Assembly (NCBI RefSeq): GCF_028623165.1
Contig: NZ_CP117768.1
Span: 3,720,001-3,784,000 of the forward strand
Reading direction: 5' to 3'
DNA from: Nostoc sp. UHCC 0926
GTDB taxonomy: Bacteria > Cyanobacteriota > Cyanobacteriia > Cyanobacteriales > Nostocaceae
Length of the DNA: 64,000 nucleotides
Made by a program: the position numbers and the translations under genes. The notes under the pieces were generated by a model. That model saw only the letters and a program-made list of their open reading frames with translations, searched no databases and was not told the origin of the DNA. Shown one piece after another: positions 1-64,000 of this stretch (position 1 is the first letter of the stretch; every line of letters begins with the position of its first letter).

Positions 1-348
1 TGTTTGATTAAATCCTTGTGGCGTAGGAGTTCCACATTGAACTAGAACATATTGAAAACCTGTCTTAGCATTTTGCCAAGGATTTTTGATGGTGACTATT
101 TTGTAGTGTTTGTGATATTCTACTGCCAAGCCTGTGGCATGAGTAATTTTAACTTTATTAGGGAAGTAATCAGTATTTTTATCGTATACTTGAATACAAC
201 TGTTCTTATTAGTATTTGTAGATATGTTGATTGCTGTACTATGGCAAGCAATAATTAAAGTAGCAATTAATAAGAATTGACTCGCGCCTACAGCAATACC
301 AAAAACCAGCTTTCCATCACGAAAAAGCCGCGCAATTATAGCCATCAT
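1..348 (-). CDS. BtuF-like cobalamin ABC-transporter substrate-binding lipoprotein (5' part only)
   Basis: An open minus-strand frame of 116 codons runs off the left edge of the window; two adjacent ATGs (348 and 345) can start it. The N-terminus has a basic stretch, a hydrophobic segment and a lipobox ending in IIAC near residue 35, so it should be a lipoprotein facing the periplasm. The part after the lipobox, with YFPNKVKITHATGLAVEY and VTIKNPWQNA, resembles the start of the periplasmic metal-chelate/B12-binding fold used by siderophore and cobalamin importers. A cobalamin riboswitch ends directly upstream, which makes B12 or a corrinoid the likely ligand. The family call is by recognition and context; the ligand is inferred. 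Confidence 0.72.
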   Translation of the reverse strand, partial: MMAIIARLFRDGKLVFGIAVGASQFLLIATLIIACHSTAINISTNTNKNSCIQVYDKNTDYFPNKVKITHATGLAVEYHKHYKIVTIKNPWQNAKTGFQYVLVQCGTPTPQGFNQT

Positions 349-349
349 C

Positions 350-502
350 CGTACCTCGCAGATGGTGTGAACAGTAAGTTAACCATCGGCGGGCATCCTG
401 ACTCAGAGACTAAAGCCTCTTCACAGTTGCGGGACAGCGCCGGATTTACACCAGACTTTCCCCCTTGCGTCTGATGGCTGCTCCCCATCAGAACCGACCT
501 CT
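350..502 (-). promoter_or_regulatory. Cobalamin riboswitch 1, upstream of the BtuF-like gene
   Basis: Read on the minus strand, 424-464 holds the conserved aptamer core (GGGGAAAGTCTGG, then TGTAAATCCGGCGC, then TGTCCCGCAACTG), and 388-402 holds the B12 box GTCAGGATGCCCGCC. The 3' loop sequence TGCGAGG ends about 7 nt before the start codon, and its GAGG can serve as the ribosome binding site. That arrangement suggests control of translation: bound cobalamin would hide the binding site and reduce uptake protein. Confidence 0.9.
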
Positions 503-1046
503 GCATTGGAGCATATTTTGAAGCGTGCTATATGCAAAAGCAACAAATTTTTAAGAAGTGTACCGCTTGTGCGGGTTGATAGAGTTACAGACCAAGTACA
601 GGCATCTGAATGATCGCCCTTGCCTTTCATACTCCAGTCAGGCGATTCTATAAAGATACAAATTATTCTCATCTAAGCGAATCAGGCAGCAGATGAGATT
701 GAGAATCTACCTAAGTAAACCCAACTCTCACCATAACCCTCACCATTTCAGGAACTTCTTACTTAGAAGAATTATTAGAGACAGAACATACCAAGCGCCC
801 TTTTGCAAAGGTAAGGCAAAGGGACGTGTAGAATTCGCTACGAATTAATGAAATACTATCCGATGACGAGTGCTTCGCAATCGACTACAGTGACTATTCT
901 ATCCACTGTTGCCCTTGTGCAAATTTCGGAGCAGCGAAAGCCTTGTACCAATGGTTTAGGCAGGGTTTAGGCAGGGCTAACCCAGAGGTTTTGATCGGAA
1001 TACAGTTGAGGCGATCGCTCAATCCCTGATTATATGTGAGGCTTAG
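503..1046. other. Intergenic stretch without a recognised gene
   Basis: No frame here has a recognisable product; the short open frames lack family signatures. The right part looks like decayed coding sequence leading into the toxin remnant that starts at 1047. The promoter of riboswitch 1 should lie near 510-600 on the minus strand, but no clear -10/-35 pair was identified. Confidence 0.4.
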
Positions 1047-1136
1047 AATAAAATAATAAGGACTGAGATTCTTCGGGTATTTCATGGAGCAAGAGATTTG
1101 GCAGATTTACTGAGCGAATTAAACGAAGATTTTTAA
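1047..1136 (+). pseudogene. C-terminal remnant of a ParE/RelE-type toxin
   Basis: Thirty codons in one frame end with RTEILRVFHGARDLADL and a stop. The pattern EILRVFHGARDL is typical of the last strand and helix of ParE/RelE-type toxins. The frame is preceded by a stop at 1044-1046, and no toxin N-terminus or antitoxin was seen upstream, so this is a fragment. It is short, so the identification rests on one motif. Confidence 0.45.
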
Positions 1137-1148
1137 CACAGACTTAAT

Positions 1149-1376
1149 TTAAACAGACTCCGGTGGATATATATATTCAGATACTTTATTCCCTTTCACC
1201 AAATGTTCATTAACAATAGTTTCAGCAACATTTGGGTTAACACGAGTGTACCAAGTCCTATCATCTGAATAAAATACTACTGGCCCTAATTGGCAAACTT
1301 CCAAACAGCCAGATGTTCTTACTTCTATGTCTACACTGCCTGTTAACACTAATGTATCACTGAGAGTAACTCGCAT
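1149..1376 (-). pseudogene. Truncated thioredoxin-like [2Fe-2S] ferredoxin
   Basis: The 75-residue product keeps the C-terminal half of a thioredoxin-like [2Fe-2S] ferredoxin: the second cysteine pair in SGCLEVCQLGP, then WYTRVNP and a final EYIYPPE. Members of this family have an N-terminal half with the first two cluster cysteines; it is absent here. The start codon lies 3 bp after the stop of the receptor gene, which itself lacks its C-terminus, so the junction looks like a deletion joining two formerly complete genes. Without the first cysteine pair it should not bind a normal cluster. Members often sit beside cobalt or B12 transport genes, which fits the neighbours. Confidence 0.6.
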
Positions 1377-1379
1377 TTT

Positions 1380-3125
1380 CTAATCAAAAGTAGTGTACCC
1401 AGACAAAGATTCTGTATTAATATTGTTTATGGGATACGCACCTAAAGAATGCATTAGTATTCCAGCATATAAACCTTGACGAGTTTCGTAAGAAAGTCCT
1501 GCATTTAAACTATCTGCACCGGCAAACCGTAATTCTTTATCAACTTCGGCTGAGTTTGTACTTTTTAAAATTCGCGGATCATTTGCTGTATAACTAACAA
1601 AGGCATAGATATTCTTCGTTAGCTGCAAATTTAAAACTGCTTCGATTCCTGTAGTACGAACCTTACCTATATTTTCGTAAGTAGCTACAGGAACAGCAAA
1701 ATTATAGGCGATTAAATCTGATATTGTGTTGTTGAAATAGGTCAAGCGTAACAGACCAAAATTGCCTAGCTTCTGGTCAATTCCGATATCATAACTATCG
1801 CCTTTTTCTGGACGGAGATTAGGGTTACCAACGTAACTACCACCATTTGCATATAAGCTAAAAAGATTCGGTGCGCGGAAATTCTTGATATAATTAGCTC
1901 TCACGGTGGTAGAGTCGGTAAGCGCAAATTTTGTCCCGACACTCGGTGATGTAAATGAACCATTTGTCAAGCTGCTAAAATCCTGGCGTAAACCTAAGTT
2001 GGCAGTGAAGCTAGGGGTAAAGTTAATTTCATATCTAGCAAATAGCGCCCCTTGACTAATACTATCGTCATAAGTGACTGTTTTTGTATTAACAGAAAAG
2101 TCGAATGTACTGTTAGTAGCTGCTACATTGCGGTAATCAAAGCCATAAACTAGGGTTTGATTATTAGCAAATTTCCAACTGTGTTGTGTTTGCAATCCAT
2201 AAGAAGTTTGCCCATTATCATATCGTGCTTGGGATGAATTGCGACTATCATAGCGAGTGTTAAGGAAATCTGCGTAAACTTTTGCTGTTAACAGTGAATC
2301 ATCCCCACTTCCTAGTTTTGAGTTCCAGGTTAAATCGGTGAGAACTTGGTCTGTGTATTTGCGATCGCTATCCGTTAACGAGTTAAAATAACCTTGACCA
2401 TATAATGGTTCAGGAATCGGTACTCCTCCTGGTACTCCTTGGTCTTTACCTAAATATAGGGTTGAGAGGGTTACGGTATTGCGAGAACCTAAATTCGCCT
2501 CTAACTTGACATTAAAGTTATTGTAGAGAGTGTCATTATTTTCCCTGGTTCCCTCAAAGTTCGCTTCTGGGATGGAAAAAGGATAATTATTTTCGGCTTC
2601 GGTACGGTTGTAACCTACAACCCAAGAAATATCCCCTACTCTGCCGTTATTGTTGATAGTCTGCTGATTTAGCCCATAAGCGCCAAGGATAACTCCCGCT
2701 TGTGTTGTCACTTTTTCTGTAGGACGACGAGTGATAATGTTAATCACTCCCCCAATCGCATCAGAACCATAAAGGGTAGAACCACCACCTGGTAATACTT
2801 CCACTCTTTCAACAATATTGGTAGTAAATTCTGAAAGGTCAAAACCACCGGAACCTAAATCGTTAATCGGTCTACCATCAAGCAAAATCAAGACTTGTGC
2901 AGAGTTAGAACCTCGGATAAATTGACCGCTTAAGGCGTTTACGCTTTGCATAAATTCGTATTTTCCACCCAACGACCAAATGCATGTAATGGTGAAAGTG
3001 CGTTCGGCGTTTCGCCGTAGCGCTTCGCTATCGCTATCTTGTTGGAGAACATTGGGTGCTAATCCCTCAACCCTAAAAGTGCGATCGCTAAATTTTCCTT
3101 TCTCATTATCAAGATGACAAATCAC
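1380..3125 (-). pseudogene. TonB-dependent outer-membrane receptor, BtuB-like, truncated at both ends
   Basis: About 520 residues are a clear TonB-dependent receptor. The plug domain contains GQFIRGSNSAQVLILLDGRP and ERVEVLPGGGSTLYGSDAIG. The barrel contains NFRAPNLFSLYANGG and NPNLRPEKGDSYDIGID, features shared with BtuB-like receptors. The frame starts with GTG and has no signal peptide or TonB box. Its first 57 residues are unlike the family and include a short palindromic repeat (about 3000-3045). The C-terminus stops at SGYTTFD, some 60 residues before the usual terminal aromatic strand. It probably once imported cobalamin across the outer membrane and should no longer be functional. A siderophore ligand cannot be excluded. 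Confidence 0.75.
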
Positions 3126-3206
3126 ACATCCCCGCCCAGGTTTTAGAAAATCTTTCCAAGCAGTCTAGCCAATTAGTAAAATGTTGGTAAGGTTGATCTT
3201 GACTTG

Positions 3207-5459
3207 TTAGTTACTCTTATTAGAGGTAATAATTTCCTCCCGCAAGACTTTCGTGGCTTCCACCATGTTCTTTAAAGCCGGAATCACCTCTGACCAACGA
3301 CGAGTTTTCAAACCGCAATCTGGATTTACCCAAATTTGTTTTAGGGGTAAATTAGCGACTCCAGTTCGCAATTGCTGTAAAATCTGTTCAGTTGTCGGGA
3401 CAACGGGGCTATGGATATCGTAGACTCCATTACCAACTTGATGTGAGTAGCCACCCTCTGTTATTTCTCGCAAAGTTTGATTATTGCTGCGACTATTTTC
3501 AATCGAAATAACATCAGCATCTAATCGTTCAATATCCTTGATAATGTCACCAAATTCGCAATAGCACATGTGCGTATGAATTTGGGTTTGGGGTTGGGCT
3601 ACTGCTGTCGCCAACCGAAATGCATCTACAGCCCAAGAAAGATACTCATTCCAGCGCTCAATCTTCAGGGGTAAACCCTCACGTAGCGCTGGTTCATCTA
3701 CTTGAATTACCTTTGCACCAGCCGCTTCCAAATCCGCTACCTCATCCCGCAACGCCAAAGCAATTTGGAAAGCTTGTTCTGACCTGGAAATATCCGTCCG
3801 GGGATAAGACCAATTTAAGATAGTTACAGGAGCAGTCAACATCCCTTTTACAGGTTTTTTAGTCAATGATTGTGCGACTTTAAACTCACGTACCGTCATT
3901 GGTTCAGTGCGAACCACATCACCATAAATTATTGGCGGACGAACATAACGGCTACCGTAGCTTTGTACCCAACCATTTTCAGTGAAAGCAAAGCCCGATA
4001 ACTGCTGTCCAAAAAATTCCACCATGTCGGTGCGTTCAAATTCACCATGAACTAAAACATCTAACCCTAATTCCTCCTGTAGTTTAATGCTCTCAGCAAT
4101 TTGAACATCAATTGCAGCTTCGTATTCCGACTGACTTAATTCACCCCGTTTGTAGCGCACTCGCAGTTGGCGAACTTCAGAAGTTTGGGGAAAGGAACCA
4201 ATTGTAGTTGTCGGGAACAGAGGCAGAGAAATTTGGGAATCAAGCCGCAATCCATAGGATAATGAGCGCTGAAAATCATCAATCTTTAGAGTTTTTAGTC
4301 TTTCTTGAACTGACTGATTGGCTGGACTAAACTGATAAAAATTATTTTGTCTATCAGCAATTAATTGAATTTCAGTTCTGGTATGATCACCCCGAATGTT
4401 TTTTGCAAGAATCACTACTTCTTGCAGTTTCTGTTCAGCAAAACTCAAGACATCACGTAGTGCTTCTGGCAATCGTTTTTCTCGTTTCACATCGTAGGGA
4501 ACAAATTGCAAAGAAGCTGATGGTTGTACATCAAAGTTTGCAACTAAACTTTTAATTGTATCTAATAACGGAATAACTTTTTCTGGGCGAATTTGCCAAA
4601 TATTCCTGGCATCTACAACCCCTGCTCCCAGACGCTTATCTTCAGGGAAACCGTAATTTTTAATTAACTCTAAGTTTCGTCCCCGTGTGAAATCTAAACT
4701 AATTGCGCTGACAGGTAATTCCATCACCCAAGGATAGGTTTCCCCCAAATCATCAAAGTAAGTAACCAAGTGTAGAGGTATTCCAACTAACGAAAGTGAT
4801 TGATAAACTTTTTGGAAATGTTCTTTCCAGGATTTAGCATCACTTAAAACAAGTGCAGGTTCATGTATTTGTACTTCTTCTACTCCCAAATTTTTTAATT
4901 CAGTGAGAAGGTTGATGTAAAGCGGGATGAACTTTGATACCGCTTGGTCAATATTTAGTTCTAACTTGCTCAGGCGAAGCAGAGTACAGGGGCCTATTAT
5001 AATAGGAATTGCCCGTTTACCTAATATTTTTTGAGCGCGGCTAACTCGTTCTAAAAAGTCACTAAAGTCTACTGATAATGTTTTCTCTGCAATTTCAGGG
5101 ACGAGATAGTGATAGTTAGTATCAAACCACTTGGTCATTTCCAACGCTGGAATTCCTTCTCGACCTCGCGCCATTGCAAAGTAGCGTTCTAACCCACTAA
5201 ATTGTTGGAATCTTTCAGGAATTAGCCCAAAACGAAATATCCAGTCAAGTACATGGTCGTAGAGAGTTGTGTCTCCAATCCCAATGCGATCAATTCCGGC
5301 TTCAAGTTGGGTTTTCCAGTTAGATTCCTCAACTTGTCGCACGGTTTGTAATAATGACTCTGCCTCTAGCTTGCCACTCCAAAATGCTTCTAGTGCTTTT
5401 TTAACTTCCCGATTTTTACCAATACGGGGATAGCCTAATGTTGCTGTTTGAATCTGCAT
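3207..5459 (-). CDS. metE: Cobalamin-independent methionine synthase
   Basis: The 750-residue protein has the normal MetE length and both homologous halves. It transfers the methyl group of 5-methyltetrahydrofolate (triglutamate form) to homocysteine in the cytoplasm without B12. Zinc ligands are visible as His and Cys in HTHMCYCEFGDI (near 627-630) and Cys in NPDCGLKTR (near 711); VDEPALREG lies before them. The start ATG gives the typical opening of a TATLGYPRIG type. It lies 75 bp downstream of the DUF1636 gene on the same strand, and cobalamin riboswitch 2 lies further upstream, which suggests repression when B12 is available. It may substitute for B12-dependent MetH. Confidence 0.97.
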   Translation of the reverse strand: MQIQTATLGYPRIGKNREVKKALEAFWSGKLEAESLLQTVRQVEESNWKTQLEAGIDRIGIGDTTLYDHVLDWIFRFGLIPERFQQFSGLERYFAMARGREGIPALEMTKWFDTNYHYLVPEIAEKTLSVDFSDFLERVSRAQKILGKRAIPIIIGPCTLLRLSKLELNIDQAVSKFIPLYINLLTELKNLGVEEVQIHEPALVLSDAKSWKEHFQKVYQSLSLVGIPLHLVTYFDDLGETYPWVMELPVSAISLDFTRGRNLELIKNYGFPEDKRLGAGVVDARNIWQIRPEKVIPLLDTIKSLVANFDVQPSASLQFVPYDVKREKRLPEALRDVLSFAEQKLQEVVILAKNIRGDHTRTEIQLIADRQNNFYQFSPANQSVQERLKTLKIDDFQRSLSYGLRLDSQISLPLFPTTTIGSFPQTSEVRQLRVRYKRGELSQSEYEAAIDVQIAESIKLQEELGLDVLVHGEFERTDMVEFFGQQLSGFAFTENGWVQSYGSRYVRPPIIYGDVVRTEPMTVREFKVAQSLTKKPVKGMLTAPVTILNWSYPRTDISRSEQAFQIALALRDEVADLEAAGAKVIQVDEPALREGLPLKIERWNEYLSWAVDAFRLATAVAQPQTQIHTHMCYCEFGDIIKDIERLDADVISIENSRSNNQTLREITEGGYSHQVGNGVYDIHSPVVPTTEQILQQLRTGVANLPLKQIWVNPDCGLKTRRWSEVIPALKNMVEATKVLREEIITSNKSN

Positions 5460-5534
5460 TACTTTTTGTTCCTTTGAAGATTAATGATTCAGGTACTAAG
5501 GATTGGGAATTAGGAAATTTTACCCAGTCATCAA

Positions 5535-5945
5535 TTAACAACAACTTATGTTTAATTTTGCCCACTTATTTAGTGGCGGAATCTTTGCTAAAATACCCTT
5601 TTTCAAAGGTTCAGGTCGTTCTGACCAAGGCAATAAACCATCAGACTTGGTATAGTATTGACTCGCACATTCCAGTACAGCAGATGCACAGCCATCAACT
5701 GGTAAATCGCCAAAAAGATAGGTTGATTTTCCTTCAGCTACAAAGGCAATGACACAAGAACGGTTACAAGCACTCATACATTCAACTGGCTGAATTGAGA
5801 ATTGTTCTCGTAATTCCCAACCTTGTGAGAGTTCCTGAAGCCGCTGTAGAAGTTGTTCGCCTCCACTAATACCAACTCGTTTACTGTTTTGCCACACGCT
5901 GGCGCAGGTTGTGCAAACAAATAAAGTGTGTTGTTTGTCAAGCAT
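5535..5945 (-). CDS. DUF1636 family metal-binding protein
   Basis: The product has paired cysteines in FVCTTCASVWQ near its N-terminus and VECMSACNRSCVIAF in the middle, the pattern of DUF1636, a small thioredoxin-fold/[2Fe-2S]-like family that often sits beside cobW and B12 genes. The open frame extends upstream to a TTG at 6002, but the ATG at 5945 puts the start just before the conserved HTLFVCTTC segment, so I prefer it. It is the first gene of a probable two-gene unit with metE. A palindrome at 6041-6059 is a candidate operator. Function unknown; a role in cobalt or B12 homeostasis is inferred from context. Confidence 0.8.
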   Translation of the reverse strand: MLDKQHTLFVCTTCASVWQNSKRVGISGGEQLLQRLQELSQGWELREQFSIQPVECMSACNRSCVIAFVAEGKSTYLFGDLPVDGCASAVLECASQYYTKSDGLLPWSERPEPLKKGILAKIPPLNKWAKLNISCC

Positions 5946-6040
5946 TAATTTTGAAGTGTGTAGGAATAAATTTGAATCGCAGATATCATTCAGCGTTGTC
6001 AAAGCTGAAGTCTAGCGTCGCTGACTGCCGCAATACATCT

Positions 6041-6059
6041 ATTGCTAATTATTAGCAAT
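6041..6059. promoter_or_regulatory. Palindromic operator candidate upstream of DUF1636-metE
   Basis: ATTGCTAATTATTAGCAAT is a perfect palindrome with 9-bp arms around one T. It lies about 95 bp upstream of the preferred DUF1636 start. Almost the same sequence lies just before the AraC-type gene at 6857-6875, so one regulator may bind both. This could be a Fur-like or AraC-type site; the sequence alone does not decide. Confidence 0.5.
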
Positions 6060-6130
6060 AATTAACTAGTCGCTCAGATGATGAGGCTGAGAAAAACTAG
6101 GAGGTGTACTTTGTAGCTTAAATCGAGTCT

Positions 6131-6226
6131 CTATAATCTTGTAGCAAGCCGTAATCTATAGCGAATCTCTGGCTCTTTAAAGAAATGAGACTGAATAGTG
6201 GGAGAAATATTTATACTTTTGTTCAT
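6131..6226 (-). CDS. 31-residue leader ORF directly after cobalamin riboswitch 2
   Basis: An ATG at 6226 follows GAGGCACAG, whose GAGG lies in the 3' loop of riboswitch 2, so ribosome access should be B12-controlled. The frame encodes MNKSINISPTIQSHF followed by a basic end, RYRLRLATRL. A diverged copy follows riboswitch 3: there the ATG is ATT, but NISTT is readable and RYRLRLSMRR appears in another frame. The conservation of both segments at two loci argues for a real leader peptide or an ancestral coding start. I know no family for it. It may couple riboswitch control to DUF1636-metE, whose start lies about 190 bp downstream. Confidence 0.4.
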   Translation of the reverse strand: MNKSINISPTIQSHFFKEPEIRYRLRLATRL

Positions 6227-6229
6227 CTG

Positions 6230-6376
6230 TGCCTCGCAGACGTGTAGAACTGATTAGCCAACTTCGGCGGGCATTCTGACTCTGAGACATGAGTCTCATT
6301 ACAGCTGCGGGACAGCGCCGGATTTACACCGGACTTTCCCCGTTTCCTCTGGTGGCTGATCCTCACCAGAACCGAT
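6230..6376 (-). promoter_or_regulatory. Cobalamin riboswitch 2, upstream of leader ORF, DUF1636 and metE
   Basis: On the minus strand the core at 6302-6341 reads CGGGGAAAGTCCGG, TGTAAATCCGGCGC and TGTCCCGCAGCTG; the B12 box GTCAGAATGCCCGCC is at 6266-6280. The 3' loop TGCGAGGC is followed 7 nt later by an ATG. Being upstream of metE fits the classic role of turning off B12-independent methionine synthesis when B12 is present. Confidence 0.92.
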
Positions 6377-6856
6377 AGTTATACGTCACACTACCATAGT
6401 TGCTGTCTGGATGCAAATTTAGTTGTTAACAATTTTGAGAAATATTCCAATTGTCGATATCACTCACGCAATATGGAATATATACTGGTGCTACCATTAA
6501 CACCCATAAAAGAAATCCCCTAACTTCAGTACAGGGGACTTTGCAGACATTGTGGATTTAATAAAAAGCAACTTTCGTCGAGTGTGTTACGTTCCTAACT
6601 GTGCTTTTACCCAATAAATGAATAGAATTCTCAATTATAATTAGAGCAATAGATAACGTAATTTCAAGTTTTCAGCCAATAACTACATAAAACTTTGCAT
6701 CAAATCATAAGTTTCCAAATGAGCGATACAGAAATTCTGACAACAGCGCTGCGCTCGTGGTAGCAATGTTCTTCTGTAGTAATTAGAGTAAAGCTTGTAG
6801 CTAAATGAAAGAGTATAAGCTAGTAAATAAAATATCGCCCTACTTCCTGTAGAATT
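6377..6856. other. Divergent intergenic region between riboswitch 2 and the AraC-type gene
   Basis: No gene is recognised. It should hold the minus-strand promoter of riboswitch 2 and the plus-strand promoter of the AraC-type gene. At about 6511-6535 a stem of CCCCT and AGGGG is followed on the minus strand by ATTTCTTTT, which resembles an intrinsic terminator for transcripts coming from the right. Confidence 0.4.
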
Positions 6857-6875
6857 ATTGCTAATTATTAGCATT
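6857..6875. promoter_or_regulatory. Second copy of the palindromic operator candidate
   Basis: ATTGCTAATTATTAGCATT differs from the site at 6041-6059 only in its last arm. It ends 22 bp before the AraC-type start codon at 6897, a position where a bound protein would block transcription or translation start. Autoregulation is a reasonable guess. Confidence 0.45.
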
Positions 6876-6896
6876 AAATATTATTATTCACCAGCT

Positions 6897-7697
6897 ATGA
6901 CGATCACCCTGACGCTGAAAGAACAAGATCAACTGTGGGCAGAAGCCAGACAAAACAGCTTGCAAAACCCAGAACCTGATGAATTTATTTGTCAAATGCC
7001 AAGACTTCTCGGCAAGGGCTATGAGCGAAACATCCAAGTGTATCCCAATATCCTGCTTACAGTTCACGATTTGGAATATCACGATGATGTATTGGTGAAA
7101 TTTCCAGAATCAGATCATCCACTGCAATTTTCTGTCGATATTTTAGGAGTTAACACAGACAATACACTTATCTCTGGTGCAGGCATTCAACGCTCATGGA
7201 CTGAGGAGAATCCGAAATTCCAACGGAGTGTGTTTGTTAATATTCACATGCCACCTGAGCTATTGGGAACCTTTTTTCCAACAGTGGACGGCGAAATTTC
7301 TTCCCAGTTCAGCTTCCTTGTAAAGGGTAATGATTGGCAGACAATGCTACAGCCTAAAAAGACAGCTGCTATCAACTCTGCGGTACAACAAATCATTAAT
7401 TGTCCCTATCAAGGAATCACTAAGCGGGTGTTTTTGCAGGCAAGAGTCCCAGAATTGATCGGGTTGCACTTAACTTCTATTCTGGTGGATCAAGGTGGAG
7501 TGCAAAGGTCGCCACGACTGAAGCCCGAAACTATTACCCGAATTTATCATGCCAGGGATATTTTGCACTCCCGTTTGGAGAATCCACCATCGCTACTGGA
7601 ATTAGCGCAACTCGTGGGGGTGAGCGATCGCACTCTCAAACCCACATTCCGCACTTCAAATAGTAGTATAAATAAACTACATCTAGAGAAAATCTAA
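6897..7697 (+). pseudogene. AraC-family (PchR-type) regulator truncated by an IS insertion
   Basis: The ATG at 6897 opens MTITLTLKEQDQLWAEA, typical of cyanobacterial PchR-like AraC regulators found beside TonB-dependent receptor genes. The N-terminal effector region is complete. The C-terminal DNA-binding domain begins with SLLELAQLVGVSDRTL, the first helix-turn-helix, and is then cut at 7640, where the inverted repeat of an IS begins; the last 18 or so residues are IS sequence. The second helix-turn-helix is missing, so DNA binding should be lost. It probably once controlled the nearby receptor, DUF1636 and transport genes. Confidence 0.75.
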
Positions 7698-8976
7698 AAT
7701 TATAATTTGGACACCTAAGTAACCGTAAAAAGAATAAATTATGCAGGAAAAATGTCCAGCTTTACTCTTCAGAAAGCTAGTTCTACAAGAATATTTAATT
7801 TCAATTTCCTTCAATTATTAGAACAGTATATTCAATAATTAATCAGATATTTTTAACCCAATAAATAATATTTTTGACACGAAGTAGGAAGGAATTGCAA
7901 GATTCGACAACGTTCTTCTGTCAAGTTAATAATTCGCTTAACTCCTTGCATAATCAGAACGTGAATTCCTTGAAGGCATTGAAATATCCACCGCAAAGGA
8001 GGACGTTCAGTTAATTTATTTACTTGGTTTTTAACTGTGGCTTTTTCGGTTTTTAAAGAGCTTCTTAGTTGTCTTTGTCCTAGATTATAAACCAAAAGAC
8101 ATAATCCCATTAACATCATCATTGTCTCTACTCTTTCTGGATTTTTCACAAAAAGACTATCTGCAAAAAATAAAGGATCTTTGATAAACCTAAATCCTCG
8201 CTCTGAGGATTGCTGCTGTTTATATATTCTCAGTATTTCTGGGGCTGATAACTCTGTTAGCTCCAAAATATTAGTTGCTAAAATAAATCTCCCAGAAGAG
8301 TTTTGATTTTCGCTAATTAATTCCTGATTTTCTCTCAAATCACCTGTAACTTTATAAAGTACTTTTTTATCTTTAATTTGCCGCTCAATAATTTGGACTT
8401 CCGAAATTTTATGATATTTTAGTTTGGACTCAAGTTCTTGAATTCTAGATATCGCTAACGATGGCTGTTCAAATTCCTCGGCAGCTAATTTAGCTATTTG
8501 TTTTCCAATTTTCAGGAATTCTTCATTAATTTTTTGTGTTAATTTCTTCAGATCTGCTTTTTTTCTGTCTTCACTTTCTACTTAGAAACAAATCCAAGTC
8601 CATTCAAAATAATTGTTTTGACGACTTCCCCGGCACTAACTCTTTCCCTAGTATCGGTTCCTAGCAGGTCATTGATTTTCTCTACTATTCCTATCTCATC
8701 AACAATTCCAGCTACTATTCCTAAATGATCCAAATTTTTAATGAATGTTTCTTCTTTTTGATGATTCATTTTTTTCGATTTTATTTATGAAAGCTTCCTC
8801 CTGATTTTCTCACTTTTTTACAAATAACAATACTTTTAACAGTTCGCCTAAGTTTAGCTTTTACAACGATCGCACGCCTACCAACTGTTGTCAGTATTAA
8901 TACTAGGGGGGCTTCTGATTATTAGTAATATTAGTTGAAACATCAATGTATTGCATTCTGAAGTGCGGAATGTGGG
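7641..8976. mobile_element. Internally deleted IS4-superfamily (IS1634-like) insertion sequence
   Basis: The element is bounded by 18-bp perfect inverted repeats, CCCACATTCCGCACTTCA at 7641-7658 and its complement at 8959-8976, 1336 bp overall. It carries both ends of a transposase but not the middle, so it cannot move on its own. The flanks belong to different genes (AraC-type regulator left, cobW right) and show no matching target duplication, which points to a deletion or recombination between copies after insertion. Confidence 0.75.
7853..8769 (-). pseudogene. Transposase remnant of the IS1634-like element
   Basis: Two fragments remain. The first, 8578-8769, gives 63 N-terminal residues with NLDHLGIVAGIVDEIGIVEK and VSAGEVVKTIILNGLGFVSK, the usual start of IS1634-type transposases. 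It ends at a stop. In a different frame, from about 8581 down to 7853, follow some 240 C-terminal residues, including a coiled-coil-like stretch, an SSERGFRFIKDPLFFADS block that contains the C-terminal catalytic region, and VETMMMLMGLCLLVYNLGQR. Intact members have around 550 residues, so roughly 250 central residues are deleted, and the join also shifts frame. Confidence 0.7.
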
Positions 8977-9186
8977 ATCTAAGTTATCTTCTACCGCAGC
9001 GTTGAAACCGAGTAACAAATTGCTACTGATTTTACCGTCCTGGCAAGGAATGACTTTTACACCAGGAGATAAGTTCTGCTTTAGCCAATCCTGTATTCTA
9101 ACTTGCGTTTGTTCATCAACGCGATCGCTCTTAGTAAGCAACACTAAATCAGCACAAGCCAGCTGATCTTCAAATAGTTCCTCAAT
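8977..9186 (-). pseudogene. Fragment of a CobW-type (COG0523) GTPase
   Basis: On the minus strand the frame reads IEELFEDQLACADLVLLTKS, continuing with DRVDEQTQ. LLTKSD is the base-recognition (NKxD-like) motif of CobW/COG0523 metal-chaperone GTPases. The Walker A and B parts that should precede it are missing: the frame emerges from a partial 96-bp MITE at 9187. The C-terminus is lost at the IS inverted repeat at 8976. CobW proteins are linked to cobalt or zinc handling, consistent with the B12 context. Confidence 0.7.
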
Positions 9187-9235
9187 AAGGCCTTGCGCCC
9201 CTACGACAGATGTGGTTCAAATACTTGAATTCTGC
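9187..9235 (+). mobile_element. Partial copy (49 bp) of the 96-bp MITE
   Basis: This piece matches the right half of the element found complete at 52759, 55966 and 60957: AAGGCCTTGCGCCCCTACG, then the conserved ACTTGAATTCTGC end. The left half is replaced by cobW sequence, so insertion or deletion broke both. Confidence 0.75.
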
Positions 9236-9618
9236 AATGTGTAGAAAAAAGTTTTAACCGCAGATATCACGAAGTAGAGATGTGTGACGAAGTTCAATTT
9301 CGCCTCTTTACTAATTCGCAGGTGATATGGAAGGGCATTTAATTTATTGGGCACGAACATTAGCCAAATAAATAAGTGTATCAATCTTTTTTGTGAATAG
9401 TTACGCCAAAAAATTAGCATAAGCGATGTTTACGACGGGCTACGCCTACACAATTTGTGTGAGTTTTTGACCTAGCGATCGCAATTATAAATAGACATAG
9501 GAGTGAAAATTAATTCTGCGTAGACATCTAAGGGCATTTTGCACATTTGGGATGCTCCCGGTTTTAGAGAGGGCGACAAATTAGCAATAAATTATTTTCC
9601 GTGAATTCTTGGTGGTTG

Positions 9619-9786
9619 CCTGAATTCAACAAACAACTCCCCGAATTCAATAAACAACTGCCCGAATTCAATAAACGACTGCCCGAATTTAATAAACGAC
9701 TACCCGAATTCAATAAACGACTACCCGAATTCAATAAACGACTGCCCGAATTCAATAAACGACTGCCCAAATTCAATAAACAGCGG
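9619..9786. repeat. Tandem array A: eight 21-bp units
   Basis: Eight contiguous units with a consensus of CCCGAATTCAATAAACGACT plus G. Units differ by one to four bases; the first and last are most diverged. Because 21 is a multiple of 3, frames stay open on both strands and give artificial heptapeptide ORFs. No gene is associated. Confidence 0.95.
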
Positions 9787-10380
9787 CGATAAGGGACTTC
9801 CAGTTAAAAAAACATCCCATCGTAGGGGCGCAAGACCTTGCGCCCCTACAAATGTACAAATAATTTTGGATAATTTATTTTTTGCTATACCAATTCGCTA
9901 TGAAGATGCACTTAATTTTTATTAAACGAACCGCCCTTCGGGTGACGCTCGTTGCGCTAAAGCGTCTCCCTTTGGGAGAAGACTCGCTAACGCTGCGCTA
10001 ACACCAGTCGCCTACGGCAGGAAACCCGCCTACAGCGCTGGTTCACCAAGTACGCCAAATACGCCAAGGAAGAAGGAATAATCATTAAGTGCAAGTTTAG
10101 GGAGAATTGGTATTAGTCCCTAATGTTGGTTTAGCCGCGTTCAGCACTAGTTCAGTCTTTTTCTCAAATTCTGCATCTTGTTTACCTTTACAAAGTCAGA
10201 AGCTAGATGTCTAACGCTACCGTTGCCATTGCTCACTTCTTCGGCAGATATAGCCTCAAGTTGTGGCTGGCAACCCCACAGCCTGGTCATCAGTCGCAGC
10301 AGTAGCCTTCGTGGGAAAGACCAATAAATGGAAACTCAAAATTGGTCATCATGCGTAGGCGCAGCCCGCCGCAGGCTTCG
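9787..10380. repeat. Intergenic region rich in short dispersed repeats
   Basis: At 9824-9851 there is a palindrome, TAGGGGCGCAAGACC and its near-complement, equal to the core of the 96-bp MITE. Around 9940-10040 and 10350-10380 lie GC-rich short palindromes of the kind scattered in Nostoc genomes. Between 10130 and 10320 there is possibly decayed coding sequence that I cannot assign. Confidence 0.6.
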
Positions 10381-11382
10381 CTACTTAACCAAGCTTGAGG
10401 GAGTTTGGTTGGCAAAATTTCTGTCCATCAATTCTCTACTCCCGTTCGCCCGCACAGCGCGGAACATTCCAAATCGACACAGCCCTGCACCAAACGCCAA
10501 ACGCATCAGCAAAAACGTCGGCACCTCGCGCACAGACTTGATGAAACCAGACAGTCCAAAACGCAGAAATCCGCTCGGTCGAACCACTCCTTGCCAGAGC
10601 GAATCTAACCAAGAAGGAAGCGTTTCTTGCGTCCAGTCTGCCGTAATTACCTCTCCCTCGACTAAGGAAGTCTCTGCTAAAAGTTCGGAGAATCCCTCAA
10701 TGCTAGAAAAAGCTGGATGAGACCACTGATCTAGGAGTTGTCGCATCACTGGTTTCTCCCAGAAATTTAGCGGCTTTTGGCGGTCATCCCTCTGATTCCA
10801 GTCAGCTACAACCAACACTCCACCAGGCTTTAGCACCCGGATTAATTCTCTAGCAAAAACAGCTTTATCTGGCATATGTGGCCCGGCTTCAATTGACCAG
10901 ACCACATCAAAACTGGCATCTGGAAACGATAATGCCATCGCATCATCGACCGCAAACTGGGCGTTTACCTCTTGGGGCGTTAACTCCTGGGCACGCTTCA
11001 CCTGAATAGGGCTAATCGTAATCCCTGTGACAGCAAACCCATAATCTCGCGCTAAAATCCGGCTGCTGCCCCCAATACCACAGCCAACATCTAAGACAGT
11101 AGTACCAGGAGGTAATTTTTCTATTCCACCCCATTTAACCATTTCATGTACAAAGTCAGATTTAGCAGCCAAAAAATCCTTCTGTCGTGGCGGCGAACCG
11201 TAATGACCGAGGTGAATGTGTTCCCCCCAATAAAACTCTAAGATGCCGTCAGCAGTCCATTGATCGTAGGAATTGGCAACTGTGGCTGAGGATTGATACT
11301 TGCGGGCAGTCAGCAAATAAGTCGCAATTCCTACTACCAAAAGCAGAAGAAAACCAATTAGAAAATATAATGAAATTAACAT
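10381..11382 (-). CDS. MPBQ/MSBQ methyltransferase (tocopherol and plastoquinone pathway)
   Basis: The 333-residue protein begins with one membrane anchor (LYFLIGFLLLLVVGIATYLL), followed by a SAM-dependent methyltransferase domain with motif I VLDVGCGIGGSSR near 107-119, DDAMALSFPD and VLKPGGVLVVADWN. The body, including EFYWGEHIHLGHYG and FIKSVREVPT, closely resembles Synechocystis 2-methyl-6-phytylbenzoquinone methyltransferase, as I remember that protein. It would methylate prenylated benzoquinols at the membrane. It lies downstream of riboswitch 3 on the same strand, but 750 bp away and behind an unrelated ORF, so B12 control is not established. Confidence 0.85.
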   Translation of the reverse strand: MLISLYFLIGFLLLLVVGIATYLLTARKYQSSATVANSYDQWTADGILEFYWGEHIHLGHYGSPPRQKDFLAAKSDFVHEMVKWGGIEKLPPGTTVLDVGCGIGGSSRILARDYGFAVTGITISPIQVKRAQELTPQEVNAQFAVDDAMALSFPDASFDVVWSIEAGPHMPDKAVFARELIRVLKPGGVLVVADWNQRDDRQKPLNFWEKPVMRQLLDQWSHPAFSSIEGFSELLAETSLVEGEVITADWTQETLPSWLDSLWQGVVRPSGFLRFGLSGFIKSVREVPTFLLMRLAFGAGLCRFGMFRAVRANGSRELMDRNFANQTPSSLVK

Positions 11383-11500
11383 TGTTTTGAACGCTCCTCT
11401 AGGCCTACCGTAGATAGATTTTTTGCACGAATCTCGTAGCCATGAATTTTGTAGCAGGAACCCTTGACAAGAAAGCAGAGGGGTAGAAGAGAAAGAAGAT

Positions 11501-11773
11501 TTACTTTTGGAGTCGAGCTAAGGGTTTGCTCGTTGCTCGTCCCGAATCAGACGAGCGATGGCGTAACCGCCCGCAGTCGGCGATGCCTACGGCGAGCGGA
11601 GCTAACGCAGTATAAATCTTTCCATACATCGACATTGCAATATTTTGCATACCTCGAATAATTTTCCCTGGAAATAGACGGGGCTTGTGTTTGTCTTGGG
11701 GAATCGTTTGTTTGACAAAGGGATGAACAGCAGTGGGTATCTTCCCAGTTCGGTGAAGATAGAATTTCGGCAT
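11501..11773 (-). CDS. Unrecognised short ORF, possibly a gene remnant
   Basis: The frame encodes 90 residues beginning MPKFYLHRTGKIPTAVHP. The first 55 or so look like real protein (balanced composition, RLFPGKIIRGMQNIAMSMYG), while the rest (from about 11600 down) translates a palindromic dispersed repeat, GATGCCTACGGCGAGC and flanks. A repeat has probably replaced the original C-terminus. It is the first frame downstream of riboswitch 3 and so may be what remains of its target gene. I cannot name a family. Confidence 0.3.
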   Translation of the reverse strand: MPKFYLHRTGKIPTAVHPFVKQTIPQDKHKPRLFPGKIIRGMQNIAMSMYGKIYTALAPLAVGIADCGRLRHRSSDSGRATSKPLARLQK

Positions 11774-12127
11774 GATAATTAACCAAAGTATTAATCTAGT
11801 AAATTAGCAATTTCTATGCGTAATTGGGAAAGCATTTGTTCGGTAGTGGAACAGGACTGTGTAAATCATTCACGCCATTTCCTACCTGTTTGGAACAACT
11901 TCCATCTATTAATTAATCCAGGGTTTCGTTGTTGCTACGACTATTTTAAAGCGATATTCTCACAGCAAATAGCTGTCACCATCGCTGTATCGCTCATACG
12001 CAATTTCTATTATGAATTAATCGCCTACCGTCTCATAGAAAGCCGTAACCTGTAGCGTCCTGATATGTGGGGTTATGAGAATGTAAAGCCTAGTAGTTGT
12101 AGAAATATTCATAAAAATACTTAATCT
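11774..12127. other. Leader-like region downstream of riboswitch 3
   Basis: The right part (about 12020-12127) is a diverged copy of the leader that follows riboswitch 2: AAGCCGTAA followed by TAGCG and the TAAATATT/GAATATT segment are shared. The start codon of the leader ORF has become ATT. The left part has no recognisable gene; ATTAGCAATTTC at about 11805 resembles a half-site of the operator at 6041. Confidence 0.45.
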
Positions 12128-12276
12128 GTGCCTCGCAGATGTACAAAATTTACAAGTCAACTTCGGCGGGCATTCTGACTCACAAGGCAAGCCTTGATTA
12201 CAGCTGCGGGACAGCACCGGATTCACACCGGACTTTCCCCGTTTCCTCTAGTGGCTGTTCCCCACTAGAACCGAGA
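12128..12276 (-). promoter_or_regulatory. Cobalamin riboswitch 3
   Basis: On the minus strand 12201-12240 has GGGGAAAGTCCGG, TGTGAATCCGGTGC and TGTCCCGCAGCTG, and the B12 box GTCAGAATGCCCGCC is at 12165-12179. The aptamer looks intact. It points away from nrdA, so it cannot control nrdAB directly; on its own side only the unrecognised ORF and the methyltransferase gene follow. It may be an orphan whose target was lost. Confidence 0.9.
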
Positions 12277-12556
12277 TTCCCCTGCATATTAACACAACTG
12301 TGATTTGCTTGCATAAAAATCAATGGTCGATCTATACTGGCATTCGTCATTAATCGGAGCAAGTTTCATTCTTTACCAAAGCTTGCTCTGGATTTTTATT
12401 GGACAATTCTTCTGCAATTTTTCAACCCAAAAAACTTTTTCGGGTTGCCAGCGTTTTGTGACATAGCGCTGACAATTTTTTGACATTGCCAAACCTAGTT
12501 AAGAATTCTTTTCCATTTTTGCAATTATTCTTCTACAATTTATCAACACATCTTGT
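12277..12556. promoter_or_regulatory. Divergent promoter region between riboswitch 3 and nrdA
   Basis: About 280 AT-rich bases separate the two transcription units and should contain both promoters. No NrdR box pair was recognised. No strong Shine-Dalgarno sequence precedes the nrdA ATG. Confidence 0.4.
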
Positions 12557-14812
12557 ATGCAAGCTCCATCTACACTCTCTCTTGGCTCCACAACGGATAT
12601 CCATGTCATTCGTCGTGATGGTTCGACGACATCGTTGGAAATTAATAAAATTCGCACAGTGGTTAATTGGGCTTGTTGCGGACTTTCAACAAATTCCATT
12701 GCTCTAGAAGCACATCTGACAACTCGATTGCGTCCCGGCATTACCACGCGAGAAATTCAAGATAATTTAATTCGCTGTGCCTTGGATTTGTGTAGTCCTG
12801 AAGAACCTGATTGGCGCTATGTAGCAGGTCGCTTACATATTTGGAGTTTGTGGAAAGATACTAAAGTTAGCCGTGGCTATCAGTACGGGTACTATGCTCG
12901 GACTGTACATTTCAAAGTTCTAGAAGGACAATACGATCGCCGCATCTTGACCTACTCTCCTGAAGAGTTAGAGATTGCTAACACTTGGATAAATCCCGAC
13001 TGGGATGCCGATTATGATTATGCGGGAGCGGTATTACTGACGAAGCGATATCTTTTGGCGAATGAGTTGCCTCAAGAAGCATTTTTGACTTGTGCGCTCT
13101 TGATTGCCTCCGTGGAAACACCAGATAAGCGATTAACCTGGGCAAAGCAATTTTATGAAGCGATCGCTCATCGTCAAATATCTTTAGCAACACCCATTTT
13201 GGCGAACTTACGGATTCCCAATGGCTCCCTTGCTAGTTGTTTCATTACGGCAATGGACGATAATTTGGAAAGTATTTTTGGCGGCATTCATGATGCGGCT
13301 CGCATTTCCAAAAATGGCGGCGGTGTGGGGGTGAATCTGTCTCGGATTCGAGCAACAGGTAGTTGGGTGATGGGCAAGGCGAATGCATCAGGTGGTGTGG
13401 TTCCCTGGATTAAGTTGTTAAATGATACAGCGATCGCAGTTAATCAAGGTGGACGCAGAGCAGGTGCTGTTACTGTGAGTCTAGATGTTTGGCATTTGGA
13501 CTTACCCGAATTTTTGGAAATGCAAACCGAAAGTGGGGACGGGCGACGCAAAGCTTATGACGTGTTCCCGCAATTGGTTGTCAGTGACGAATTTATGCGG
13601 CGAGTAGCAGCAGATACAGAATGGACTTTAGTTGATCCTTATGAGGTACGAACTCGTTTAGGCATTGAACTAGCTTCAACTTGGGGTGAAGCATTTGAAC
13701 GTGCCTATCTTCAAATCGAAGCCAGTTTAGATAACTCAATTACACTCTACAAACGGGTGAATGCGCGTCTTTTACTCAAACAGGTGATGCGAACCCAATT
13801 AGAAACCGGGATGCCTTATCTGTGGTTCAAAGATACCGCGAACCGAGCTAATCCCAATCAGCATCAGGGCTATATTCCAGGTGGAAACCTTTGTCAAGAA
13901 TCATGGTCAAATGTAAAACCAGGTGAAGAAGCACATACGTGTAATCTTGTTAGTATTAATCTTGCGAATTTAGAAAATGAGCAGCGAGCAGAGATTTGTC
14001 AAATTGCAGTACGTATACTAGATAACACCATTGAACTGACCTCACCGCCATTTGCTGCTAGTGCCACTCACAACGCCAAATATCGCACAATTGGGGTAGG
14101 CTGTATGGGATTAGCCGATTGGTTAGCAAAACGTCATCTCACCTACACCCATCTTCAGGAAATCAGTGATTTATTTGAAGACATTGGTTACTATTGCACC
14201 GCAGCATCAATGGAACTGGCTCAGGAACGAGGTGCGTATCCTGCTTTTGGGGGTAGTGAATGGAGCAAGGGACATTTAATCGGAGCAAAGCCTGTGGATT
14301 GGTTTAAGCAACACGCAAGTCAACCAGAACGCTTTTTACAACTGAGTCAGGATATCAAACAACATGGGATTCGCAATTCACATATTACTGCGATCGCACC
14401 TAACACTTCTTCATCTTTAGTTCAGGGTTGTACAGCCAGTGTTTTACCCGTTTACAGCAAATTCTTTTATGAAAAGTGGGCCAAGGGTTCAGTACCCATC
14501 GCACCGCCTTACATTCGGGATCATTTATGGTTCTATGTCGAAAATAAGACACTGGATCAGAAAAAAGTGGTGAAAGCGATCGCTACAATCCAACAATGGA
14601 TTGATACAGGAATTTCAATGGAATTGCTATTTAACCTAAATGCTGGAGTCTATTTCCCCGACGAACCAGAGCGTTCTCTCACCGCTCTTGATATTTTTGA
14701 AACCCTAATGCTGGCTTGGGAATTAGGTTGTAAAGCAATCTACTACATTCGCACCGTCCAAAAAGACAGTTTCAAAGAATCGAACGAGCAATGTGTTGCT
14801 TGTGCAAGCTGA
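12557..14812 (+). CDS. nrdA: Ribonucleoside-diphosphate reductase class Ia, alpha subunit
   Basis: This 751-residue catalytic subunit reduces ribonucleoside diphosphates to deoxy forms, using a radical made by NrdB. An ATP-cone occupies about residues 14-100 (DIHVIRRDGSTTSLEINKIR). Active-site features are visible: Cys in NGSLASCFI near 226, NLCQE near 443-447, Cys in HTCNLVSINL near 461, paired tyrosines in CKAIYYIRTV, and the C-terminal redox pair CVAC. nrdB follows after 135 bp. Class Ia needs oxygen and iron but no B12, unlike the class II enzyme common in cyanobacteria. The oppositely oriented riboswitch 3 does not regulate it directly. Confidence 0.97.
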   Translation: MQAPSTLSLGSTTDIHVIRRDGSTTSLEINKIRTVVNWACCGLSTNSIALEAHLTTRLRPGITTREIQDNLIRCALDLCSPEEPDWRYVAGRLHIWSLWKDTKVSRGYQYGYYARTVHFKVLEGQYDRRILTYSPEELEIANTWINPDWDADYDYAGAVLLTKRYLLANELPQEAFLTCALLIASVETPDKRLTWAKQFYEAIAHRQISLATPILANLRIPNGSLASCFITAMDDNLESIFGGIHDAARISKNGGGVGVNLSRIRATGSWVMGKANASGGVVPWIKLLNDTAIAVNQGGRRAGAVTVSLDVWHLDLPEFLEMQTESGDGRRKAYDVFPQLVVSDEFMRRVAADTEWTLVDPYEVRTRLGIELASTWGEAFERAYLQIEASLDNSITLYKRVNARLLLKQVMRTQLETGMPYLWFKDTANRANPNQHQGYIPGGNLCQESWSNVKPGEEAHTCNLVSINLANLENEQRAEICQIAVRILDNTIELTSPPFAASATHNAKYRTIGVGCMGLADWLAKRHLTYTHLQEISDLFEDIGYYCTAASMELAQERGAYPAFGGSEWSKGHLIGAKPVDWFKQHASQPERFLQLSQDIKQHGIRNSHITAIAPNTSSSLVQGCTASVLPVYSKFFYEKWAKGSVPIAPPYIRDHLWFYVENKTLDQKKVVKAIATIQQWIDTGISMELLFNLNAGVYFPDEPERSLTALDIFETLMLAWELGCKAIYYIRTVQKDSFKESNEQCVACAS

Positions 14813-14947
14813 ACTACCGATCTGGATGAAGCGGAAAGTTGTGGCTTAGGGGTTCGCACGCCACTTGCTCTACTTGGGGAAGCCCCAAGACCGCAGTGGC
14901 TCCTCAATAGTAAACTCTTCAAAAAAACTAATCAGAACCAACTCAAA
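14813..14947. repeat. nrdA-nrdB spacer with a dispersed hairpin
   Basis: The spacer contains a long imperfect hairpin: GCCACTTGC and GCAGTGGC as outer arms, TTGGGGAAGCCCCAA as inner hairpin. The inner part with its AGACCGC tail recurs inside the tnpB gene at about 63281-63303. It may act as an RNA processing or stability element between the two genes. Confidence 0.6.
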
Positions 14948-16273
14948 ATGTACCAACCAAGACAATCATTAATGCCGATTAATCCCGTTTTCAATCCGAA
15001 CGGGAACGATAATACAGCCAACCGTTTAATCTGGTTCGGAGAGACTACGAACTTAATGCAATTAAACGACGTTCGCTACTCGTGGGCTGTGTCTCTCTAT
15101 CGGCAAATGCGCGAGAACTTCTGGATTAACTAGGTAGTCCAGATTAAATTCCTTGAAAACGGGGGAAACCTATTCATAGACAATCCCGTGCCAAGCTCGT
15201 TGCTAAACGAGAAGGTGTAGAGACTATCCAAATTCACAATAAGTGAAAAGTAGAGTAGGCTGCAAGCGATTGGCAGTCGAAGCGGGGAACTTCTTATCAA
15301 AAGATAAGTTGATGATATAGTCCGATCTCTAAGGTGACTTAGAGCAGCTTGAAAAAGCGGGTAAGCAGTAGCTAATCTTACTGAACACAAATGACCTGAA
15401 AAGATTGATATTACTCAGGATGTAACAGATTACATCAATCTCACGCCTGGGGAACGACGTGCATTTGATGGCATCCTGAGTTACCTGACGTTTCTCGATT
15501 CAGTACAAACCTGTAATGTGCCTCACATCAAAAACAGCGTGACTGCACCAGAAATAGCGCTATGTATGGCAGAACAAATTTCCCAAGAGGCGATGCACAA
15601 TCAGTCCTATCAATACATCATTGAGACAGTGATTCCGAGCGATCGCCGGACACACGTCTATGATTTTTGGCGGAGCGATCGCATTCTCAAACAACGATGC
15701 GAATTCATCGCCGGACTATACCAAAAGTATGTCGATAACCCGACACCAGAGAATTATTTCATATCGCTGTTAGCAGATTATTTGTTAGAAGGATTGTATT
15801 TCTACAACGGGTTTATATTTTTCTACAATCTGTCATCACGGATGCTGATGTCTGGGAGTGCCGATATCTTTAGAATGATTAACCGAGATGAACTCTCCCA
15901 TGTGCGGCTGTATCAAAAATTGATTCCAGAAGCGATGCAAGTTTTCCCCCACAGCCGCGAACAAATTTATGAAATGTTTGCTTTAGCCGTCGAGCATGAA
16001 TGCAAGTGGACAGGACATATTGTCGGAGATGATATTCTTGGCATTACAGCCAACAGTACAGAACACTACACAAAATATCTGGCAAATACTCGCTTGAAGG
16101 CGATCGGATTAGAGGCATTATTTCCAGAAGCTATCTACAAGAAAAGCCCCTATGCTCACTTGGAGCGTTTCTCAGATACCAAAAAAGAAGCTCACACGAA
16201 GGCAAACTTCTTTGAAGCAAGTGTGACCAGTTACGTCATGTCCTCTAGCATTGAAGGTTGGGATGATTTCTAA
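14948..16273 (+). CDS. nrdB: Ribonucleoside-diphosphate reductase class Ia, beta subunit, split by a group I intron
   Basis: The gene is join(14948..15126, 15394..16273), giving 352 residues after splicing. Exon 1 ends two bases into codon 60 (AT), and exon 2 supplies A, restoring an unbroken frame through FWIPEKIDITQDV. All diiron ligands and the radical tyrosine are present at spliced positions Asp95 (FLDSVQ), Glu125, His128, Tyr132 (QEAMHNQSYQYII), Glu192 (YLLEGLY), Glu226 and His229 (RDELSHVRL), with spacings like the E. coli protein. It makes the tyrosyl radical used by NrdA. Read without splicing, the frame stops at 15131-15133, and the second part would seem to begin at a false GTG at 15518. 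Confidence 0.95.
15127..15393 (+). ncRNA. Group I intron (IA2-like, phage type) in nrdB
   Basis: The 267-nt intron has no ORF. P1 pairs exon TCTGGAT (15120-15126) with the guide GTCCAGA (15137-15143), placing a U-G wobble at the splice site. P10 pairs exon 2 ACCT (15394-15397) with AGGT (15132-15135). The intron ends in G at 15393. P7 is GACTAT (15222-15227) with ATAGTC (15317-15322), the latter within the classic GATATAGTCC. P9 is CTCTAAG, loop GTGA, CTTAGAG (15327-15344). ACGGGGGAAACC (15159-15170) and GACAATCCCGTGC (15179-15191) closely resemble the T4 td intron core as I recall it. An extra hairpin TTCACAATAAGTGAA lies after P7, as in subgroup IA. Confidence 0.95.
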
Positions 16274-16301
16274 GAGGGGTTTATTATTGGTTTAGATGTA
16301 G

Positions 16302-16327
16302 AGACACGATATATCGTGTCTTTAAAA
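16302..16327 (+). terminator. Likely terminator of nrdAB
   Basis: AGACACGATATATCGTGTCT is a perfect 20-bp palindrome starting 29 bp after the nrdB stop and is followed by TTTAAAAA. The T-run is short, so termination may be weak; similar palindromes are also scattered in cyanobacterial genomes. Confidence 0.5.
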
Positions 16328-16458
16328 ATGCGTTCCTGCTGCGAAGCACAATATTTTCGACCAGAATGCTGTGAGGCGAGAGCCAAGATCAGTGCGCTAT
16401 TCTCAAGAGAGAACTTGGTAGCCTCTTAAAGCTCTTGAAATCTGATTCAGCAGTAATA

Positions 16459-17532
16459 ATGATTGTTAATCGTCCACTCAGCTTAGAAAAAATTCCGTAT
16501 TATAAGCGCCTGCCACACTTACCTTTTGCTCCCAACTTTTCTGTTTTACCAGAAGTCCTTAACATGGACATTCTTAGATTAGATGGTCTTAAACCAATAA
16601 CATTAGATATTGCTAGACTGTATCCTTCTGAAATTCCACTACAACCATCTCAAGAAGCCATTGATTACTATTTAAGGCAAGAAATCAAGTTTCAAATGGT
16701 ATTTATAGTAGCCAATTTCTATGATTTGAGATGTTCAGACAATGTAATTCAGGGAAGACCCTACAGTATCTCCCTTATCCCAGCATCAAAAAGAGGTAAG
16801 CCACAGGAAATGAGTGCTACATTTTTCAAGAACTTTTCTATAGAAAAAGTCTTGGAACAAGAACCTGTATATCTAAATTTCAACCCATTTAAAGGAGAAT
16901 GGGATTTATTTGGAAGCTTTGGAACTTTTTTCAATTCACAAAGTAATCTGGATATCTATACTGACTCGATTGGATTCATTATTGGCGTGTATTTCTTGGC
17001 AAGCAAGTATAACAAACGGGATATACTCCTCACAGACATAGTTTCTGCTGACAACCGTACTCGAAGAAAATACCGTGATTATAGAATCAAGCGTTATTAC
17101 ACTTCCTTCTCAAAGTTAGAGATTCGTAAGCTGTGGGGAGCAGATTCTCCTATAGAATTATTTCTAATTCACGCTTTAGCAAACAAAGGGCTTTTTCCGA
17201 AAATTCAAACGTCCATTTTTAAAGATGGATCTGTTTATGCAAATTTCTACGACATGGTTTCAGCTTTCAATGTGAAGGAGGAACATCATCTTATTACAGC
17301 CGTTGACCTATATTTTGAGCAAGAGAAGTTAGCAGTTTTTTGTGATTCTAAGCAGTATCACAGTACTGATGAAGCGAAACGGAAAGATGAAAGAATTAGT
17401 GAAAGACTTGCTACTCTCGGTATTAATTCTCTTAGAATTCAAGGCACTGATATAGTTCAAAATTTACCAGGATGTGTAGCTCAGATTGAGGCATGTTTAA
17501 ACAATTCCTTCAATTGGAATCAGGTGGAGTAG
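16459..17532 (+). CDS. Hypothetical protein with a C-terminal DUF559/Vsr-like PD-(D/E)XK nuclease domain
   Basis: The frame opens at a TTG (16435), but the ATG at 16459 starts MIVNRPLSLEKIPYYKR and is preferred; the protein then has 357 residues. The N-terminal 220 residues match no family I know. The last 125 look like a compact nuclease: SPIELFLIHALANKG with the helix glutamate, ITAVDLYFEQEKLAVFCDSK with Asp and the D-x-K pair, QYHSTDEAKRKDERISE, and LRIQG. That order fits DUF559/Vsr-type endonucleases. No methyltransferase is adjacent. It could be a DNA repair or defence nuclease; the substrate cannot be inferred. Confidence 0.65.
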   Translation: MIVNRPLSLEKIPYYKRLPHLPFAPNFSVLPEVLNMDILRLDGLKPITLDIARLYPSEIPLQPSQEAIDYYLRQEIKFQMVFIVANFYDLRCSDNVIQGRPYSISLIPASKRGKPQEMSATFFKNFSIEKVLEQEPVYLNFNPFKGEWDLFGSFGTFFNSQSNLDIYTDSIGFIIGVYFLASKYNKRDILLTDIVSADNRTRRKYRDYRIKRYYTSFSKLEIRKLWGADSPIELFLIHALANKGLFPKIQTSIFKDGSVYANFYDMVSAFNVKEEHHLITAVDLYFEQEKLAVFCDSKQYHSTDEAKRKDERISERLATLGINSLRIQGTDIVQNLPGCVAQIEACLNNSFNWNQVE

Positions 17533-17887
17533 GACAGGGGGCAGCGTACTTTGTGCCTCGCAAATTGTAAATGCACCAAGTTCCAGGTGGCTCACTCGTT
17601 CTTTGCTTACCACCTGTAGGAGTCCAGTACTCGTAAGTTTGAAAATACAAATTGCCACACTCTTCACGAGTTACATCAGTGGAATGCCCATACGAAAGTT
17701 TGCTACATTTTTCTGCCAAGATAACGCGGTGTCTAATCCATAGTCCTGGGATTACTAAAAATACCGTGACGGCAATTGCAATGTTTCTGATATTGCGTAA
17801 CTGCTCCTTGCGAAGTTTACGCTTGTTGTTTGCAATAATTGCTTGGTGCTCTTCTTCTGGCAAAGGCTCAAAGTTAAAGTCTTTCAT
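17510..17887 (-). CDS. Small single-span membrane protein of unknown function
   Basis: The 125-residue product has a charged N-terminal region (about 45 residues, basic near NKRKLRKEQLRNIRN), one hydrophobic span (IAIAVTVFLVIPGLWI) and a C-terminal part with four cysteines (CSKLSYG, EECGNLYF, TWCIYN, APCPTP) that would lie outside the cytoplasm if the positive-inside rule holds. Its 3' end overlaps the converging nuclease gene by 23 bp. I do not recognise the family; disulfide bonds are possible. Confidence 0.6.
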   Translation of the reverse strand: MKDFNFEPLPEEEHQAIIANNKRKLRKEQLRNIRNIAIAVTVFLVIPGLWIRHRVILAEKCSKLSYGHSTDVTREECGNLYFQTYEYWTPTGGKQRTSEPPGTWCIYNLRGTKYAAPCPTPPDSN

Positions 17888-18344
17888 ACTTCGTTACCTA
17901 TTCCTTCTGATAGTAATCATAATTAACTGTGTATTTAGCTTGAGACAAGTGTACAAACGTAGTATGACAATTGCGGTGCAGTGGATTGAAGGAAGACGCT
18001 GGTGCTGAGTTCAAAGTTCTGGCAACCGCTGACCGCAACCGTTAAGTCATCAAAAGCGTATCTAATCGTGTACATAGTCTTGTCCTGCCTCCAATACCAA
18101 TTCTGCTCGCTGCTCATTCAAATGGTTGAATAGTTGTAGCGATCGCCTCGCTACAACTGTTCATCAAACATTGGATTTGCTCAAAATCAAATCGGTATAA
18201 TCAGTTGTACAATCTCTGCCATGTATGATGATACTTGCCGATTCCTTGCTGAATACTTTTCAGCCGACTTCGCTAGTTGGCTGTTAGGAGATTATACGGA
18301 AAGTTTCCGTATAATAAATAGTTAGGCTGCATAGAGACAATATT
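17888..18344. other. Intergenic region with a perfect palindrome before the NTF2-like gene
   Basis: No gene is recognised in most of it. TTATACGGAAA, one G, then TTTCCGTATAA (18292-18314) is a perfect palindrome ending 30 bp before the downstream start codon, a plausible operator site. Confidence 0.5.
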
Positions 18345-18737
18345 GTGACTAACCAAGAAACAGTGAAAGAATATATACGCGCATTTAATGCAGGGGATAT
18401 CGAAGCTCTCCGGAAAGTATTTACTCCAGACGCACTCATACATGGATCTCTAGGTTGGGGCCAGTTTGATCAGATTGCTCCGATCTGGACTCAGCTTCAC
18501 AGCTCATTCAACATGAAGTTAGAAGTAGAACATACCGTTGAGAGTGGGCAAGACATTATTGTTAGGTTTACGGAGCGCGGACACTTTGTGAATGATTTTC
18601 GTGGTCAGCGACCTACAAATCGAACATCTGAAGTCATAGCAATAGAATGGTTTCAGATGGAAGACGGTTTGATTAAGCGCAGATGGGGAGTAAGAGACTC
18701 GGCCTCTCACTTTAAGCAGCTCGGCGTAGCAACCTAA
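18345..18737 (+). CDS. SnoaL/NTF2-like fold protein
   Basis: The 130-residue product starts at GTG (TNQETVKEYIRAFNAGDIEA) and has the NTF2-like pattern of a small cone-shaped alpha+beta protein: an opening helix pair, then DALIHGSLGWG, VRFTERGHF, a conserved VIAIEWFQMEDGLIKRRWGVRD core, and a short C-terminus. Such proteins include SnoaL-type cyclases, isomerases and ligand-binding proteins, so the family does not fix the function. It stands alone with a palindrome upstream. Confidence 0.75.
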   Translation: MTNQETVKEYIRAFNAGDIEALRKVFTPDALIHGSLGWGQFDQIAPIWTQLHSSFNMKLEVEHTVESGQDIIVRFTERGHFVNDFRGQRPTNRTSEVIAIEWFQMEDGLIKRRWGVRDSASHFKQLGVAT

Positions 18738-18759
18738 CAACCGCACTGCACCGGAACGT

Positions 18760-18923
18760 ACAAAGTTTTTCGATTGAGTTGCTAATGGCTACCTTTTTCA
18801 GGCGCGATGCTTGCGGTGTTCTCATTGCGATGGCGTACCCGCCCACCGTAGGCGATCGCTAACTCGCCTCACTAGCTGACACAGATTGCGTAGGCGTAGC
18901 CCGTCGTAGACATCGCTGGTGTC
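18760..18923. repeat. Dispersed palindromic repeats between converging genes
   Basis: GCGTAGGCGTAGCCCGTCG with its GTAGACATCGC tail (18887-18917) recurs inverted at 9423-9450 and 44272-44302. A second GC-rich palindrome, around GGCGTACCCGCCC and GTAGGCGATCGC, lies at about 18830-18858. Confidence 0.7.
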
Positions 18924-20018
18924 TTAGTTTTCACCAGCTACAGGTAGATGGATAGTGAATATACTACCCTGCCCTGGCTCAGATGTCACATCGATTGTGC
19001 CTTGATGTGCTTCAATAATACAGCGAGATAGATATAGTCCCAAACCACTACCAGAACGCTGGTGTTTACCTTGGCGAAATCGCTCAAATAATATTGCCTG
19101 GTCTTGTTTAGAAATTCCCGGCCCCGTATCTTGGATATCAATAGTCACATCTGCTGGAGTAAAATGGCTATGAATATCTACAGAACCTTTGTCTGTAAAT
19201 TTGATAGCATTGCCGATGATATTTGTCAAAACTCGCCGCAGTTCTACGCGATCGCCCATGATGGTGCTTGCAGTTTCACCTCTATTAATGTTTACAACTA
19301 ATCCTTTTTCTTCAGCTAAGGGAGTTAATTCTTGGGTAACTTCACTAACTAATTCCTGAATATTGCAGGGAGAAATTTTTAAGGTTTTACAGCCCGCCTC
19401 ATGACGATAAACTTCTAGCAAGGTATTTACCATTTCCAGCAGGTCTTGGTTACTACCAATCATGGTATCAATTATTTCTTGCAATTGTGGCGAAACTTCG
19501 CAAAACCTGCCTTCCAGCAATAATTTTAATACGCGGTTGGAGGCTACCAGCGGTATGCGTAAATCGTGAGTAAAACGCGAGACAAAATCTGTCCGCAGGT
19601 TAGCCATCTGATCTCGTTCGTCGATACTATGTTTAAGGCGCAAAAGCGATCGCACTCGTGCATGTAATTCATCAGGATCGAATGGTTTACGAATAAAGTC
19701 ATCTGCACCAGCATCAAGCCCTTCAACAACGCTAGACTCATAGTGAGCTGTGAGCAGCAAAATAGGGATAAATGGCAACGCCGGATTCTGTCGGATGCGT
19801 CGAGTAAATTCATAGCCATCTATCTCCGGCATCATCACATCTAACAGAATTATGTCTGGTGGTGACTCCTTTACCATAGTCAGAGCAATTTTGCTATCTT
19901 CTACCAAATGAATCTCATAGTCCTTATCTTCTAGGACTGCTTCTAAGACCAGTAAATTGTCAAAAACATCATCGACAACGAGAATTTTATCTTTTTTGAC
20001 AGTTTTAGTTAAAGACAT
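18924..20018 (-). CDS. Response regulator-histidine kinase hybrid
   Basis: I start the protein at the ATG at 20018 (MSLTKTVKKDKILVVDD); the frame extends 13 codons further. An N-terminal receiver domain (about 10-125) has LLDVMMPEIDG with the phosphoacceptor Asp and a RKPF switch region. It is followed by a HisKA domain with FTHDLRIPL carrying the His, and an ATPase domain with NIIGNAIKFTD (N box), DTGPGIS (G1) and GSGLGLYL (G2). There is no membrane segment, so it is a soluble kinase whose own input is a receiver, a layout common in cyanobacterial phosphorelays. No partner gene is adjacent in an operon. Confidence 0.92.
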   Translation of the reverse strand: MSLTKTVKKDKILVVDDVFDNLLVLEAVLEDKDYEIHLVEDSKIALTMVKESPPDIILLDVMMPEIDGYEFTRRIRQNPALPFIPILLLTAHYESSVVEGLDAGADDFIRKPFDPDELHARVRSLLRLKHSIDERDQMANLRTDFVSRFTHDLRIPLVASNRVLKLLLEGRFCEVSPQLQEIIDTMIGSNQDLLEMVNTLLEVYRHEAGCKTLKISPCNIQELVSEVTQELTPLAEEKGLVVNINRGETASTIMGDRVELRRVLTNIIGNAIKFTDKGSVDIHSHFTPADVTIDIQDTGPGISKQDQAILFERFRQGKHQRSGSGLGLYLSRCIIEAHQGTIDVTSEPGQGSIFTIHLPVAGEN

Positions 20019-20606
20019 GGCTAAATAAAAAAAGAAGTGCTTGGCTATCCCTAGCAAATCTAGTAATAGCTTACTTTACCAGCGCTGAGATTATTAAGGA
20101 TTGACATTTTCCTTTAAAGTTTCCCAAATTAAATATCTGAAAATTGTACGTAATTACACTGGATATTTAACATAAATTGTACTTATTAAAGAATATTACT
20201 TTTTTACAAGTATTTTAGCTGTCCGATTATCCAACCAATATCTCTGCCTGGATGCTAGGGTGAGGTAGTTTAGTCCCTTTTATGTGCATGATTCTAGCTA
20301 CTGAAGGGCAACTATTTAGTAGTCACTCACTCTTGCTTGCTAGCTGGGGGATTTTCAGAAAGGAGTTGTTTACCATAAAACATCTATCCTCAAGTAAATG
20401 TATAAAAATATTTTTTGATCGAATTATATTGTCATATCGAAACTCTTGCTTTAGAAAAACTTCCGAGATAAGGTTATTTATGTCCAATGGTAGATGAACT
20501 TAAGGTAATAATACCAAACGCATTGCTTTTTGTATAAAATCCCGAATAGAAGAACGAGATTATTTTAATCTGTACTTTAGATAGATAACAGTAAAATTAA
20601 GCAACT
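20019..20606. other. Divergent intergenic region between two signalling genes
   Basis: AT-rich sequence with no recognised gene. It should contain the promoters of the hybrid kinase (minus) and of the LuxR-type regulator (plus). No clear regulatory site was identified. Confidence 0.5.
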
Positions 20607-21326
20607 ATGAGTGAAATCAAGATCCTCGTGATTGAAGATCACAACCTTACGAGAATTGGCTTACGGGCTGCTTTGCAAACCGATCCAGAGTTAAACATTG
20701 TTGGTGAAGCAGCCAATGCAGCAGAGGGCATCAAGCTTCTGAAAACTCTCAAGCCCGATGTTGCTACTATTGATATTGGTTTGCCTGACATGGATGGAAT
20801 TGAGCTAACACGCACATTTAGGCAATATCAAGCCGAGAATGAAGATTATACAACAAAGCTGCTAATTTTAACGATGCAGAATAGCGAACAGGCAGTTTTA
20901 GCAGCATTTGCAGCAGGTGCAGATTCTTATTGCATGAAGGATATCGAAACTGAGAAACTAGTAGAGGCTGTACGAACGACCTATGCAGGTAGCTCATGGA
21001 TCGATCCAGCGATCGCAGACCTTGTACTACAACAAATACGTCAAGATTTCCCCGATGGTAGCAGAGGGGCAGCTGGAAAAAGAGTCTTGATTGAAGGTAT
21101 TGACCCAGATGTCGAGAAAAATATAGTCAGCTATCCTTTAACTCATAGGGAGATGGATGTTTTAGAGTTGATTGTCGCTGGGTGTGACAATGCAGAAATT
21201 GCTAAAAGGCTCTATCTAACAGTCGGTACTGTAAAAACTCATGTTCGAGGTATTCTGAATAAACTCTGTGTTGCTGACCGTACACAGGCTGCTGTCCGGG
21301 CTTTGCGGGCTGGATTAGTACCGTGA
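20607..21326 (+). CDS. NarL/LuxR-type response regulator
   Basis: This 239-residue DNA-binding regulator has a receiver domain (1-125) with DVATIDIGLPDMDG bearing the phosphoacceptor Asp and LLILTMQ bearing the Thr switch. A C-terminal LuxR helix-turn-helix follows, with PLTHREMDVLELIVAGCDNA and LYLTVGTVKTHVRGILNKL. An insert of some 45 residues separates the two. Its kinase is unknown; the divergent hybrid kinase at 18924-20018 is a candidate by position only. Confidence 0.93.
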   Translation: MSEIKILVIEDHNLTRIGLRAALQTDPELNIVGEAANAAEGIKLLKTLKPDVATIDIGLPDMDGIELTRTFRQYQAENEDYTTKLLILTMQNSEQAVLAAFAAGADSYCMKDIETEKLVEAVRTTYAGSSWIDPAIADLVLQQIRQDFPDGSRGAAGKRVLIEGIDPDVEKNIVSYPLTHREMDVLELIVAGCDNAEIAKRLYLTVGTVKTHVRGILNKLCVADRTQAAVRALRAGLVP

Positions 21327-21564
21327 GTGAGTAAATGAACTACTCACATTGCAATTTCCCCAGTAATTTTTAATTCCTTGAAAGCGGGCACTCAACTATT
21401 CACCTCAAAACTGCAACTTTTTGAATCGATGCTGCGCTAACGAAGTGCTTGTTCATAATTGTTTTTCTGTCAAAGCGGTTAACAGGGACAAAACTTTATG
21501 AAGAAATTGTTACAAATTTGAGTACAATGACATAATTGACAAATAAGTATTTTTTCTCATATAC

Positions 21565-23253
21565 ATGATAGCGGATCAATTTCCCTGGCTTACCGCGATT
21601 GTCTTGCTGCCACTCGTTGCTTCTTTGCTCATTCCTGTGCTGCCTGATAAAGATGGCAAGCGCGTGCGGTGGTATGCACTGGGTGTAGGTATTGCAGACT
21701 TTGCTTTGATGTGCTACGCCTTTTGGAAGCATTACGATGCCAGTAGTGCTAGTTTTCAACTTGTGGAGAATTATGCCTGGATGCCTCAGTTAGGTTTGAA
21801 CTGGGCGGTATCAGTCGATGGACTTTCAGTTCCCCTTGTGCTTTTGGCAGGATTTGTCACTACACTCTCAATTTTTTCGGCCTGGCAAGTTTCACACCGA
21901 CCCCGCCTTTTCTATTTCTTGATGCTAGTGCTGTATTCTGCACAGGTAGGGGTGTTCGTTGCCAAAGACTTGCTGCTATTTTTCATTATGTGGGAAGTAG
22001 AGCTGATTCCCGTCTACCTACTAGTCTGCATTTGGGGTGGGCAAAGGCGTCGTTATGCGGCTACGAAATTTTTGTTGTACACCGCAGCGGCTTCTATATT
22101 TATTTTAGTGGCAGCCCTGGCAATGGGGCTATACGGCGGCGGTAATATGACATTTGACATAACCGCTCTCGCCAGGAAGGAATATCCTCTTGGTTTACAA
22201 CTGCTACTTTATGCAGGGTTGCTGATTGCATTTGGTGTCAAGCTTGCTGTTTTTCCGATGCATACTTGGTTACCTGATGCCCACGGCGAAGCATCCTCTC
22301 CTGTATCGATGATTTTGGCTGGTGTATTGCTGAAGATGGGCGGATATGGACTAATTCGCCTGAATCTTGAGTTGCTTCCCGATGCACACATTTACTTTGC
22401 GCCCGTTTTAGCCATTCTGGGTGTTGTCAACATTATCTATGGTGCATTGAACTCCTTTGCTCAGACCAATATGAAGCGGCGTTTAGCTTATTCGTCGATT
22501 TCCCACATGGGATTTGTATTGCTTGGGATTGCCTCTTTCACTGATTTGGGAATCAACGGGGCGATGTTGCAAATGATTTCACATGGTTTGATTGCATCAG
22601 TGCTGTTCTTCTTGGCAGGCGTTACTTACGATCGCAGCCATACAATGGTAATGAAAGATATGGGCGGTATTGGTCAAGCCATGCCCAAAGTCTTTGCCCT
22701 GTTTACAATCGGAACGATGGCATCCCTGGCACTTCCCGGTATGAGCGGCTTTGCTGGCGAACTCTCGGTATTCGTTGGTCTGACAAGCAGTGACGTTTAC
22801 AGTTCGACTTTCTGTACTGTAACAGTTTTTCTAGCAGCAGTTGGAGTCATCCTCACACCTATTTATCTACTTTCCATGCTGCGAGAGGTATTTTATGGTC
22901 AGGGTGCAGCACTCATCTGCGACATTAATAATGCAGGCTCAGAAAATCAAGAAGATGAGGGAACAGTTTGTTTTGGTACAGACTGCTTAGTGCCAGAAGA
23001 TGCAGTCTACGAGGATGCTAGACCTCGTGAGGTATTTATAGCGGCCTGTTTTCTGCTGATGATTATTGGTATTGGTTTCTATCCCAAAATGGCGATGCAG
23101 ATGTACGATGTGAAGACTGTTGCAGTCAATGCTAATCTTCGCCAGTCTTATGCCATAGTCTCGCAAACAAATCCCCAGATTTATGCTAAAGGATTCTTGA
23201 TTCCGCAAATTTCAGAGGTTGAGGTAGCGCCCGTTTTGGGAACTTTGAAGTAA
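21565..23253 (+). CDS. ndhD: NADPH:plastoquinone oxidoreductase (NDH-1) subunit 4
   Basis: The 562-residue protein is a polytopic antiporter-like NDH-1 subunit, with the proton channel motifs [19 protein letters not shown] and [20 protein letters not shown] and a conserved [12 protein letters not shown]. It pumps protons in the thylakoid NDH-1 complex during respiration and cyclic electron flow. It stands alone here. Cyanobacteria have several ndhD paralogues; the sequence looks like the respiratory NdhD1/D2 type rather than the CO2-uptake D3/D4 type, but this is only an impression. A loop near 460-490 is acidic and Cys-containing ([11 protein letters not shown]). Confidence 0.93.
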
Positions 23254-23364
23254 GCTTTTTGATCAATATATTTATTGAAAAGGGCCAACGCTAACTTCGA
23301 GAACTACTAGGTATCTTTCTGAGGAAGAACAAAGTATTGATAGCCTATCCACAGTGATAGACTA

Positions 23365-23520
23365 TCAATCCCAAATCATTCTCAGGATGCCCAACATGTT
23401 TTTTCTGGAAAAGATCCTTTTTTCCAATGTTGCCAAACCTTTACTGGCTATATCGTCAGCATCACGAATAGCATCATACGCTTCAGGAGCATACTCAAGA
23501 AAGCGCTTTAAATATTCCAT
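23365..23520 (-). CDS. Possible small protein, 51 residues
   Basis: A minus-strand frame starts at ATG (23520) and encodes MEYLKRFLEYAPEAYDAIRD, continuing with ADDIASKGLATLEKR and a basic end. The composition is protein-like and helical. It is the only coding-like frame in the 455-bp gap between ndhD and thrB. I know no family; it may be a small cyanobacterial protein or a fragment. Confidence 0.35.
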   Translation of the reverse strand: MEYLKRFLEYAPEAYDAIRDADDIASKGLATLEKRIFSRKNMLGILRMIWD

Positions 23521-23708
23521 TTATTAAATTAGTTAATATAAATAGTCAATAATATATAATCCAATAATAACATTATTTTTCAATCATTAGGTAAAAAAAT
23601 ATATTAATAAAATGTAAACACTCAGATGAGTATGCAAACTACCACATCATTAATAAACAAATCAACCCTTTACATGAGATGCTGATTGATGATTAGTGAG
23701 TTTTGCCA

Positions 23709-24623
23709 ATGTCTGTTGTTTCTGGTGTCACTGTTACCGTTCCGGCCACAACTGCTAATTTGGGGCCTGGTTTTGATTGCATCGGTGCAGCTTTAAAGCT
23801 GTACAACGAGTTCAAGTTCACTCGCCTAGAAGAGGGTGAGCTAATTATTCATGTCACTGGTACGGAAGCTGAACGAGTCCAAACTGATGAGAACAATCTC
23901 CTCTACCAAGCATTTGTCAAGTTCTATCAACATATAGAGCAAACACCGCCGATAGTGAAAATAGAGATTAAATTAGGTGTCCCACTGGCGAGGGGTTTGG
24001 GTAGTTCGGCGACAGCAATTGTTGGTGGCTTAGTTGCTGCTAATCAACTTGAGGGTGCGCCTATGAGTCAGTCGCAGATGATGGAGTTAGCGATCGCAAT
24101 GGAAGGACATCCTGATAATGTAGTTCCAGCTTTGTTGGGAGGATGTCGTCTCGCTGCTAGCAGTGGTGCAGGTTGGGAAATTTGTGATGTTCCCTGGCAT
24201 AAAGATGTTGTACCAGTTGTGGCTATTCCTGATTTTGAACTTTCCACTTCAAAGGCGCGGGGCGTTCTTCCAACTGAAGTGAGTCGCGCCGATGCGATTT
24301 TCAATACGGCACATTTGGGGTTATTATTGCGCGGCTTGGAAACTGGTAATGGACAATGGTTAAAGACAGCTTTGCAAGATAAGTTGCATCAGCCCTATCG
24401 CAAAGCTTTGATTCCTGGTTATGATGCCCTAAACATTGCAGCTGTAAGTGCTGGTGCTTATGGTATGGTGATTAGTGGTGCGGGGGCGACACTGTTAGCT
24501 TTGGCAGATAAATTACACTCAGAGGCTGTGGAGGCGGCGATGTTAGCTGCTTGGCAAGAAGAAGGAATTACAGCCGAGGTGCGATCGCTTTCTCTCGATA
24601 CCCAAGGCGCAAAAAGCTTTTAA
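23709..24623 (+). CDS. thrB: Homoserine kinase
   Basis: The enzyme phosphorylates L-homoserine with ATP on the way to threonine. It is a GHMP kinase: [20 protein letters not shown] at the N-terminus, the ATP-binding [16 protein letters not shown] near 95-110, [15 protein letters not shown], and [17 protein letters not shown] at the C-terminus. A TTG two codons upstream could also start the frame; the ATG at 23709 fits the family better. Length (304 residues) is normal. The gene following it on the same strand encodes a coiled-coil protein and is probably unrelated. Confidence 0.95.
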
Positions 24624-24665
24624 GAAATCAGATGACTATTTTACTCAGCACTTAAAACTCGATTT

Positions 24666-25175
24666 ATGGAGCAAATTCAGGATGAAATGGCGGCGCTTAA
24701 ATCTCAAATTCAGATTCTCCTAGAAGAACGCGCTGCACTCACTATTAATAATGTAATCTCTGCCGAGAATGATTCACCCCAGGCAATGGTTGAAGCGTAC
24801 CGCCGTCAAGCCAGAGAAAATGCCCAATTATCAGTTGAACTCCAAGGCATAGATGCGGCGATCGCAGCCCTAGAAGTCCAGATAAAACAAAAACAAGGTA
24901 AGTTAGTGCGTTGGCAAGTTGAATCAAAACAACTTACCCAACAACAGGAGCTAGAGGAAGCTAAAGAAGTCGCTCAGGTTCATGCTCAACGCATTAATCA
25001 ACTAGCAGGTGAACTGGCGACAGAAGTCCGTTTACTCAAGGCTTGTGCCAATCAACTTAGTCCAATGTATTGGCAGCTTTATTACAAGCCCTTCATTACT
25101 GGGTTCAAGACAATCTCTGTTCCCTATGTCCGCTCTGATGGAGAAGTGTGGACAATTGTCAACCGGATTGTTTAA
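24666..25175 (+). CDS. Coiled-coil protein of unknown function
   Basis: The 169-residue product is mostly heptad-like helix (residues 1-125, with EQIQDEMAALKSQIQILLEE and IQKQKQ-type glutamine-rich stretches). The last 40 residues are a compact non-coiled end, SPMYWQLYYKPFITGFKTIS. It follows thrB by 42 bp and may be co-transcribed. No catalytic motif is visible and I do not recognise a family. Confidence 0.6.
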   Translation: MEQIQDEMAALKSQIQILLEERAALTINNVISAENDSPQAMVEAYRRQARENAQLSVELQGIDAAIAALEVQIKQKQGKLVRWQVESKQLTQQQELEEAKEVAQVHAQRINQLAGELATEVRLLKACANQLSPMYWQLYYKPFITGFKTISVPYVRSDGEVWTIVNRIV

Positions 25176-25236
25176 TGGCAGCATTTCTAAACTAGAAATA
25201 CTTTACTAACATTGACTTTTTCAAGAACTATTTGAT

Positions 25237-25618
25237 ATGACGAGACAGTTGCTAAAATCGTCCATATCAAGAGACTTGAACCTATTGACGCAAGATTTTG
25301 CACTTTTAAAGCGGATATACAATGTTTTCGACCCATTTCGACCCTTACTTGCTGGCGATCCCAAATATGTAGATTGTCAGGCTGTGCGAGGAGATGGCGA
25401 CATCCTAGTAGAAATAGGTAGAGAGATTTTGTTGTCAGATAGAATGCTCAAGAAGATGGACGTAGCAATCATGAGCAGATTTTTCTAGACCGGAGCGAAC
25501 AACTCCAGGCTTTAGATTGCCATCTAGTTTATACAGTACCTATTTCTTTACTTTATTCTAATCGAGCAGTAGATATAGCAAATATCTATTTCGGGGAAAT
25601 AGAAAATTTCAGTTGTTG
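25237..25618 (+). pseudogene. Remnant of a STAND-like AAA ATPase with an internal deletion
   Basis: The first part encodes LLKRIYNVFDPFRPLLAGDP, then KYVDCQAVRGDGDILVEIG, the N-terminus of a large cyanobacterial P-loop ATPase family in which a GHRGAGKST-type Walker A follows. Here the Walker A is missing. After a stop at 25486-25488 another frame reads DRSEQLQALDCHLVYTVPIS and LLYSNRAVDIANIYFG, a later part of the same family. So about 100 codons including the nucleotide-binding loop are deleted, and the C-terminus is gone. Confidence 0.6.
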
Positions 25619-25953
25619 ATTGAATAATCTAATAAAACCTGAAAAATTAATTTGCTCATACTATATAAATGTATCAAAATAAATCGGCTTAACGTTGAAA
25701 TTGTTGTGAATTTTCTCTGTGTTAAACTGCGTGCCAGTAGCAATGGAACAGGAATGTACTCTAAGTCCAAGATGCTTACGTTATTTGAGTTTGAGTCGTT
25801 GCCCTAAAATATGTTTATTCCTGTAATCACAATTTTTCTCACAGTAAAAATGCACTCATTGCCTAAATAATTGGCCAAAATGAGGCGTTGAAGAAGGTAG
25901 GAATTTTATCTCTATCACAGGAATTAGGCTTAACCAGAAAATGCAACCATATT

Positions 25954-26032
25954 AGACTTCTTGCATAAATGCCAAAACACAGGCTGAAAGCATTGCAATT
26001 ACGTGGCAGAATCCGACTTATGCAAGAGGTCT
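25954..26032. mobile_element. 79-bp MITE-like element
   Basis: Its ends are 15-bp inverted repeats with one mismatch: AGACTTCTTGCATAA at the left and TTATGCAAGAGGTCT at the right. ATT directly flanks both sides and may be a 3-bp target duplication. It lies between two gene remnants. Confidence 0.65.
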
Positions 26033-26060
26033 ATTGTAGCGGTGGCTTTAGCTGCCGTTT

Positions 26061-26273
26061 TTTGTTGACGTTGCAAATAAGGCATTTATTGAAATAGGAT
26101 GCGAAAGAAATAGATTAGTTCATCAAGATTTTGGTACATTCTCTCTAGAAAAAACATCTGATGAAATCTATCTACTTTACAAAGATGCTCTAGTATTTGT
26201 GAATACTTTACCTGATAAACTTCGCCAATGCTTACAAAAAAATGAAGCCGAAAAAATAGGGACTGAGAAATAA
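26061..26273 (+). pseudogene. C-terminal remnant of a HEPN-domain protein
   Basis: The frame has no start and encodes VDVANKAFIEIGCERNRLVH, then QDFGTFSLEKTSDEIY, ending about 45 residues later. RNRLVH matches the R-x4-H pattern of HEPN domains, and the surrounding text resembles the C-terminus of the RiboL-PSP-HEPN/MAE_28990 group, linked to RNA cleavage in defence systems. The N-terminal half is missing, replaced upstream by the 79-bp MITE. Confidence 0.55.
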
Positions 26274-26285
26274 ATCTCAGCCCCT

Positions 26286-26325
26286 ATAAAAAAGCGGGCT
26301 AACCGCTATTTATATGGTTAACCCG
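26286..26325 (-). terminator. Intrinsic terminator of ycf35
   Basis: On the minus strand a 10-bp stem, CGGGTTAACC with GGTTAGCCCG (one G-T pair), is followed by CTTTTTTAT. It begins 30 bp after the ycf35 stop. Confidence 0.8.
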
Positions 26326-26354
26326 TGCAGCTTTGGGAACGCGCAGAGAAATTG

Positions 26355-26705
26355 TTATTGCAATACCAACTTCACATTGGCGTTTTGCAGACCGCGTTGT
26401 TTTACTTCAGCCAAAGTTTTGTTAACGGCATACTTTTGGTTGATGGAGTTGATCAACTCGGTTTGGTTGTGCTTCTTAGCAACTCCCCACAGGTCAGCGA
26501 TTAGGTCAAAGGAACCATCGCTGTTGCGAGACCAGCCGAGGTCATATTCGCCATCCAACATAGCAACGATGTCAGAACGGACACGCTGACCGTTATAACC
26601 ACGGACATCAGCTTCAGTCTTTACGCTGATACCGAGGTCGCGCAAGGAAGCCTTGAGGATTTCGGCATCGGTGATTTTGGTACGCAGGGTGCTAAAGTGA
26701 GACAT
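26355..26705 (-). CDS. ycf35: Ycf35/DUF1257 family protein
   Basis: The 116-residue product begins MSHFSTLRTKITDAEILKAS, the hallmark of DUF1257, found in cyanobacteria and red-algal plastids. Internal VRGYNGQRVRSDIVAML and DGEYDLGWSRN, and a C-terminal RGLQNANVKLVLQ, are typical. The function is unknown. It lies downstream of ycf46 on the same strand with a 142-bp spacer that holds a GC-rich hairpin (AAGCCGC and GCGGCTT), so it may be partly uncoupled from ycf46. A terminator follows. Confidence 0.9.
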   Translation of the reverse strand: MSHFSTLRTKITDAEILKASLRDLGISVKTEADVRGYNGQRVRSDIVAMLDGEYDLGWSRNSDGSFDLIADLWGVAKKHNQTELINSINQKYAVNKTLAEVKQRGLQNANVKLVLQ

Positions 26706-26847
26706 TTGGGGTTTCCTCCAATGAGAAGATTGAGAAAAACGACAACGGTTTGTTTTGGGCGAAGCCGCGCTTAACAGGATGCGGCTTTTCTTATAACTGC
26801 TAGCATTTTCAGCTAGCCTTTCCCCCTGGGATGGCAGAGGAAAGCTT

Positions 26848-28359
26848 TTAGAACTCCATTCGCTGATATTCAGCTACGGAGGATGCTGCGGGGCGGGCTC
26901 GCTGTCTGGCCCAATCTCTCAGAGCCGTAACTTGTTCTTGCATCGTTCGAGACAGCGGCAAAGTTGCCTTCAGTGCAGCAATAATATCTAGTTGGGTGAA
27001 CTCCCGATCTTGGGCAAAAGCTTCATACATTGCCGCAACGATCGCTTGCTCAACTTCTGCCCCAGAAAAGCCATCAGACATCTTAGCTAGTTGCTCAAGA
27101 TCAAATCGAGAGATGTCTTCACGGCGCTTGGTCAGATGAATATTGAAAATCTGCTGCCGTTCTTCCGGTGTTGGCAGATCCACAAAGAAAATTTCATCAA
27201 AGCGTCCTTTCCTTAAGAACTCGCCAGGTAAGCGTTCTACTCTGTTGGCAGTTGCCATCACAAACACTGGTGATTTCTTATCTTGCATCCATGTGAGGAA
27301 AGAACCGAAGATTCTACTTGAAGTCCCTCCATCAGAATCAGAGGAACCTCCACTACCAGCAAAGGATTTATCCAATTCATCGATAAATAAAATCGCTGGG
27401 GAAATAGATTCTGCTGTTTTTAGGGCGTTCCGCAAATTTGCCTCACTTCGTCCCACCATTGAGCCGTCATAGACTCGCCCCATATCCAACCGCAACAGTG
27501 GTAAACCCCACAGCCGGGAAGTAGTTTTGGCAATTAACGACTTACCGCAACCGGGAACTCCGAGAATTAACATCCCCTTTGGTTGAGGCAAACCATACTC
27601 TCTCGCTCTTTCTGTAAAAGCGTTGGAGCGTTGCTTGAGCCATCTTTTTAACTCTTCTAAGCCACCTACAGCATCAATGGTTTCATCTTCTTCAATGTAT
27701 TCTAAGATCCCATTGCGCCGAATTAGTTGCTTTTTCTCAGATAAAACTATATCTACTTCATCTTCCGTCAAACGCCCTGTAGTTACCTGCGCCTTTCGGT
27801 AGACTTTCTCAGCTTCATCTTTAGTTAGACCCAAAGCTGCTCTGAGAAGCTTTTCTCTAGCCTCTGTTGTCAGCCGCCGACCACGATTTTGGTCTACATG
27901 CTGAGTCAGTACTTTATTTAACTCTGCCATATCTGGCAGTGTAAAGTCGATAACAACAACTTCTTTTTCCAACTCTATAGGTACTTGTTGCATCGGCGAC
28001 ATCAAAATGATGTTCTTTTGCGTACCTTTAAAGCTAGCGATCGCATCACGTAACGATCTGTTTGTTGCAGGCGCATCAATAAAGGGATGTAAATCTTTAA
28101 GAATAAATATACTTGGTTCTTTCTGCCGAATTATCCACTCAATCGCCGCCTCTGGAGACACGGTATTATGTTGGGTGACATTCCGGGGTTGACCATACTC
28201 CACAATCCCGTGTGTTACTGTCCAAACAAATACCCGGCGCTGGGGCTTTAACAACTGGGCGATTGTGGAAACTGCTTGCTCGGCCCGCTCTTCCTCGGAG
28301 GTCACAAGGTAGATTAAAGGGTATTGAGCTTGAATTAGGATATTGAGCTCTTCTTTCAT
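26848..28359 (-). CDS. ycf46: Ycf46-type AAA+ ATPase
   Basis: The 503-residue protein starts MKEELNILIQAQYPLIYLVT and has one AAA+ module in its second half: Walker A GVPGCGKSLIAKT near 268-280, Walker B AILFIDELDK, sensor TANRVERLPGEF and the second-region LRKGRFDEIFFVDLP with arginine finger candidates. The N-terminal half is a second, degenerate domain typical of Ycf46. The family is widespread in cyanobacteria and plastids; in Synechocystis it has been linked to adaptation to low inorganic carbon. The RHH/zinc protein gene lies 97 bp upstream and ycf35 downstream. Confidence 0.93.
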   Translation of the reverse strand: MKEELNILIQAQYPLIYLVTSEEERAEQAVSTIAQLLKPQRRVFVWTVTHGIVEYGQPRNVTQHNTVSPEAAIEWIIRQKEPSIFILKDLHPFIDAPATNRSLRDAIASFKGTQKNIILMSPMQQVPIELEKEVVVIDFTLPDMAELNKVLTQHVDQNRGRRLTTEAREKLLRAALGLTKDEAEKVYRKAQVTTGRLTEDEVDIVLSEKKQLIRRNGILEYIEEDETIDAVGGLEELKRWLKQRSNAFTERAREYGLPQPKGMLILGVPGCGKSLIAKTTSRLWGLPLLRLDMGRVYDGSMVGRSEANLRNALKTAESISPAILFIDELDKSFAGSGGSSDSDGGTSSRIFGSFLTWMQDKKSPVFVMATANRVERLPGEFLRKGRFDEIFFVDLPTPEERQQIFNIHLTKRREDISRFDLEQLAKMSDGFSGAEVEQAIVAAMYEAFAQDREFTQLDIIAALKATLPLSRTMQEQVTALRDWARQRARPAASSVAEYQRMEF

Positions 28360-28455
28360 ACATCGACCTACTTGAGACCTTATAGAGACAGTAGAGACAT
28401 TGCTTCTGGTAAAAACAACTGAATCATGAATAAATAATTCATAATTCCTATCTAT

Positions 28456-28809
28456 TTAGCAAGGAACTAACTCTTCCTCACTCTTAGGATGGGTTTCATC
28501 TTTATCCATCTCATCAATAGAAAGATGTTCTTGACCAACTACTCCTGGTTGATTGCCCAAAGTTACCAGTTCCCCATCACGTAAGACTAGTGAGCTATCA
28601 CAAGTTGGGCATGAATAAACTCTATGAGTCCGCCCATAAGAAGAATCTTCTACCTCGTCAACCAATTCTGAATTAGACAGGTAAAAAACGAGGGCACGTT
28701 CCGCAAGTTCTGACATTGGTTCTGAATCGACTGCTGAACGAATCTTCAATTTTCTGTGCAACTCTGGCGATAAATACAAAGTGACCTTTTGCTTAGTTTG
28801 CGTTTGCAT
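28456..28809 (-). CDS. Ribbon-helix-helix-like protein with a zinc-knuckle CxxC motif
   Basis: The 117-residue product opens QKVTLYLSPELHRKLKIRSA, then SELAERALVFYLSN, which reads as a ribbon-helix-helix DNA-binding unit. A single CPTCDSSL motif follows in the middle, and the tail is acidic and ends in Cys. One CxxC cannot bind zinc alone, so dimerisation or a partner Cys is likely. Its position upstream of ycf46 and ycf35 on the same strand suggests a small operon in which it may be the regulator. I know no characterised homologue. Confidence 0.65.
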   Translation of the reverse strand: MQTQTKQKVTLYLSPELHRKLKIRSAVDSEPMSELAERALVFYLSNSELVDEVEDSSYGRTHRVYSCPTCDSSLVLRDGELVTLGNQPGVVGQEHLSIDEMDKDETHPKSEEELVPC

Positions 28810-29200
28810 ATAACTCTTTAACGGTCTTACCCGGGTATGTATATCAAGTTATCGGTTTCTTGATTGGTTGTCAAGACGGCAAAACGTTTTAACGGCAGTT
28901 TCGTTACATTTATTTATATTTTGGATTTAGATGCTGTTTTAACTAGTACAGCGGGCGTGTAAATCCATCTACCATCTCAATTAAGAAGACTTGCAGCTTA
29001 ACAAGGGGCAAAATCCCCTTGTTAGAGGTAGGCAAACTGACGCCACAGTGTACTAATGACATCGTTACCAAACTGAGTTATTTACGAAACAGTTATCTGG
29101 GGTTAACTAGATTTAATCAAGCAGCAGTATAGTATGGTGGCTCTAACTTGCCCCTGGTATTTCTATAAAATCAATAATTTTGGCAAAATGCGTAATATAA
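28810..29200. other. Intergenic region with a hairpin
   Basis: No gene is recognised. AACAAGGGG, CAAAAT loop, CCCCTTGTT (29000-29023) forms a 9-bp stem without a T-run. The promoter for the RHH-ycf46-ycf35 unit should lie near 28820-28900 on the minus strand. Confidence 0.45.
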
Positions 29201-29731
29201 ATGACTACTGCTAATAAAACCTGTAGTTTGGGGCGAAGAATTTATCGGTTTGCCTCCAGCGTTAGCAAAGCCATTGCCCTGTTCATAATCCTGTGGGGTT
29301 GCACTACAAACGATTTTAACGCCGGAGCTATCACATGGAAAACTTATAGCAACTCCCGTTATGGCTTTGAATTTCCATATCCAAGTAACTGGACTTCATT
29401 AGCAGCCCCAGAAAATGATGATGGAATTGTGTTTATTTCAGCCCAGAACAAAACAGTGGAAATTCGGGGGTGGGCAAGTCAGCAGCTACCAAATTCGATT
29501 GTTACAGACCAAAATTCTGTGAAAAAGATAAATCCCAACTTTCAGACTGCCCAAGGAGTATCTGGGGTGCTGGTTGTAGAAGTTGACAAAGGAGTAGGTT
29601 CGATGACACTGACACTAACTCAGAGTCAAGTGAAATACTACTGGCAGGGACGAAGCAAGAGCCAAGAATTTCAAGATTACTATCGTTTGTTTTATTACAT
29701 TGCCCAGCAGTATCGGATTTCCAAGTCCTGA
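29201..29731 (+). CDS. Putative lipoprotein, PsbP-like fold possible
   Basis: The 176-residue product has a basic N-terminus, a hydrophobic stretch (AIALFIILWG) and a lipobox ending in WGC near residue 34, so it should be membrane-anchored on the periplasmic or lumenal side. The mature part starts WKTYSNSRYGFEFPYPSNW, an opening common to PsbP-like and related cyanobacterial lipoproteins, and ends after a TLTLTQSQVKYYWQG segment. The overall family is uncertain. It stands alone, with a palindrome after the stop. Confidence 0.65.
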   Translation: MTTANKTCSLGRRIYRFASSVSKAIALFIILWGCTTNDFNAGAITWKTYSNSRYGFEFPYPSNWTSLAAPENDDGIVFISAQNKTVEIRGWASQQLPNSIVTDQNSVKKINPNFQTAQGVSGVLVVEVDKGVGSMTLTLTQSQVKYYWQGRSKSQEFQDYYRLFYYIAQQYRISKS

Positions 29732-29739
29732 GTTAGGAG

Positions 29740-29759
29740 AGACGCGATTAATCGCGTCT
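29740..29759 (+). repeat. Perfect 20-bp palindrome after the lipoprotein gene
   Basis: AGACGCGATTAATCGCGTCT is a perfect palindrome of the same class as the one after nrdB (16302). It begins 9 bp after the stop codon but has no T-run. Either a terminator or a dispersed repeat. Confidence 0.6.
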
Positions 29760-29883
29760 GTACAGGATTTAGGTAGAATTCCTCTGATCTTCCCCTCTCT
29801 CCCTGCTGCCTAAATTGACATCTCCGCCAGAATGATGATTGAGAAGGGACAGAAACCTGGTAGATTTAGCTATCAGCGAGTAA

Positions 29884-31050
<1,167 letters not shown>

Positions 31051-31062
31051 AGTAAACTCTGC

Positions 31063-31707
31063 GTGCGGCTGATAACAGAACCCTATTTAACTCAAGTCAG
31101 TAATTGGCCAAAAAATGGTCGTCATATATTAGCACAATATGACGACCATTCAATTGTTGTTTATCAAGCGTATCGTCCAGCTATTGGTGATTTCGCCGCC
31201 ACTTACGGTTATTTTGGTGGTGAGTTCAGTTTTGACCGCATGAGTTGGATAAAACCTAACTTCCTCTGGATGATGTATCGTTCTGAATGGGGTACACAAA
31301 ATGGGCAAGAGGTAGTGTTAGCTATTTGGATTAAGCGTTCGGCAATTGAAGAAATTTTAGCGGCGGCTGTTCATTCCAGTTACGTTCCAGAACTTTATCC
31401 CAAGAAAAGTGAATGGCAAAGAGCATTGAAGCAATCACAAGTCCGCCTACAATGGGACCCAGACCATCACCCATCGGGGACAAAATTAGAACGACGCGCT
31501 ATTCAGTTAGGGTTACGTGGTCAAGTGCTAGCTACTTACGCCAAAGATTGGATTGTGAACATTGAGGACATATCGGACTTTGTACAAAAACAGCGGCAAA
31601 ACATTAAATCTGACTGTGCAGAATTGATTACACCACGGGAGACAGTTTACTCTGTGTTTGATGCCGAAACGCAAGTAAACCTGGGATTATCTGCCTGTAC
31701 TAAATAG
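31063..31707 (+). CDS. DUF4291 family protein
   Basis: The 214-residue product starts at a GTG 12 bp after the sqdB stop and ends 6 bp before sqdX, so the three genes should be one transcript. It matches DUF4291 as I know it: HILAQYDDHSIVVYQAYRPA, a conserved FSFDRMSWIKPNFLWMMYRS and WDPDHHPSGTKLERRAIQLG. The family function is not known to me. Its conserved Arg, Tyr and Trp residues suggest an enzyme or ligand-binding protein. Its place between two sulfolipid genes may be fortuitous or may indicate a membrane-lipid link. Confidence 0.85.
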   Translation: MRLITEPYLTQVSNWPKNGRHILAQYDDHSIVVYQAYRPAIGDFAATYGYFGGEFSFDRMSWIKPNFLWMMYRSEWGTQNGQEVVLAIWIKRSAIEEILAAAVHSSYVPELYPKKSEWQRALKQSQVRLQWDPDHHPSGTKLERRAIQLGLRGQVLATYAKDWIVNIEDISDFVQKQRQNIKSDCAELITPRETVYSVFDAETQVNLGLSACTK

Positions 31708-31713
31708 TTTTTT

Positions 31714-32844
31714 ATGAGAATTGCTCTATTCACCGAAACCTTTTTGCCCAAGGTTGATGGGATTGTAACGCGCCTGCGCCATACTGTTGATCATCTACAG
31801 CGCAGTGGTAATCAAGTTTTGGTGATTGCCCCTGATGGAGGCATCACAGAACACAAAGGCGCTAAAGTTTACGGCGTTACTGGCTTTCCTCTGCCATTGT
31901 ATCCAGAGTTGAAAATGGCACTTCCCCGCCCAGCCATTGGTTACACCTTAGAAGAGTTTAAGCCAGATGTTATTCATGTTGTGAATCCAGCAGTTTTGGG
32001 TTTATCTGGGATATTTTATAGCAAAATCCTCAAAATACCCTTAGTGGCGTCTTATCATACGCATTTACCCCAATATCTCCAGCATTACGGCTTGGGGATG
32101 CTGGAAGGTTTTCTTTGGGAACTGCTTAAAGGCGCTCATAATCAAGCAGCTTTGAATCTGTGTACCTCAACAGCAATGATAGAGGAACTGACAGCACACG
32201 GTATTGAACGAGTAGATTTATGGCAGCGTGGGGTGGATACAGAATTATTTCACCCCGATTTGGCTAGTGTAAAGATGCGATCGCGTCTATCACAAAATCA
32301 TCCAGAAAGTCCATTGCTACTTTATGTTGGGCGGCTTTCCGCTGAAAAAGAAATTGAGCGCATCAAACCAATTTTAGAAGCCATTCCCGAAGCGCGGTTG
32401 GCATTGGTTGGGGATGGCCCCCACCGTCAAGCATTGCAAAAACACTTTGCTGGCACAAACACTTATTTTGTTGGGTATCTCATGGGGCAAGAGTTGGGTT
32501 CTGCCTTTGCTAGCGCTGATGCCTTCATTTTTCCCTCCCGGACAGAAACATTAGGCTTAGTACTACTAGAAGCGATGGCTGCTGGCTGTCCGGTGGTAGC
32601 AGCCCGTTCGGGGGGAATTCCTGATATTGTGACAGATGGGGTAAATGGATATCTTTTCGAGCCAACAGCAGATGTTCAAGGAGCCATCACTGCCACTATT
32701 CGCCTCCTAGAACAAAAACAACAACGAGACATCATCCGTCAAAATGCTCGCCAGGAAGCAGAAAGTTGGGGTTGGCCATCTGCCACTAGGCAGCTACAAG
32801 ATTACTACCAAAAGGTGATATTTTCTGAACAATTGACAAAATAG
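31714..32844 (+). CDS. sqdX: Sulfolipid (sulfoquinovosyldiacylglycerol) synthase
   Basis: SqdX transfers sulfoquinovose from UDP-sulfoquinovose to diacylglycerol, the last step of SQDG synthesis. The 376-residue protein is a GT4-type glycosyltransferase with MRIALFTETFLPKVDGIVTR at the N-terminus, VASYHTHLPQYLQHYG, LLYVGRLSAEKEIERIKP, and the nucleotide-sugar site FIFPSRTETLGLVLLEAMAA with the E-x7-E pattern. The length is normal. It is separated by only 6 bp from the DUF4291 gene and lies one gene downstream of sqdB. Confidence 0.96.
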   Translation: MRIALFTETFLPKVDGIVTRLRHTVDHLQRSGNQVLVIAPDGGITEHKGAKVYGVTGFPLPLYPELKMALPRPAIGYTLEEFKPDVIHVVNPAVLGLSGIFYSKILKIPLVASYHTHLPQYLQHYGLGMLEGFLWELLKGAHNQAALNLCTSTAMIEELTAHGIERVDLWQRGVDTELFHPDLASVKMRSRLSQNHPESPLLLYVGRLSAEKEIERIKPILEAIPEARLALVGDGPHRQALQKHFAGTNTYFVGYLMGQELGSAFASADAFIFPSRTETLGLVLLEAMAAGCPVVAARSGGIPDIVTDGVNGYLFEPTADVQGAITATIRLLEQKQQRDIIRQNARQEAESWGWPSATRQLQDYYQKVIFSEQLTK

Positions 32845-32860
32845 GGGAGTGGGGAGAATA

Positions 32861-33106
32861 ACCAATGCCCAATTTGAGTTTGCGCTTGAAGCGGTAACTA
32901 AGGAATATGATTGTGATCTTCTTTTAAGTGAATTTACTTACCAGCTTTGCAGCGATCGCATTTGGGTGCGCTAGTTAGATAAAATTCGCGTCAAAGGGAA
33001 ACACCAGGCGGTGAATATCTACGAGTTAATTGGCGATCGCAGCACCCCTCTAGATGCCAAGACTCAAGAGTTTCTGTTTAACTATCATATCCGCACTGCT
33101 TATTTA
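32861..33106 (+). pseudogene. Remnant of a class III adenylate/guanylate cyclase C-terminus
   Basis: One frame reads FALEAVTKEYDCDLLLSEFT, YQLCSDRIWVR, a stop at about 32971-32973, then LDKIRVKGKHQAVNIYELIG and DRSTPLDAKTQEFLFNYH. The KIRVKGKxxxVxIYELIG block is the typical end of class III cyclase domains. The catalytic core is absent and there is an in-frame stop, so it is dead. Confidence 0.6.
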
Positions 33107-33324
33107 TCGCGCACTTCTCACAAGCGATCGCCTGTTTTGAATCCACCAAATGCATCCAACCCAAAGACCGATCTGTTGATATACACCAACAATATGCGTA
33201 TAATTAATTACAAAGAAATTCGCCATAGTCCTGGGATGGTATTTGGACAATGCTTACTAAGTAGTTTTGAGTGAGAGACTTAGGAGTTATGAGTTATCAG
33301 TCCCAACGTCCCCGCCTCTTTGCT

Positions 33325-33609
33325 TCAATCTTGAACCTCTCCCTGGTCATCCTGAAAGGGGTCTTCGCCAATTCTTAGCTCTTTTTTTGAGCGTTTCAAC
33401 TGTTTCCATAGATCCTTTATTTGTTCGTAAGCTGCACCTGGAGGCAGTTTTCCACCTGTTTCTAAGTTGCAAATGTAGCTTACTCGTTGGGCAAATTCCT
33501 GTAGATTCGCATTAAAAACCAAGTTTTCTGGCTTTACCTGACCGTAGTAGCGGCCACGAGGGTAGAGAAAATCATCCTTGTTCACTATTTTTTTTTCCAA
33601 ATTATTCAA
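33325..33609 (-). CDS. Conserved cyanobacterial protein of unknown function
   Basis: The 94-residue soluble product contains FLYPRGRYYGQVKPENLVFN, FAQRVSYICNLETGGKL and a basic helix (YEQIKDLWKQLKRSKKEL), and ends acidic. The same layout occurs in a small conserved cyanobacterial family (I recall it as DUF7219, unsure). No function or pathway is known to me. It stands alone between a cyclase remnant and purC. Confidence 0.7.
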   Translation of the reverse strand: MNNLEKKIVNKDDFLYPRGRYYGQVKPENLVFNANLQEFAQRVSYICNLETGGKLPPGAAYEQIKDLWKQLKRSKKELRIGEDPFQDDQGEVQD

Positions 33610-34237
33610 CTCCCTTTCTGTTTAAATGTCTAAAGCTGAATCACTAGCTACCCTAATCTTTCTTTTATCAGACTGCGGGAAATCAAATCATCCAACTCCT
33701 TTTCAAATTGGTGATGCAGAAATTGGTTGATTCCGATTTTGAGACTAGAAGATAAAGCTTGAAATACTTTTACCGTAAATGTTACAAAAAAATTCCCTGT
33801 TAAAATGACTAGAGAGTATATTTGACTTCCCTCCTAGCTATCAATTTATCTCATCTTAATTTATAAAGTTCGGATTGTAATTAACTCCAGTTGAAACCCT
33901 GACTTACAAACTATTAAAACATACCCGTACTTTTTAGTAATCTTTCTCTGCAAAAATAATTACTAATTTTATCAAGTGAAACTACTTAGATAAACGTACT
34001 ATGCACTAAAGCTAATTGTCGTCTGTTAAAAGTTAGAGATTCAGTTCTGAATGTTTGGCAACTGGCTAATGAGGGCATTGGGCAAAACAGTTCTGAGTTC
34101 CGAGTTAAGAAGTGAGATTCCGCACTCAGTACTCGGCACTCAATAATCACCAATGACTAATAGTCAATAACTAAAGATAAAATGGTGAAGCCCGAAACGA
34201 CAAAAATCGTCCATCGCCTAGAACTTTACCTGCCACC
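33610..34237. other. Intergenic region before purC
   Basis: About 630 AT-rich bases without a recognised gene. Near 34090-34160 there are several copies of a short GAGTTCCGAGTT/ACTCAGTACTCGGCACTC-like motif, part of the dispersed sequences common in Nostoc intergenic DNA. The purC promoter should be near its right end. Confidence 0.45.
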
Positions 34238-34975
34238 ATGTCTGTTAATTGCAAGTTATACGAAGGCAAAGCGAAAATTCTCTATACAACGGACAATCCC
34301 GAAGTCTTGTTGGCTGATTTTAAGGATGACGCCACGGCGTTTAATGCCCAAAAGCGTGGCAGTATCCAAGGAAAAGGAAAAATTAATTGTAGCATTTCCA
34401 GCCAGCTTTTTAAACAGTTGGAGGCAAATGGTATAAAGACTCACTTTATCAACAGCCCTGCCCCGAATCAGATGCTGGTGAGAGCAGTAAAGATTTTACC
34501 CTTAGAAGTAGTTATCAGAAATATTGCTGCTGGGAGTCTGTGTCAGCAAACAGGGTTACCAGTGGGTACAATTCTGAGACAGCCTTTGGTAGAGTTTTAT
34601 TACAAAAACGACCAATTAGGAGATCCTTTATTGACATGCGATCGCCTGTATCTGCTAGAACTAGCTACTGCGGAACAAGTAGACGCAATAACACATCTAG
34701 CATTGCACATCAACAAATTTCTCAATAACTTTTGGCAGCGGTGCGGCATTACTCTAGTAGACTTCAAACTAGAGTTTGGTTTGGACTCACAACAGCAGTT
34801 GCTCTTGGCCGATGAAATTAGCCCCGACACCTGCCGTTTGTGGGATACCGCAGAAAAGGACTCAAACCGCCGGGTAATGGACAAAGACCGCTTTCGCCGA
34901 GACCTAGGAAATGTAGAGGATGCCTACCAGGAGGTTTTACAAAGAGTGCTAAAAGCAGTAGAAACTACAAGTTAA
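34238..34975 (+). CDS. purC: Phosphoribosylaminoimidazole-succinocarboxamide synthase
   Basis: PurC joins CAIR with aspartate using ATP to form SAICAR in purine synthesis. The 245-residue protein has the expected length and motifs: LYEGKAKILYTTDNPEVLLA, FKDDATAFNAQKRG, IRNIAAGSLCQ, the carboxylate-binding DFKLEFGL, and LLADEISPDTCRLWD followed by DKDRFRRDLG. The ATG at 34238 is chosen over an earlier out-of-frame ORF start at 34182. No neighbour belongs to the same pathway; purE lies far away at 60000. Confidence 0.97.
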   Translation: MSVNCKLYEGKAKILYTTDNPEVLLADFKDDATAFNAQKRGSIQGKGKINCSISSQLFKQLEANGIKTHFINSPAPNQMLVRAVKILPLEVVIRNIAAGSLCQQTGLPVGTILRQPLVEFYYKNDQLGDPLLTCDRLYLLELATAEQVDAITHLALHINKFLNNFWQRCGITLVDFKLEFGLDSQQQLLLADEISPDTCRLWDTAEKDSNRRVMDKDRFRRDLGNVEDAYQEVLQRVLKAVETTS

Positions 34976-35310
34976 ACAGGTAAAAACCAAAAGGTAAGAA
35001 GAAATTATAAGAAAAGGCAGGAGACAGGAGGAAAAAATTATGAATGAAAACTTTAGTCGTGGGTCATTAGCCAGTTTAAAAAGAAAAATTGGATCTCGCC
35101 TCAGGTGCTGCGAGATCCAAAGCGTCCAAGATCAATCCCACGCTTTTAAACGTGGGTTACTCTTGCCTCCTGAAATTTGACTTTTGCCTTTTGCCTTGTA
35201 AAGTAAAAAAGCAAAAGAAAAAAATTATGTTTTGAGTTTTACCTTTGGCATGAGGGCATTATTGCCTTGTGATGGTGTGTGTGTGGTCGTGAAGAGGAAT
35301 CATAAGTAAA
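34976..35310. repeat. Spacer with two hairpins before the Omp85 gene
   Basis: GGATCTCGC and GCGAGATCC (about 35090-35117) form one stem; ATCCCACGC, TTTT, AAACGTGGGTT (about 35134-35158) form a second. The second resembles the foldback ends left by IS200/IS605-type elements, so this may be a relic of one. No gene is recognised. Confidence 0.5.
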
Positions 35311-37935
35311 ATGCGTTTATCTCCCGTATTGCTGGCAGCAGTAGCAATTGCAGTCCCTTTGGGCGGTTCATTGAGTGCAAATGCAGAAACCGCCAACAGT
35401 TCAAAACAGACAACAGAAGTTTTGACACTAGAAAAAAATCAGCAGCCAGAAAAGGATACTGGTCAGGGTAACTCTAGTAAAAGTCTAGTATCTCGACCTA
35501 ATCCCACAAGAGTTATAGAGGGGGAGCCTCTCCAATCCCGCATTGTCGCAATTTACCCTGCCAATCCAGCAGCGAGCGCGACATCAAAGGTAATAGTACC
35601 AACCTCCACAACGCCAACAACTGCACAAACCCCTCAAATTAATCCCAGCCCTACTCAACAGCCATCTCCCGCTCCAGACATTCCACCGCCAGAAATTCAA
35701 CAACCAACGCCTTCCTCAACTCCTGAAACCACTCCAGTCCCAGAAAATGTCAATCCACCGACAACGGAACCTTTATTACCCACAACTCCGGAACCATCAG
35801 CCACTCCAGACATTCCCCCCCCAGCTAGTCAACAAAGAACACCTGCCTCACGCCCAGGCGCTACTCCCAGTCCGCAGAATATTAACCCGCCGACAACTCC
35901 GGGAAATACTCAACCCAACACAGCCCCAGGCGCTACTCCCAGTCCACAGAATATTAACCCGCCGATAACTCCGGGAAATACTCAACCCAACACAGCCCCA
36001 GGCGCTACTCCCAGTCCACAGAATATTAACCCGCCGACAACTCCGGGAAATACTCAACCCAACACAGCCCCAGAAGCCAATGACCCCCGCGTACTGGTAT
36101 CAGAAGTAGTAATTAGATCACAGGCTGGGCAACTATCACCAGAATTAGAAGACCAAGTTTACAAAGTAATTCGTACCCAACCAGGACGAACGACAACCCG
36201 TAGCCAACTACAAGAAGATATTAACGCCATCTTTGGTACTGGCTTCTTCTCCAACGTCCAGGCAACGCCAGAAGATACCCCCTTGGGAGTGCGGGTCAGC
36301 TTTGTTGTGCAGCCTAACCCCGTCCTCAGCAAAGTAGAAGTGCAAGCCAATCCTGGCACTGGTGTTGCTTCTGTACTACCAGCTAATACTGTGGATGAAG
36401 TATTTCGGGAGCAGTATGGCAAAATCCTCAACTTGCGTGACTTGCAAGAAGGCATCAAGCAGTTAAACAAGCGATATCAAGACCAAGGTTACGTGCTAGC
36501 CAACGTGATTGGAGCGCCCCAAGTCTCTGAAAACGGAGTTGTTACGTTGCAAATAGCAGAAGGGGTAGTAGAGAATATTAGAGTCCGGTTCCGTAATAAA
36601 GATGGTCAGGAGACAGACGAGAAAGGACAACCGATTCGGGGACGCACACAGGATTACATCATTACACGAGAATTGGAGTTGAAGCCAGGACAAGTATTCA
36701 ATCGCAACACAGTGCAAAAAGACCTACAGCGCGTGTATGGAGTGGGACTGTTTGAGGATGTGAATGTGTCCCTTGACCCTGGTAGTGACCCCAGCAAGGT
36801 GGATGTAGTAGTGAATGTAGCTGAACGCAGCAGCGGTTCTATTGCAGCTGGGGCAGGGATTAGTTCTGCTAGCGGACTTTTTGGAACAGTAAGCTATCAA
36901 CAGCAAAATTTGAACGGTAGAAACCAAAAGCTGGGGGCAGAAGTACAGGTGGGAGAACGGGAACTGCTGTTTGACCTGCGGTTCACAGACCCCTGGATTG
37001 CGGGAGATCCCTACCGGACTTCTTACACAACAAATATTTTTCGCCGCAGTTCCATTTCATTGATTTTTGATGGCAAAGATGAAGATATTAGGACGTTTGA
37101 CCCAGATAATCCCACTAATACAAATTCTCAGGATCGCCCCCGCATTCTCCGTATAGGTGGTGGTGTCACCTTTACCCGTCCCCTGTCCTCCAATCCTTAC
37201 AAAACTTCCGTCTGGACTGCCTCAGCGGGTTTACAGTATCAACGAGTTTCTGCCCGTGATGCTGATGGCAATCTCAGAAAAACAGGAGCGGTATTTGATG
37301 ATGATAACGGTATCCGCACCAGTGATGAAATTCCACTGACTTTATCTAGCAGCGGTCAAGACGATTTACTACTGCTGCAACTGGGGGCACAGCGCGATCT
37401 CCGGAATAACCCCCTGCAACCCACCAGTGGATCTTATCTCCGCTTCGGGGTTGATCAGTCGGTCCCTGTGGGGTTAGGCAGCATTTTCCTCACCAGATTC
37501 CGGGGTAGCTACAGCCAATATTTACCCATCAAGCTGATTAGCCTCAGCAAAGGGGCACAAACCTTAGCATTTAATCTGCAAGCAGGAACCATCTTCGGTG
37601 ACTTGCCTCCCTACGAAGCTTTTACCCTTGGCGGTAGCAACTCCGTCCGGGGTTATGAAGAAGGAGCATTAGCTAGTGGACGCTCTTATGTGCAAGCATC
37701 AGTTGAGTATCGGTTCCCAGTTTTTTCAGTAGTCAGCGGCGCACTATTTTTTGATGTCGGCAGTGACTTGGGAACTAGTACTAGGGCAGCTGAAGTGTTG
37801 AACAAAAATGGTAGTGGCTTCGGCTATGGTCTTGGCGTTCGCGTCCAGTCTCCACTGGGGCCTATTCGGATTGACTATGGTATCAACGATGACGGTGATA
37901 GCCGAATTAATTTCGGTATTGGGGAAAGGTTTTAA
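35311..37935 (+). CDS. Omp85/BamA-family outer-membrane protein
   Basis: This 874-residue protein inserts beta-barrel proteins into the outer membrane. It has a signal peptide (MRLSPVLLAAVAIAVPLGGS), a proline-rich linker (about 90-255), POTRA domains (about 260-480, e.g. LVSEVVIRSQAG, NKRYQDQGYVLANV) and a C-terminal barrel with GGSNSVRGYEEGAL near 780 and a terminal FGIGERF. The linker contains three tandem copies of a 24-residue unit (35858-36073). The neighbours lpxC-fabZ-lpxA-lpxB make lipid A, so the cluster serves outer-membrane construction, as in other cyanobacteria. Confidence 0.93.
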   Translation: MRLSPVLLAAVAIAVPLGGSLSANAETANSSKQTTEVLTLEKNQQPEKDTGQGNSSKSLVSRPNPTRVIEGEPLQSRIVAIYPANPAASATSKVIVPTSTTPTTAQTPQINPSPTQQPSPAPDIPPPEIQQPTPSSTPETTPVPENVNPPTTEPLLPTTPEPSATPDIPPPASQQRTPASRPGATPSPQNINPPTTPGNTQPNTAPGATPSPQNINPPITPGNTQPNTAPGATPSPQNINPPTTPGNTQPNTAPEANDPRVLVSEVVIRSQAGQLSPELEDQVYKVIRTQPGRTTTRSQLQEDINAIFGTGFFSNVQATPEDTPLGVRVSFVVQPNPVLSKVEVQANPGTGVASVLPANTVDEVFREQYGKILNLRDLQEGIKQLNKRYQDQGYVLANVIGAPQVSENGVVTLQIAEGVVENIRVRFRNKDGQETDEKGQPIRGRTQDYIITRELELKPGQVFNRNTVQKDLQRVYGVGLFEDVNVSLDPGSDPSKVDVVVNVAERSSGSIAAGAGISSASGLFGTVSYQQQNLNGRNQKLGAEVQVGERELLFDLRFTDPWIAGDPYRTSYTTNIFRRSSISLIFDGKDEDIRTFDPDNPTNTNSQDRPRILRIGGGVTFTRPLSSNPYKTSVWTASAGLQYQRVSARDADGNLRKTGAVFDDDNGIRTSDEIPLTLSSSGQDDLLLLQLGAQRDLRNNPLQPTSGSYLRFGVDQSVPVGLGSIFLTRFRGSYSQYLPIKLISLSKGAQTLAFNLQAGTIFGDLPPYEAFTLGGSNSVRGYEEGALASGRSYVQASVEYRFPVFSVVSGALFFDVGSDLGTSTRAAEVLNKNGSGFGYGLGVRVQSPLGPIRIDYGINDDGDSRINFGIGERF
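35858..36073 (+). repeat. Three 72-bp tandem repeats in the Omp85 linker
   Basis: Each unit encodes 24 residues beginning GATPSPQNINPPTTPGNTQP. The copies differ at only a few bases, so they arose recently. They lengthen a proline-rich, probably periplasmic linker between the signal peptide and the first POTRA domain. Confidence 0.95.
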
Positions 37936-38167
37936 CCAGTTAGGAGTTAGAAGGGACGCAAAACCTTGCGCCCGTACAGGAGTTATGAGTTTTAATTCCT
38001 CACTCCTCACTCTTAACTCATAACTTTTTTGGATTAGCTTGCTAATTTTCACATTTACCTCAATACTGTTCCGATAAAGGGATTAATCACATTTTTTGGG
38101 GAATATCAGGGATTTTACCAAAACAGACGATGAACAATACTAAAAGAAATATATTGACTTTTCGGCT
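37936..38167. repeat. Spacer with dispersed repeats
   Basis: AGTTAGGAGTTAGAAGGG at the left and ACTCATAACT at the right frame a MITE-core-like segment, GGGACGCAAAACCTTGCGCC (37953-37972). Similar TTAGGAGTTATGAGTT repeats occur at 40771-40826 and 33280-33300. They may also form transcriptional hairpins. Confidence 0.55.
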
Positions 38168-39016
38168 ATGCAACAGCACACTCTAGCCGCCCAAATCATC
38201 CAAACAGGGGTGGGACTGCATAGCGGTGTGAGTACCCAGGTGCGGATACTACCAGCTGAGGCAGGAAGTGGACGCTACTTTGTGCGAGTGGATTTACTAG
38301 ATTTGCCGATCATTCCAGCCCAAGTTGCGGCAGTTAGTCACACTGTTCTCTCAACTCAGTTGGGCAAGGGTGAGGTATATGTTCGCACGGTAGAGCATTT
38401 ATTGGCAGCACTTTCGGGTATGGGTGTGGATAATGCCCGCATTGAAATTGATGGCCCAGAAGTTCCACTTTTGGATGGTTCAGCAAGTGTGTGGACAGCC
38501 AACATTGCCCAAGTTGGCTTAGTATCACAACCCGTTAACAACCAAGTTCCCTTGGCTGTTACAGAACCAATATGGGTCTATCAAGGGGATGCCTTTGTAT
38601 GTGCCCTCCCAGCACCAGAAACCCGCTTTAGTTACGGTATTGATTTTGACCTGCCTGCCATTGGTAATCAATGGCATAGTTGGTCACTAAGTGCTGAACT
38701 AGGAAAAGCTTCTGCTAGCTTTGCTGCGGAAATTGCTCCTGCCCGTACTTTTGGGTTACTGCATCAAATTGAACACTTACAAAAAACAGGGTTAATTAAA
38801 GGTGGCAGTTTGGATAATGCACTTGTTTGTGGATCAGAAGGCTGGCTAAATCCACCATTAAGATTTGCAAATGAGCCAGTCCGTCATAAAATTTTGGATT
38901 TAGTAGGAGATTTAAGTTTACTAGGAACTTTTCCTAGTGCTCATTTCTTAGCGTATAAAGCCAGTCATAATTTACACATTCAACTGGCTCAAAGAATTTT
39001 AGATTTGGGATTTTAG
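38168..39016 (+). CDS. lpxC: UDP-3-O-acyl-N-acetylglucosamine deacetylase
   Basis: LpxC performs the first committed step of lipid A synthesis, a zinc-dependent deacetylation in the cytoplasm. The 282-residue protein has the start [18 protein letters not shown], the zinc ligand helix [31 protein letters not shown] and the C-terminal [19 protein letters not shown] with the second zinc His and Asp. The length is slightly shorter than in enterobacteria, as usual for cyanobacteria. The order lpxC-fabZ-lpxA-lpxB is intact here. Confidence 0.96.
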
Positions 39017-39114
39017 ATTTTAGATTAAAACTAAAGCCTAAAATCTAGGATTATTAAGCTTTGGATATACGCCTGCCTACTCAACTTTCAGATCAAAAAT
39101 CAACTACACGGCCA

Positions 39115-39639
39115 ATGTCAATCCTCACTGAAGTGAATACCATCGATACAACTACATCTACCGAACCACAGGCTATAAATGAGACTACAATCAGTTCTGA
39201 GATTAAAACAAGTTTTACATCTGAAGAAATTCAGAAATTGCTACCCCACCGCTACCCATTTTTACTTGTAGACAAAATAATTGACTACGTTCCAGGTAAA
39301 AAAGCTGTTGGGGTTAAAAATGTCACTATCAATGAACCCCATTTTCAAGGACATTTCCCTGGGCGTCCACTGATGCCAGGGGTGCTAATTGTCGAAGCAA
39401 TGGCACAAGTCGGGGGCATTGTCCTGACTCAAATGTCTCCGGAAGAAGACGGACTGTTCGTCTTCGCTGGTATCGATAAAGTCCGCTTTCGCCGCCAGAT
39501 CGTACCGGGGGATCAACTAGTAATGACGTTGGAACTGTTATGGGTAAAACAACGTCGTTTCGGTAAGATGCAAGGTCGTGCCGAAGTTGACGGTCAACTT
39601 GCTTGTGAAGGGGAATTAATGTTTTCTCTAGTTAACTAA
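39115..39639 (+). CDS. fabZ: 3-hydroxyacyl-[acyl-carrier-protein] dehydratase
   Basis: FabZ dehydrates beta-hydroxyacyl-ACP in fatty acid synthesis and shares its substrate with LpxA. From the ATG at 39115 the protein has 174 residues; a TTG at 39061 would add 18 and is less likely. The first 35 residues are Thr/Ser-rich and non-conserved, followed by the hot-dog domain: [17 protein letters not shown], the catalytic His in [20 protein letters not shown] with its Glu, and [11 protein letters not shown]. Its place between lpxC and lpxA is the usual one. Confidence 0.96.
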
Positions 39640-39945
39640 AAGTTTGCTTTCGTGGTATGGGCATAGCCGTGAAGTGCCCTTACTGAATCCTGAAAAAGGA
39701 TAACAGTTAAAAAAATCCACAACAGCATCTGATAATTTCTTGATTTTCGACGCCCTCTCTACGAGACGCACTCACAAACACACTTAACTTGCTTTGCCCG
39801 ACACTTTCGTTCACTGAAATACTTCACGCTCTACCAGTCACCTCGATGGGACGGCAGTCGGTACAACTCTCTTAACCAGAGTAAGACGCTGCCTGAGAAA
39901 CCCCATCTGGCGCTGGCTTATCAAGACAGTTCTGGAGATTCACCC
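39640..39945. other. fabZ-lpxA spacer
   Basis: About 306 bp without a recognised gene. No clear terminator was seen, so lpxA may be read from the upstream promoter. Confidence 0.45.
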
Positions 39946-40764
39946 TTGAAAACGCTAATTCATCCAACTGCTGTAATTCATCCTAAATCGGAACTCCACC
40001 ATACAGTGCAAGTCGGTGCCTATGCTGTGATTGGAGCGCATGTCAAAGTGGGCCCTGAAACAATAATCGGCGCTCATGCTGTGCTAGAGGGGCCTTGTGA
40101 AATTGGGGCGCAAAATCAGATTTTTACAGGTGCAGCCATCGGCATGGAACCCCAGGATCTCAAGTTTGTAGGAGAACCAACCTGGGTCAAAATTGGTGAT
40201 AACAACTTAATTCGTGAGTACGTTACTATTAACCGCGCTACTGGTGCTGGTGAAGCGACGGTAATAGGTGATGGGAACCTGCTGATGGCTTATGTCCATG
40301 TGGCTCATAACTGCGTGATTGAAGACCAGGTAGTGATTGCTAACTCTGTGGCGTTGGCAGGTCATGTCCATATAGAGTCACGCGCTAGACTGAGTGGGGT
40401 TTTAGGTGTCCATCAATTTGTGCATATTGGTAGACAGGCAATGGTGGGAGGCATGGCACGAATTGACCGGGATGTGGCCCCATATATGCTAGTTGAGGGA
40501 AATCCGGCGCGGGTACGAACCCTCAACCTTGTGGGACTTAAACGGTCTGGTATGGACTCAGCAGATTTGCAAATGCTGAAAAAAGCCTTCCGCATTCTCT
40601 ACCGTTCTGATTTGTCCTTTAAGGATGCCTTGGAACAACTGGAACTGTTAGGGGATAGCGAAGAATTGCAGCATCTGCGCCGCTTCCTGCTACTTTCTCA
40701 GATGCCAGGAAGGCGTGGCTTGATTCCCGGTAAGGGGAAAAAAGGCGTGAGTGATGAATCGTAA
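39946..40764 (+). CDS. lpxA: UDP-N-acetylglucosamine acyltransferase
   Basis: LpxA transfers a 3-hydroxyacyl chain from ACP to UDP-GlcNAc. The 272-residue protein is a left-handed beta helix: hexapeptide repeats begin KTLIHPTAVIHPKSELHHTV; AYVHVAHNCVIEDQVVIANS contains the catalytic His region, and GVHQFVHIGRQAMVGGMARI follows. The C-terminal helices include LNLVGLKRSGM. The start is TTG at 39946: no ATG fits the family's N-terminus. lpxB follows after 95 bp that carry a TTAGGAGTTATGAGTT-type repeat. Confidence 0.96.
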   Translation: MKTLIHPTAVIHPKSELHHTVQVGAYAVIGAHVKVGPETIIGAHAVLEGPCEIGAQNQIFTGAAIGMEPQDLKFVGEPTWVKIGDNNLIREYVTINRATGAGEATVIGDGNLLMAYVHVAHNCVIEDQVVIANSVALAGHVHIESRARLSGVLGVHQFVHIGRQAMVGGMARIDRDVAPYMLVEGNPARVRTLNLVGLKRSGMDSADLQMLKKAFRILYRSDLSFKDALEQLELLGDSEELQHLRRFLLLSQMPGRRGLIPGKGKKGVSDES

Positions 40765-40859
40765 ATTTTAAGTTAGGAGTTATGAGTTGATGAATTAAAT
40801 TTTTAACTCCTAACTCCTAACTACTCACTTTTAAGTTTTTACTAATTACCAATTATCAA
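40765..40859. repeat. Inverted dispersed repeat between lpxA and lpxB
   Basis: AAGTTAGGAGTTATGAGTT and TAACTCCTAACTCCTAACT form a stem of about 12 bp. The same unit occurs near 37940 and 38000. Confidence 0.6.
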
Positions 40860-42023
40860 ATGCGGATATTTATCAGCACTGGCGAAGTATCTGGCGATTT
40901 ACAAGGGTCGCTGCTAATTACAGCGCTGAAGCGTCAGGCTGTGGCGATTGGGTTGGAATTAGAGATTGTGGCGTTGGGTGGCGAAAAAATGGTGGAGGCT
41001 GGGGCAATTCTGCTGGGCAATACCAGTAGTATTGGCTCAATGGGCATTTTAGAAGGGCTGCCTTATGTTTTACCGACTCTCCAGGTGCAACGAGCGGCGA
41101 TCGCTTCCCTAAGGCAAGATCCACCTGACTTGGTGGTGCTGATCGATTACATGAGTCCGAATATAAAAATTGGGACTTACATGAAACAGCATCTGCCAGA
41201 TGTGCCTGTGGTATATTACATCGCTCCCCAAGAGTGGGCTTGGTCAGTCAATTTTCGTAGGACTAACAGGATTGTTGGCTTTACAGACAAGCTGTTGGCA
41301 ATCTTCCCCCAAGAAGCCCGTTACTTTCGGGAGAAAGGGGCAAAAGTTATTTGGGTAGGGCATCCTTTGGTTGACGGAATGCAAGACGCTCCCAGTCGCC
41401 AAGCAGCTCGTACAACATTGGGGATTGCACCAGAACAGATTGCGATCGCACTCCTCCCCGCCTCTCGCCACCAAGAACTAAAATATCTTTTACCAATTAT
41501 TTTTCAAGCCGCCCAAACTCTTCAAGCTAAATTACCTGAAGTTCATTTTTGGATTCCCCTATCTTTGGAAGTGTATAGACAGCCAATTGAGGAGGCTATT
41601 GAGCGTTACGGTTTGCAGGCTACAGTTGTATTAGGGCAACAAAAGGAAGTTTTTGCTGCTGCTGATTTAGCTATTAGTAAATCTGGTACTGTCAACCTAG
41701 AACTAGCTCTGTTAAATGTGCCGCAAGTTGTAGTTTACCGCCTTAGTTCCCTAACTGCTTGGATAGCTCGTAACATTCTCAAAGGTTCGATAACCTTTGC
41801 ATCACCACCCAATTTAGTAGTGATGAAGCCGATTGTGCCAGAATTTTTACAAGAGCAAGCCACACCAGAGAATATTATCCAAGCAGCAATGGAACTGCTA
41901 CTCAATCCCAGTCGCAGACAGCAAACTTTGCTAGATTATGAAGAAATGCGGCAAAGTTTAGGAAAAATTGGGGTGTGCGATCGCGCTGCTCAAGAAATTT
42001 TGCAAATGCGACCAAATTTGTAA
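40860..42023 (+). CDS. lpxB: Lipid-A-disaccharide synthase
   Basis: LpxB condenses UDP-2,3-diacylglucosamine with lipid X to make the lipid A disaccharide at the inner membrane. The 387-residue protein has the GT19 signatures MRIFISTGEVSGDLQGSLLI, VVLIDYMSPNIKIGTYMKQH, VYYIAPQEWAW, FPQEARYFREKG, WVGHPLVDGM and the C-terminal donor site KSGTVNLELALLNVPQVVVY. It is the last gene of the cluster. No lpxD or lpxK is present in the window. Confidence 0.96.
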   Translation: MRIFISTGEVSGDLQGSLLITALKRQAVAIGLELEIVALGGEKMVEAGAILLGNTSSIGSMGILEGLPYVLPTLQVQRAAIASLRQDPPDLVVLIDYMSPNIKIGTYMKQHLPDVPVVYYIAPQEWAWSVNFRRTNRIVGFTDKLLAIFPQEARYFREKGAKVIWVGHPLVDGMQDAPSRQAARTTLGIAPEQIAIALLPASRHQELKYLLPIIFQAAQTLQAKLPEVHFWIPLSLEVYRQPIEEAIERYGLQATVVLGQQKEVFAAADLAISKSGTVNLELALLNVPQVVVYRLSSLTAWIARNILKGSITFASPPNLVVMKPIVPEFLQEQATPENIIQAAMELLLNPSRRQQTLLDYEEMRQSLGKIGVCDRAAQEILQMRPNL

Positions 42024-42142
42024 TTTGTAATTCAAAATAGAGAATCAATCAATTTATTTATGAATAAAATAAGTGTGAAGCACGTATTTTTGTCGAAACC
42101 CGCATTTATCCGTGGGGAAATTAGGAATTATATTGAGGTGTC

Positions 42143-43408
42143 ATGGCTTATGAGATGAAAAAACAAAGAGCGATCGCAGTTGATTTGTTCGCTGGCGCGG
42201 GCGGTATGACTCTTGGCTTTGAGCAAGCTGGCTTTGATGTGCTGGCGTCCGTGGAAATCGACCCGATCCACTGTGCAACACATGAGTTTAACTTCCCTTT
42301 TTGCTCAGTTTTATGTAAAAGTGTTGAACAGACAACCGGGAAAGAAATTAGGAATCGGTCTGAGATTGGCGATCGTGAAATTGATGTGGTAATTTGTGGC
42401 TCACCATGTCAAGGATTTTCCCTAATTGGTAAACGGGCTGTTGATGATCCACGAAACTCTTTGGTGTTTCACTTTCATCGACTGGTTTTGGAGCTAAAAC
42501 CAAAATTTTTTGTGATGGAAAATGTGCGGGGGATCACAGTTGGCAAACATAAACAAATCCTCCAAACCTTAATTAGCGAGTTTAAAATTTACGGCTATAA
42601 GGTAGAAGAAAATTACCAAATTCTCAACGCTGCACATTACGGAGTACCACAGTCCCGTGAGAGATTATTTCTCATAGGCGCAAGGGAAGATCTAGAGTTA
42701 CCGAAATATCCTCAACCGATTACTAAACAAGCATTACCAAATAATTTAAATTCTAAAAAAATATCTGACATTCCATTGAGTCCTACAGTATGGGATGCAA
42801 TTGAAGATTTACCTGAAATAGAAAAATATCCTGAGTTACTAACGAGAAATTGGGTAACAGCAGAATACGGAAAGCCTAGTAACTACGCTCGGATACTTCG
42901 CGGTATCAAATGTCTAAACGATGATTATTCTTACAAACGCGAATATGATTTGCGAATACTTTCTTCAAGTTTAAGAACAAAACATTCAGCAGAAACTATT
43001 CAACGTTTTCAGGAGACTCAACAAGGCGAGAGAGAAAAAATTAGTCGTTTTTATAAGCTGCACCCGGCTGGTGTCTGCAATACTTTAAGAGCCGGAACAG
43101 ACAAGTACAAGGGTTCTTTCACATCTCCTAGACCGATTCATCCATTTACGCCCCGTTGTATCACAGTCAGAGAAGCAGCAAGATTGCATTCTTACCCCGA
43201 TTGGTTTAGATTTCATGTAACCAAATGGCACGGATTTCGGCAAGTCGGTAACTCTGTACCACCCCTACTAGCAAAGGCTGTGGCGTCAGAAATTATTCGC
43301 AGTTTGAATATTTCGCCTTTTAAGCCGAGTTTGCGATCCAAATTGGGAGAGGAGAAGTTACTACAATTTAATATGTCCCAAGCGGTACAATATTATCAGT
43401 GTGACTGA
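42143..43408 (+). CDS. Solitary DNA (cytosine-5)-methyltransferase
   Basis: The 421-residue protein has all core motifs of m5C methyltransferases: I DLFAGAGGMTLGFEQAGF near 13-30, IV GSPCQGFSLIGKR near 90 with the catalytic Cys, VI FVMENVRG, VIII QSRERLFLIGA, and X RQVGNSVPPLLAKAVA. A target recognition region of about 150 residues lies between VIII and X. No restriction endonuclease gene is adjacent. Resemblance in length and N-terminus to the Synechocystis enzyme that methylates CGATCG, the centre of HIP1, is a memory-based impression. The target is otherwise not deducible. Confidence 0.93.
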   Translation: MAYEMKKQRAIAVDLFAGAGGMTLGFEQAGFDVLASVEIDPIHCATHEFNFPFCSVLCKSVEQTTGKEIRNRSEIGDREIDVVICGSPCQGFSLIGKRAVDDPRNSLVFHFHRLVLELKPKFFVMENVRGITVGKHKQILQTLISEFKIYGYKVEENYQILNAAHYGVPQSRERLFLIGAREDLELPKYPQPITKQALPNNLNSKKISDIPLSPTVWDAIEDLPEIEKYPELLTRNWVTAEYGKPSNYARILRGIKCLNDDYSYKREYDLRILSSSLRTKHSAETIQRFQETQQGEREKISRFYKLHPAGVCNTLRAGTDKYKGSFTSPRPIHPFTPRCITVREAARLHSYPDWFRFHVTKWHGFRQVGNSVPPLLAKAVASEIIRSLNISPFKPSLRSKLGEEKLLQFNMSQAVQYYQCD

Positions 43409-43812
43409 GCAGAATACACTATGTAATATGTGCAAGGTTGGGCTAAGTCCAGGCACGGAAGAATTGTACTATCTTCCCAAATATTAGCAGTGCGTTGAGC
43501 GATCACTATCAATTCCTCCTTTTTAAGAGGCACAAAAACCTGCGCTATCTTGACATTATTCTCTAATTGTGCAACAGTCTCTGCCGCAGCATCACCTTCT
43601 TTTCCTTCCCAGGATAGCGGCGTTTGTCCTACTCCTCCTAACCCGAAGATAGGCAATTTTACTTCCGTGCGTCCCAGTAGCCGTTCTGGCATAGTTGCTG
43701 GCGGTGTTGCGGTGTTGGTAGTATTTTGTTGTAAAGCATTAGTTACCACAATACCTCCTGTCACAGCAATACTGGTAATTAGGAAATTACGCCGCGTTTT
43801 TCCTTCTGTCAT
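43396..43812 (-). pseudogene. Aldo/keto reductase with a large internal deletion
   Basis: The first 75 residues carry a twin-arginine signal (TRRNFLITSIAVTGGIVVTN) and the start of an aldo/keto reductase, MPERLLGRTEVKLPIFGLGG. At about residue 77 (nucleotide 43581) the text jumps to ETVAQLENNVKIAQVFVPLK and QRTANIWEDST, which belong to the family's C-terminus. About 220 residues, including the catalytic Tyr and Lys, are missing, yet the frame is preserved. It overlaps the methyltransferase 3' end by 13 bp. Confidence 0.7.
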
Positions 43813-43977
43813 GATTGGCTTCGGGGGCGAAATTACTTTTATTCTAATATCTTAGCTAGGGAGAATTAATCTGAGAAAGCAAAATTACTGATAGATTAGG
43901 AACACTCCGAAAGTGCTAATCATTAGTTAAAAAAGTAGAGCATTGAGTCAATAGTGCTGTTGCTGCATGAATAGCAT

Positions 43978-44211
43978 TTAGAATTCCCATGCATCTCGTT
44001 CTTGGCGAATAAACTTATCTACTTCTTCCGGTGTGGCAAAGCTGCCTCTAGCAGATTCGATAAAGCTAGTTAGAGGCTTTTCAGAATGCTCTGGGGATGA
44101 CTCCGGAAGTACTATTACCTCGACAGTTGCACCTGCTGGAAGTTCTGGAGAACAGATTTCTACTACACCACCAGGTTTGACGATCGCCTTTTGCCTGAGT
44201 CCATTAAACAT
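43978..44211 (-). CDS. Orphan antitoxin-like protein (type II)
   Basis: The 77-residue product has an N-terminal strand pair IVKPGGVVEICSPELPAGAT, then VEVIVLPE, and a C-terminal SARGSFATPEEVDKFIRQER, the layout of small cyanobacterial antitoxins paired with PIN-type (VapC) toxins. No toxin gene follows: the 120 bp downstream to the reductase remnant are non-coding. It is either an orphan or regulates a partner elsewhere. Confidence 0.7.
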   Translation of the reverse strand: MFNGLRQKAIVKPGGVVEICSPELPAGATVEVIVLPESSPEHSEKPLTSFIESARGSFATPEEVDKFIRQERDAWEF

Positions 44212-44337
44212 GATAATTTATCCTTATGAGTGTCGCAATATCGCATTTCATCAGGATAGGTGAAAAGAAGAGTGATGTCTACGACGGGCTATGCCTACGC
44301 ACTCATTTTTCTAGTTTAGCTTTGAGGGGCGATCGCA

Positions 44338-45501
44338 TTACTTGCCACCGATGGCATTTTTCTCAGCGTAGTTCAAATTTCTCTGATATTCTCTGATTTT
44401 TTGTTGAGCTACTACATAATTTTGGCTAGAAGATGGTACGGTTTTCATAAGTGCGATTGCAGCTTCCCACTGACTTACAACTGTTTTCCACTCATCTGGA
44501 GATTTTGCTGATTGAGTAAGGTTAGCTGCATTAATTGCTTTACTTACTGCTTCTCGAAATGTATCATTTTTAAGTAACACAGTCGGCGATTCTGAAATCA
44601 CTGGTGAGGGTGTAACTAATACAGGCTTTGATAGTATTTGTGTTGGAACTTTAGAGGTAAAGGGAAGTATTTCTACAAATTTTGATGAAAAGTATATTCC
44701 TACAGCAATTGAAAATATCACAAAAATAAGCAGCCAATTCTTATTTAACTTACGATATTTATGTTGACTCTTGATGATTGTAATTTCTTCATTCTTTGAT
44801 AAAATACTTGAGTTCATTTTGTGTAAACCCATTTTACCGCGTAATCTATTAAGTTCTTTATCTGCGTTTAAATCAGTGTTGGATTTACTTGAATCTATTT
44901 CTTTATTGCTAGAATAAGCAGATAGGATTCTGTGTCTTACCAAATATTCAATTTGATAAGTTAGTGCCCCACCAGAAATATAGAACAGCCCAAAGATTAA
45001 CATTATATTATTATTTTGTATTTCTGTATAGTCTTCAATTAATCTGGCGTAGCTAAGATTAAAGAATGTTATAAGTATTGTAGAAAACAAAACTGCTATC
45101 AGTGTAGAAATTACAATTACAAGCCAAGCATACAATCCTTCCCACCAACTCATTATTCCTGGTAATAATCCTTGTGTTCTACCTATTTCGGGCGCCTGAA
45201 TTTCTGGTATAAACCGACCAATGAGTAAGTGTAAGCAGTGATGAGTAAAAGAAATTATAGGAATTGGAGATAGGAGTAACAGTATTGTAAATATAAAAAA
45301 TAATTCCGGACTGTTTACAAAATAGGCGATACGGTAGCCGAACTTTCCAGTATTATTGACTATAAATATAATAACTCTCAAAAATATAGTCAAAATCAAT
45401 GCTTTTAACCAAGAACTAGGATAAGGAAACCATAAAGGCCAGTAAAACTTTTGTAGCTTTTGCTTAGTAACTTCCTGAAGATTTGGCTGTGTCATAACCA
45501 A
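44338..45501 (-). CDS. Polytopic membrane protein with a cyanobacterial C-terminal helical domain
   Basis: The 387-residue protein has about five membrane spans in its first 180 residues (e.g. ALILTIFLRVIIFIV, LFFIFTILLLLSPIPII), a sixth near 265 (WLLIFVIFSIAVGIYFSSKF), a Ser/Pro-rich linker, and a C-terminal helical domain AVSKAINAANLTQSAKSPDE followed by WKTVVSQWEAAIALM, a module attached to many cyanobacterial proteins. Its first residues, MVMTQPN, and the 12 bp upstream are nearly identical to those of the next gene, so the 5' end was copied. No function known. Confidence 0.6.
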   Translation of the reverse strand: MVMTQPNLQEVTKQKLQKFYWPLWFPYPSSWLKALILTIFLRVIIFIVNNTGKFGYRIAYFVNSPELFFIFTILLLLSPIPIISFTHHCLHLLIGRFIPEIQAPEIGRTQGLLPGIMSWWEGLYAWLVIVISTLIAVLFSTILITFFNLSYARLIEDYTEIQNNNIMLIFGLFYISGGALTYQIEYLVRHRILSAYSSNKEIDSSKSNTDLNADKELNRLRGKMGLHKMNSSILSKNEEITIIKSQHKYRKLNKNWLLIFVIFSIAVGIYFSSKFVEILPFTSKVPTQILSKPVLVTPSPVISESPTVLLKNDTFREAVSKAINAANLTQSAKSPDEWKTVVSQWEAAIALMKTVPSSSQNYVVAQQKIREYQRNLNYAEKNAIGGK

Positions 45502-45675
45502 TAAATGTGAAAAACTGATAAATTATCATCTATCTTAGGATTCCCCATCTACAGGCAAAACCAACATTTTTACAATCTTTAGAGCCATATATTTAAAATT
45601 TACTTTGTTATACTTCTTGCAAAAACCCCGGTTTTAGACTCTTTGTCTGTACCTATTTGTGAGAAAAATTAAACG

Positions 45676-46203
45676 CTAACGTTCCTTTGTAATTACAGAG
45701 CTACCATTACTAATACTTACTTTCTGAATAAAAATTTCAGTACAAGATGATAAAATATCACTGCTTATTTGATTAGCAATAAATTCAAAATCTTGGTTTG
45801 TTAATCCTTGGGCAGTATCGCCACTGAAGTTAATACAAATAGTTAAAATTTGAGGATTGCTGGAAGAATTTTCCTTATCTATTGTTTCTGTTTCAGCTTC
45901 TACCATGCCCAAATGAAACTCTTGACTCCAACTTGGAAACTCCTTACCCGTTTGTTGTCCGTAAACTTTCACTCTTTCAATAGATGCAGCCCCTAAACCA
46001 GTTAAACCTTTGCGAATAAATGCAACTAAGGTTTGCCGATTTGGTACTTGGGTAGATTCTAGTATTACCTCTAAGCAAGCATCTTTGAGGGCAACTTTTG
46101 CAGTGATCCCTTTGGGGTATAGATGGCGGTTCATCAGAGATGCGATCGCCTGGGTATCTCCCTGTTTTGCAAGTTTTAGAATATTTGGCTGTGTCATAAC
46201 CAC
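45676..46203 (-). CDS. Cyanobacterial protein of unknown function
   Basis: The 175-residue soluble product has TQAIASLMNRHLYPKGITAK, a VALKDACLEVILESTQVPN, FIRKGLTGLGAASIERVKVY and QEFHLG. That domain occurs at the N-terminus of many cyanobacterial proteins, often TPR or kinase fusions. Here it stands alone, with an extra 60-residue C-terminal part. It lies 175 bp upstream of the membrane protein gene on the same strand, and the two share their 5' ends. I do not know its function. Confidence 0.65.
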   Translation of the reverse strand: MVMTQPNILKLAKQGDTQAIASLMNRHLYPKGITAKVALKDACLEVILESTQVPNRQTLVAFIRKGLTGLGAASIERVKVYGQQTGKEFPSWSQEFHLGMVEAETETIDKENSSSNPQILTICINFSGDTAQGLTNQDFEFIANQISSDILSSCTEIFIQKVSISNGSSVITKER

Positions 46204-46441
46204 TAAAAGAGAAAACTCTAGGAAAATAAACTTATACTCTCAGGATTCCCTCTTGACAGCCTTAAGTAACATTATGATGCAAAATATCAGCTAAATTGGG
46301 CTAAAATATCTAGTATAAAGATGGTCTTTCACAGACTTTTGCAATAAAGATATTTTCCCTGTATCAACATCAAAAACTATTGTTTTTATACTTACCAAAT
46401 TAACAGGATTAATATTAATCAGTTTAATTCCACTTTTCAAT

Positions 46442-47107
46442 ATGAAAATTTATCAAGATCATGCTTGGCCCTCAACGCTGGAAGAAGCCATAGTTATCCA
46501 AGAAAAGCTGCGCGATCAAGTAATTACTGAGGATCAATTGCAAGAAACTATCCAGTACGTTGCTGGAGTGGATATGGGTTTTGAAGCTGATGGAACAATT
46601 AGCCGGGCAGCTGTCGCAGTCCTGAGTTTTCCTGATTTGCAAGTAATCGAGACAAGCCTAGCACACCGGCCTACGAGCTTTCCTTATATTCCTGGGTTCC
46701 TCTCATTTCGGGAAATTCCAGCCGTTCTTGATGCCCTGGAAAAGATTAAAACAACACCAGATATGATCCTGTGTGATGGTCAGGGAATTGCTCATCCCCG
46801 CAGATTAGGTATAGCTAGCCATCTAGGGTTACTTATAGATATGCCAACAATTGGTGTAGCTAAGTCGTTGTTGGTAGGCAAGTATGAGGAATTGGCCCAA
46901 ACAAAAGGCAGCAGGCAACCACTGATATATAAGGGTGAAACGATTGGGGCAGTTTTGCGATCGCGCACTGGAGTAAAACCTCTGTACATCTCCAGTGGTC
47001 ATCGAATTAGTTTACCTACGGCAATTGAGTATGTATTACGCTGCACGCCCAAATATCGGCTACCGGAAACTACACGCATTGCTGATAAATTAGCGTCGGC
47101 GAAATAA
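46442..47107 (+). CDS. nfi: Endonuclease V (deoxyinosine-specific)
   Basis: This repair nuclease cuts DNA one base 3' of deoxyinosine and other deaminated bases. The 221-residue protein has YVAGVDMGF with the first catalytic Asp near 43, an RPTSFPYIPGFLSFREIPAV substrate segment, LCDGQGIAHPRRLGIASHLG with the second Asp and His, and the conserved TGVKPLYISSGHRISLPTAI. Length is normal for the bacterial family. It is flanked by genes of unrelated function. Confidence 0.95.
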   Translation: MKIYQDHAWPSTLEEAIVIQEKLRDQVITEDQLQETIQYVAGVDMGFEADGTISRAAVAVLSFPDLQVIETSLAHRPTSFPYIPGFLSFREIPAVLDALEKIKTTPDMILCDGQGIAHPRRLGIASHLGLLIDMPTIGVAKSLLVGKYEELAQTKGSRQPLIYKGETIGAVLRSRTGVKPLYISSGHRISLPTAIEYVLRCTPKYRLPETTRIADKLASAK

Positions 47108-47214
47108 AGCTTGTTGAAGTTTTTTCTAAATACTTGCTTGCGCCGACTCAATCGTGTTAGGAATCGCACAGAAAGAAGTTGAAGTAGCTAAATACGAGTT
47201 ACGAAATTAGAACA

Positions 47215-47763
47215 ATGAACGCACTGACTTTACAGTGGCACGATGCAGGTGAAGATAAAACTCAGAACATTTACGAACAACAGTCAAGTCAAAATCCTGG
47301 CACTGTCCGCATCGGTCGCGACCCACTCCGGTGCGATATTGTTCTGAGTCACCCTACTGTCTCTGGTCTGCACGTTGAAATCTTTTTTCATCACCAGCAA
47401 CGGGGCTTTTATATCAGGAATTTGCGATCGCAAAATCCCCCCATTGTCGATGGACGGCAATTAGTCCAAGGTGAAATGCCTTTAACTGAGGGCACTAGTA
47501 TCTCTTTGGGACAAATAAAACTCAACGTTACTAGCATTTCCACGGGCAGCATTCCAGCAACAATTTTGCTCTCACCCCATCCACCAGTACACGGACATCA
47601 CCACTATCCAGCCACACCCCCCGCACCACTGCCAGGAGTTTACGGCTTAGAATGCCCCAAATGTCATAAAGTTTCCCCAGGAGAGAATTTACAAATTGGC
47701 TGTCATTGGTGTGGGACATCTTTGGCTGCGGCTGTGAGTGTGTTAGTAGCACCGGGTAGTTGA
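47215..47763 (+). CDS. FHA domain protein with a C-terminal zinc ribbon
   Basis: The 182-residue protein has an FHA phosphothreonine-binding domain (about 20-105): VRIGRDPLRCDIVLSHPTVS, GLHVEIFF and LRSQNPPIVDGRQL match the Gly-Arg, Ser-x-x-His and Asn-Gly (here less strict) features. A Pro/His-rich linker follows, then a zinc ribbon made by CPKCHKVSPG and GCHWCG. The next gene, 42 bp downstream, also begins with an FHA domain, so the two are probably an operon in a Ser/Thr phosphorylation pathway. Confidence 0.85.
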   Translation: MNALTLQWHDAGEDKTQNIYEQQSSQNPGTVRIGRDPLRCDIVLSHPTVSGLHVEIFFHHQQRGFYIRNLRSQNPPIVDGRQLVQGEMPLTEGTSISLGQIKLNVTSISTGSIPATILLSPHPPVHGHHHYPATPPAPLPGVYGLECPKCHKVSPGENLQIGCHWCGTSLAAAVSVLVAPGS

Positions 47764-47804
47764 GAAGGAGGGCAGAGTGGCAGGGGAGTAGGGGGGAATA
47801 ACTA

Positions 47805-49763
47805 ATGACAAATGACTTACAAATTAAATTGAGTTGGGAAGATCCGGCGACGGGAGAACGGCGAGAACCAATGTTGAGTATGCCGATCGCTTTTGGTCGA
47901 GAATTTGCTCGTTTACCTGCTGAACTCAGGGGAGGGCGGGTTTCTAGGATGCTGCTTAACAGTAACGAAGTTTCTCGCTATCATGCCCTAATTGACTGGG
48001 AACAAGACCATTTGGTGGTGATTGACCAAGGTAGCGTTAACGGTGTGTATGTCAACGGTCAACCACAAACCCGCAGTGTCTTGGTTAATGGCGATACGTT
48101 GCAAATTGGCCCCTATGCGATCATGGTGACATTTGCTGCTAGCGCCTCTGCACCAGATACCACCCCCCCTTCAACGATTCACTTCAATGCAAAGACCAAT
48201 CTCCCAGACCCCAGTTTGCCTGTAGTTCAGCCGCTAAGTCCCTTGGCAAGTAATTTCCCGCCATTAGCGTTTCAGGCAGAAAAAGTCGCTGTGCAAGCAC
48301 TTCATGCTACGGGTTTACCAGTAGATGAATCTGATTATCTAGCGATCGGGGCGGGACTGGGTAGCTTTTTTTGGGCTAATTTGTTGCGAATTAGTGGTGT
48401 GCGTGCTGACAAAATTGTAGCTTTAGGATTAGAGGGGCAGCCCTATGCTCGTTACAAGCGCCTGTGTTTGAATTCGCAAATTCCCTTACATGAAAGACTG
48501 CGATCTAATTCTGACTCTTGTCCTGATAATATTTGGGGCTGGCCTAGTTATGCCTTGCGTGAGGCTTGGCACGATTTCACCAAAGGAGAGATGAAGTCAG
48601 CATTCAAGTATTTGTGGCAAGTCTTTGCTGAACCAACATTTGCAGAAACTTATACTCCGCGTGCGGGTAATGTCTTTGATTCCATAGATAGGGAGGCGAA
48701 GCGGATTGGCTGGAATCAAATTTATCGCTATGGGCGAGTTAGGGTAATTCGCAAAACTGATGATGGCAGGTATTGCGTAGCCTATTCTCGTGGGCCAGGA
48801 AATTATGCTTTTTTAGTTACTCGTTATTTACATTTAGCTACTGGGTATCCAGCAATTCAGTTTCTCCCAGATTTGCAAACTTATAGGGAAAAATATCAAG
48901 ACTTTAAATCTGTCGTCAATGCTTATGAAGCCCATGATCATGTTTATGAGCAACTAGAGCAACGAGGTGGTACAGTATTGATTCGTGGACGGGGAATTGT
49001 GGCTTCGCGGATTATTCAACGGATTTATGAAGCCAGAAAGCGAAATCAGAATATTGCAGTTTTGCATTTAATGCGATCGCCTAAACCCCAAGGCAACAAA
49101 TTTCAAAATACCCAGCGCCTAGTCAAAAATCATTACGAATTTCAACCCTTTAACTGGCCGAAAGCTTGTTGGGGCGGCGAACTCCGGGCAATGTTAGAAA
49201 AAGCCACCCCTGATGAACGCAAGCGTTTACTAGCAGACTGGGGTGGAACTACCACCGCCGACCGCCACGACTGGCAACAAATTACTGCCCAAGGGATCAG
49301 CGAAGGTTGGTATCAAATTACCTTCGGAGAGGTTTTGGATGTAGAACGAGATGCCCAAAATCGGACTATTACCCGTATCCGAGAGCAAAGCTTTGGGGAA
49401 ATGAAATTGCTAGCTGACTTTATTGTTGATGCTACTGGACTGGATGCCAAAGTAGATGCCAATCCTCTAATAGCAGATTTGGTGAAACATTACAACCTCC
49501 CAGTGAATCACCTGGGGCGATTGGCTGTAGCGAACAATTTTGAATTAGTAGAAATGCGTAGTGATAAAGGTCAAATGTATGCTGCTGGGGCTATAACTCT
49601 AGGTGGCCCTTATGCAGCAGTTGATAGTTTTTTGGGCTTGCAATATGCCGCATTAGTCGCCGTTGATGGACTCGCCGCTGGACGTGCGCCTGGAGTTCAA
49701 AAGTTGAATGTTGTAAGTTCCTTTGGGCAGTGGTTGAAGTGGGTGTTAAATCAGTCACCTTAG
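47805..49763 (+). CDS. FHA domain fused to an FAD/NAD-dependent oxidoreductase-like domain
   Basis: The 652-residue protein starts with an FHA domain (about 20-110: AFGREFARL, SNEVSRYHALIDW, DQGSVNGVYVNGQ). After a Pro/Ser linker comes a Rossmann-type domain beginning near 178: YLAIGAGLGSFFWANLLRIS, a GxGxxG-like site. Later parts resemble flavin-dependent oxidoreductases, with IVDATGLDAKVDANP and a GGPYAAVDSFLGLQYAALVA end. It joins phosphothreonine recognition to a probable redox or nucleotide-dependent enzyme. The FHA/zinc-ribbon gene precedes it by 42 bp. Confidence 0.8.
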   Translation: MTNDLQIKLSWEDPATGERREPMLSMPIAFGREFARLPAELRGGRVSRMLLNSNEVSRYHALIDWEQDHLVVIDQGSVNGVYVNGQPQTRSVLVNGDTLQIGPYAIMVTFAASASAPDTTPPSTIHFNAKTNLPDPSLPVVQPLSPLASNFPPLAFQAEKVAVQALHATGLPVDESDYLAIGAGLGSFFWANLLRISGVRADKIVALGLEGQPYARYKRLCLNSQIPLHERLRSNSDSCPDNIWGWPSYALREAWHDFTKGEMKSAFKYLWQVFAEPTFAETYTPRAGNVFDSIDREAKRIGWNQIYRYGRVRVIRKTDDGRYCVAYSRGPGNYAFLVTRYLHLATGYPAIQFLPDLQTYREKYQDFKSVVNAYEAHDHVYEQLEQRGGTVLIRGRGIVASRIIQRIYEARKRNQNIAVLHLMRSPKPQGNKFQNTQRLVKNHYEFQPFNWPKACWGGELRAMLEKATPDERKRLLADWGGTTTADRHDWQQITAQGISEGWYQITFGEVLDVERDAQNRTITRIREQSFGEMKLLADFIVDATGLDAKVDANPLIADLVKHYNLPVNHLGRLAVANNFELVEMRSDKGQMYAAGAITLGGPYAAVDSFLGLQYAALVAVDGLAAGRAPGVQKLNVVSSFGQWLKWVLNQSP

Positions 49764-49833
49764 TATTAGGAGGCAGAAGGCAGAAGGAATAAAGTATTTA
49801 CCTGGCTATTTCGAGTACCAAATTCCAAATTTA

Positions 49834-50106
49834 AGGTTCAAAGGCTCAACATTCGAGTAAAAAGGCTCAACGTTCGAGTAAAAAGGTGCAACGTTCGAGT
49901 AAAAAGACTCAACGTTCGAGTAAAAAGGTGCAACGTTCAGGCTCAAAGGCTCAACGTCGAGGTTAAAAAGCTCAATGTTGAGGTTCAAAGGCTCAACGTC
50001 GAGGTTCAGAGGCTCAACGTTGAGGTTCAGAGGTTCAACGTTGAGGTTCAGAAGCTCAACGTTCAGGTTCAGAGGTTCAACGTTGAGGTTCAAAAGCTCA
50101 AAGTCT
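49834..50106. repeat. Tandem array B: thirteen 21-bp units
   Basis: Units fall in two types: GAGTAAAAAGGCTCAACGTT plus C on the left (units 2-5), and AGGTTCAGAGGCTCAACGTT plus G on the right (units 6-13). All have exactly 21 bp. Translations on both strands are open only because of the period. Confidence 0.95.
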
Positions 50107-50585
50107 CAAGTAACGGGCGATACCTTCAGCCTGCCTGCGATTCAAATCGCAGGCTAACAGCATAAGTTAGTTAAAACTGACTCAAATTAACTAAAATTAA
50201 GTCCGTTTGAACGGACTTAAGCTATTAGTCTCGGAATTGATTCCGAAGCGGGATAGCAACGAAGCGAAGAATTTGCCTTTGCCAGTACCCTTACTTAGTT
50301 TTTTCGCTTGTTGGGCGTACTAAAGTTTTAACTAAAGCTGTAATCGCCACAATCACAGAGGCAATTCCCCCAACAATTGGATTTTGATTTTGGAATAGTT
50401 TGTGGAATAAGTTTTACAGAAACTTTATCGTTATATATATTAAGTAAAAACCTATATTGGGAAGCATAATATATAACCTTATCAAGGTTGGGTTCCATGA
50501 GAGCTAATTCCACTGGATTGCGAATCAAAAATACTCTTTTGCCAGGATAGCTCGGAACTAATTCGCCAACTATCAAACAGAATTT
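50107..50585. repeat. Two strong hairpins and an AT-rich promoter region
   Basis: GCCTGCGATTCAAATCGCAG with GC (50133-50154) and a 24-bp palindrome with centre GTCCGTTTGAACGGAC (50197-50220) follow array B. From about 50300 to 50585 no gene is convincing; a 90-codon minus-strand frame there is probably spurious. Confidence 0.6.
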
Positions 50586-52298
50586 ATGAAACTCGATCAC
50601 AAGCTCTACCTGTATTCATTTTTAGCTCATTTCGGATGGCTCAAGAAAAGTTACACCGCTAAAATCATGTTGGTGGCATTTTTGGGCACTCATGTACCAC
50701 TTCTGACCTTACTCTTGAGTTTCGTCATCTCAAACTCCTATTCCTTGGAGATGGCGGTGCGAGTTATGATCATTGCTCTGTTGGCTACGTTAGCGGGTAC
50801 GGCCGCCACCCTCTACGCCCTACACTACCTCCTCAAACCGGTCATTTTGACATCTGCTGCATTGCAAAACTACCTCAATACCAAAACACTACCTGAACTG
50901 CCTACAGAATTTGTTGATGAAGCGGGTACCTTGATGGCGGATACCTCACAAACTCTTCACAAATTAGATGAGTTAATTCACTACATCACTAATTATGATG
51001 ATCTAACTGGATTGCCCAATCGTGATTTATTCCGCGATCGCCTCTATCAAACTCTATCCCAACCTGAAAACAAACAGCGCCTTGTAGCTGTCTTTTTCCT
51101 GGCCATTGATGATTTCACTGATATTAGTCATGGGTTGGAGCATGAGACAACAAATTTGTTGTTAAGAGCAGTTGCTCATAGGTTATCAACCTGCATGACG
51201 CAAACAGATATTCTTGCCCATTTAAGTGGAGATGAATTTGCCCTTGCCCGCATTAACATTCATTCTTTTGAAAATGTGATTAAGTTATCTCAGGTGCTGT
51301 TGAGTACTCTGAGCAAACCCTTTTTTCTAGAGGGTAACTCGATTCATCTCACCGCTAGCATTGGTATCACAATTAATGACTTAAATGATCCTAATAGTGT
51401 AGATAAACTCTTGCAACAGGCTCACATAGCACTCTACCAAGCGAAGCAGCAAGGGCGTAGCCAATACCAATTCTATTCGCCAGAAATTAATGCTCAGTTG
51501 CAGGAGCGATTGACTTTAGAAAATGAATTACATGGAGCGCTTGGGCGCAACGAAATGCTGGTTTATTATCAACCTCTAATTGATTTACACAGCGGACAAG
51601 TTACAGGTATGGAAGCGTTAGTTCGCTGGCAGCATCCTACCTTCGGTTTGGTTTCTCCAGTAAAGTTTATTCCCATTGCAGAAGCCAATGGTTTGATCGT
51701 ACCAATTGGTGAATGGGTCTTGCGAACTGCTTGCGCCCAAAACCGGGCTTGGCAGCTTGCTGGATTTACCCCAATTCGGATATCTGTGAATCTGTCAGCT
51801 CGACAGTTTGAACAAGCAAATCTAGTTGAGGTCGTCAGCCAGATTCTTGAGGAGACTGGACTCCAAGCATCTTACCTGGAACTGGAAGTGACAGAAAGCT
51901 TCTTGATGGGTGACATTGAGCGATCTGTTAAAACTTTAAAACAATTACGAGAACTGGGTATATGGTTGGCTCTAGACGACTTTGGCACCGGTTATTCCTC
52001 GCTGAACTACTTGAAGCGCTTTCCTGTGAACATGCTCAAGATTGATCAGTCATTTGTGCAGGATGTCATATCTAATCCTGATAGCGCCGCCGTCACCGAT
52101 GCGATCATTGCCCTAGCAAAGAGCCTCCGGTTGAAGATCACGGCAGAGGGTGTGGAAACCCAAGAACAGCTTGAATACCTGCAAATGCGAGGATGTGATG
52201 AAGGTCAGGGTTTCTACTTTAGTCGTCCTGTTCCTGCTGATATAATTGCTGCAATGTTGCACAAAAGTTCTCAGCAGATGGAGACAATTGCAGCATAG
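50586..52298 (+). CDS. Membrane GGDEF-EAL protein
   Basis: The 570-residue protein has two N-terminal membrane spans (IMLVAFLGTHVPLLTLLLSF and VMIIALLATLAGTAATLYAL), a HAMP-like helix, a GGDEF domain (about 135-300) and an EAL domain (about 310-560). The cyclase signature is LSGDEFALAR (SGDEF rather than GGDEF). The EAL domain has MEALVRWQHP, the metal-binding ESFLMGD region, LALDDFGTGYSSL and KIDQSF, so c-di-GMP hydrolysis is the more likely activity. It stands alone. Confidence 0.92.
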   Translation: MKLDHKLYLYSFLAHFGWLKKSYTAKIMLVAFLGTHVPLLTLLLSFVISNSYSLEMAVRVMIIALLATLAGTAATLYALHYLLKPVILTSAALQNYLNTKTLPELPTEFVDEAGTLMADTSQTLHKLDELIHYITNYDDLTGLPNRDLFRDRLYQTLSQPENKQRLVAVFFLAIDDFTDISHGLEHETTNLLLRAVAHRLSTCMTQTDILAHLSGDEFALARINIHSFENVIKLSQVLLSTLSKPFFLEGNSIHLTASIGITINDLNDPNSVDKLLQQAHIALYQAKQQGRSQYQFYSPEINAQLQERLTLENELHGALGRNEMLVYYQPLIDLHSGQVTGMEALVRWQHPTFGLVSPVKFIPIAEANGLIVPIGEWVLRTACAQNRAWQLAGFTPIRISVNLSARQFEQANLVEVVSQILEETGLQASYLELEVTESFLMGDIERSVKTLKQLRELGIWLALDDFGTGYSSLNYLKRFPVNMLKIDQSFVQDVISNPDSAAVTDAIIALAKSLRLKITAEGVETQEQLEYLQMRGCDEGQGFYFSRPVPADIIAAMLHKSSQQMETIAA

Positions 52299-52529
52299 GT
52301 GAATGCCTAAGGCATTACAACGTGTTCCATTTTGCACCGATCTCGGCGGCCACCCGAATACTTGGATAACGCTACGCACCTAGATTGAGATTCTTTTTGT
52401 GTGGAGGCCCCGCTACCACACAAAAAATTGTCCGGGTTTAGCCGCATTAGAAATCCATTGGCAAATTCGCAGTCGTAAAAGGCGAGGCTAATCCTCTAGG
52501 AACTGCGATCGCTCATTGTCTGCGAAATT

Positions 52530-52758
52530 CTTGATCTTCATACGACTGCCAGTATGTATCCGGCAATTTCTACGGAGGATTTGTTAAATATTCCGATCGC
52601 GCTACCGAAAGAATCTACTCGCCAGAAAATCACACAAAAGGTCAGAGCATCTCACAAAGCGCGGGAGCAATCCAAATAACTGCTAGAAATTGCTAAAACA
52701 GGAGTAGAACAAGCGATCGCAACAGCTTGGATAAACCAACAACTTGAAACCTTGGGCA
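52530..52758 (+). pseudogene. Remnant of a type I restriction specificity subunit (HsdS)
   Basis: One frame reads ASMYPAISTEDLLNIPIALP, ESTRQKITQKVRASHKAREQ, a stop (about 52676-52678), then LLEIAKTGVEQAIATAW. The YPAISTEDLLNIPIALP block ending in a coiled coil is typical for the distal part of HsdS. Only about 70 residues remain; the 96-bp MITE cuts off the end at 52759. Confidence 0.6.
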
Positions 52759-52854
52759 TTACAGCTATTTTCAGGTAAATAGACCACGCGGTAAGGGCGC
52801 AAGGCCTTGCGCCCCTACGACAGATGTGGTTCAAATACTTGAATTCTGCTGTAA
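52759..52854 (+). mobile_element. 96-bp MITE, copy 1
   Basis: It begins TTACAGCTATTTTCAGGTA and ends ACTTGAATTCTGCTGTAA; the outer 7 bp are a perfect inverted repeat and the arms continue imperfectly. The centre is a palindrome around GGGCGCAAGGCCTTGCGCCC. The TA in both ends may be the duplicated target of an IS630/Tc1-type transposase. Confidence 0.85.
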
Positions 52855-52888
52855 TCTAACCACGCCCACTTAACATACTGGAGTAGCA

Positions 52889-53128
52889 ATGAAAGCACTT
52901 AAAGTTATGGCAACGATCAATGAGGAGGGACAACTAACCTTAGATCATCTTTTCACAACAGATAAAAATAGCCGTGTAGAAGTCATTGTTCTAATCCCAG
53001 ATGAGGAAGCCCCGGATGAGACATCTCAGGCATAAGTCTTAGCAGATTTCCGGCAAGCTTGGCACGAAGCCATGACTGAGCAAACAATTCCTGTTGCTCA
53101 ACTTTGGGAAGGTCTTGAAGATGACTAA
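52889..53128 (+). pseudogene. Antitoxin gene interrupted by a single stop codon
   Basis: The first part encodes MKALKVMATINEEGQLTLDH and SRVEVIVLIPDEE, a cyanobacterial type II antitoxin. A TAA at 53033-53035 is followed in the same frame by VLADFRQAWHEAMTEQTIPV and AQLWEGLEDD, the family's C-terminus that contacts the toxin. One base change would restore a 79-residue protein. No toxin gene follows. Confidence 0.7.
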
Positions 53129-53279
53129 TCAGCGCAGAATATGAGCAACAGACAATCAACGATGAAGAGGATATTTAAACAATTGAGTTTTAACCACTTG
53201 ACAAAATTCTTATTTTCTTAACTTGACATCAATGGCAGGATGCCCACCCCATAAGAATCATCTTTTGATTCAGCAATAT

Positions 53280-53951
53280 CTATTTTGAAACCGTAGAAAG
53301 CTTTGCAACCATCTGAGTCCGAGATGAAACCTCAAGCTTGCGAAACATCCTTTTTAAGGCTTGCTTGACAGAATTTTCAGTAATCCAAAGTTCAGCACTA
53401 ATTTCTGCATTTGTTTGTCCTTGAGCCACCAAGTCAGCAATTTGCATTTCACGAGGCGTTAAACGCTTTGTCTGTAATAGTGGTTGTAGTAATCTCGCCG
53501 TTGCCACCCAAGTCGAAACGTGCAGACAAAGCGCACTCAAATCTATAAGATTTTGTGAATCGAATGCAGGCATTCCTTGCTTACGGGTAAAACCTACCAC
53601 GCCCACTAACTGACCATTGCTGACAATTGGCCCTGCCATGACGTGCCAGTGATCAGCACGAGGACAAATCAACTTCCACGTCTTAGGTTCTACTACCAAA
53701 GCTTCATGAACAGGGGCATGGTGTTCTAGCAAGTAGCGTGCAAGTGGATTGTGTTGGGGTGATAATGCAATTTGCATTGCTTTTTGGAGCTTGCTGTCAA
53801 CTAGAGAAATTTGAGCAAAGAAAAACAGCCCACCTCGTGTAGCTGAAAAATACTGACTCATCTCTGCGGATATGTGCGATCGCAACGTCTGTTCATCTTT
53901 AGCTTGAGCAATTGCATGAAATAGAGCTTGTAAGGCAATCATGATTGGCAA
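53280..53951 (-). CDS. LuxR-family transcriptional regulator
   Basis: The 223-residue protein has an N-terminal sensory part of about 145 residues, GAF-like (VMAGPIVSNGQLVGVVGFTR is its clearest segment), and a C-terminal LuxR helix-turn-helix with RLTPREMQIADLVAQGQTNA, EISAELWITENSVKQALKRM. No receiver domain is present, so it senses directly, probably a small ligand or redox signal. It is divergent from the frameshifted membrane protein gene at 54056 and may control it. Confidence 0.85.
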   Translation of the reverse strand: MPIMIALQALFHAIAQAKDEQTLRSHISAEMSQYFSATRGGLFFFAQISLVDSKLQKAMQIALSPQHNPLARYLLEHHAPVHEALVVEPKTWKLICPRADHWHVMAGPIVSNGQLVGVVGFTRKQGMPAFDSQNLIDLSALCLHVSTWVATARLLQPLLQTKRLTPREMQIADLVAQGQTNAEISAELWITENSVKQALKRMFRKLEVSSRTQMVAKLSTVSK

Positions 53952-54055
53952 AGTGTACCCTTTCGAGGTCTAGGCGCAGTATAGCAACCAGACCTATCTT
54001 AGCTTTAGTCACATCAAGTCAAATCCTTTGTTTGCTTTTTTTGGATTACTTTACC

Positions 54056-54474
54056 ATGACTGTAAATTCTGGCATTGATGACACACAGATATCCGGGCGC
54101 TGGATTCAAATTAGTTTTTTGATCGCAGCAGTGTTTTTCAATCTCTGTTTAGCAACCCAAATATTCAGTGTTGGATTAGCTTACTTTTACAACTCTGATT
54201 GCTGGAACCTACATATTTGGCTCGTGCGAGGATATAGCGGACTCTCACTAATTTTGTTGGTATGGGTGTTTTTGATTCCCTTTCCCCAAGAGTCCAGAGC
54301 CTTACAGCAAGTATGCCAGTGCTGCTGGGACTACAATTTCTCACAATTCACTTGAAGACTTCTTTTCCTTTAGCAGTCTTCCACCCACTTATCGGCTTTT
54401 CCTTATTCTCTATTTCCACAACCCTAGTTCATCGGACATCACACATCGTATTTCCCAACCACAACCAAGACTAA
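54056..54474 (+). pseudogene. DUF6220-like membrane protein with a frameshift
   Basis: From the ATG at 54056 the frame reads SGRWIQISFLIAAVFFNLCL and continues through a second span to VWVFLIPFPQ. The family's later part, TASMPVLLGLQFLTIHLKTS and FHPLIGFSLFSISTTLVHR, lies in another frame from about 54290. One base gained or lost near TTTCCCCAAGAG would join them into a protein of about 138 residues with four spans. It may be a true pseudogene or a sequencing error. Confidence 0.6.
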
Positions 54475-54532
54475 ATCCGAAGAAGAAACACAACTTTCAA
54501 TTCTTTTAGCGCTATTACAGGAGAAATATTAA

Positions 54533-55366
54533 GTGTCTCAATACGCTGATTCATCCGTTCTCGTTGATACCCAGTGGCTGGCAAATCATCTCAACGATCC
54601 AAACGTCCGCATTATCGAAGTAGATATGAGTCTAGAGCCGTACAAAAATGCTCACATCCCTGGTGCTGTCTTCTGGAACATCTTTACAGACTTACTATTG
54701 CCCGATTTGAAGATGAATTGGGATGCACAAGCTTTTGAGAAGTTGATGGCACGTTCAGGCATCACCAATGACACAACAGTGATTGCTTACGGCAGTTATC
54801 CTGGAACCGGAGCCTGGATTTTCTGGTTATTGAAAGTCTTTGGGCATGAGAATGTCCGAGTTCTCAATGGCGGCTACCAGAAATGGAAGTCAGAAGCTCG
54901 TCCACTGGCAACTGAGTTATCCACCTTTGCTGACACTGATTACCATGCCAAAACTCCTAATGCTCATCTGCGAGTATTACATAATGAAGTTCAGGCATCG
55001 ATTGGTAGAAGCGATAGCGTGTTGTTGGATGTCCGAACACTTCAAGAATATTGTGGTGAGTGGTTTTTCAATCAGCCACCTAAAGCAGGTGAACTCACTG
55101 GACATATACCAGGTGCAGTGCATCTTGAGCATATCTTAATTCTCAATGAGGATGGAACTTTTAAATCATTCAACGACTTGAAAAATCTTTATAATAGTCA
55201 TGGCATTACAGCTGATAAAGAAGTGTTTCCCTACTGTACTATCGGTGGGCGTTCTGGATATATCTGGTTTGTCTTGAAGTATTTATTAGGTTATCCGAAT
55301 GTTCGGAATTATGATGGCTCTTGGAATGAGTGGAGTCGCCTGCCTGATGTAGCGATCGAGAGGTAG
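54533..55366 (+). CDS. Thiosulfate/3-mercaptopyruvate sulfurtransferase-type rhodanese
   Basis: The 277-residue protein has two rhodanese domains. The first (about 1-130) has VDTQWLANHLNDPNVRIIEV and lacks a catalytic Cys. The second (about 150-275) has VLLDVRTLQEYCGE, GHIPGAVHLEH and the active loop FPYCTIGGRSGYIWFVLKY with Cys near 234. The loop differs from the CxxGxxA/CGSGVTA forms, so the donor, thiosulfate or 3-mercaptopyruvate, is undecided. The start is GTG at 54533; no ATG lies near the family's N-terminus. Confidence 0.9.
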   Translation: MSQYADSSVLVDTQWLANHLNDPNVRIIEVDMSLEPYKNAHIPGAVFWNIFTDLLLPDLKMNWDAQAFEKLMARSGITNDTTVIAYGSYPGTGAWIFWLLKVFGHENVRVLNGGYQKWKSEARPLATELSTFADTDYHAKTPNAHLRVLHNEVQASIGRSDSVLLDVRTLQEYCGEWFFNQPPKAGELTGHIPGAVHLEHILILNEDGTFKSFNDLKNLYNSHGITADKEVFPYCTIGGRSGYIWFVLKYLLGYPNVRNYDGSWNEWSRLPDVAIER

Positions 55367-55599
55367 TGAGAATTACTTGGGAATATATTTGCTTTTCTTG
55401 TGCCCATTTTCTTGAGCGTGATAAGTAAGCCTGAGGATAATCCCTGTTCTTCTTGGTGATGGTGCGAAGTGTGACTGCTGCTACCTTCTCCTTTGTAGCG
55501 CCGCGTTTTACTAAAGCTTTCATTACTAGGGGATATATCTGATTTACTAGAGTTTACCTCAATATCCCATAGCCCTTAGTACAGCATTTCATTAATTCT
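55367..55599. other. Intergenic stretch without a recognised gene
   Basis: No convincing coding or regulatory feature. It leads into the repeat cluster at 55600-56061. Confidence 0.4.
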
Positions 55600-55760
55600 A
55601 GGACTTACGCAAAAAACCTCTCAAACTCTTATTCCTCCGTGTCGCGCCAGTTACTTCTCCTAAGGGAGACGCTGCGCGAACAAGTTGGGGAACCGCAAGG
55701 GCGCACTGGCTTCTCTGCGTCCTCTGTGGTTCGATTTTCCGTTACCTGTGCGTAAGTCCT
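55600..55760. mobile_element. 161-bp MITE-like element
   Basis: Bounded by perfect 12-bp inverted repeats, AGGACTTACGCA and TGCGTAAGTCCT. The interior is non-coding and includes a short GGGAGACGCTGCGCGAACAA palindromic repeat. Size and ends resemble MITEs of Nostocales. Confidence 0.7.
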
Positions 55761-55793
55761 GAATTCGTAGCGAATTAATCAAAGACAATACCC

Positions 55794-55961
55794 TGCAATG
55801 CTAATGCATCGGCTTGCATTGTTAATGCGTCGGCTTGCATTGTTAATGCATTGGCTTGCATTGTTAATGCGTCGGCTCGCATTGTTAATGCGTCGGCTTG
55901 CATTGTTAATGCGTCAGCTTGCATTGTTAATGTATCGGCTTGCAATGTTAATGCGTTCCCC
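55794..55961. repeat. Tandem array C: eight 21-bp units
   Basis: Consensus TGCATTGTTAATGCGTCGGC plus T, each unit 21 bp, with one to five differences. Array A also has eight units. It directly abuts the 96-bp MITE that begins 5 bp later. Confidence 0.95.
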
Positions 55962-55965
55962 TGCA

Positions 55966-56061
55966 TTACAGCAGAATTCAAGTATTTGAACTACATCTGT
56001 CGTAGGGGCGCAAGGCCTTGCGCCCCTACCGCGTGGTCTATTTACCTGAAAATAGCTGTAA
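55966..56061 (-). mobile_element. 96-bp MITE, copy 2
   Basis: Inverted relative to copies 1 and 3: begins TTACAGCAGAATTCAAG and ends CTGAAAATAGCTGTAA. Same length and central palindrome. Confidence 0.85.
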
Positions 56062-56307
56062 AAACCCTACGCTTCTACGTAAAACTGTACTTAGCTATTA
56101 CTAGAGTTTATCCTGTTTCTCTCCTAGTCCTCTAGGAACCACTTGAACATGTCATTACCTTTGCTCCCAATATTCCCAATAACCGCACCTTTACCGACGG
56201 ACACCACTACCGTCATCAAGATTAAAATCTCTTAACCTTTCGTTACACTAAAGACATCGAGAAGGAGGAAAGCAAACCTCTCGAAGCTGAAATCAAAGGT
56301 GAACGAC
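56062..56307. other. Promoter region of the site-2 protease gene
   Basis: About 245 bp without a gene. AAAGG at 56296-56300 is a suitable ribosome binding site for the ATG at 56308. Confidence 0.4.
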
Positions 56308-57432
56308 ATGAATGGCACAATTCGCGTTGGTAATCTCTTCGGAATTCCCTTCTATATCCATCCGTCGTGGTTTTTAGTTCTGGGTTTGGTAACTTGGAGC
56401 TATAGCAGTGGACTGGCGGCGCAATTTCCCCAATTGTCTGCGGGATTAGCTTTACTATTAGGATTGATGACAGCGCTGATGTTATTTGCCTCTGTCGTCG
56501 CCCATGAGTTAGGCCACAGTTTCGTTGCAATTGGTCAGGGAATTGATGTTAAATCCATCACACTGTTTATATTTGGCGGTTTGGCTAGCTTAGAAAAAGA
56601 GTCGAAAACCCCAGGTGAAGCTTTCTGGGTAGCGATCGCAGGCCCGTTAGTTAGCTTACTACTATGCGGTATCGTTACAGCTATTGGTGTTACTACTGCT
56701 GCATCAGGGCCGTTAGCGGCAATACTTGGTGTTCTGGCTTCTGTTAACTTGGCATTAGCCCTGTTCAATCTTATTCCTGGCTTGCCCTTAGATGGCGGAA
56801 ATATACTGAAAGCTATCGTTTGGAAGATTACAGGTAATCCTTATAAAGGTGTGACCTTTGCTAGTCGAGTTGGGCAAATCTTTGGTTGGGTAGCAGTTCT
56901 TTCTGGTGTACTTCCCCTACTATTATTTGGCAGCTTCGGTAACTTCTGGAATTTGTTAGTTGGCTTCTTCTTGTTGCAAAATGCTGGTAATGCGGCTCAA
57001 TTTGCCAGAGTGCAAGAAAAACTCACAGGTTTGACCGCTGAAGATGCTGTAACTCTCGATAGTCCAATTGTATCTGCAAATCTTAGCCTAAGAGAGTTTG
57101 CCGATGAGCGAGTCATAAGTGGGCAAAACTGGCATCGATTCTTAGTGACTGATGATCATGGACAATTAGTAGGTGCGATCGCTGTTGATAATTTACGAAC
57201 CATCCCAACAGCACTGTGGTCAGAAACTCAAGTCAAAGAAGTCATGCGACCAATTACCGAATCTACCACAGTCCAATCCGATCAACCTCTGCTGGAAGTA
57301 ATGCAGTTACTCGAACAACAAAAGCTATCTGTGCTTCCCGTAATTCGTGAGAATGGCGTTCTAGTTGGAATCTTAGAAAAAGCTGCAATTATCCAACTAC
57401 TTCAAAGCCGAACTCAACCTAGCCCTGCATAG
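56308..57432 (+). CDS. Site-2-type metalloprotease (M50) with CBS domains
   Basis: An intramembrane zinc protease of 374 residues from the ATG at 56308 (a GTG three codons earlier is possible). The zinc site is HELGH near 66-70, with the third ligand in NLIPGLPLDGGN near 154-165; several hydrophobic spans surround them. Two C-terminal CBS domains (about 245-370), which often bind adenosine nucleotides, include MRPITESTTVQSDQPLLEVM. Such proteins cleave membrane-bound regulators; the substrate is unknown and no anti-sigma gene is adjacent. Confidence 0.9.
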   Translation: MNGTIRVGNLFGIPFYIHPSWFLVLGLVTWSYSSGLAAQFPQLSAGLALLLGLMTALMLFASVVAHELGHSFVAIGQGIDVKSITLFIFGGLASLEKESKTPGEAFWVAIAGPLVSLLLCGIVTAIGVTTAASGPLAAILGVLASVNLALALFNLIPGLPLDGGNILKAIVWKITGNPYKGVTFASRVGQIFGWVAVLSGVLPLLLFGSFGNFWNLLVGFFLLQNAGNAAQFARVQEKLTGLTAEDAVTLDSPIVSANLSLREFADERVISGQNWHRFLVTDDHGQLVGAIAVDNLRTIPTALWSETQVKEVMRPITESTTVQSDQPLLEVMQLLEQQKLSVLPVIRENGVLVGILEKAAIIQLLQSRTQPSPA

Positions 57433-57780
57433 TTCAACAAAATAATTACTGATTCGTAATTCGTAATTAAAGCTTTGACTTCGCTGAGGTTAAAGGGAAA
57501 GCTGACTTTTCACGGTATCTGGAAAACCTCACTTCTATTTCTCTCTCCTAAAAGGAGGAGCCACTGCGGTGGACGGGAACACCTGCATAAAGCATGTGGC
57601 GTCAGAGACTTTGAATTTTCCCCCTTCCCGTGTCGGGAAGGGGGTTATACCAAGCTGATACTGACTAGTGAAGCTACAGATGTATACTGACTTTGGTACT
57701 GAACCATGCTTGCCATTAGAGCCAGAATCAACTTTGCACTTGATTTTTAGCCTACAATGTACAGTACAAATAAAGCAAAG
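57433..57780. repeat. Intergenic region with a strong hairpin
   Basis: CCCCCTTCCCG, TGT, CGGGAAGGGGG (57620-57644) is a perfect 11-bp stem, followed by TTATACC. It lies between converging genes and could terminate in both directions. Nearby GGAGCCACTGCGGTGGACGG is a dispersed repeat. Confidence 0.6.
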
Positions 57781-58644
57781 CTAAATGCCAATTACAACAC
57801 CAACACGTAGGGCAATCCGCTTATACTTTTTTGCATCATAGGGCATACCTGTGTGCATGACTTGGGAATTATCCCAAAATAAAATATCTCCAGGTTGCCA
57901 AATATGGGTATAAACTGGCGTACAGGAAAGAATTGCCTGAAACAAATCCTTCCAATATTGTTTAGCTGATTCCGGCTTATCTTCTAACCCCTGAAGAATC
58001 GAAGTATCTGAACCTAAATATAATCCTTTTCGCCCAGTTACTTTGTGAGTGGAGACAATGGGATGTAATTTTCTGGGAATCTCCTCTCCTGGTTGTGGGG
58101 AGATAGGTGACAGGTGATACATCCAGAGTTGTTCTAATTGCTGCCGATGTTGGCGATCTAGATTGTGATAAGCTTCCACCATGTCGAGATATTCAGTGGT
58201 GTGAGGCTGTCTATCCATTCCTTTCGCAGGGATTTCCACGCCATAAAGCATCACTACATAAAGGCTATTCATATCCAATCCCTCCGTTTTTGGGAGGTGG
58301 TCTTTGTCGTGATGCCATTGCCAAGCCATTTTGCCCACAATATCCTGAGAAAGCCCCTTGGGATTCCCTAAAATGGCAACTCCAGGACTTTGTAAGTCTG
58401 GATCAATTTCAGGGTCTAGGGATTTGGGGCGACGACCAAGAGTTGTGTCACCGAAGGTCTGAATGGCAAAGTCTTTCAACTGGGATGCCGTCAGTTTTTG
58501 CTTTCTGACAACAATAACCCCGTGTTCCCAAAGAGATTGCTTCAATTCCTCAACTTGTTGGTCTGTTATAGATGCAAGATTACAATCTCGTAGAACTTCC
58601 TTGCCCAGTCTTGAATGCTGCTGTACGGTCAACAATTTATTCAT
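57781..58644 (-). CDS. TauD/TfdA-family Fe(II)/2-oxoglutarate dioxygenase
   Basis: The 287-residue enzyme has the iron-binding pattern HxD in WQWHHDKDHLPKTEG near 93-98, and a distal His in VMHTGMPYDAKKYKRIALRV near 265 with the Arg that binds 2-oxoglutarate. FGDTTLGRRPKSLDPEID and YLDMVEAYHNLD fit the family. TauD releases sulfite from taurine, but many members use other substrates, and no transporter or sulfonate gene is nearby, so the substrate is open. nagA lies 48 bp upstream on the same strand. Confidence 0.85.
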   Translation of the reverse strand: MNKLLTVQQHSRLGKEVLRDCNLASITDQQVEELKQSLWEHGVIVVRKQKLTASQLKDFAIQTFGDTTLGRRPKSLDPEIDPDLQSPGVAILGNPKGLSQDIVGKMAWQWHHDKDHLPKTEGLDMNSLYVVMLYGVEIPAKGMDRQPHTTEYLDMVEAYHNLDRQHRQQLEQLWMYHLSPISPQPGEEIPRKLHPIVSTHKVTGRKGLYLGSDTSILQGLEDKPESAKQYWKDLFQAILSCTPVYTHIWQPGDILFWDNSQVMHTGMPYDAKKYKRIALRVGVVIGI

Positions 58645-58692
58645 CCTAAGTAAATACCGTTATATAATACTATTCACCTCAATTTTCGTGCT

Positions 58693-59907
58693 TTACGCAA
58701 AAAACGAATCATCTTGAATTTGCCATGCCTTCTTCACCATCTCTGCGGTGATAGCACGTTGCCAAGTTAATTCTTTTGTAGTCTCATCCCAATGCCAGCG
58801 TAATAAATTAGCGGGTTGACTCTTAGCAATTCCTAGTAAACCAATCGCTTGTCTAGGTGCATTAGTAGCTAAAGCGATCGCACTTTCTACGTCACAAATT
58901 CCCCACTTCATCAAATTCTGCACTCCCACCAATAAGGGTAAAGTCGTCCCCGACAAAGTGCCATCCGCCAGTTGTGCCGTACCGTTTTTAACTTCAATTT
59001 GCCGACTATCCCAAGGATACACACCATCGGGTAGCCCCAAAGGTGCAAGGGCATCGCTGACAAGAAATAGCCCTTTTTCTTCATAGCTAGCGCGAAGTAA
59101 AATTTGCAGCATCGTGGGTGAAACGTGTTTACCATCAGCAATAAAACTACACATTACATCAGGATGGGTAATTGCTGCCCCTAATAATCCTGGTTCGCGG
59201 TGATGTAATGGTGGCATGGTGTTGAAAGCATGGGTTACCATCGTTGCACCTTGTTCAAAGGCACGTTGCGCTTGGGCAGCTGTTGCTTGAGAATGCCCTA
59301 AACTGACAGTAATTCCTAGAGAACGCAAATATGGAATGACTTCACCAGTGGGATCTAACTCCGGCGCTAAGGTGATCACTTTCACAAGATGGGCATAATC
59401 AGCCAAAACCCGCTTCACCTCGTCAATTGTTAGAGGTAACAAGTACTCTGCTGGGTGTGCGCCACGCTTTTGGAAATTCAAAAATGGACCTTCTAGATGT
59501 ACTCCCAGAATCTTGGCACCTGCTTGTTGACTAGGGAGAACCTCAGCAATAATAGCAAGCGATCGCTGAATGTTTTCTACCGAAGTAGTCACAAGTGTCG
59601 GTAAAAATCCATCTACCCCGACATCCCACAAAAATTGTGAGATTTTCACCAACAAGTGAGCATTTTCAACTGTCAATTCGGGAAATGCCAAACCCAACGC
59701 ACCGTTTATTTGCAAATCAACGCCGCCTAGAGAAATCCAGTCGCCTGCTACATCTAGTAGGGGCGCACCGCTGTGTACTCCTACTGTACCCATTGGCAAG
59801 ATTTGCTCAATTATGCCCTCTTGATTAACCAAGAGCATCTGCAAATCTTTGTACCCTGGTACTCTAGCATTGATAATGTCTACGGCACTTTGTGTTGCTT
59901 GGATCAT
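58693..59907 (-). CDS. nagA: N-acetylglucosamine-6-phosphate deacetylase
   Basis: NagA removes the acetyl group from GlcNAc-6-phosphate in amino-sugar recycling. The protein starts at the ATG at 59907 (ten codons earlier is possible) and has 404 residues: LGVHLEGPFLNFQKRGAHP with a metal Glu, SLGHSQATAAQAQRAFEQGA with the metal His, VTHAFNTMPPLHHREPGLLG, FIADGKHVSP and the catalytic Asp in LFLVSDALAPLGLPDG. nagB and transporters are not seen; the dioxygenase gene follows at 48 bp. Confidence 0.94.
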   Translation of the reverse strand: MIQATQSAVDIINARVPGYKDLQMLLVNQEGIIEQILPMGTVGVHSGAPLLDVAGDWISLGGVDLQINGALGLAFPELTVENAHLLVKISQFLWDVGVDGFLPTLVTTSVENIQRSLAIIAEVLPSQQAGAKILGVHLEGPFLNFQKRGAHPAEYLLPLTIDEVKRVLADYAHLVKVITLAPELDPTGEVIPYLRSLGITVSLGHSQATAAQAQRAFEQGATMVTHAFNTMPPLHHREPGLLGAAITHPDVMCSFIADGKHVSPTMLQILLRASYEEKGLFLVSDALAPLGLPDGVYPWDSRQIEVKNGTAQLADGTLSGTTLPLLVGVQNLMKWGICDVESAIALATNAPRQAIGLLGIAKSQPANLLRWHWDETTKELTWQRAITAEMVKKAWQIQDDSFFA

Positions 59908-59999
59908 CACACTGGTGAGAAGAGAGCTAAATCTCATCCGATTTTAGATGAAACAATCGGCGATTAATCCAAAATCCAAAATCCAAAATCCAAAATTCT

Positions 60000-60518
60000 A
60001 TGACTCCCTTAGTCGGTATTATCATGGGCAGCGATTCTGATTTGCCCACTATGAAAGACGCGATCGCAGTTTGTGAAGAATTTGGCGTTGAGAGCGAAGT
60101 GGCGATCGTTTCTGCTCATCGTACCCCAGAACGGATGGTGCAATATGCTCAACTTGCACACCAACGCGGTATTAAAGTGATTATTGCTGGTGCCGGTGGT
60201 GCGGCCCATCTGCCTGGAATGGTAGCGTCTTTAACTCCACTTCCTGTGATCGGTGTTCCTGTACCCACACGTAACTTACAAGGTGTTGATTCTTTGTATT
60301 CTATTTTACAGATGCCTGCGGGGATTCCTGTGGCAACAGTAGCGATCGGTAATGCCAAAAATGCCGGACTTTTAGCAGTACAAATCCTCGCAACTGGGCA
60401 ACCAGAATTGCTAGAAAGAGTGCAGCAATATCGCCAAACCCTATCTGAATCAGTAATTGCAAAGCAAGAAAAACTAGAACAACTAGGCTATGAGCAATAT
60501 TTACAGCAGATGTTTTAA
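60000..60518 (+). CDS. purE: N5-carboxyaminoimidazole ribonucleotide mutase
   Basis: PurE rearranges N5-CAIR to CAIR in purine synthesis. The 172-residue class I protein starts [20 protein letters not shown], followed by SAHRTPERM with the catalytic His, [20 protein letters not shown] and [20 protein letters not shown]. Length is normal. purK is not adjacent; a four-fold CCAAAATC repeat lies just upstream (59970-59995). PurC, a later enzyme of the pathway, is at 34238. Confidence 0.96.
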
Positions 60519-60597
60519 TAAATGTTAACAGCAGAGGAGGGAGCAGCAAGTTTTTCCCCTCGCCCATCCATCCTCTCTACCCCATGACAAATGACAA

Positions 60598-60897
60598 ATG
60601 ACTAACCAAACTATTCGCGTAGTTGCCCGTTTTATTGCTTTGCCTAACAAAGTAGAAGAACTAAAAGCTGTACTGTTGGAACTCATTGAGCCAACCCGTC
60701 AGGAAGCAGGTGCGATCAAGTATGAACTTTTGCAAAACCAGTCCGACCCAACAGACTTTACTTTTATAGAGGAGTGGACTTCTGATCAAGCCCTGAATAC
60801 TCATCTAGATTCACCCCATCTCCAAGCGGGAGTAGCCAAACTCAAAGGTTTAGTGACTGCTGCACCAGATGTCCGCCAATACCATCTTTTGGCATAG
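60598..60897 (+). CDS. Antibiotic biosynthesis monooxygenase (ABM) domain protein
   Basis: The 99-residue product is one ferredoxin-like ABM domain: TIRVVARFIALPNKVEELKA, EPTRQEAGAIKYELLQNQ, FTFIEEWTSDQALNTHLDSP and HLQAGVAKLKGL. Such dimeric proteins act as cofactor-free monooxygenases, quinol monooxygenase-like enzymes or heme-degrading relatives. The sequence does not tell which. It starts 79 bp after purE, probably independent of it, and a MITE lies downstream. Confidence 0.9.
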   Translation: MTNQTIRVVARFIALPNKVEELKAVLLELIEPTRQEAGAIKYELLQNQSDPTDFTFIEEWTSDQALNTHLDSPHLQAGVAKLKGLVTAAPDVRQYHLLA

Positions 60898-60956
60898 TCA
60901 TATATTGCTAACTTGAAGCAGATTTTTTATTGTAGGGGAGCATTTGGAATATCTCA

Positions 60957-61052
60957 TTACAGCTATTTTCAGGTAAATAGACCACGCGGTAGGGGCGCAA
61001 GGACTTGCGCCCCTACGACAGATGTGGTTCAAATACTTGAATTCTGCTGTAA
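60957..61052 (+). mobile_element. 96-bp MITE, copy 3
   Basis: TTACAGCTATTTTCAGGTA at the left, ACTTGAATTCTGCTGTAA at the right; differs from copy 1 at two or three central positions. Located between the ABM gene and the amidotransferase gene. Confidence 0.85.
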
Positions 61053-61147
61053 ATTCCAAGATTGAAGCGATCGCTCCAGAATCAATGCAGCATTCTGAAG
61101 TATCTTGATCCTGAGGCCTTAGTGAAAAATTGAGAGCTACAACATCC

Positions 61148-61939
61148 ATGTGCCAATTGCTCGGAATGAACTGCAATGTTCCAACGGATATTTGCTTTTC
61201 TTTTGAAGGGTTTTCTGCACGGGGAGGAAAAACGGATGATCATCGCGATGGTTGGGGCATTGCTTTCTTTGAAGGAAAGGGATGTCGGATGTTTTTAGAT
61301 GCCCAACCTTCTGTTGTTTCTCCAATAGCGGAGTTAGTGCGGAGTTATCCCATCCACTCAACCCATGTCATAGCCCATATCCGCAAAGCCACTCAGGGTG
61401 AAGTTGCCCTACACAACTGCCATCCTTTCCGCAGAGAATTGTGGGGTCAGTATTGGGTGTTTGCCCACAACGGTAATTTGCCAGATTTTGATCCGGAAAA
61501 TTTAGGCTTTTATCAAGCTGTAGGTGACACTGATAGTGAAAAAGCATTCTGTATGATGCTAGAAACATTGCGATCGCGCTTTCCTGAGGGTAAGCCTGAC
61601 ATCAACGAACTGTACCCTGTGCTGAAAGAAACTAGTGCTCAAATAGCAAAACTAGGTATATTTAATTACTTGTTATCAGATGGACAACACTTATTTGCTT
61701 ATTGCTCAACCAAACTCAGTTACATTATCCGCCAAGCACCCTTTGCAGCTGCCCATTTAATTGATCAAGACATGACTGTAGATTTTCGGGAGGTGACTAC
61801 TGAACGCGATCGCGTTGCTGTAATTGCTACCACACCCCTGACTGACAATGAAGTTTGGACACAAATCCAACCGGGAGAATTACTAGTTTTTCAGGACGGG
61901 CTGCCCCTGAAATATGCGTTCAGTTCCGAACAAGTCTAG
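61148..61939 (+). CDS. Class II glutamine amidotransferase (YafJ-like)
   Basis: From the ATG at 61148 the protein begins MCQLLGMNCN, so Cys2 becomes the N-terminal nucleophile after Met removal; the upstream ATG at 61130 would bury it. Other class II features are GWGIAFFEGKG, THVIAHIRKATQGEVALHNC, VFAHNGNLPDF and VGDTDSEKAF. The 263-residue length fits stand-alone YafJ-type amidases rather than GlmS or PurF. The acceptor is unknown. A strong terminator follows. Confidence 0.92.
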   Translation: MCQLLGMNCNVPTDICFSFEGFSARGGKTDDHRDGWGIAFFEGKGCRMFLDAQPSVVSPIAELVRSYPIHSTHVIAHIRKATQGEVALHNCHPFRRELWGQYWVFAHNGNLPDFDPENLGFYQAVGDTDSEKAFCMMLETLRSRFPEGKPDINELYPVLKETSAQIAKLGIFNYLLSDGQHLFAYCSTKLSYIIRQAPFAAAHLIDQDMTVDFREVTTERDRVAVIATTPLTDNEVWTQIQPGELLVFQDGLPLKYAFSSEQV

Positions 61940-62038
61940 GTTATGTAAAGTGACAATCTTACTCAATAAATGCTTTGGTAGCCAAGGCTAAAATATCTGA
62001 TATTTTTGACGAATTTCACAATTAACCAGATATTTTAT

Positions 62039-62073
62039 CCCATTTAGAAATCATCTAAATGGGTTTTCTTTTT
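62039..62073 (+). terminator. Intrinsic terminator of the amidotransferase gene
   Basis: CCCATTTAGA, AATCA loop, TCTAAATGGG forms a 10-bp stem (62039-62063), followed by TTTTCTTTTT. Confidence 0.92.
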
Positions 62074-62334
62074 CATTCTTTCTATGATAACTTCTCTTGT
62101 CCAATGCTATGGCGATGCTTGACTAAGAACACCAATCCCTGTGGTCACGTTGGTACACAATCAGGGCGGCCGCATCATGTCAACAATACGAGTCTATTCT
62201 CAATAGACTCAAAAATAATCTCATTAATCCCTGCTTATTGACGAAGATTTTAGCGATCGCTTTGAGCCTTGGAAAATAAATCAAGCCAGAAATTGCAAAA
62301 TTTTTCCTCTATCTTGGAAAAGTAACTTTGTTGA
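62074..62334. other. Intergenic DNA left of the IS605-type element
   Basis: No gene is recognised. The last bases before the element, at about 62315-62334, would be the guide part of any RNA made from the right end of the element. Confidence 0.4.
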
Positions 62335-62500
62335 CACTCCCCGCCATAAATGGACGGGGATTCTGTAATCTACGTCAGAACTTGCTCTACCAGGGTTGCC
62401 CCAAGTAGCGTAGAGATTCCAACTCCTACAGCGTTACTTTGGGGATGCCCTCCCCTAGCTTGTCTTCCAAGATTTAGAATATTTACCGCTGCATTAACGT
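62335..62500 (-). ncRNA. Predicted guide RNA (reRNA/omega RNA) at the tnpB end
   Basis: TnpB nucleases are guided by an RNA that covers the 3' part of tnpB and the element's end, with the guide taken from the flanking DNA. By position that RNA would run leftward through about 62500-62335 and continue into the flank at 62334-62315. The foldback is seen; transcription is inferred. Confidence 0.4.
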
Positions 62501-63608
62501 CTCTGTGCAAGCTACATCCACAACTACAATTGTGAGTCCGAGTTGACAGAGACTTTTTCACAACTACACCGCAACTACTACACTTTTGAGAGGTGTAACG
62601 AGGTGGTATAGCTACAGCTAATTTGTCAAATTTAACAGCGAAATATTCCAACCATTGTCGGAACAAATACCAACTAGCATCACTAATTGATTTTGCTAAA
62701 CAATGGTTTTTAACCATATTAGAAACTTTTAAGTCTTCGTAGGCTACTAAGTCGTTAGACTTGATTACGCAACGTGCAACTCTCTTTGCATGTTCTAGAC
62801 GTTGCCTACTTACTCTTAAATGTTTTTTTGCGTAGACAATCCTAGCTTTGCGTCTACCCGATGAACCTTTTACCTTTTTGTAAATACGTCTTTGAGATTG
62901 TTTGATTGATATTTCTGCCTTTCTCAAAAACAAAGGAAACGGTTCGTGATGTCCATTGCTGTCAGAATAGAAACTTTCAATCCCGACATCTAAGCCTATT
63001 TCTACACCAGTTTTTGGTTGAATGTCAAAGACATCAATACCAACGCAAAATTGAACGTAATATCCATCTGCACGTCGGATTAGTCGGACTCGCTTAATAT
63101 CTTTAACATTATAGGTTTGCAAGTCCCACTTTCCTAAAAGTTTCAACTCACCAATACCTTTTTTATCAGTAAAGCTTATGCGTCTTTTAGTCAAATGAAG
63201 CTTCCACCCTGATGTTTTATATTCAGCGCTTCTACAATCTTTCTGAAAGCGAGGATAGCCCGTCTTGGAAAATCGCTCCACTTGGGGAGACCCCAAGACC
63301 GCGTTTTCCGCTTTTTTACAAGAAATTGTTTTAGATTTACAGTTATCGTAAAATCTAGATATAGCAACCCATCCACGCTCTGCGGCTGATTGTACTGCCA
63401 TCGAATTTAGGTCAGCAACAAAGGAGAACTCTTTGCGTAGTTGGGTGGAATATTTGTTAAGGGCAAACTTATCAACTTTCAATTCTCTATCAGCATCCAT
63501 CCAAAATCTAATCGCTTTGTTGCGGATGAATTGGGTAGTACGAATAGCATCATCGATAGCTCTATATTGAAATTGTTTGCCTTTGACTTTGTACTCCAGA
63601 ACCAGCAT
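62370..63608 (-). CDS. tnpB: TnpB-type RNA-guided nuclease of the IS605 element
   Basis: From the ATG at 63608 (MLVLEYKVKGKQFQYRAIDD) the protein has 412 residues. The RuvC-like catalytic residues are visible: Asp in VEIGLDVGIESFYSD, Glu in DLVAYEDLKVSNM, Asp in LHRDVNAAVNILNLG. A zinc finger lies between the last two: CSSCGVV and NCSCGC. Near residues 104-112 a short insert, AVLGSPQVER, is encoded by a dispersed palindrome (about 63281-63303) also found before nrdB; the frame is kept. Otherwise it looks intact. Confidence 0.92.
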   Translation of the reverse strand: MLVLEYKVKGKQFQYRAIDDAIRTTQFIRNKAIRFWMDADRELKVDKFALNKYSTQLRKEFSFVADLNSMAVQSAAERGWVAISRFYDNCKSKTISCKKAENAVLGSPQVERFSKTGYPRFQKDCRSAEYKTSGWKLHLTKRRISFTDKKGIGELKLLGKWDLQTYNVKDIKRVRLIRRADGYYVQFCVGIDVFDIQPKTGVEIGLDVGIESFYSDSNGHHEPFPLFLRKAEISIKQSQRRIYKKVKGSSGRRKARIVYAKKHLRVSRQRLEHAKRVARCVIKSNDLVAYEDLKVSNMVKNHCLAKSISDASWYLFRQWLEYFAVKFDKLAVAIPPRYTSQKCSSCGVVVKKSLSTRTHNCSCGCSLHRDVNAAVNILNLGRQARGGHPQSNAVGVGISTLLGATLVEQVLT

Positions 63609-63700
63609 CGTTTTTAATGTTGTTGCTAAACTCGTTTGTATTCGACCTAACACTAATATACAATAGCTATATACAAATTAGCAAGTATTATTTTAAAGTT

Positions 63701-64000
63701 ATGGCTAAGTTTTCTCCCGATGAGTATCGGCATGAGGGTAACGCAGTCTCGCTCTTGAACTACCATTTTGTGTTTATTCCTAAGCGCCGTAAAAAAGTCC
63801 TAGTAGGGTCTATTGCAGAGAAACTACAAGAGATTATTTTTGAGGTTTGCCTTGAGAACAGATGGAAAGTTATTGCACTGGAAATTATGCCAGACCACGT
63901 TCACATGTTTGTAAATGCAAAGCCTAACGATGAGCCAAGCAAGATTATTCGACTAATTAAAGGTCGAGCATCGCATGTGCTGAGAAAAGAATTTCCAGAG
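63701..64000 (+). CDS. tnpA: TnpA (Y1 HUH transposase) of the IS605 element, 5' part
   Basis: The frame is open from the ATG at 63701 to the right edge (100 codons). It has LLNYHFVFIPKRRKKVL, ALEIMPDHVHMFVNAKP with the HUH motif (HVH), and IIRLIKGRASHVLRKEFPE. The catalytic Tyr should lie beyond the window. TnpA excises and inserts single-stranded copies of the element. It is divergent from tnpB with a 92-bp spacer. Confidence 0.93.
   Translation, partial: MAKFSPDEYRHEGNAVSLLNYHFVFIPKRRKKVLVGSIAEKLQEIIFEVCLENRWKVIALEIMPDHVHMFVNAKPNDEPSKIIRLIKGRASHVLRKEFPE

Follow-up and report, generated by a model that had tools for sequence, protein, structure and literature searches.

Intergenic tandem arrays that share a 21-bp unit length across unrelated sequences in Nostoc

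Throughout the genome of Nostoc sp. UHCC 0926 there are intergenic variable-number tandem repeats (VNTRs), to all appearances non-coding, that form a class with a unit fixed at 21 bp whatever its sequence, the periods of 42 and 63 bp being higher-order 21-mers. The unit length would most likely be set by the way in which the arrays are amplified. The unit lengths of bacterial non-coding tandem repeats are usually regarded as accidents of slippage. Here, more than nine tenths of the sizeable intergenic arrays have one unit length across 13 unrelated sequence families, so that the question of how minisatellite units acquire their length can be put to the test, the alternatives being a fixed-step generator and a selected spacing. 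The arrays also provide ready-made markers for Nostoc strains.

Three arrays of the window and the genome-wide distribution of periods

The window, that is, the whole stretch of 64,000 nucleotides that we analysed, carries three tandem arrays, A, B and C, each placed between larger open frames (Table 1). The neighbours of array B are an FHA-domain gene (47805-49763) and a GGDEF/EAL gene (50586-52298). A sequence-only reading of the window had described three 21-bp arrays of unrelated sequence, two of them with eight copies. TRF bears out this description, with close to eight copies in A and C and a position for A within a few bases of that first given; with register and strand chosen for the best fit, the units of A, B and C differ from one another by 11-13 mismatches over 21 positions, which is the level of shuffled units. 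The units are contiguous and the unique spacers of a CRISPR array are not found. Another tandem repeat of the window, three copies of a 72-bp unit at 35853-36073, lies inside a long open frame (35311-37935) that is proline-rich by eye.

Table 1. Arrays A, B and C and the small elements around array C (window coordinates; arrays delimited with TRF)
Feature	Position	Unit or ends	Remarks
Array A	9617-9781	period 21, 7.9 copies of TGCCCGAATTCAATAAACGAC	intergenic
Array B	49834-50101	period 21, 12.8 copies of AGGTTCAAAGGCTCAACGTTG	
Array C	55794-55956	period 21, 7.8 copies of TGCATTGTTAATGCGTCGGCT	largest family
MITE-like element carrying array C	55575-56094	ends CTTAGTACAG (55575-55584) and CTGTACTTAG (56085-56094)	
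Second small element, left arm	55600-55760	ends AGGACTTACGCA / TGCGTAAGTCCT	nesting deduced from intact left arms elsewhere
Third small element, right arm	55968-56060	ACAGCAGAATTCAAG to AAAATAGCTGTA	contains dispersed palindrome GTAGGGGCGCAAGGCCTTGCGCCCCTAC

Array periods were counted in 120 blocks of 20 kb from the same chromosome which, together with the window, amount to 2.46 Mb or 30% of the 8.3-Mb genome. With a TRF score of at least 80, this sample holds 47 arrays of period 21, 23 of period 42 and 5 of period 63, and none of period 18, 19, 20, 22, 23, 25 or 26. Nearly all are intergenic (43 of 47, 20 of 23 and 5 of 5, respectively) according to a home-made, strict gene caller that covers 57% of the DNA and misses some genes. 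When only sizeable intergenic arrays are retained (at least 100 bp and 3.5 copies, period of 63 at most), 53 of 57 have a period of 21 (36 arrays), 42 (15) or 63 (2), and two of the four others have periods of 41 and 62. The sequence-only reading had asked for a genome-wide search of this kind, in which a wide spread of periods would have spoken against it; the peak at 21 is sharp. That A, B and C have this period in common is expected in this genome and is not peculiar to the three of them.

The sample contains 64 intergenic arrays of at least 80 bp, which extrapolates to a total of roughly 200 for the genome. Two periods are dominant in the intergenic arrays with 3.5 or more copies: 7 bp, found in 86 arrays, and 21 bp, found in 39. 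The orientation of the arrays with respect to neighbouring genes shows no clear difference from the intergenic background. The 21-bp peak recurs in two further genomes of the genus (G007 and G015, 200 kb each), with four arrays of period 21 and two of period 42 in the former and four and one in the latter, or 6 and 5 arrays of 21n per 200 kb, a few of the arrays counted being short or possibly coding. No such peak was seen in plasmid stretches of eight cyanobacteria (50 kb each, plasmid DNA only).

Sequence families, dispersal and copy number

Sequence-based clustering of the units yielded families of 22, 11, 11, 3, 3, 2 and 2 arrays and six singles, hence 13 families. The family medoids differ by a mean of 11.09 mismatches, against 11.06 for dinucleotide-shuffled units. 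We found no remote homology between the 13 families beyond that seen with shuffles, and intermediates are not in excess. Only length, and not sequence, is common to the families. Since the families are unrelated and the unit is nevertheless almost invariably of exactly 21 bp, something other than shared sequence fixes its length. The suggestion of the sequence-only reading that the common unit is not due to chance holds genome-wide over the 13 dissimilar families, and for this reason a shared generating mechanism, as it proposed, or a shared constraint can fairly be inferred.

The family of array C (family 1) is the largest, with its 22 arrays in 2.46 Mb. The unit of array A has no relative in the sampled 2.46 Mb of its own genome; its family occurs in 20 of the 39 genomes searched, all of the same genus, and at up to 13 places in a single genome. 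The AGTCTTTGAACTCCGTGAACG family extends to other families of the order and to a Fischerella plasmid, on which a 6.8-copy array lies between annotated genes; family 3, compared between Nostoc and a Fischerella plasmid, has 21-bp units in both at 73% identity. Among 149 genomes of the order, the CAATGC family turned up in its own genome only; the genus is probably represented in this sample by that genome alone, and the result shows only that the family does not extend far past the genus.

Array C sits within a MITE-like element, in the arms of which two further small elements appear to be nested (Table 1). Both ends, CTTAGTACAG and CTGTACTTAG, surround 10 of the 22 family-1 arrays, C included; array C and these nine other arrays can be classed as minisatellites carried by a MITE. 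Families 2 and 3 lack common ends or flanks within 70 bases and do not fall into this class. The dispersed palindrome GTAGGGGCGCAAGGCCTTGCGCCCCTAC is present twice in the window, at 9817-9849 and 56000-56030, as part of a repeat some 95 bases long, and a 401-base query containing it has 75 matches in the genome. An open frame with a DDE transposase domain match lies at 7853-8338; it is probably a fragment, and its relatives are IS1634-family transposases on cyanobacterial plasmids.

Copy number appears to shift by whole units between close relatives. The near relative L149 of genome G039 is 96.5% identical over the window region. In G039, array A has five units (eight here), array B about two units at the same place (12.8 here) and the family-2 array at L071 3224-3475 about four (12 here), the last with a length difference of 168 bp or 8 x 21; G039 was assembled from a metagenome in short contigs, including ones that end in arrays, and some of this loss may be assembly collapse. 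The comparison of copy number between strains suggested by the sequence-only reading thus points to differences by whole units, in this one metagenome assembly. The arrays display the features of VNTRs or minisatellites, being non-coding tandem units of about 10-100 bp in variable copy number, the last feature coming from the same single assembly.

In the arrays' own genome, 384 successive anchors are spaced at 21 bp and about 6 are off by one. Flanking and intergenic DNA shows 0.07 to 0.18 indels per substitution; from about 220 distinct substitutions, 16-39 indels would be expected in the arrays, and the probability of six or fewer is 0.004 to 1e-10. Small indels would then be rarer in arrays than substitutions predict, but this deficit is suggestive only, because arrays homogenise and the substitutions counted in them do not arise independently of one another.

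The persistence of one array is also worth considering. At another place, an uncharacterised 120-aa gene is preceded by an A-type array that has orthologs in nine relatives, with left flanks 79-95% identical. These nine orthologous arrays have 6-9 counted units, and all steps are of 21 bases except in L134, where a 9-base deletion lowered the unit count. In the genomes listed both for an A-type match and for a match to this flank, an A-type match adjoins the flank (coordinates compared by eye). The lasting presence of this array in the relatives examined could mean selection. The sole domain match of the conserved gene (L131 995-1529, with its upstream array) is Flagellin_C, below threshold.

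What sets the unit length?

Are the arrays short genes for tandem heptapeptides, such as coiled-coil heptads? This idea was at first attractive: a stretch of seven codons is exactly 21 bp long, the units can be read through in several frames, and heptad-like peptides occur among the translations (LPEFNKR in array A, SLTELKD). Tests of variation and the positions of stops led us to discard it, and we regard it as most improbable. Over 36 arrays, synonymous variants are not enriched in any open frame (Fisher p 0.94); only in array A does the variation look synonymous, with a p of 0.003 in a series of 36 tests. None of 29 arrays falls below 0.05 in a three-base phase test, and at 20 A-type loci of the genus the synonymous variants number 75 for 61 +- 17.5 expected (p 0.23). 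Stops interrupt the unit at several A-type loci (L133, L136, L137, L138, L141 and L142), several orthologous A-type arrays have no nearby start codon (by eye), the majority unit of the family-1 array L042 contains a TAG in the frame that is open in relatives, and the family-3 array on the Fischerella plasmid has no gene annotation. Within-array variation is without codon pattern, and the arrays look non-coding. Conserved RNA structure was likewise rejected as a candidate: the mean folding z is about -0.6 and the hairpin z 0.94 +- 0.2, both weak and inflated by related arrays. Rfam gave two matches only, both in L131 and far below gathering scores.

Twenty-one base pairs correspond to two helical turns, and the sequence-only reading saw in this a way of placing each unit on the same face of DNA. 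A putative nucleoid or regulatory protein would bind once per 21 bp on one face, and selection would hold the register while the sequence drifts. Such binding would be consistent with a unit length conserved while sequence differs, with the apparent shortage of small indels and with the A-type array kept beside the same gene; 21 is, moreover, the smallest common multiple of 7 and 10.5. However, the 10.5-bp harmonic expected of phased binding is absent when one unit per family is taken (z 0.1 for A/T and 0.9 for purines). The A/T and purine harmonics seen over all 60 arrays, with z up to 8.5, vanish under this restriction and are a product of family structure. Other same-face periods are rare (five intergenic arrays of 10-11 bp, one of 31-32 bp), the commonest intergenic period, 7 bp, is out of phase, no motif is common to the families, and arrays B and C are not kept intact even in the nearest relative. 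Helical phasing, the part of the earlier proposal that involved a bound protein, thus receives no positive support, and we think this explanation unlikely. The same low weight goes to descent alone, in which a single ancestral 21-bp array would have kept its register as substitutions erased all similarity. The families of 22, 11 and 11 arrays do show dispersal with divergence, and family 3 shows that 21 bp can be held from Nostoc to Fischerella, but similarity between families is exactly at the shuffled level and intermediates are not in excess. Finally, tiny mobile elements of the REPIN or SDR type could have inserted head to tail. RAYT-associated REPINs are present in Nostoc punctiforme, where small dispersed repeats are named alongside them (PMC3116915), and the hairpin potential of our units is slightly raised (the z value given above). 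Yet most units are weakly palindromic, the direct repeats are contiguous and without spacers, and families 2 and 3 have no common ends or flanks, all of which make this origin very unlikely.

We therefore favour amplification as the determinant of unit length. An array would be born from one or two seed units. Slipped-strand pairing or unequal exchange would then lengthen or shorten it, propagating only in-register units. MITEs would carry some arrays to new sites, and others would arrive by an unseen, flank-free route. Unit length would then be set by the amplification process itself, which in this genome would yield mainly periods of 7 and 21 (3 x 7) bp in intergenic DNA; this last step is the weakest of the chain and, taken by itself, conceivable if somewhat short of probable. 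A 3 x 7 substructure is visible by eye in family-2 units, and not generally. Over the 21-bp units as a whole, a 7-bp substructure is not found (lag-7 autocorrelation z 0.36 +- 0.20); the purine 7-bp harmonic has a z of 2.4 per family, uncorrected. We also considered seeding by adjoining 7-bp repeats, seen by eye at some family-3 arrays; a control dismissed this idea, since 7-bp arrays are not enriched beside 21-bp arrays (3 of 60, versus 3% for random intergenic DNA). In the absence of both general substructure and adjacency, the 3 x 7 relation is arithmetic that suggests descent without demonstrating it. A 7-bp process also leaves the rarity of 14 and 28 unexplained. More tentatively still, a process or constraint in Nostoc may measure 21 bp as such, making or keeping only units of this length, with any sequence, at some 200 intergenic sites per genome.

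Relation to known repeats

The class belongs to the bacterial minisatellites, some of them borne by MITEs; its unusual point is the constancy of unit length combined with free sequence. We found no description of a 21-bp class among the open-access papers that the search covered. The nearest structural parallel for array C and the other family-1 arrays is BrickBuilt, a minisatellite within a MITE of Porphyromonas gingivalis, where a spacer-free, head-to-tail unit is likewise enclosed in a small element with inverted-repeat ends (PMC4596501). BrickBuilt has one 23-nt unit, whereas the Nostoc arrays have many unrelated 21-bp units and are mostly outside recognised MITEs.

Marine Beggiatoaceae carry intergenic TAACTGA direct repeats which, like our arrays, occur at many intergenic places scattered in a bacterial genome with one fixed unit length (PMC4679880). 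Their sequence is constant, whereas only length is constant in the Nostoc arrays. Borgs, the extrachromosomal elements of archaea, also contain many independent and rapidly evolving tandem arrays per genome (PMC9879509). A single locked unit length is not noted in the abstract of that paper, and the archaeal, extrachromosomal setting differs from that of the Nostoc arrays.

Heptameric repeats of the STRR type are abundant in Nostoc and are found in other bacteria too (PMC4692102). Like them, our arrays are intergenic and tandem, and 7 bp is also the commonest intergenic period in the present genome. Unlike them, the arrays described here have units of 21 bp and extend over 100-340 bp, with neither a 7-bp unit nor a clear, general 3 x 7 substructure. 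The window itself offers one example of the common 7-bp arrays of this genome, a perfect heptamer array, (AATCCAA)4.4, at 59966-59996.
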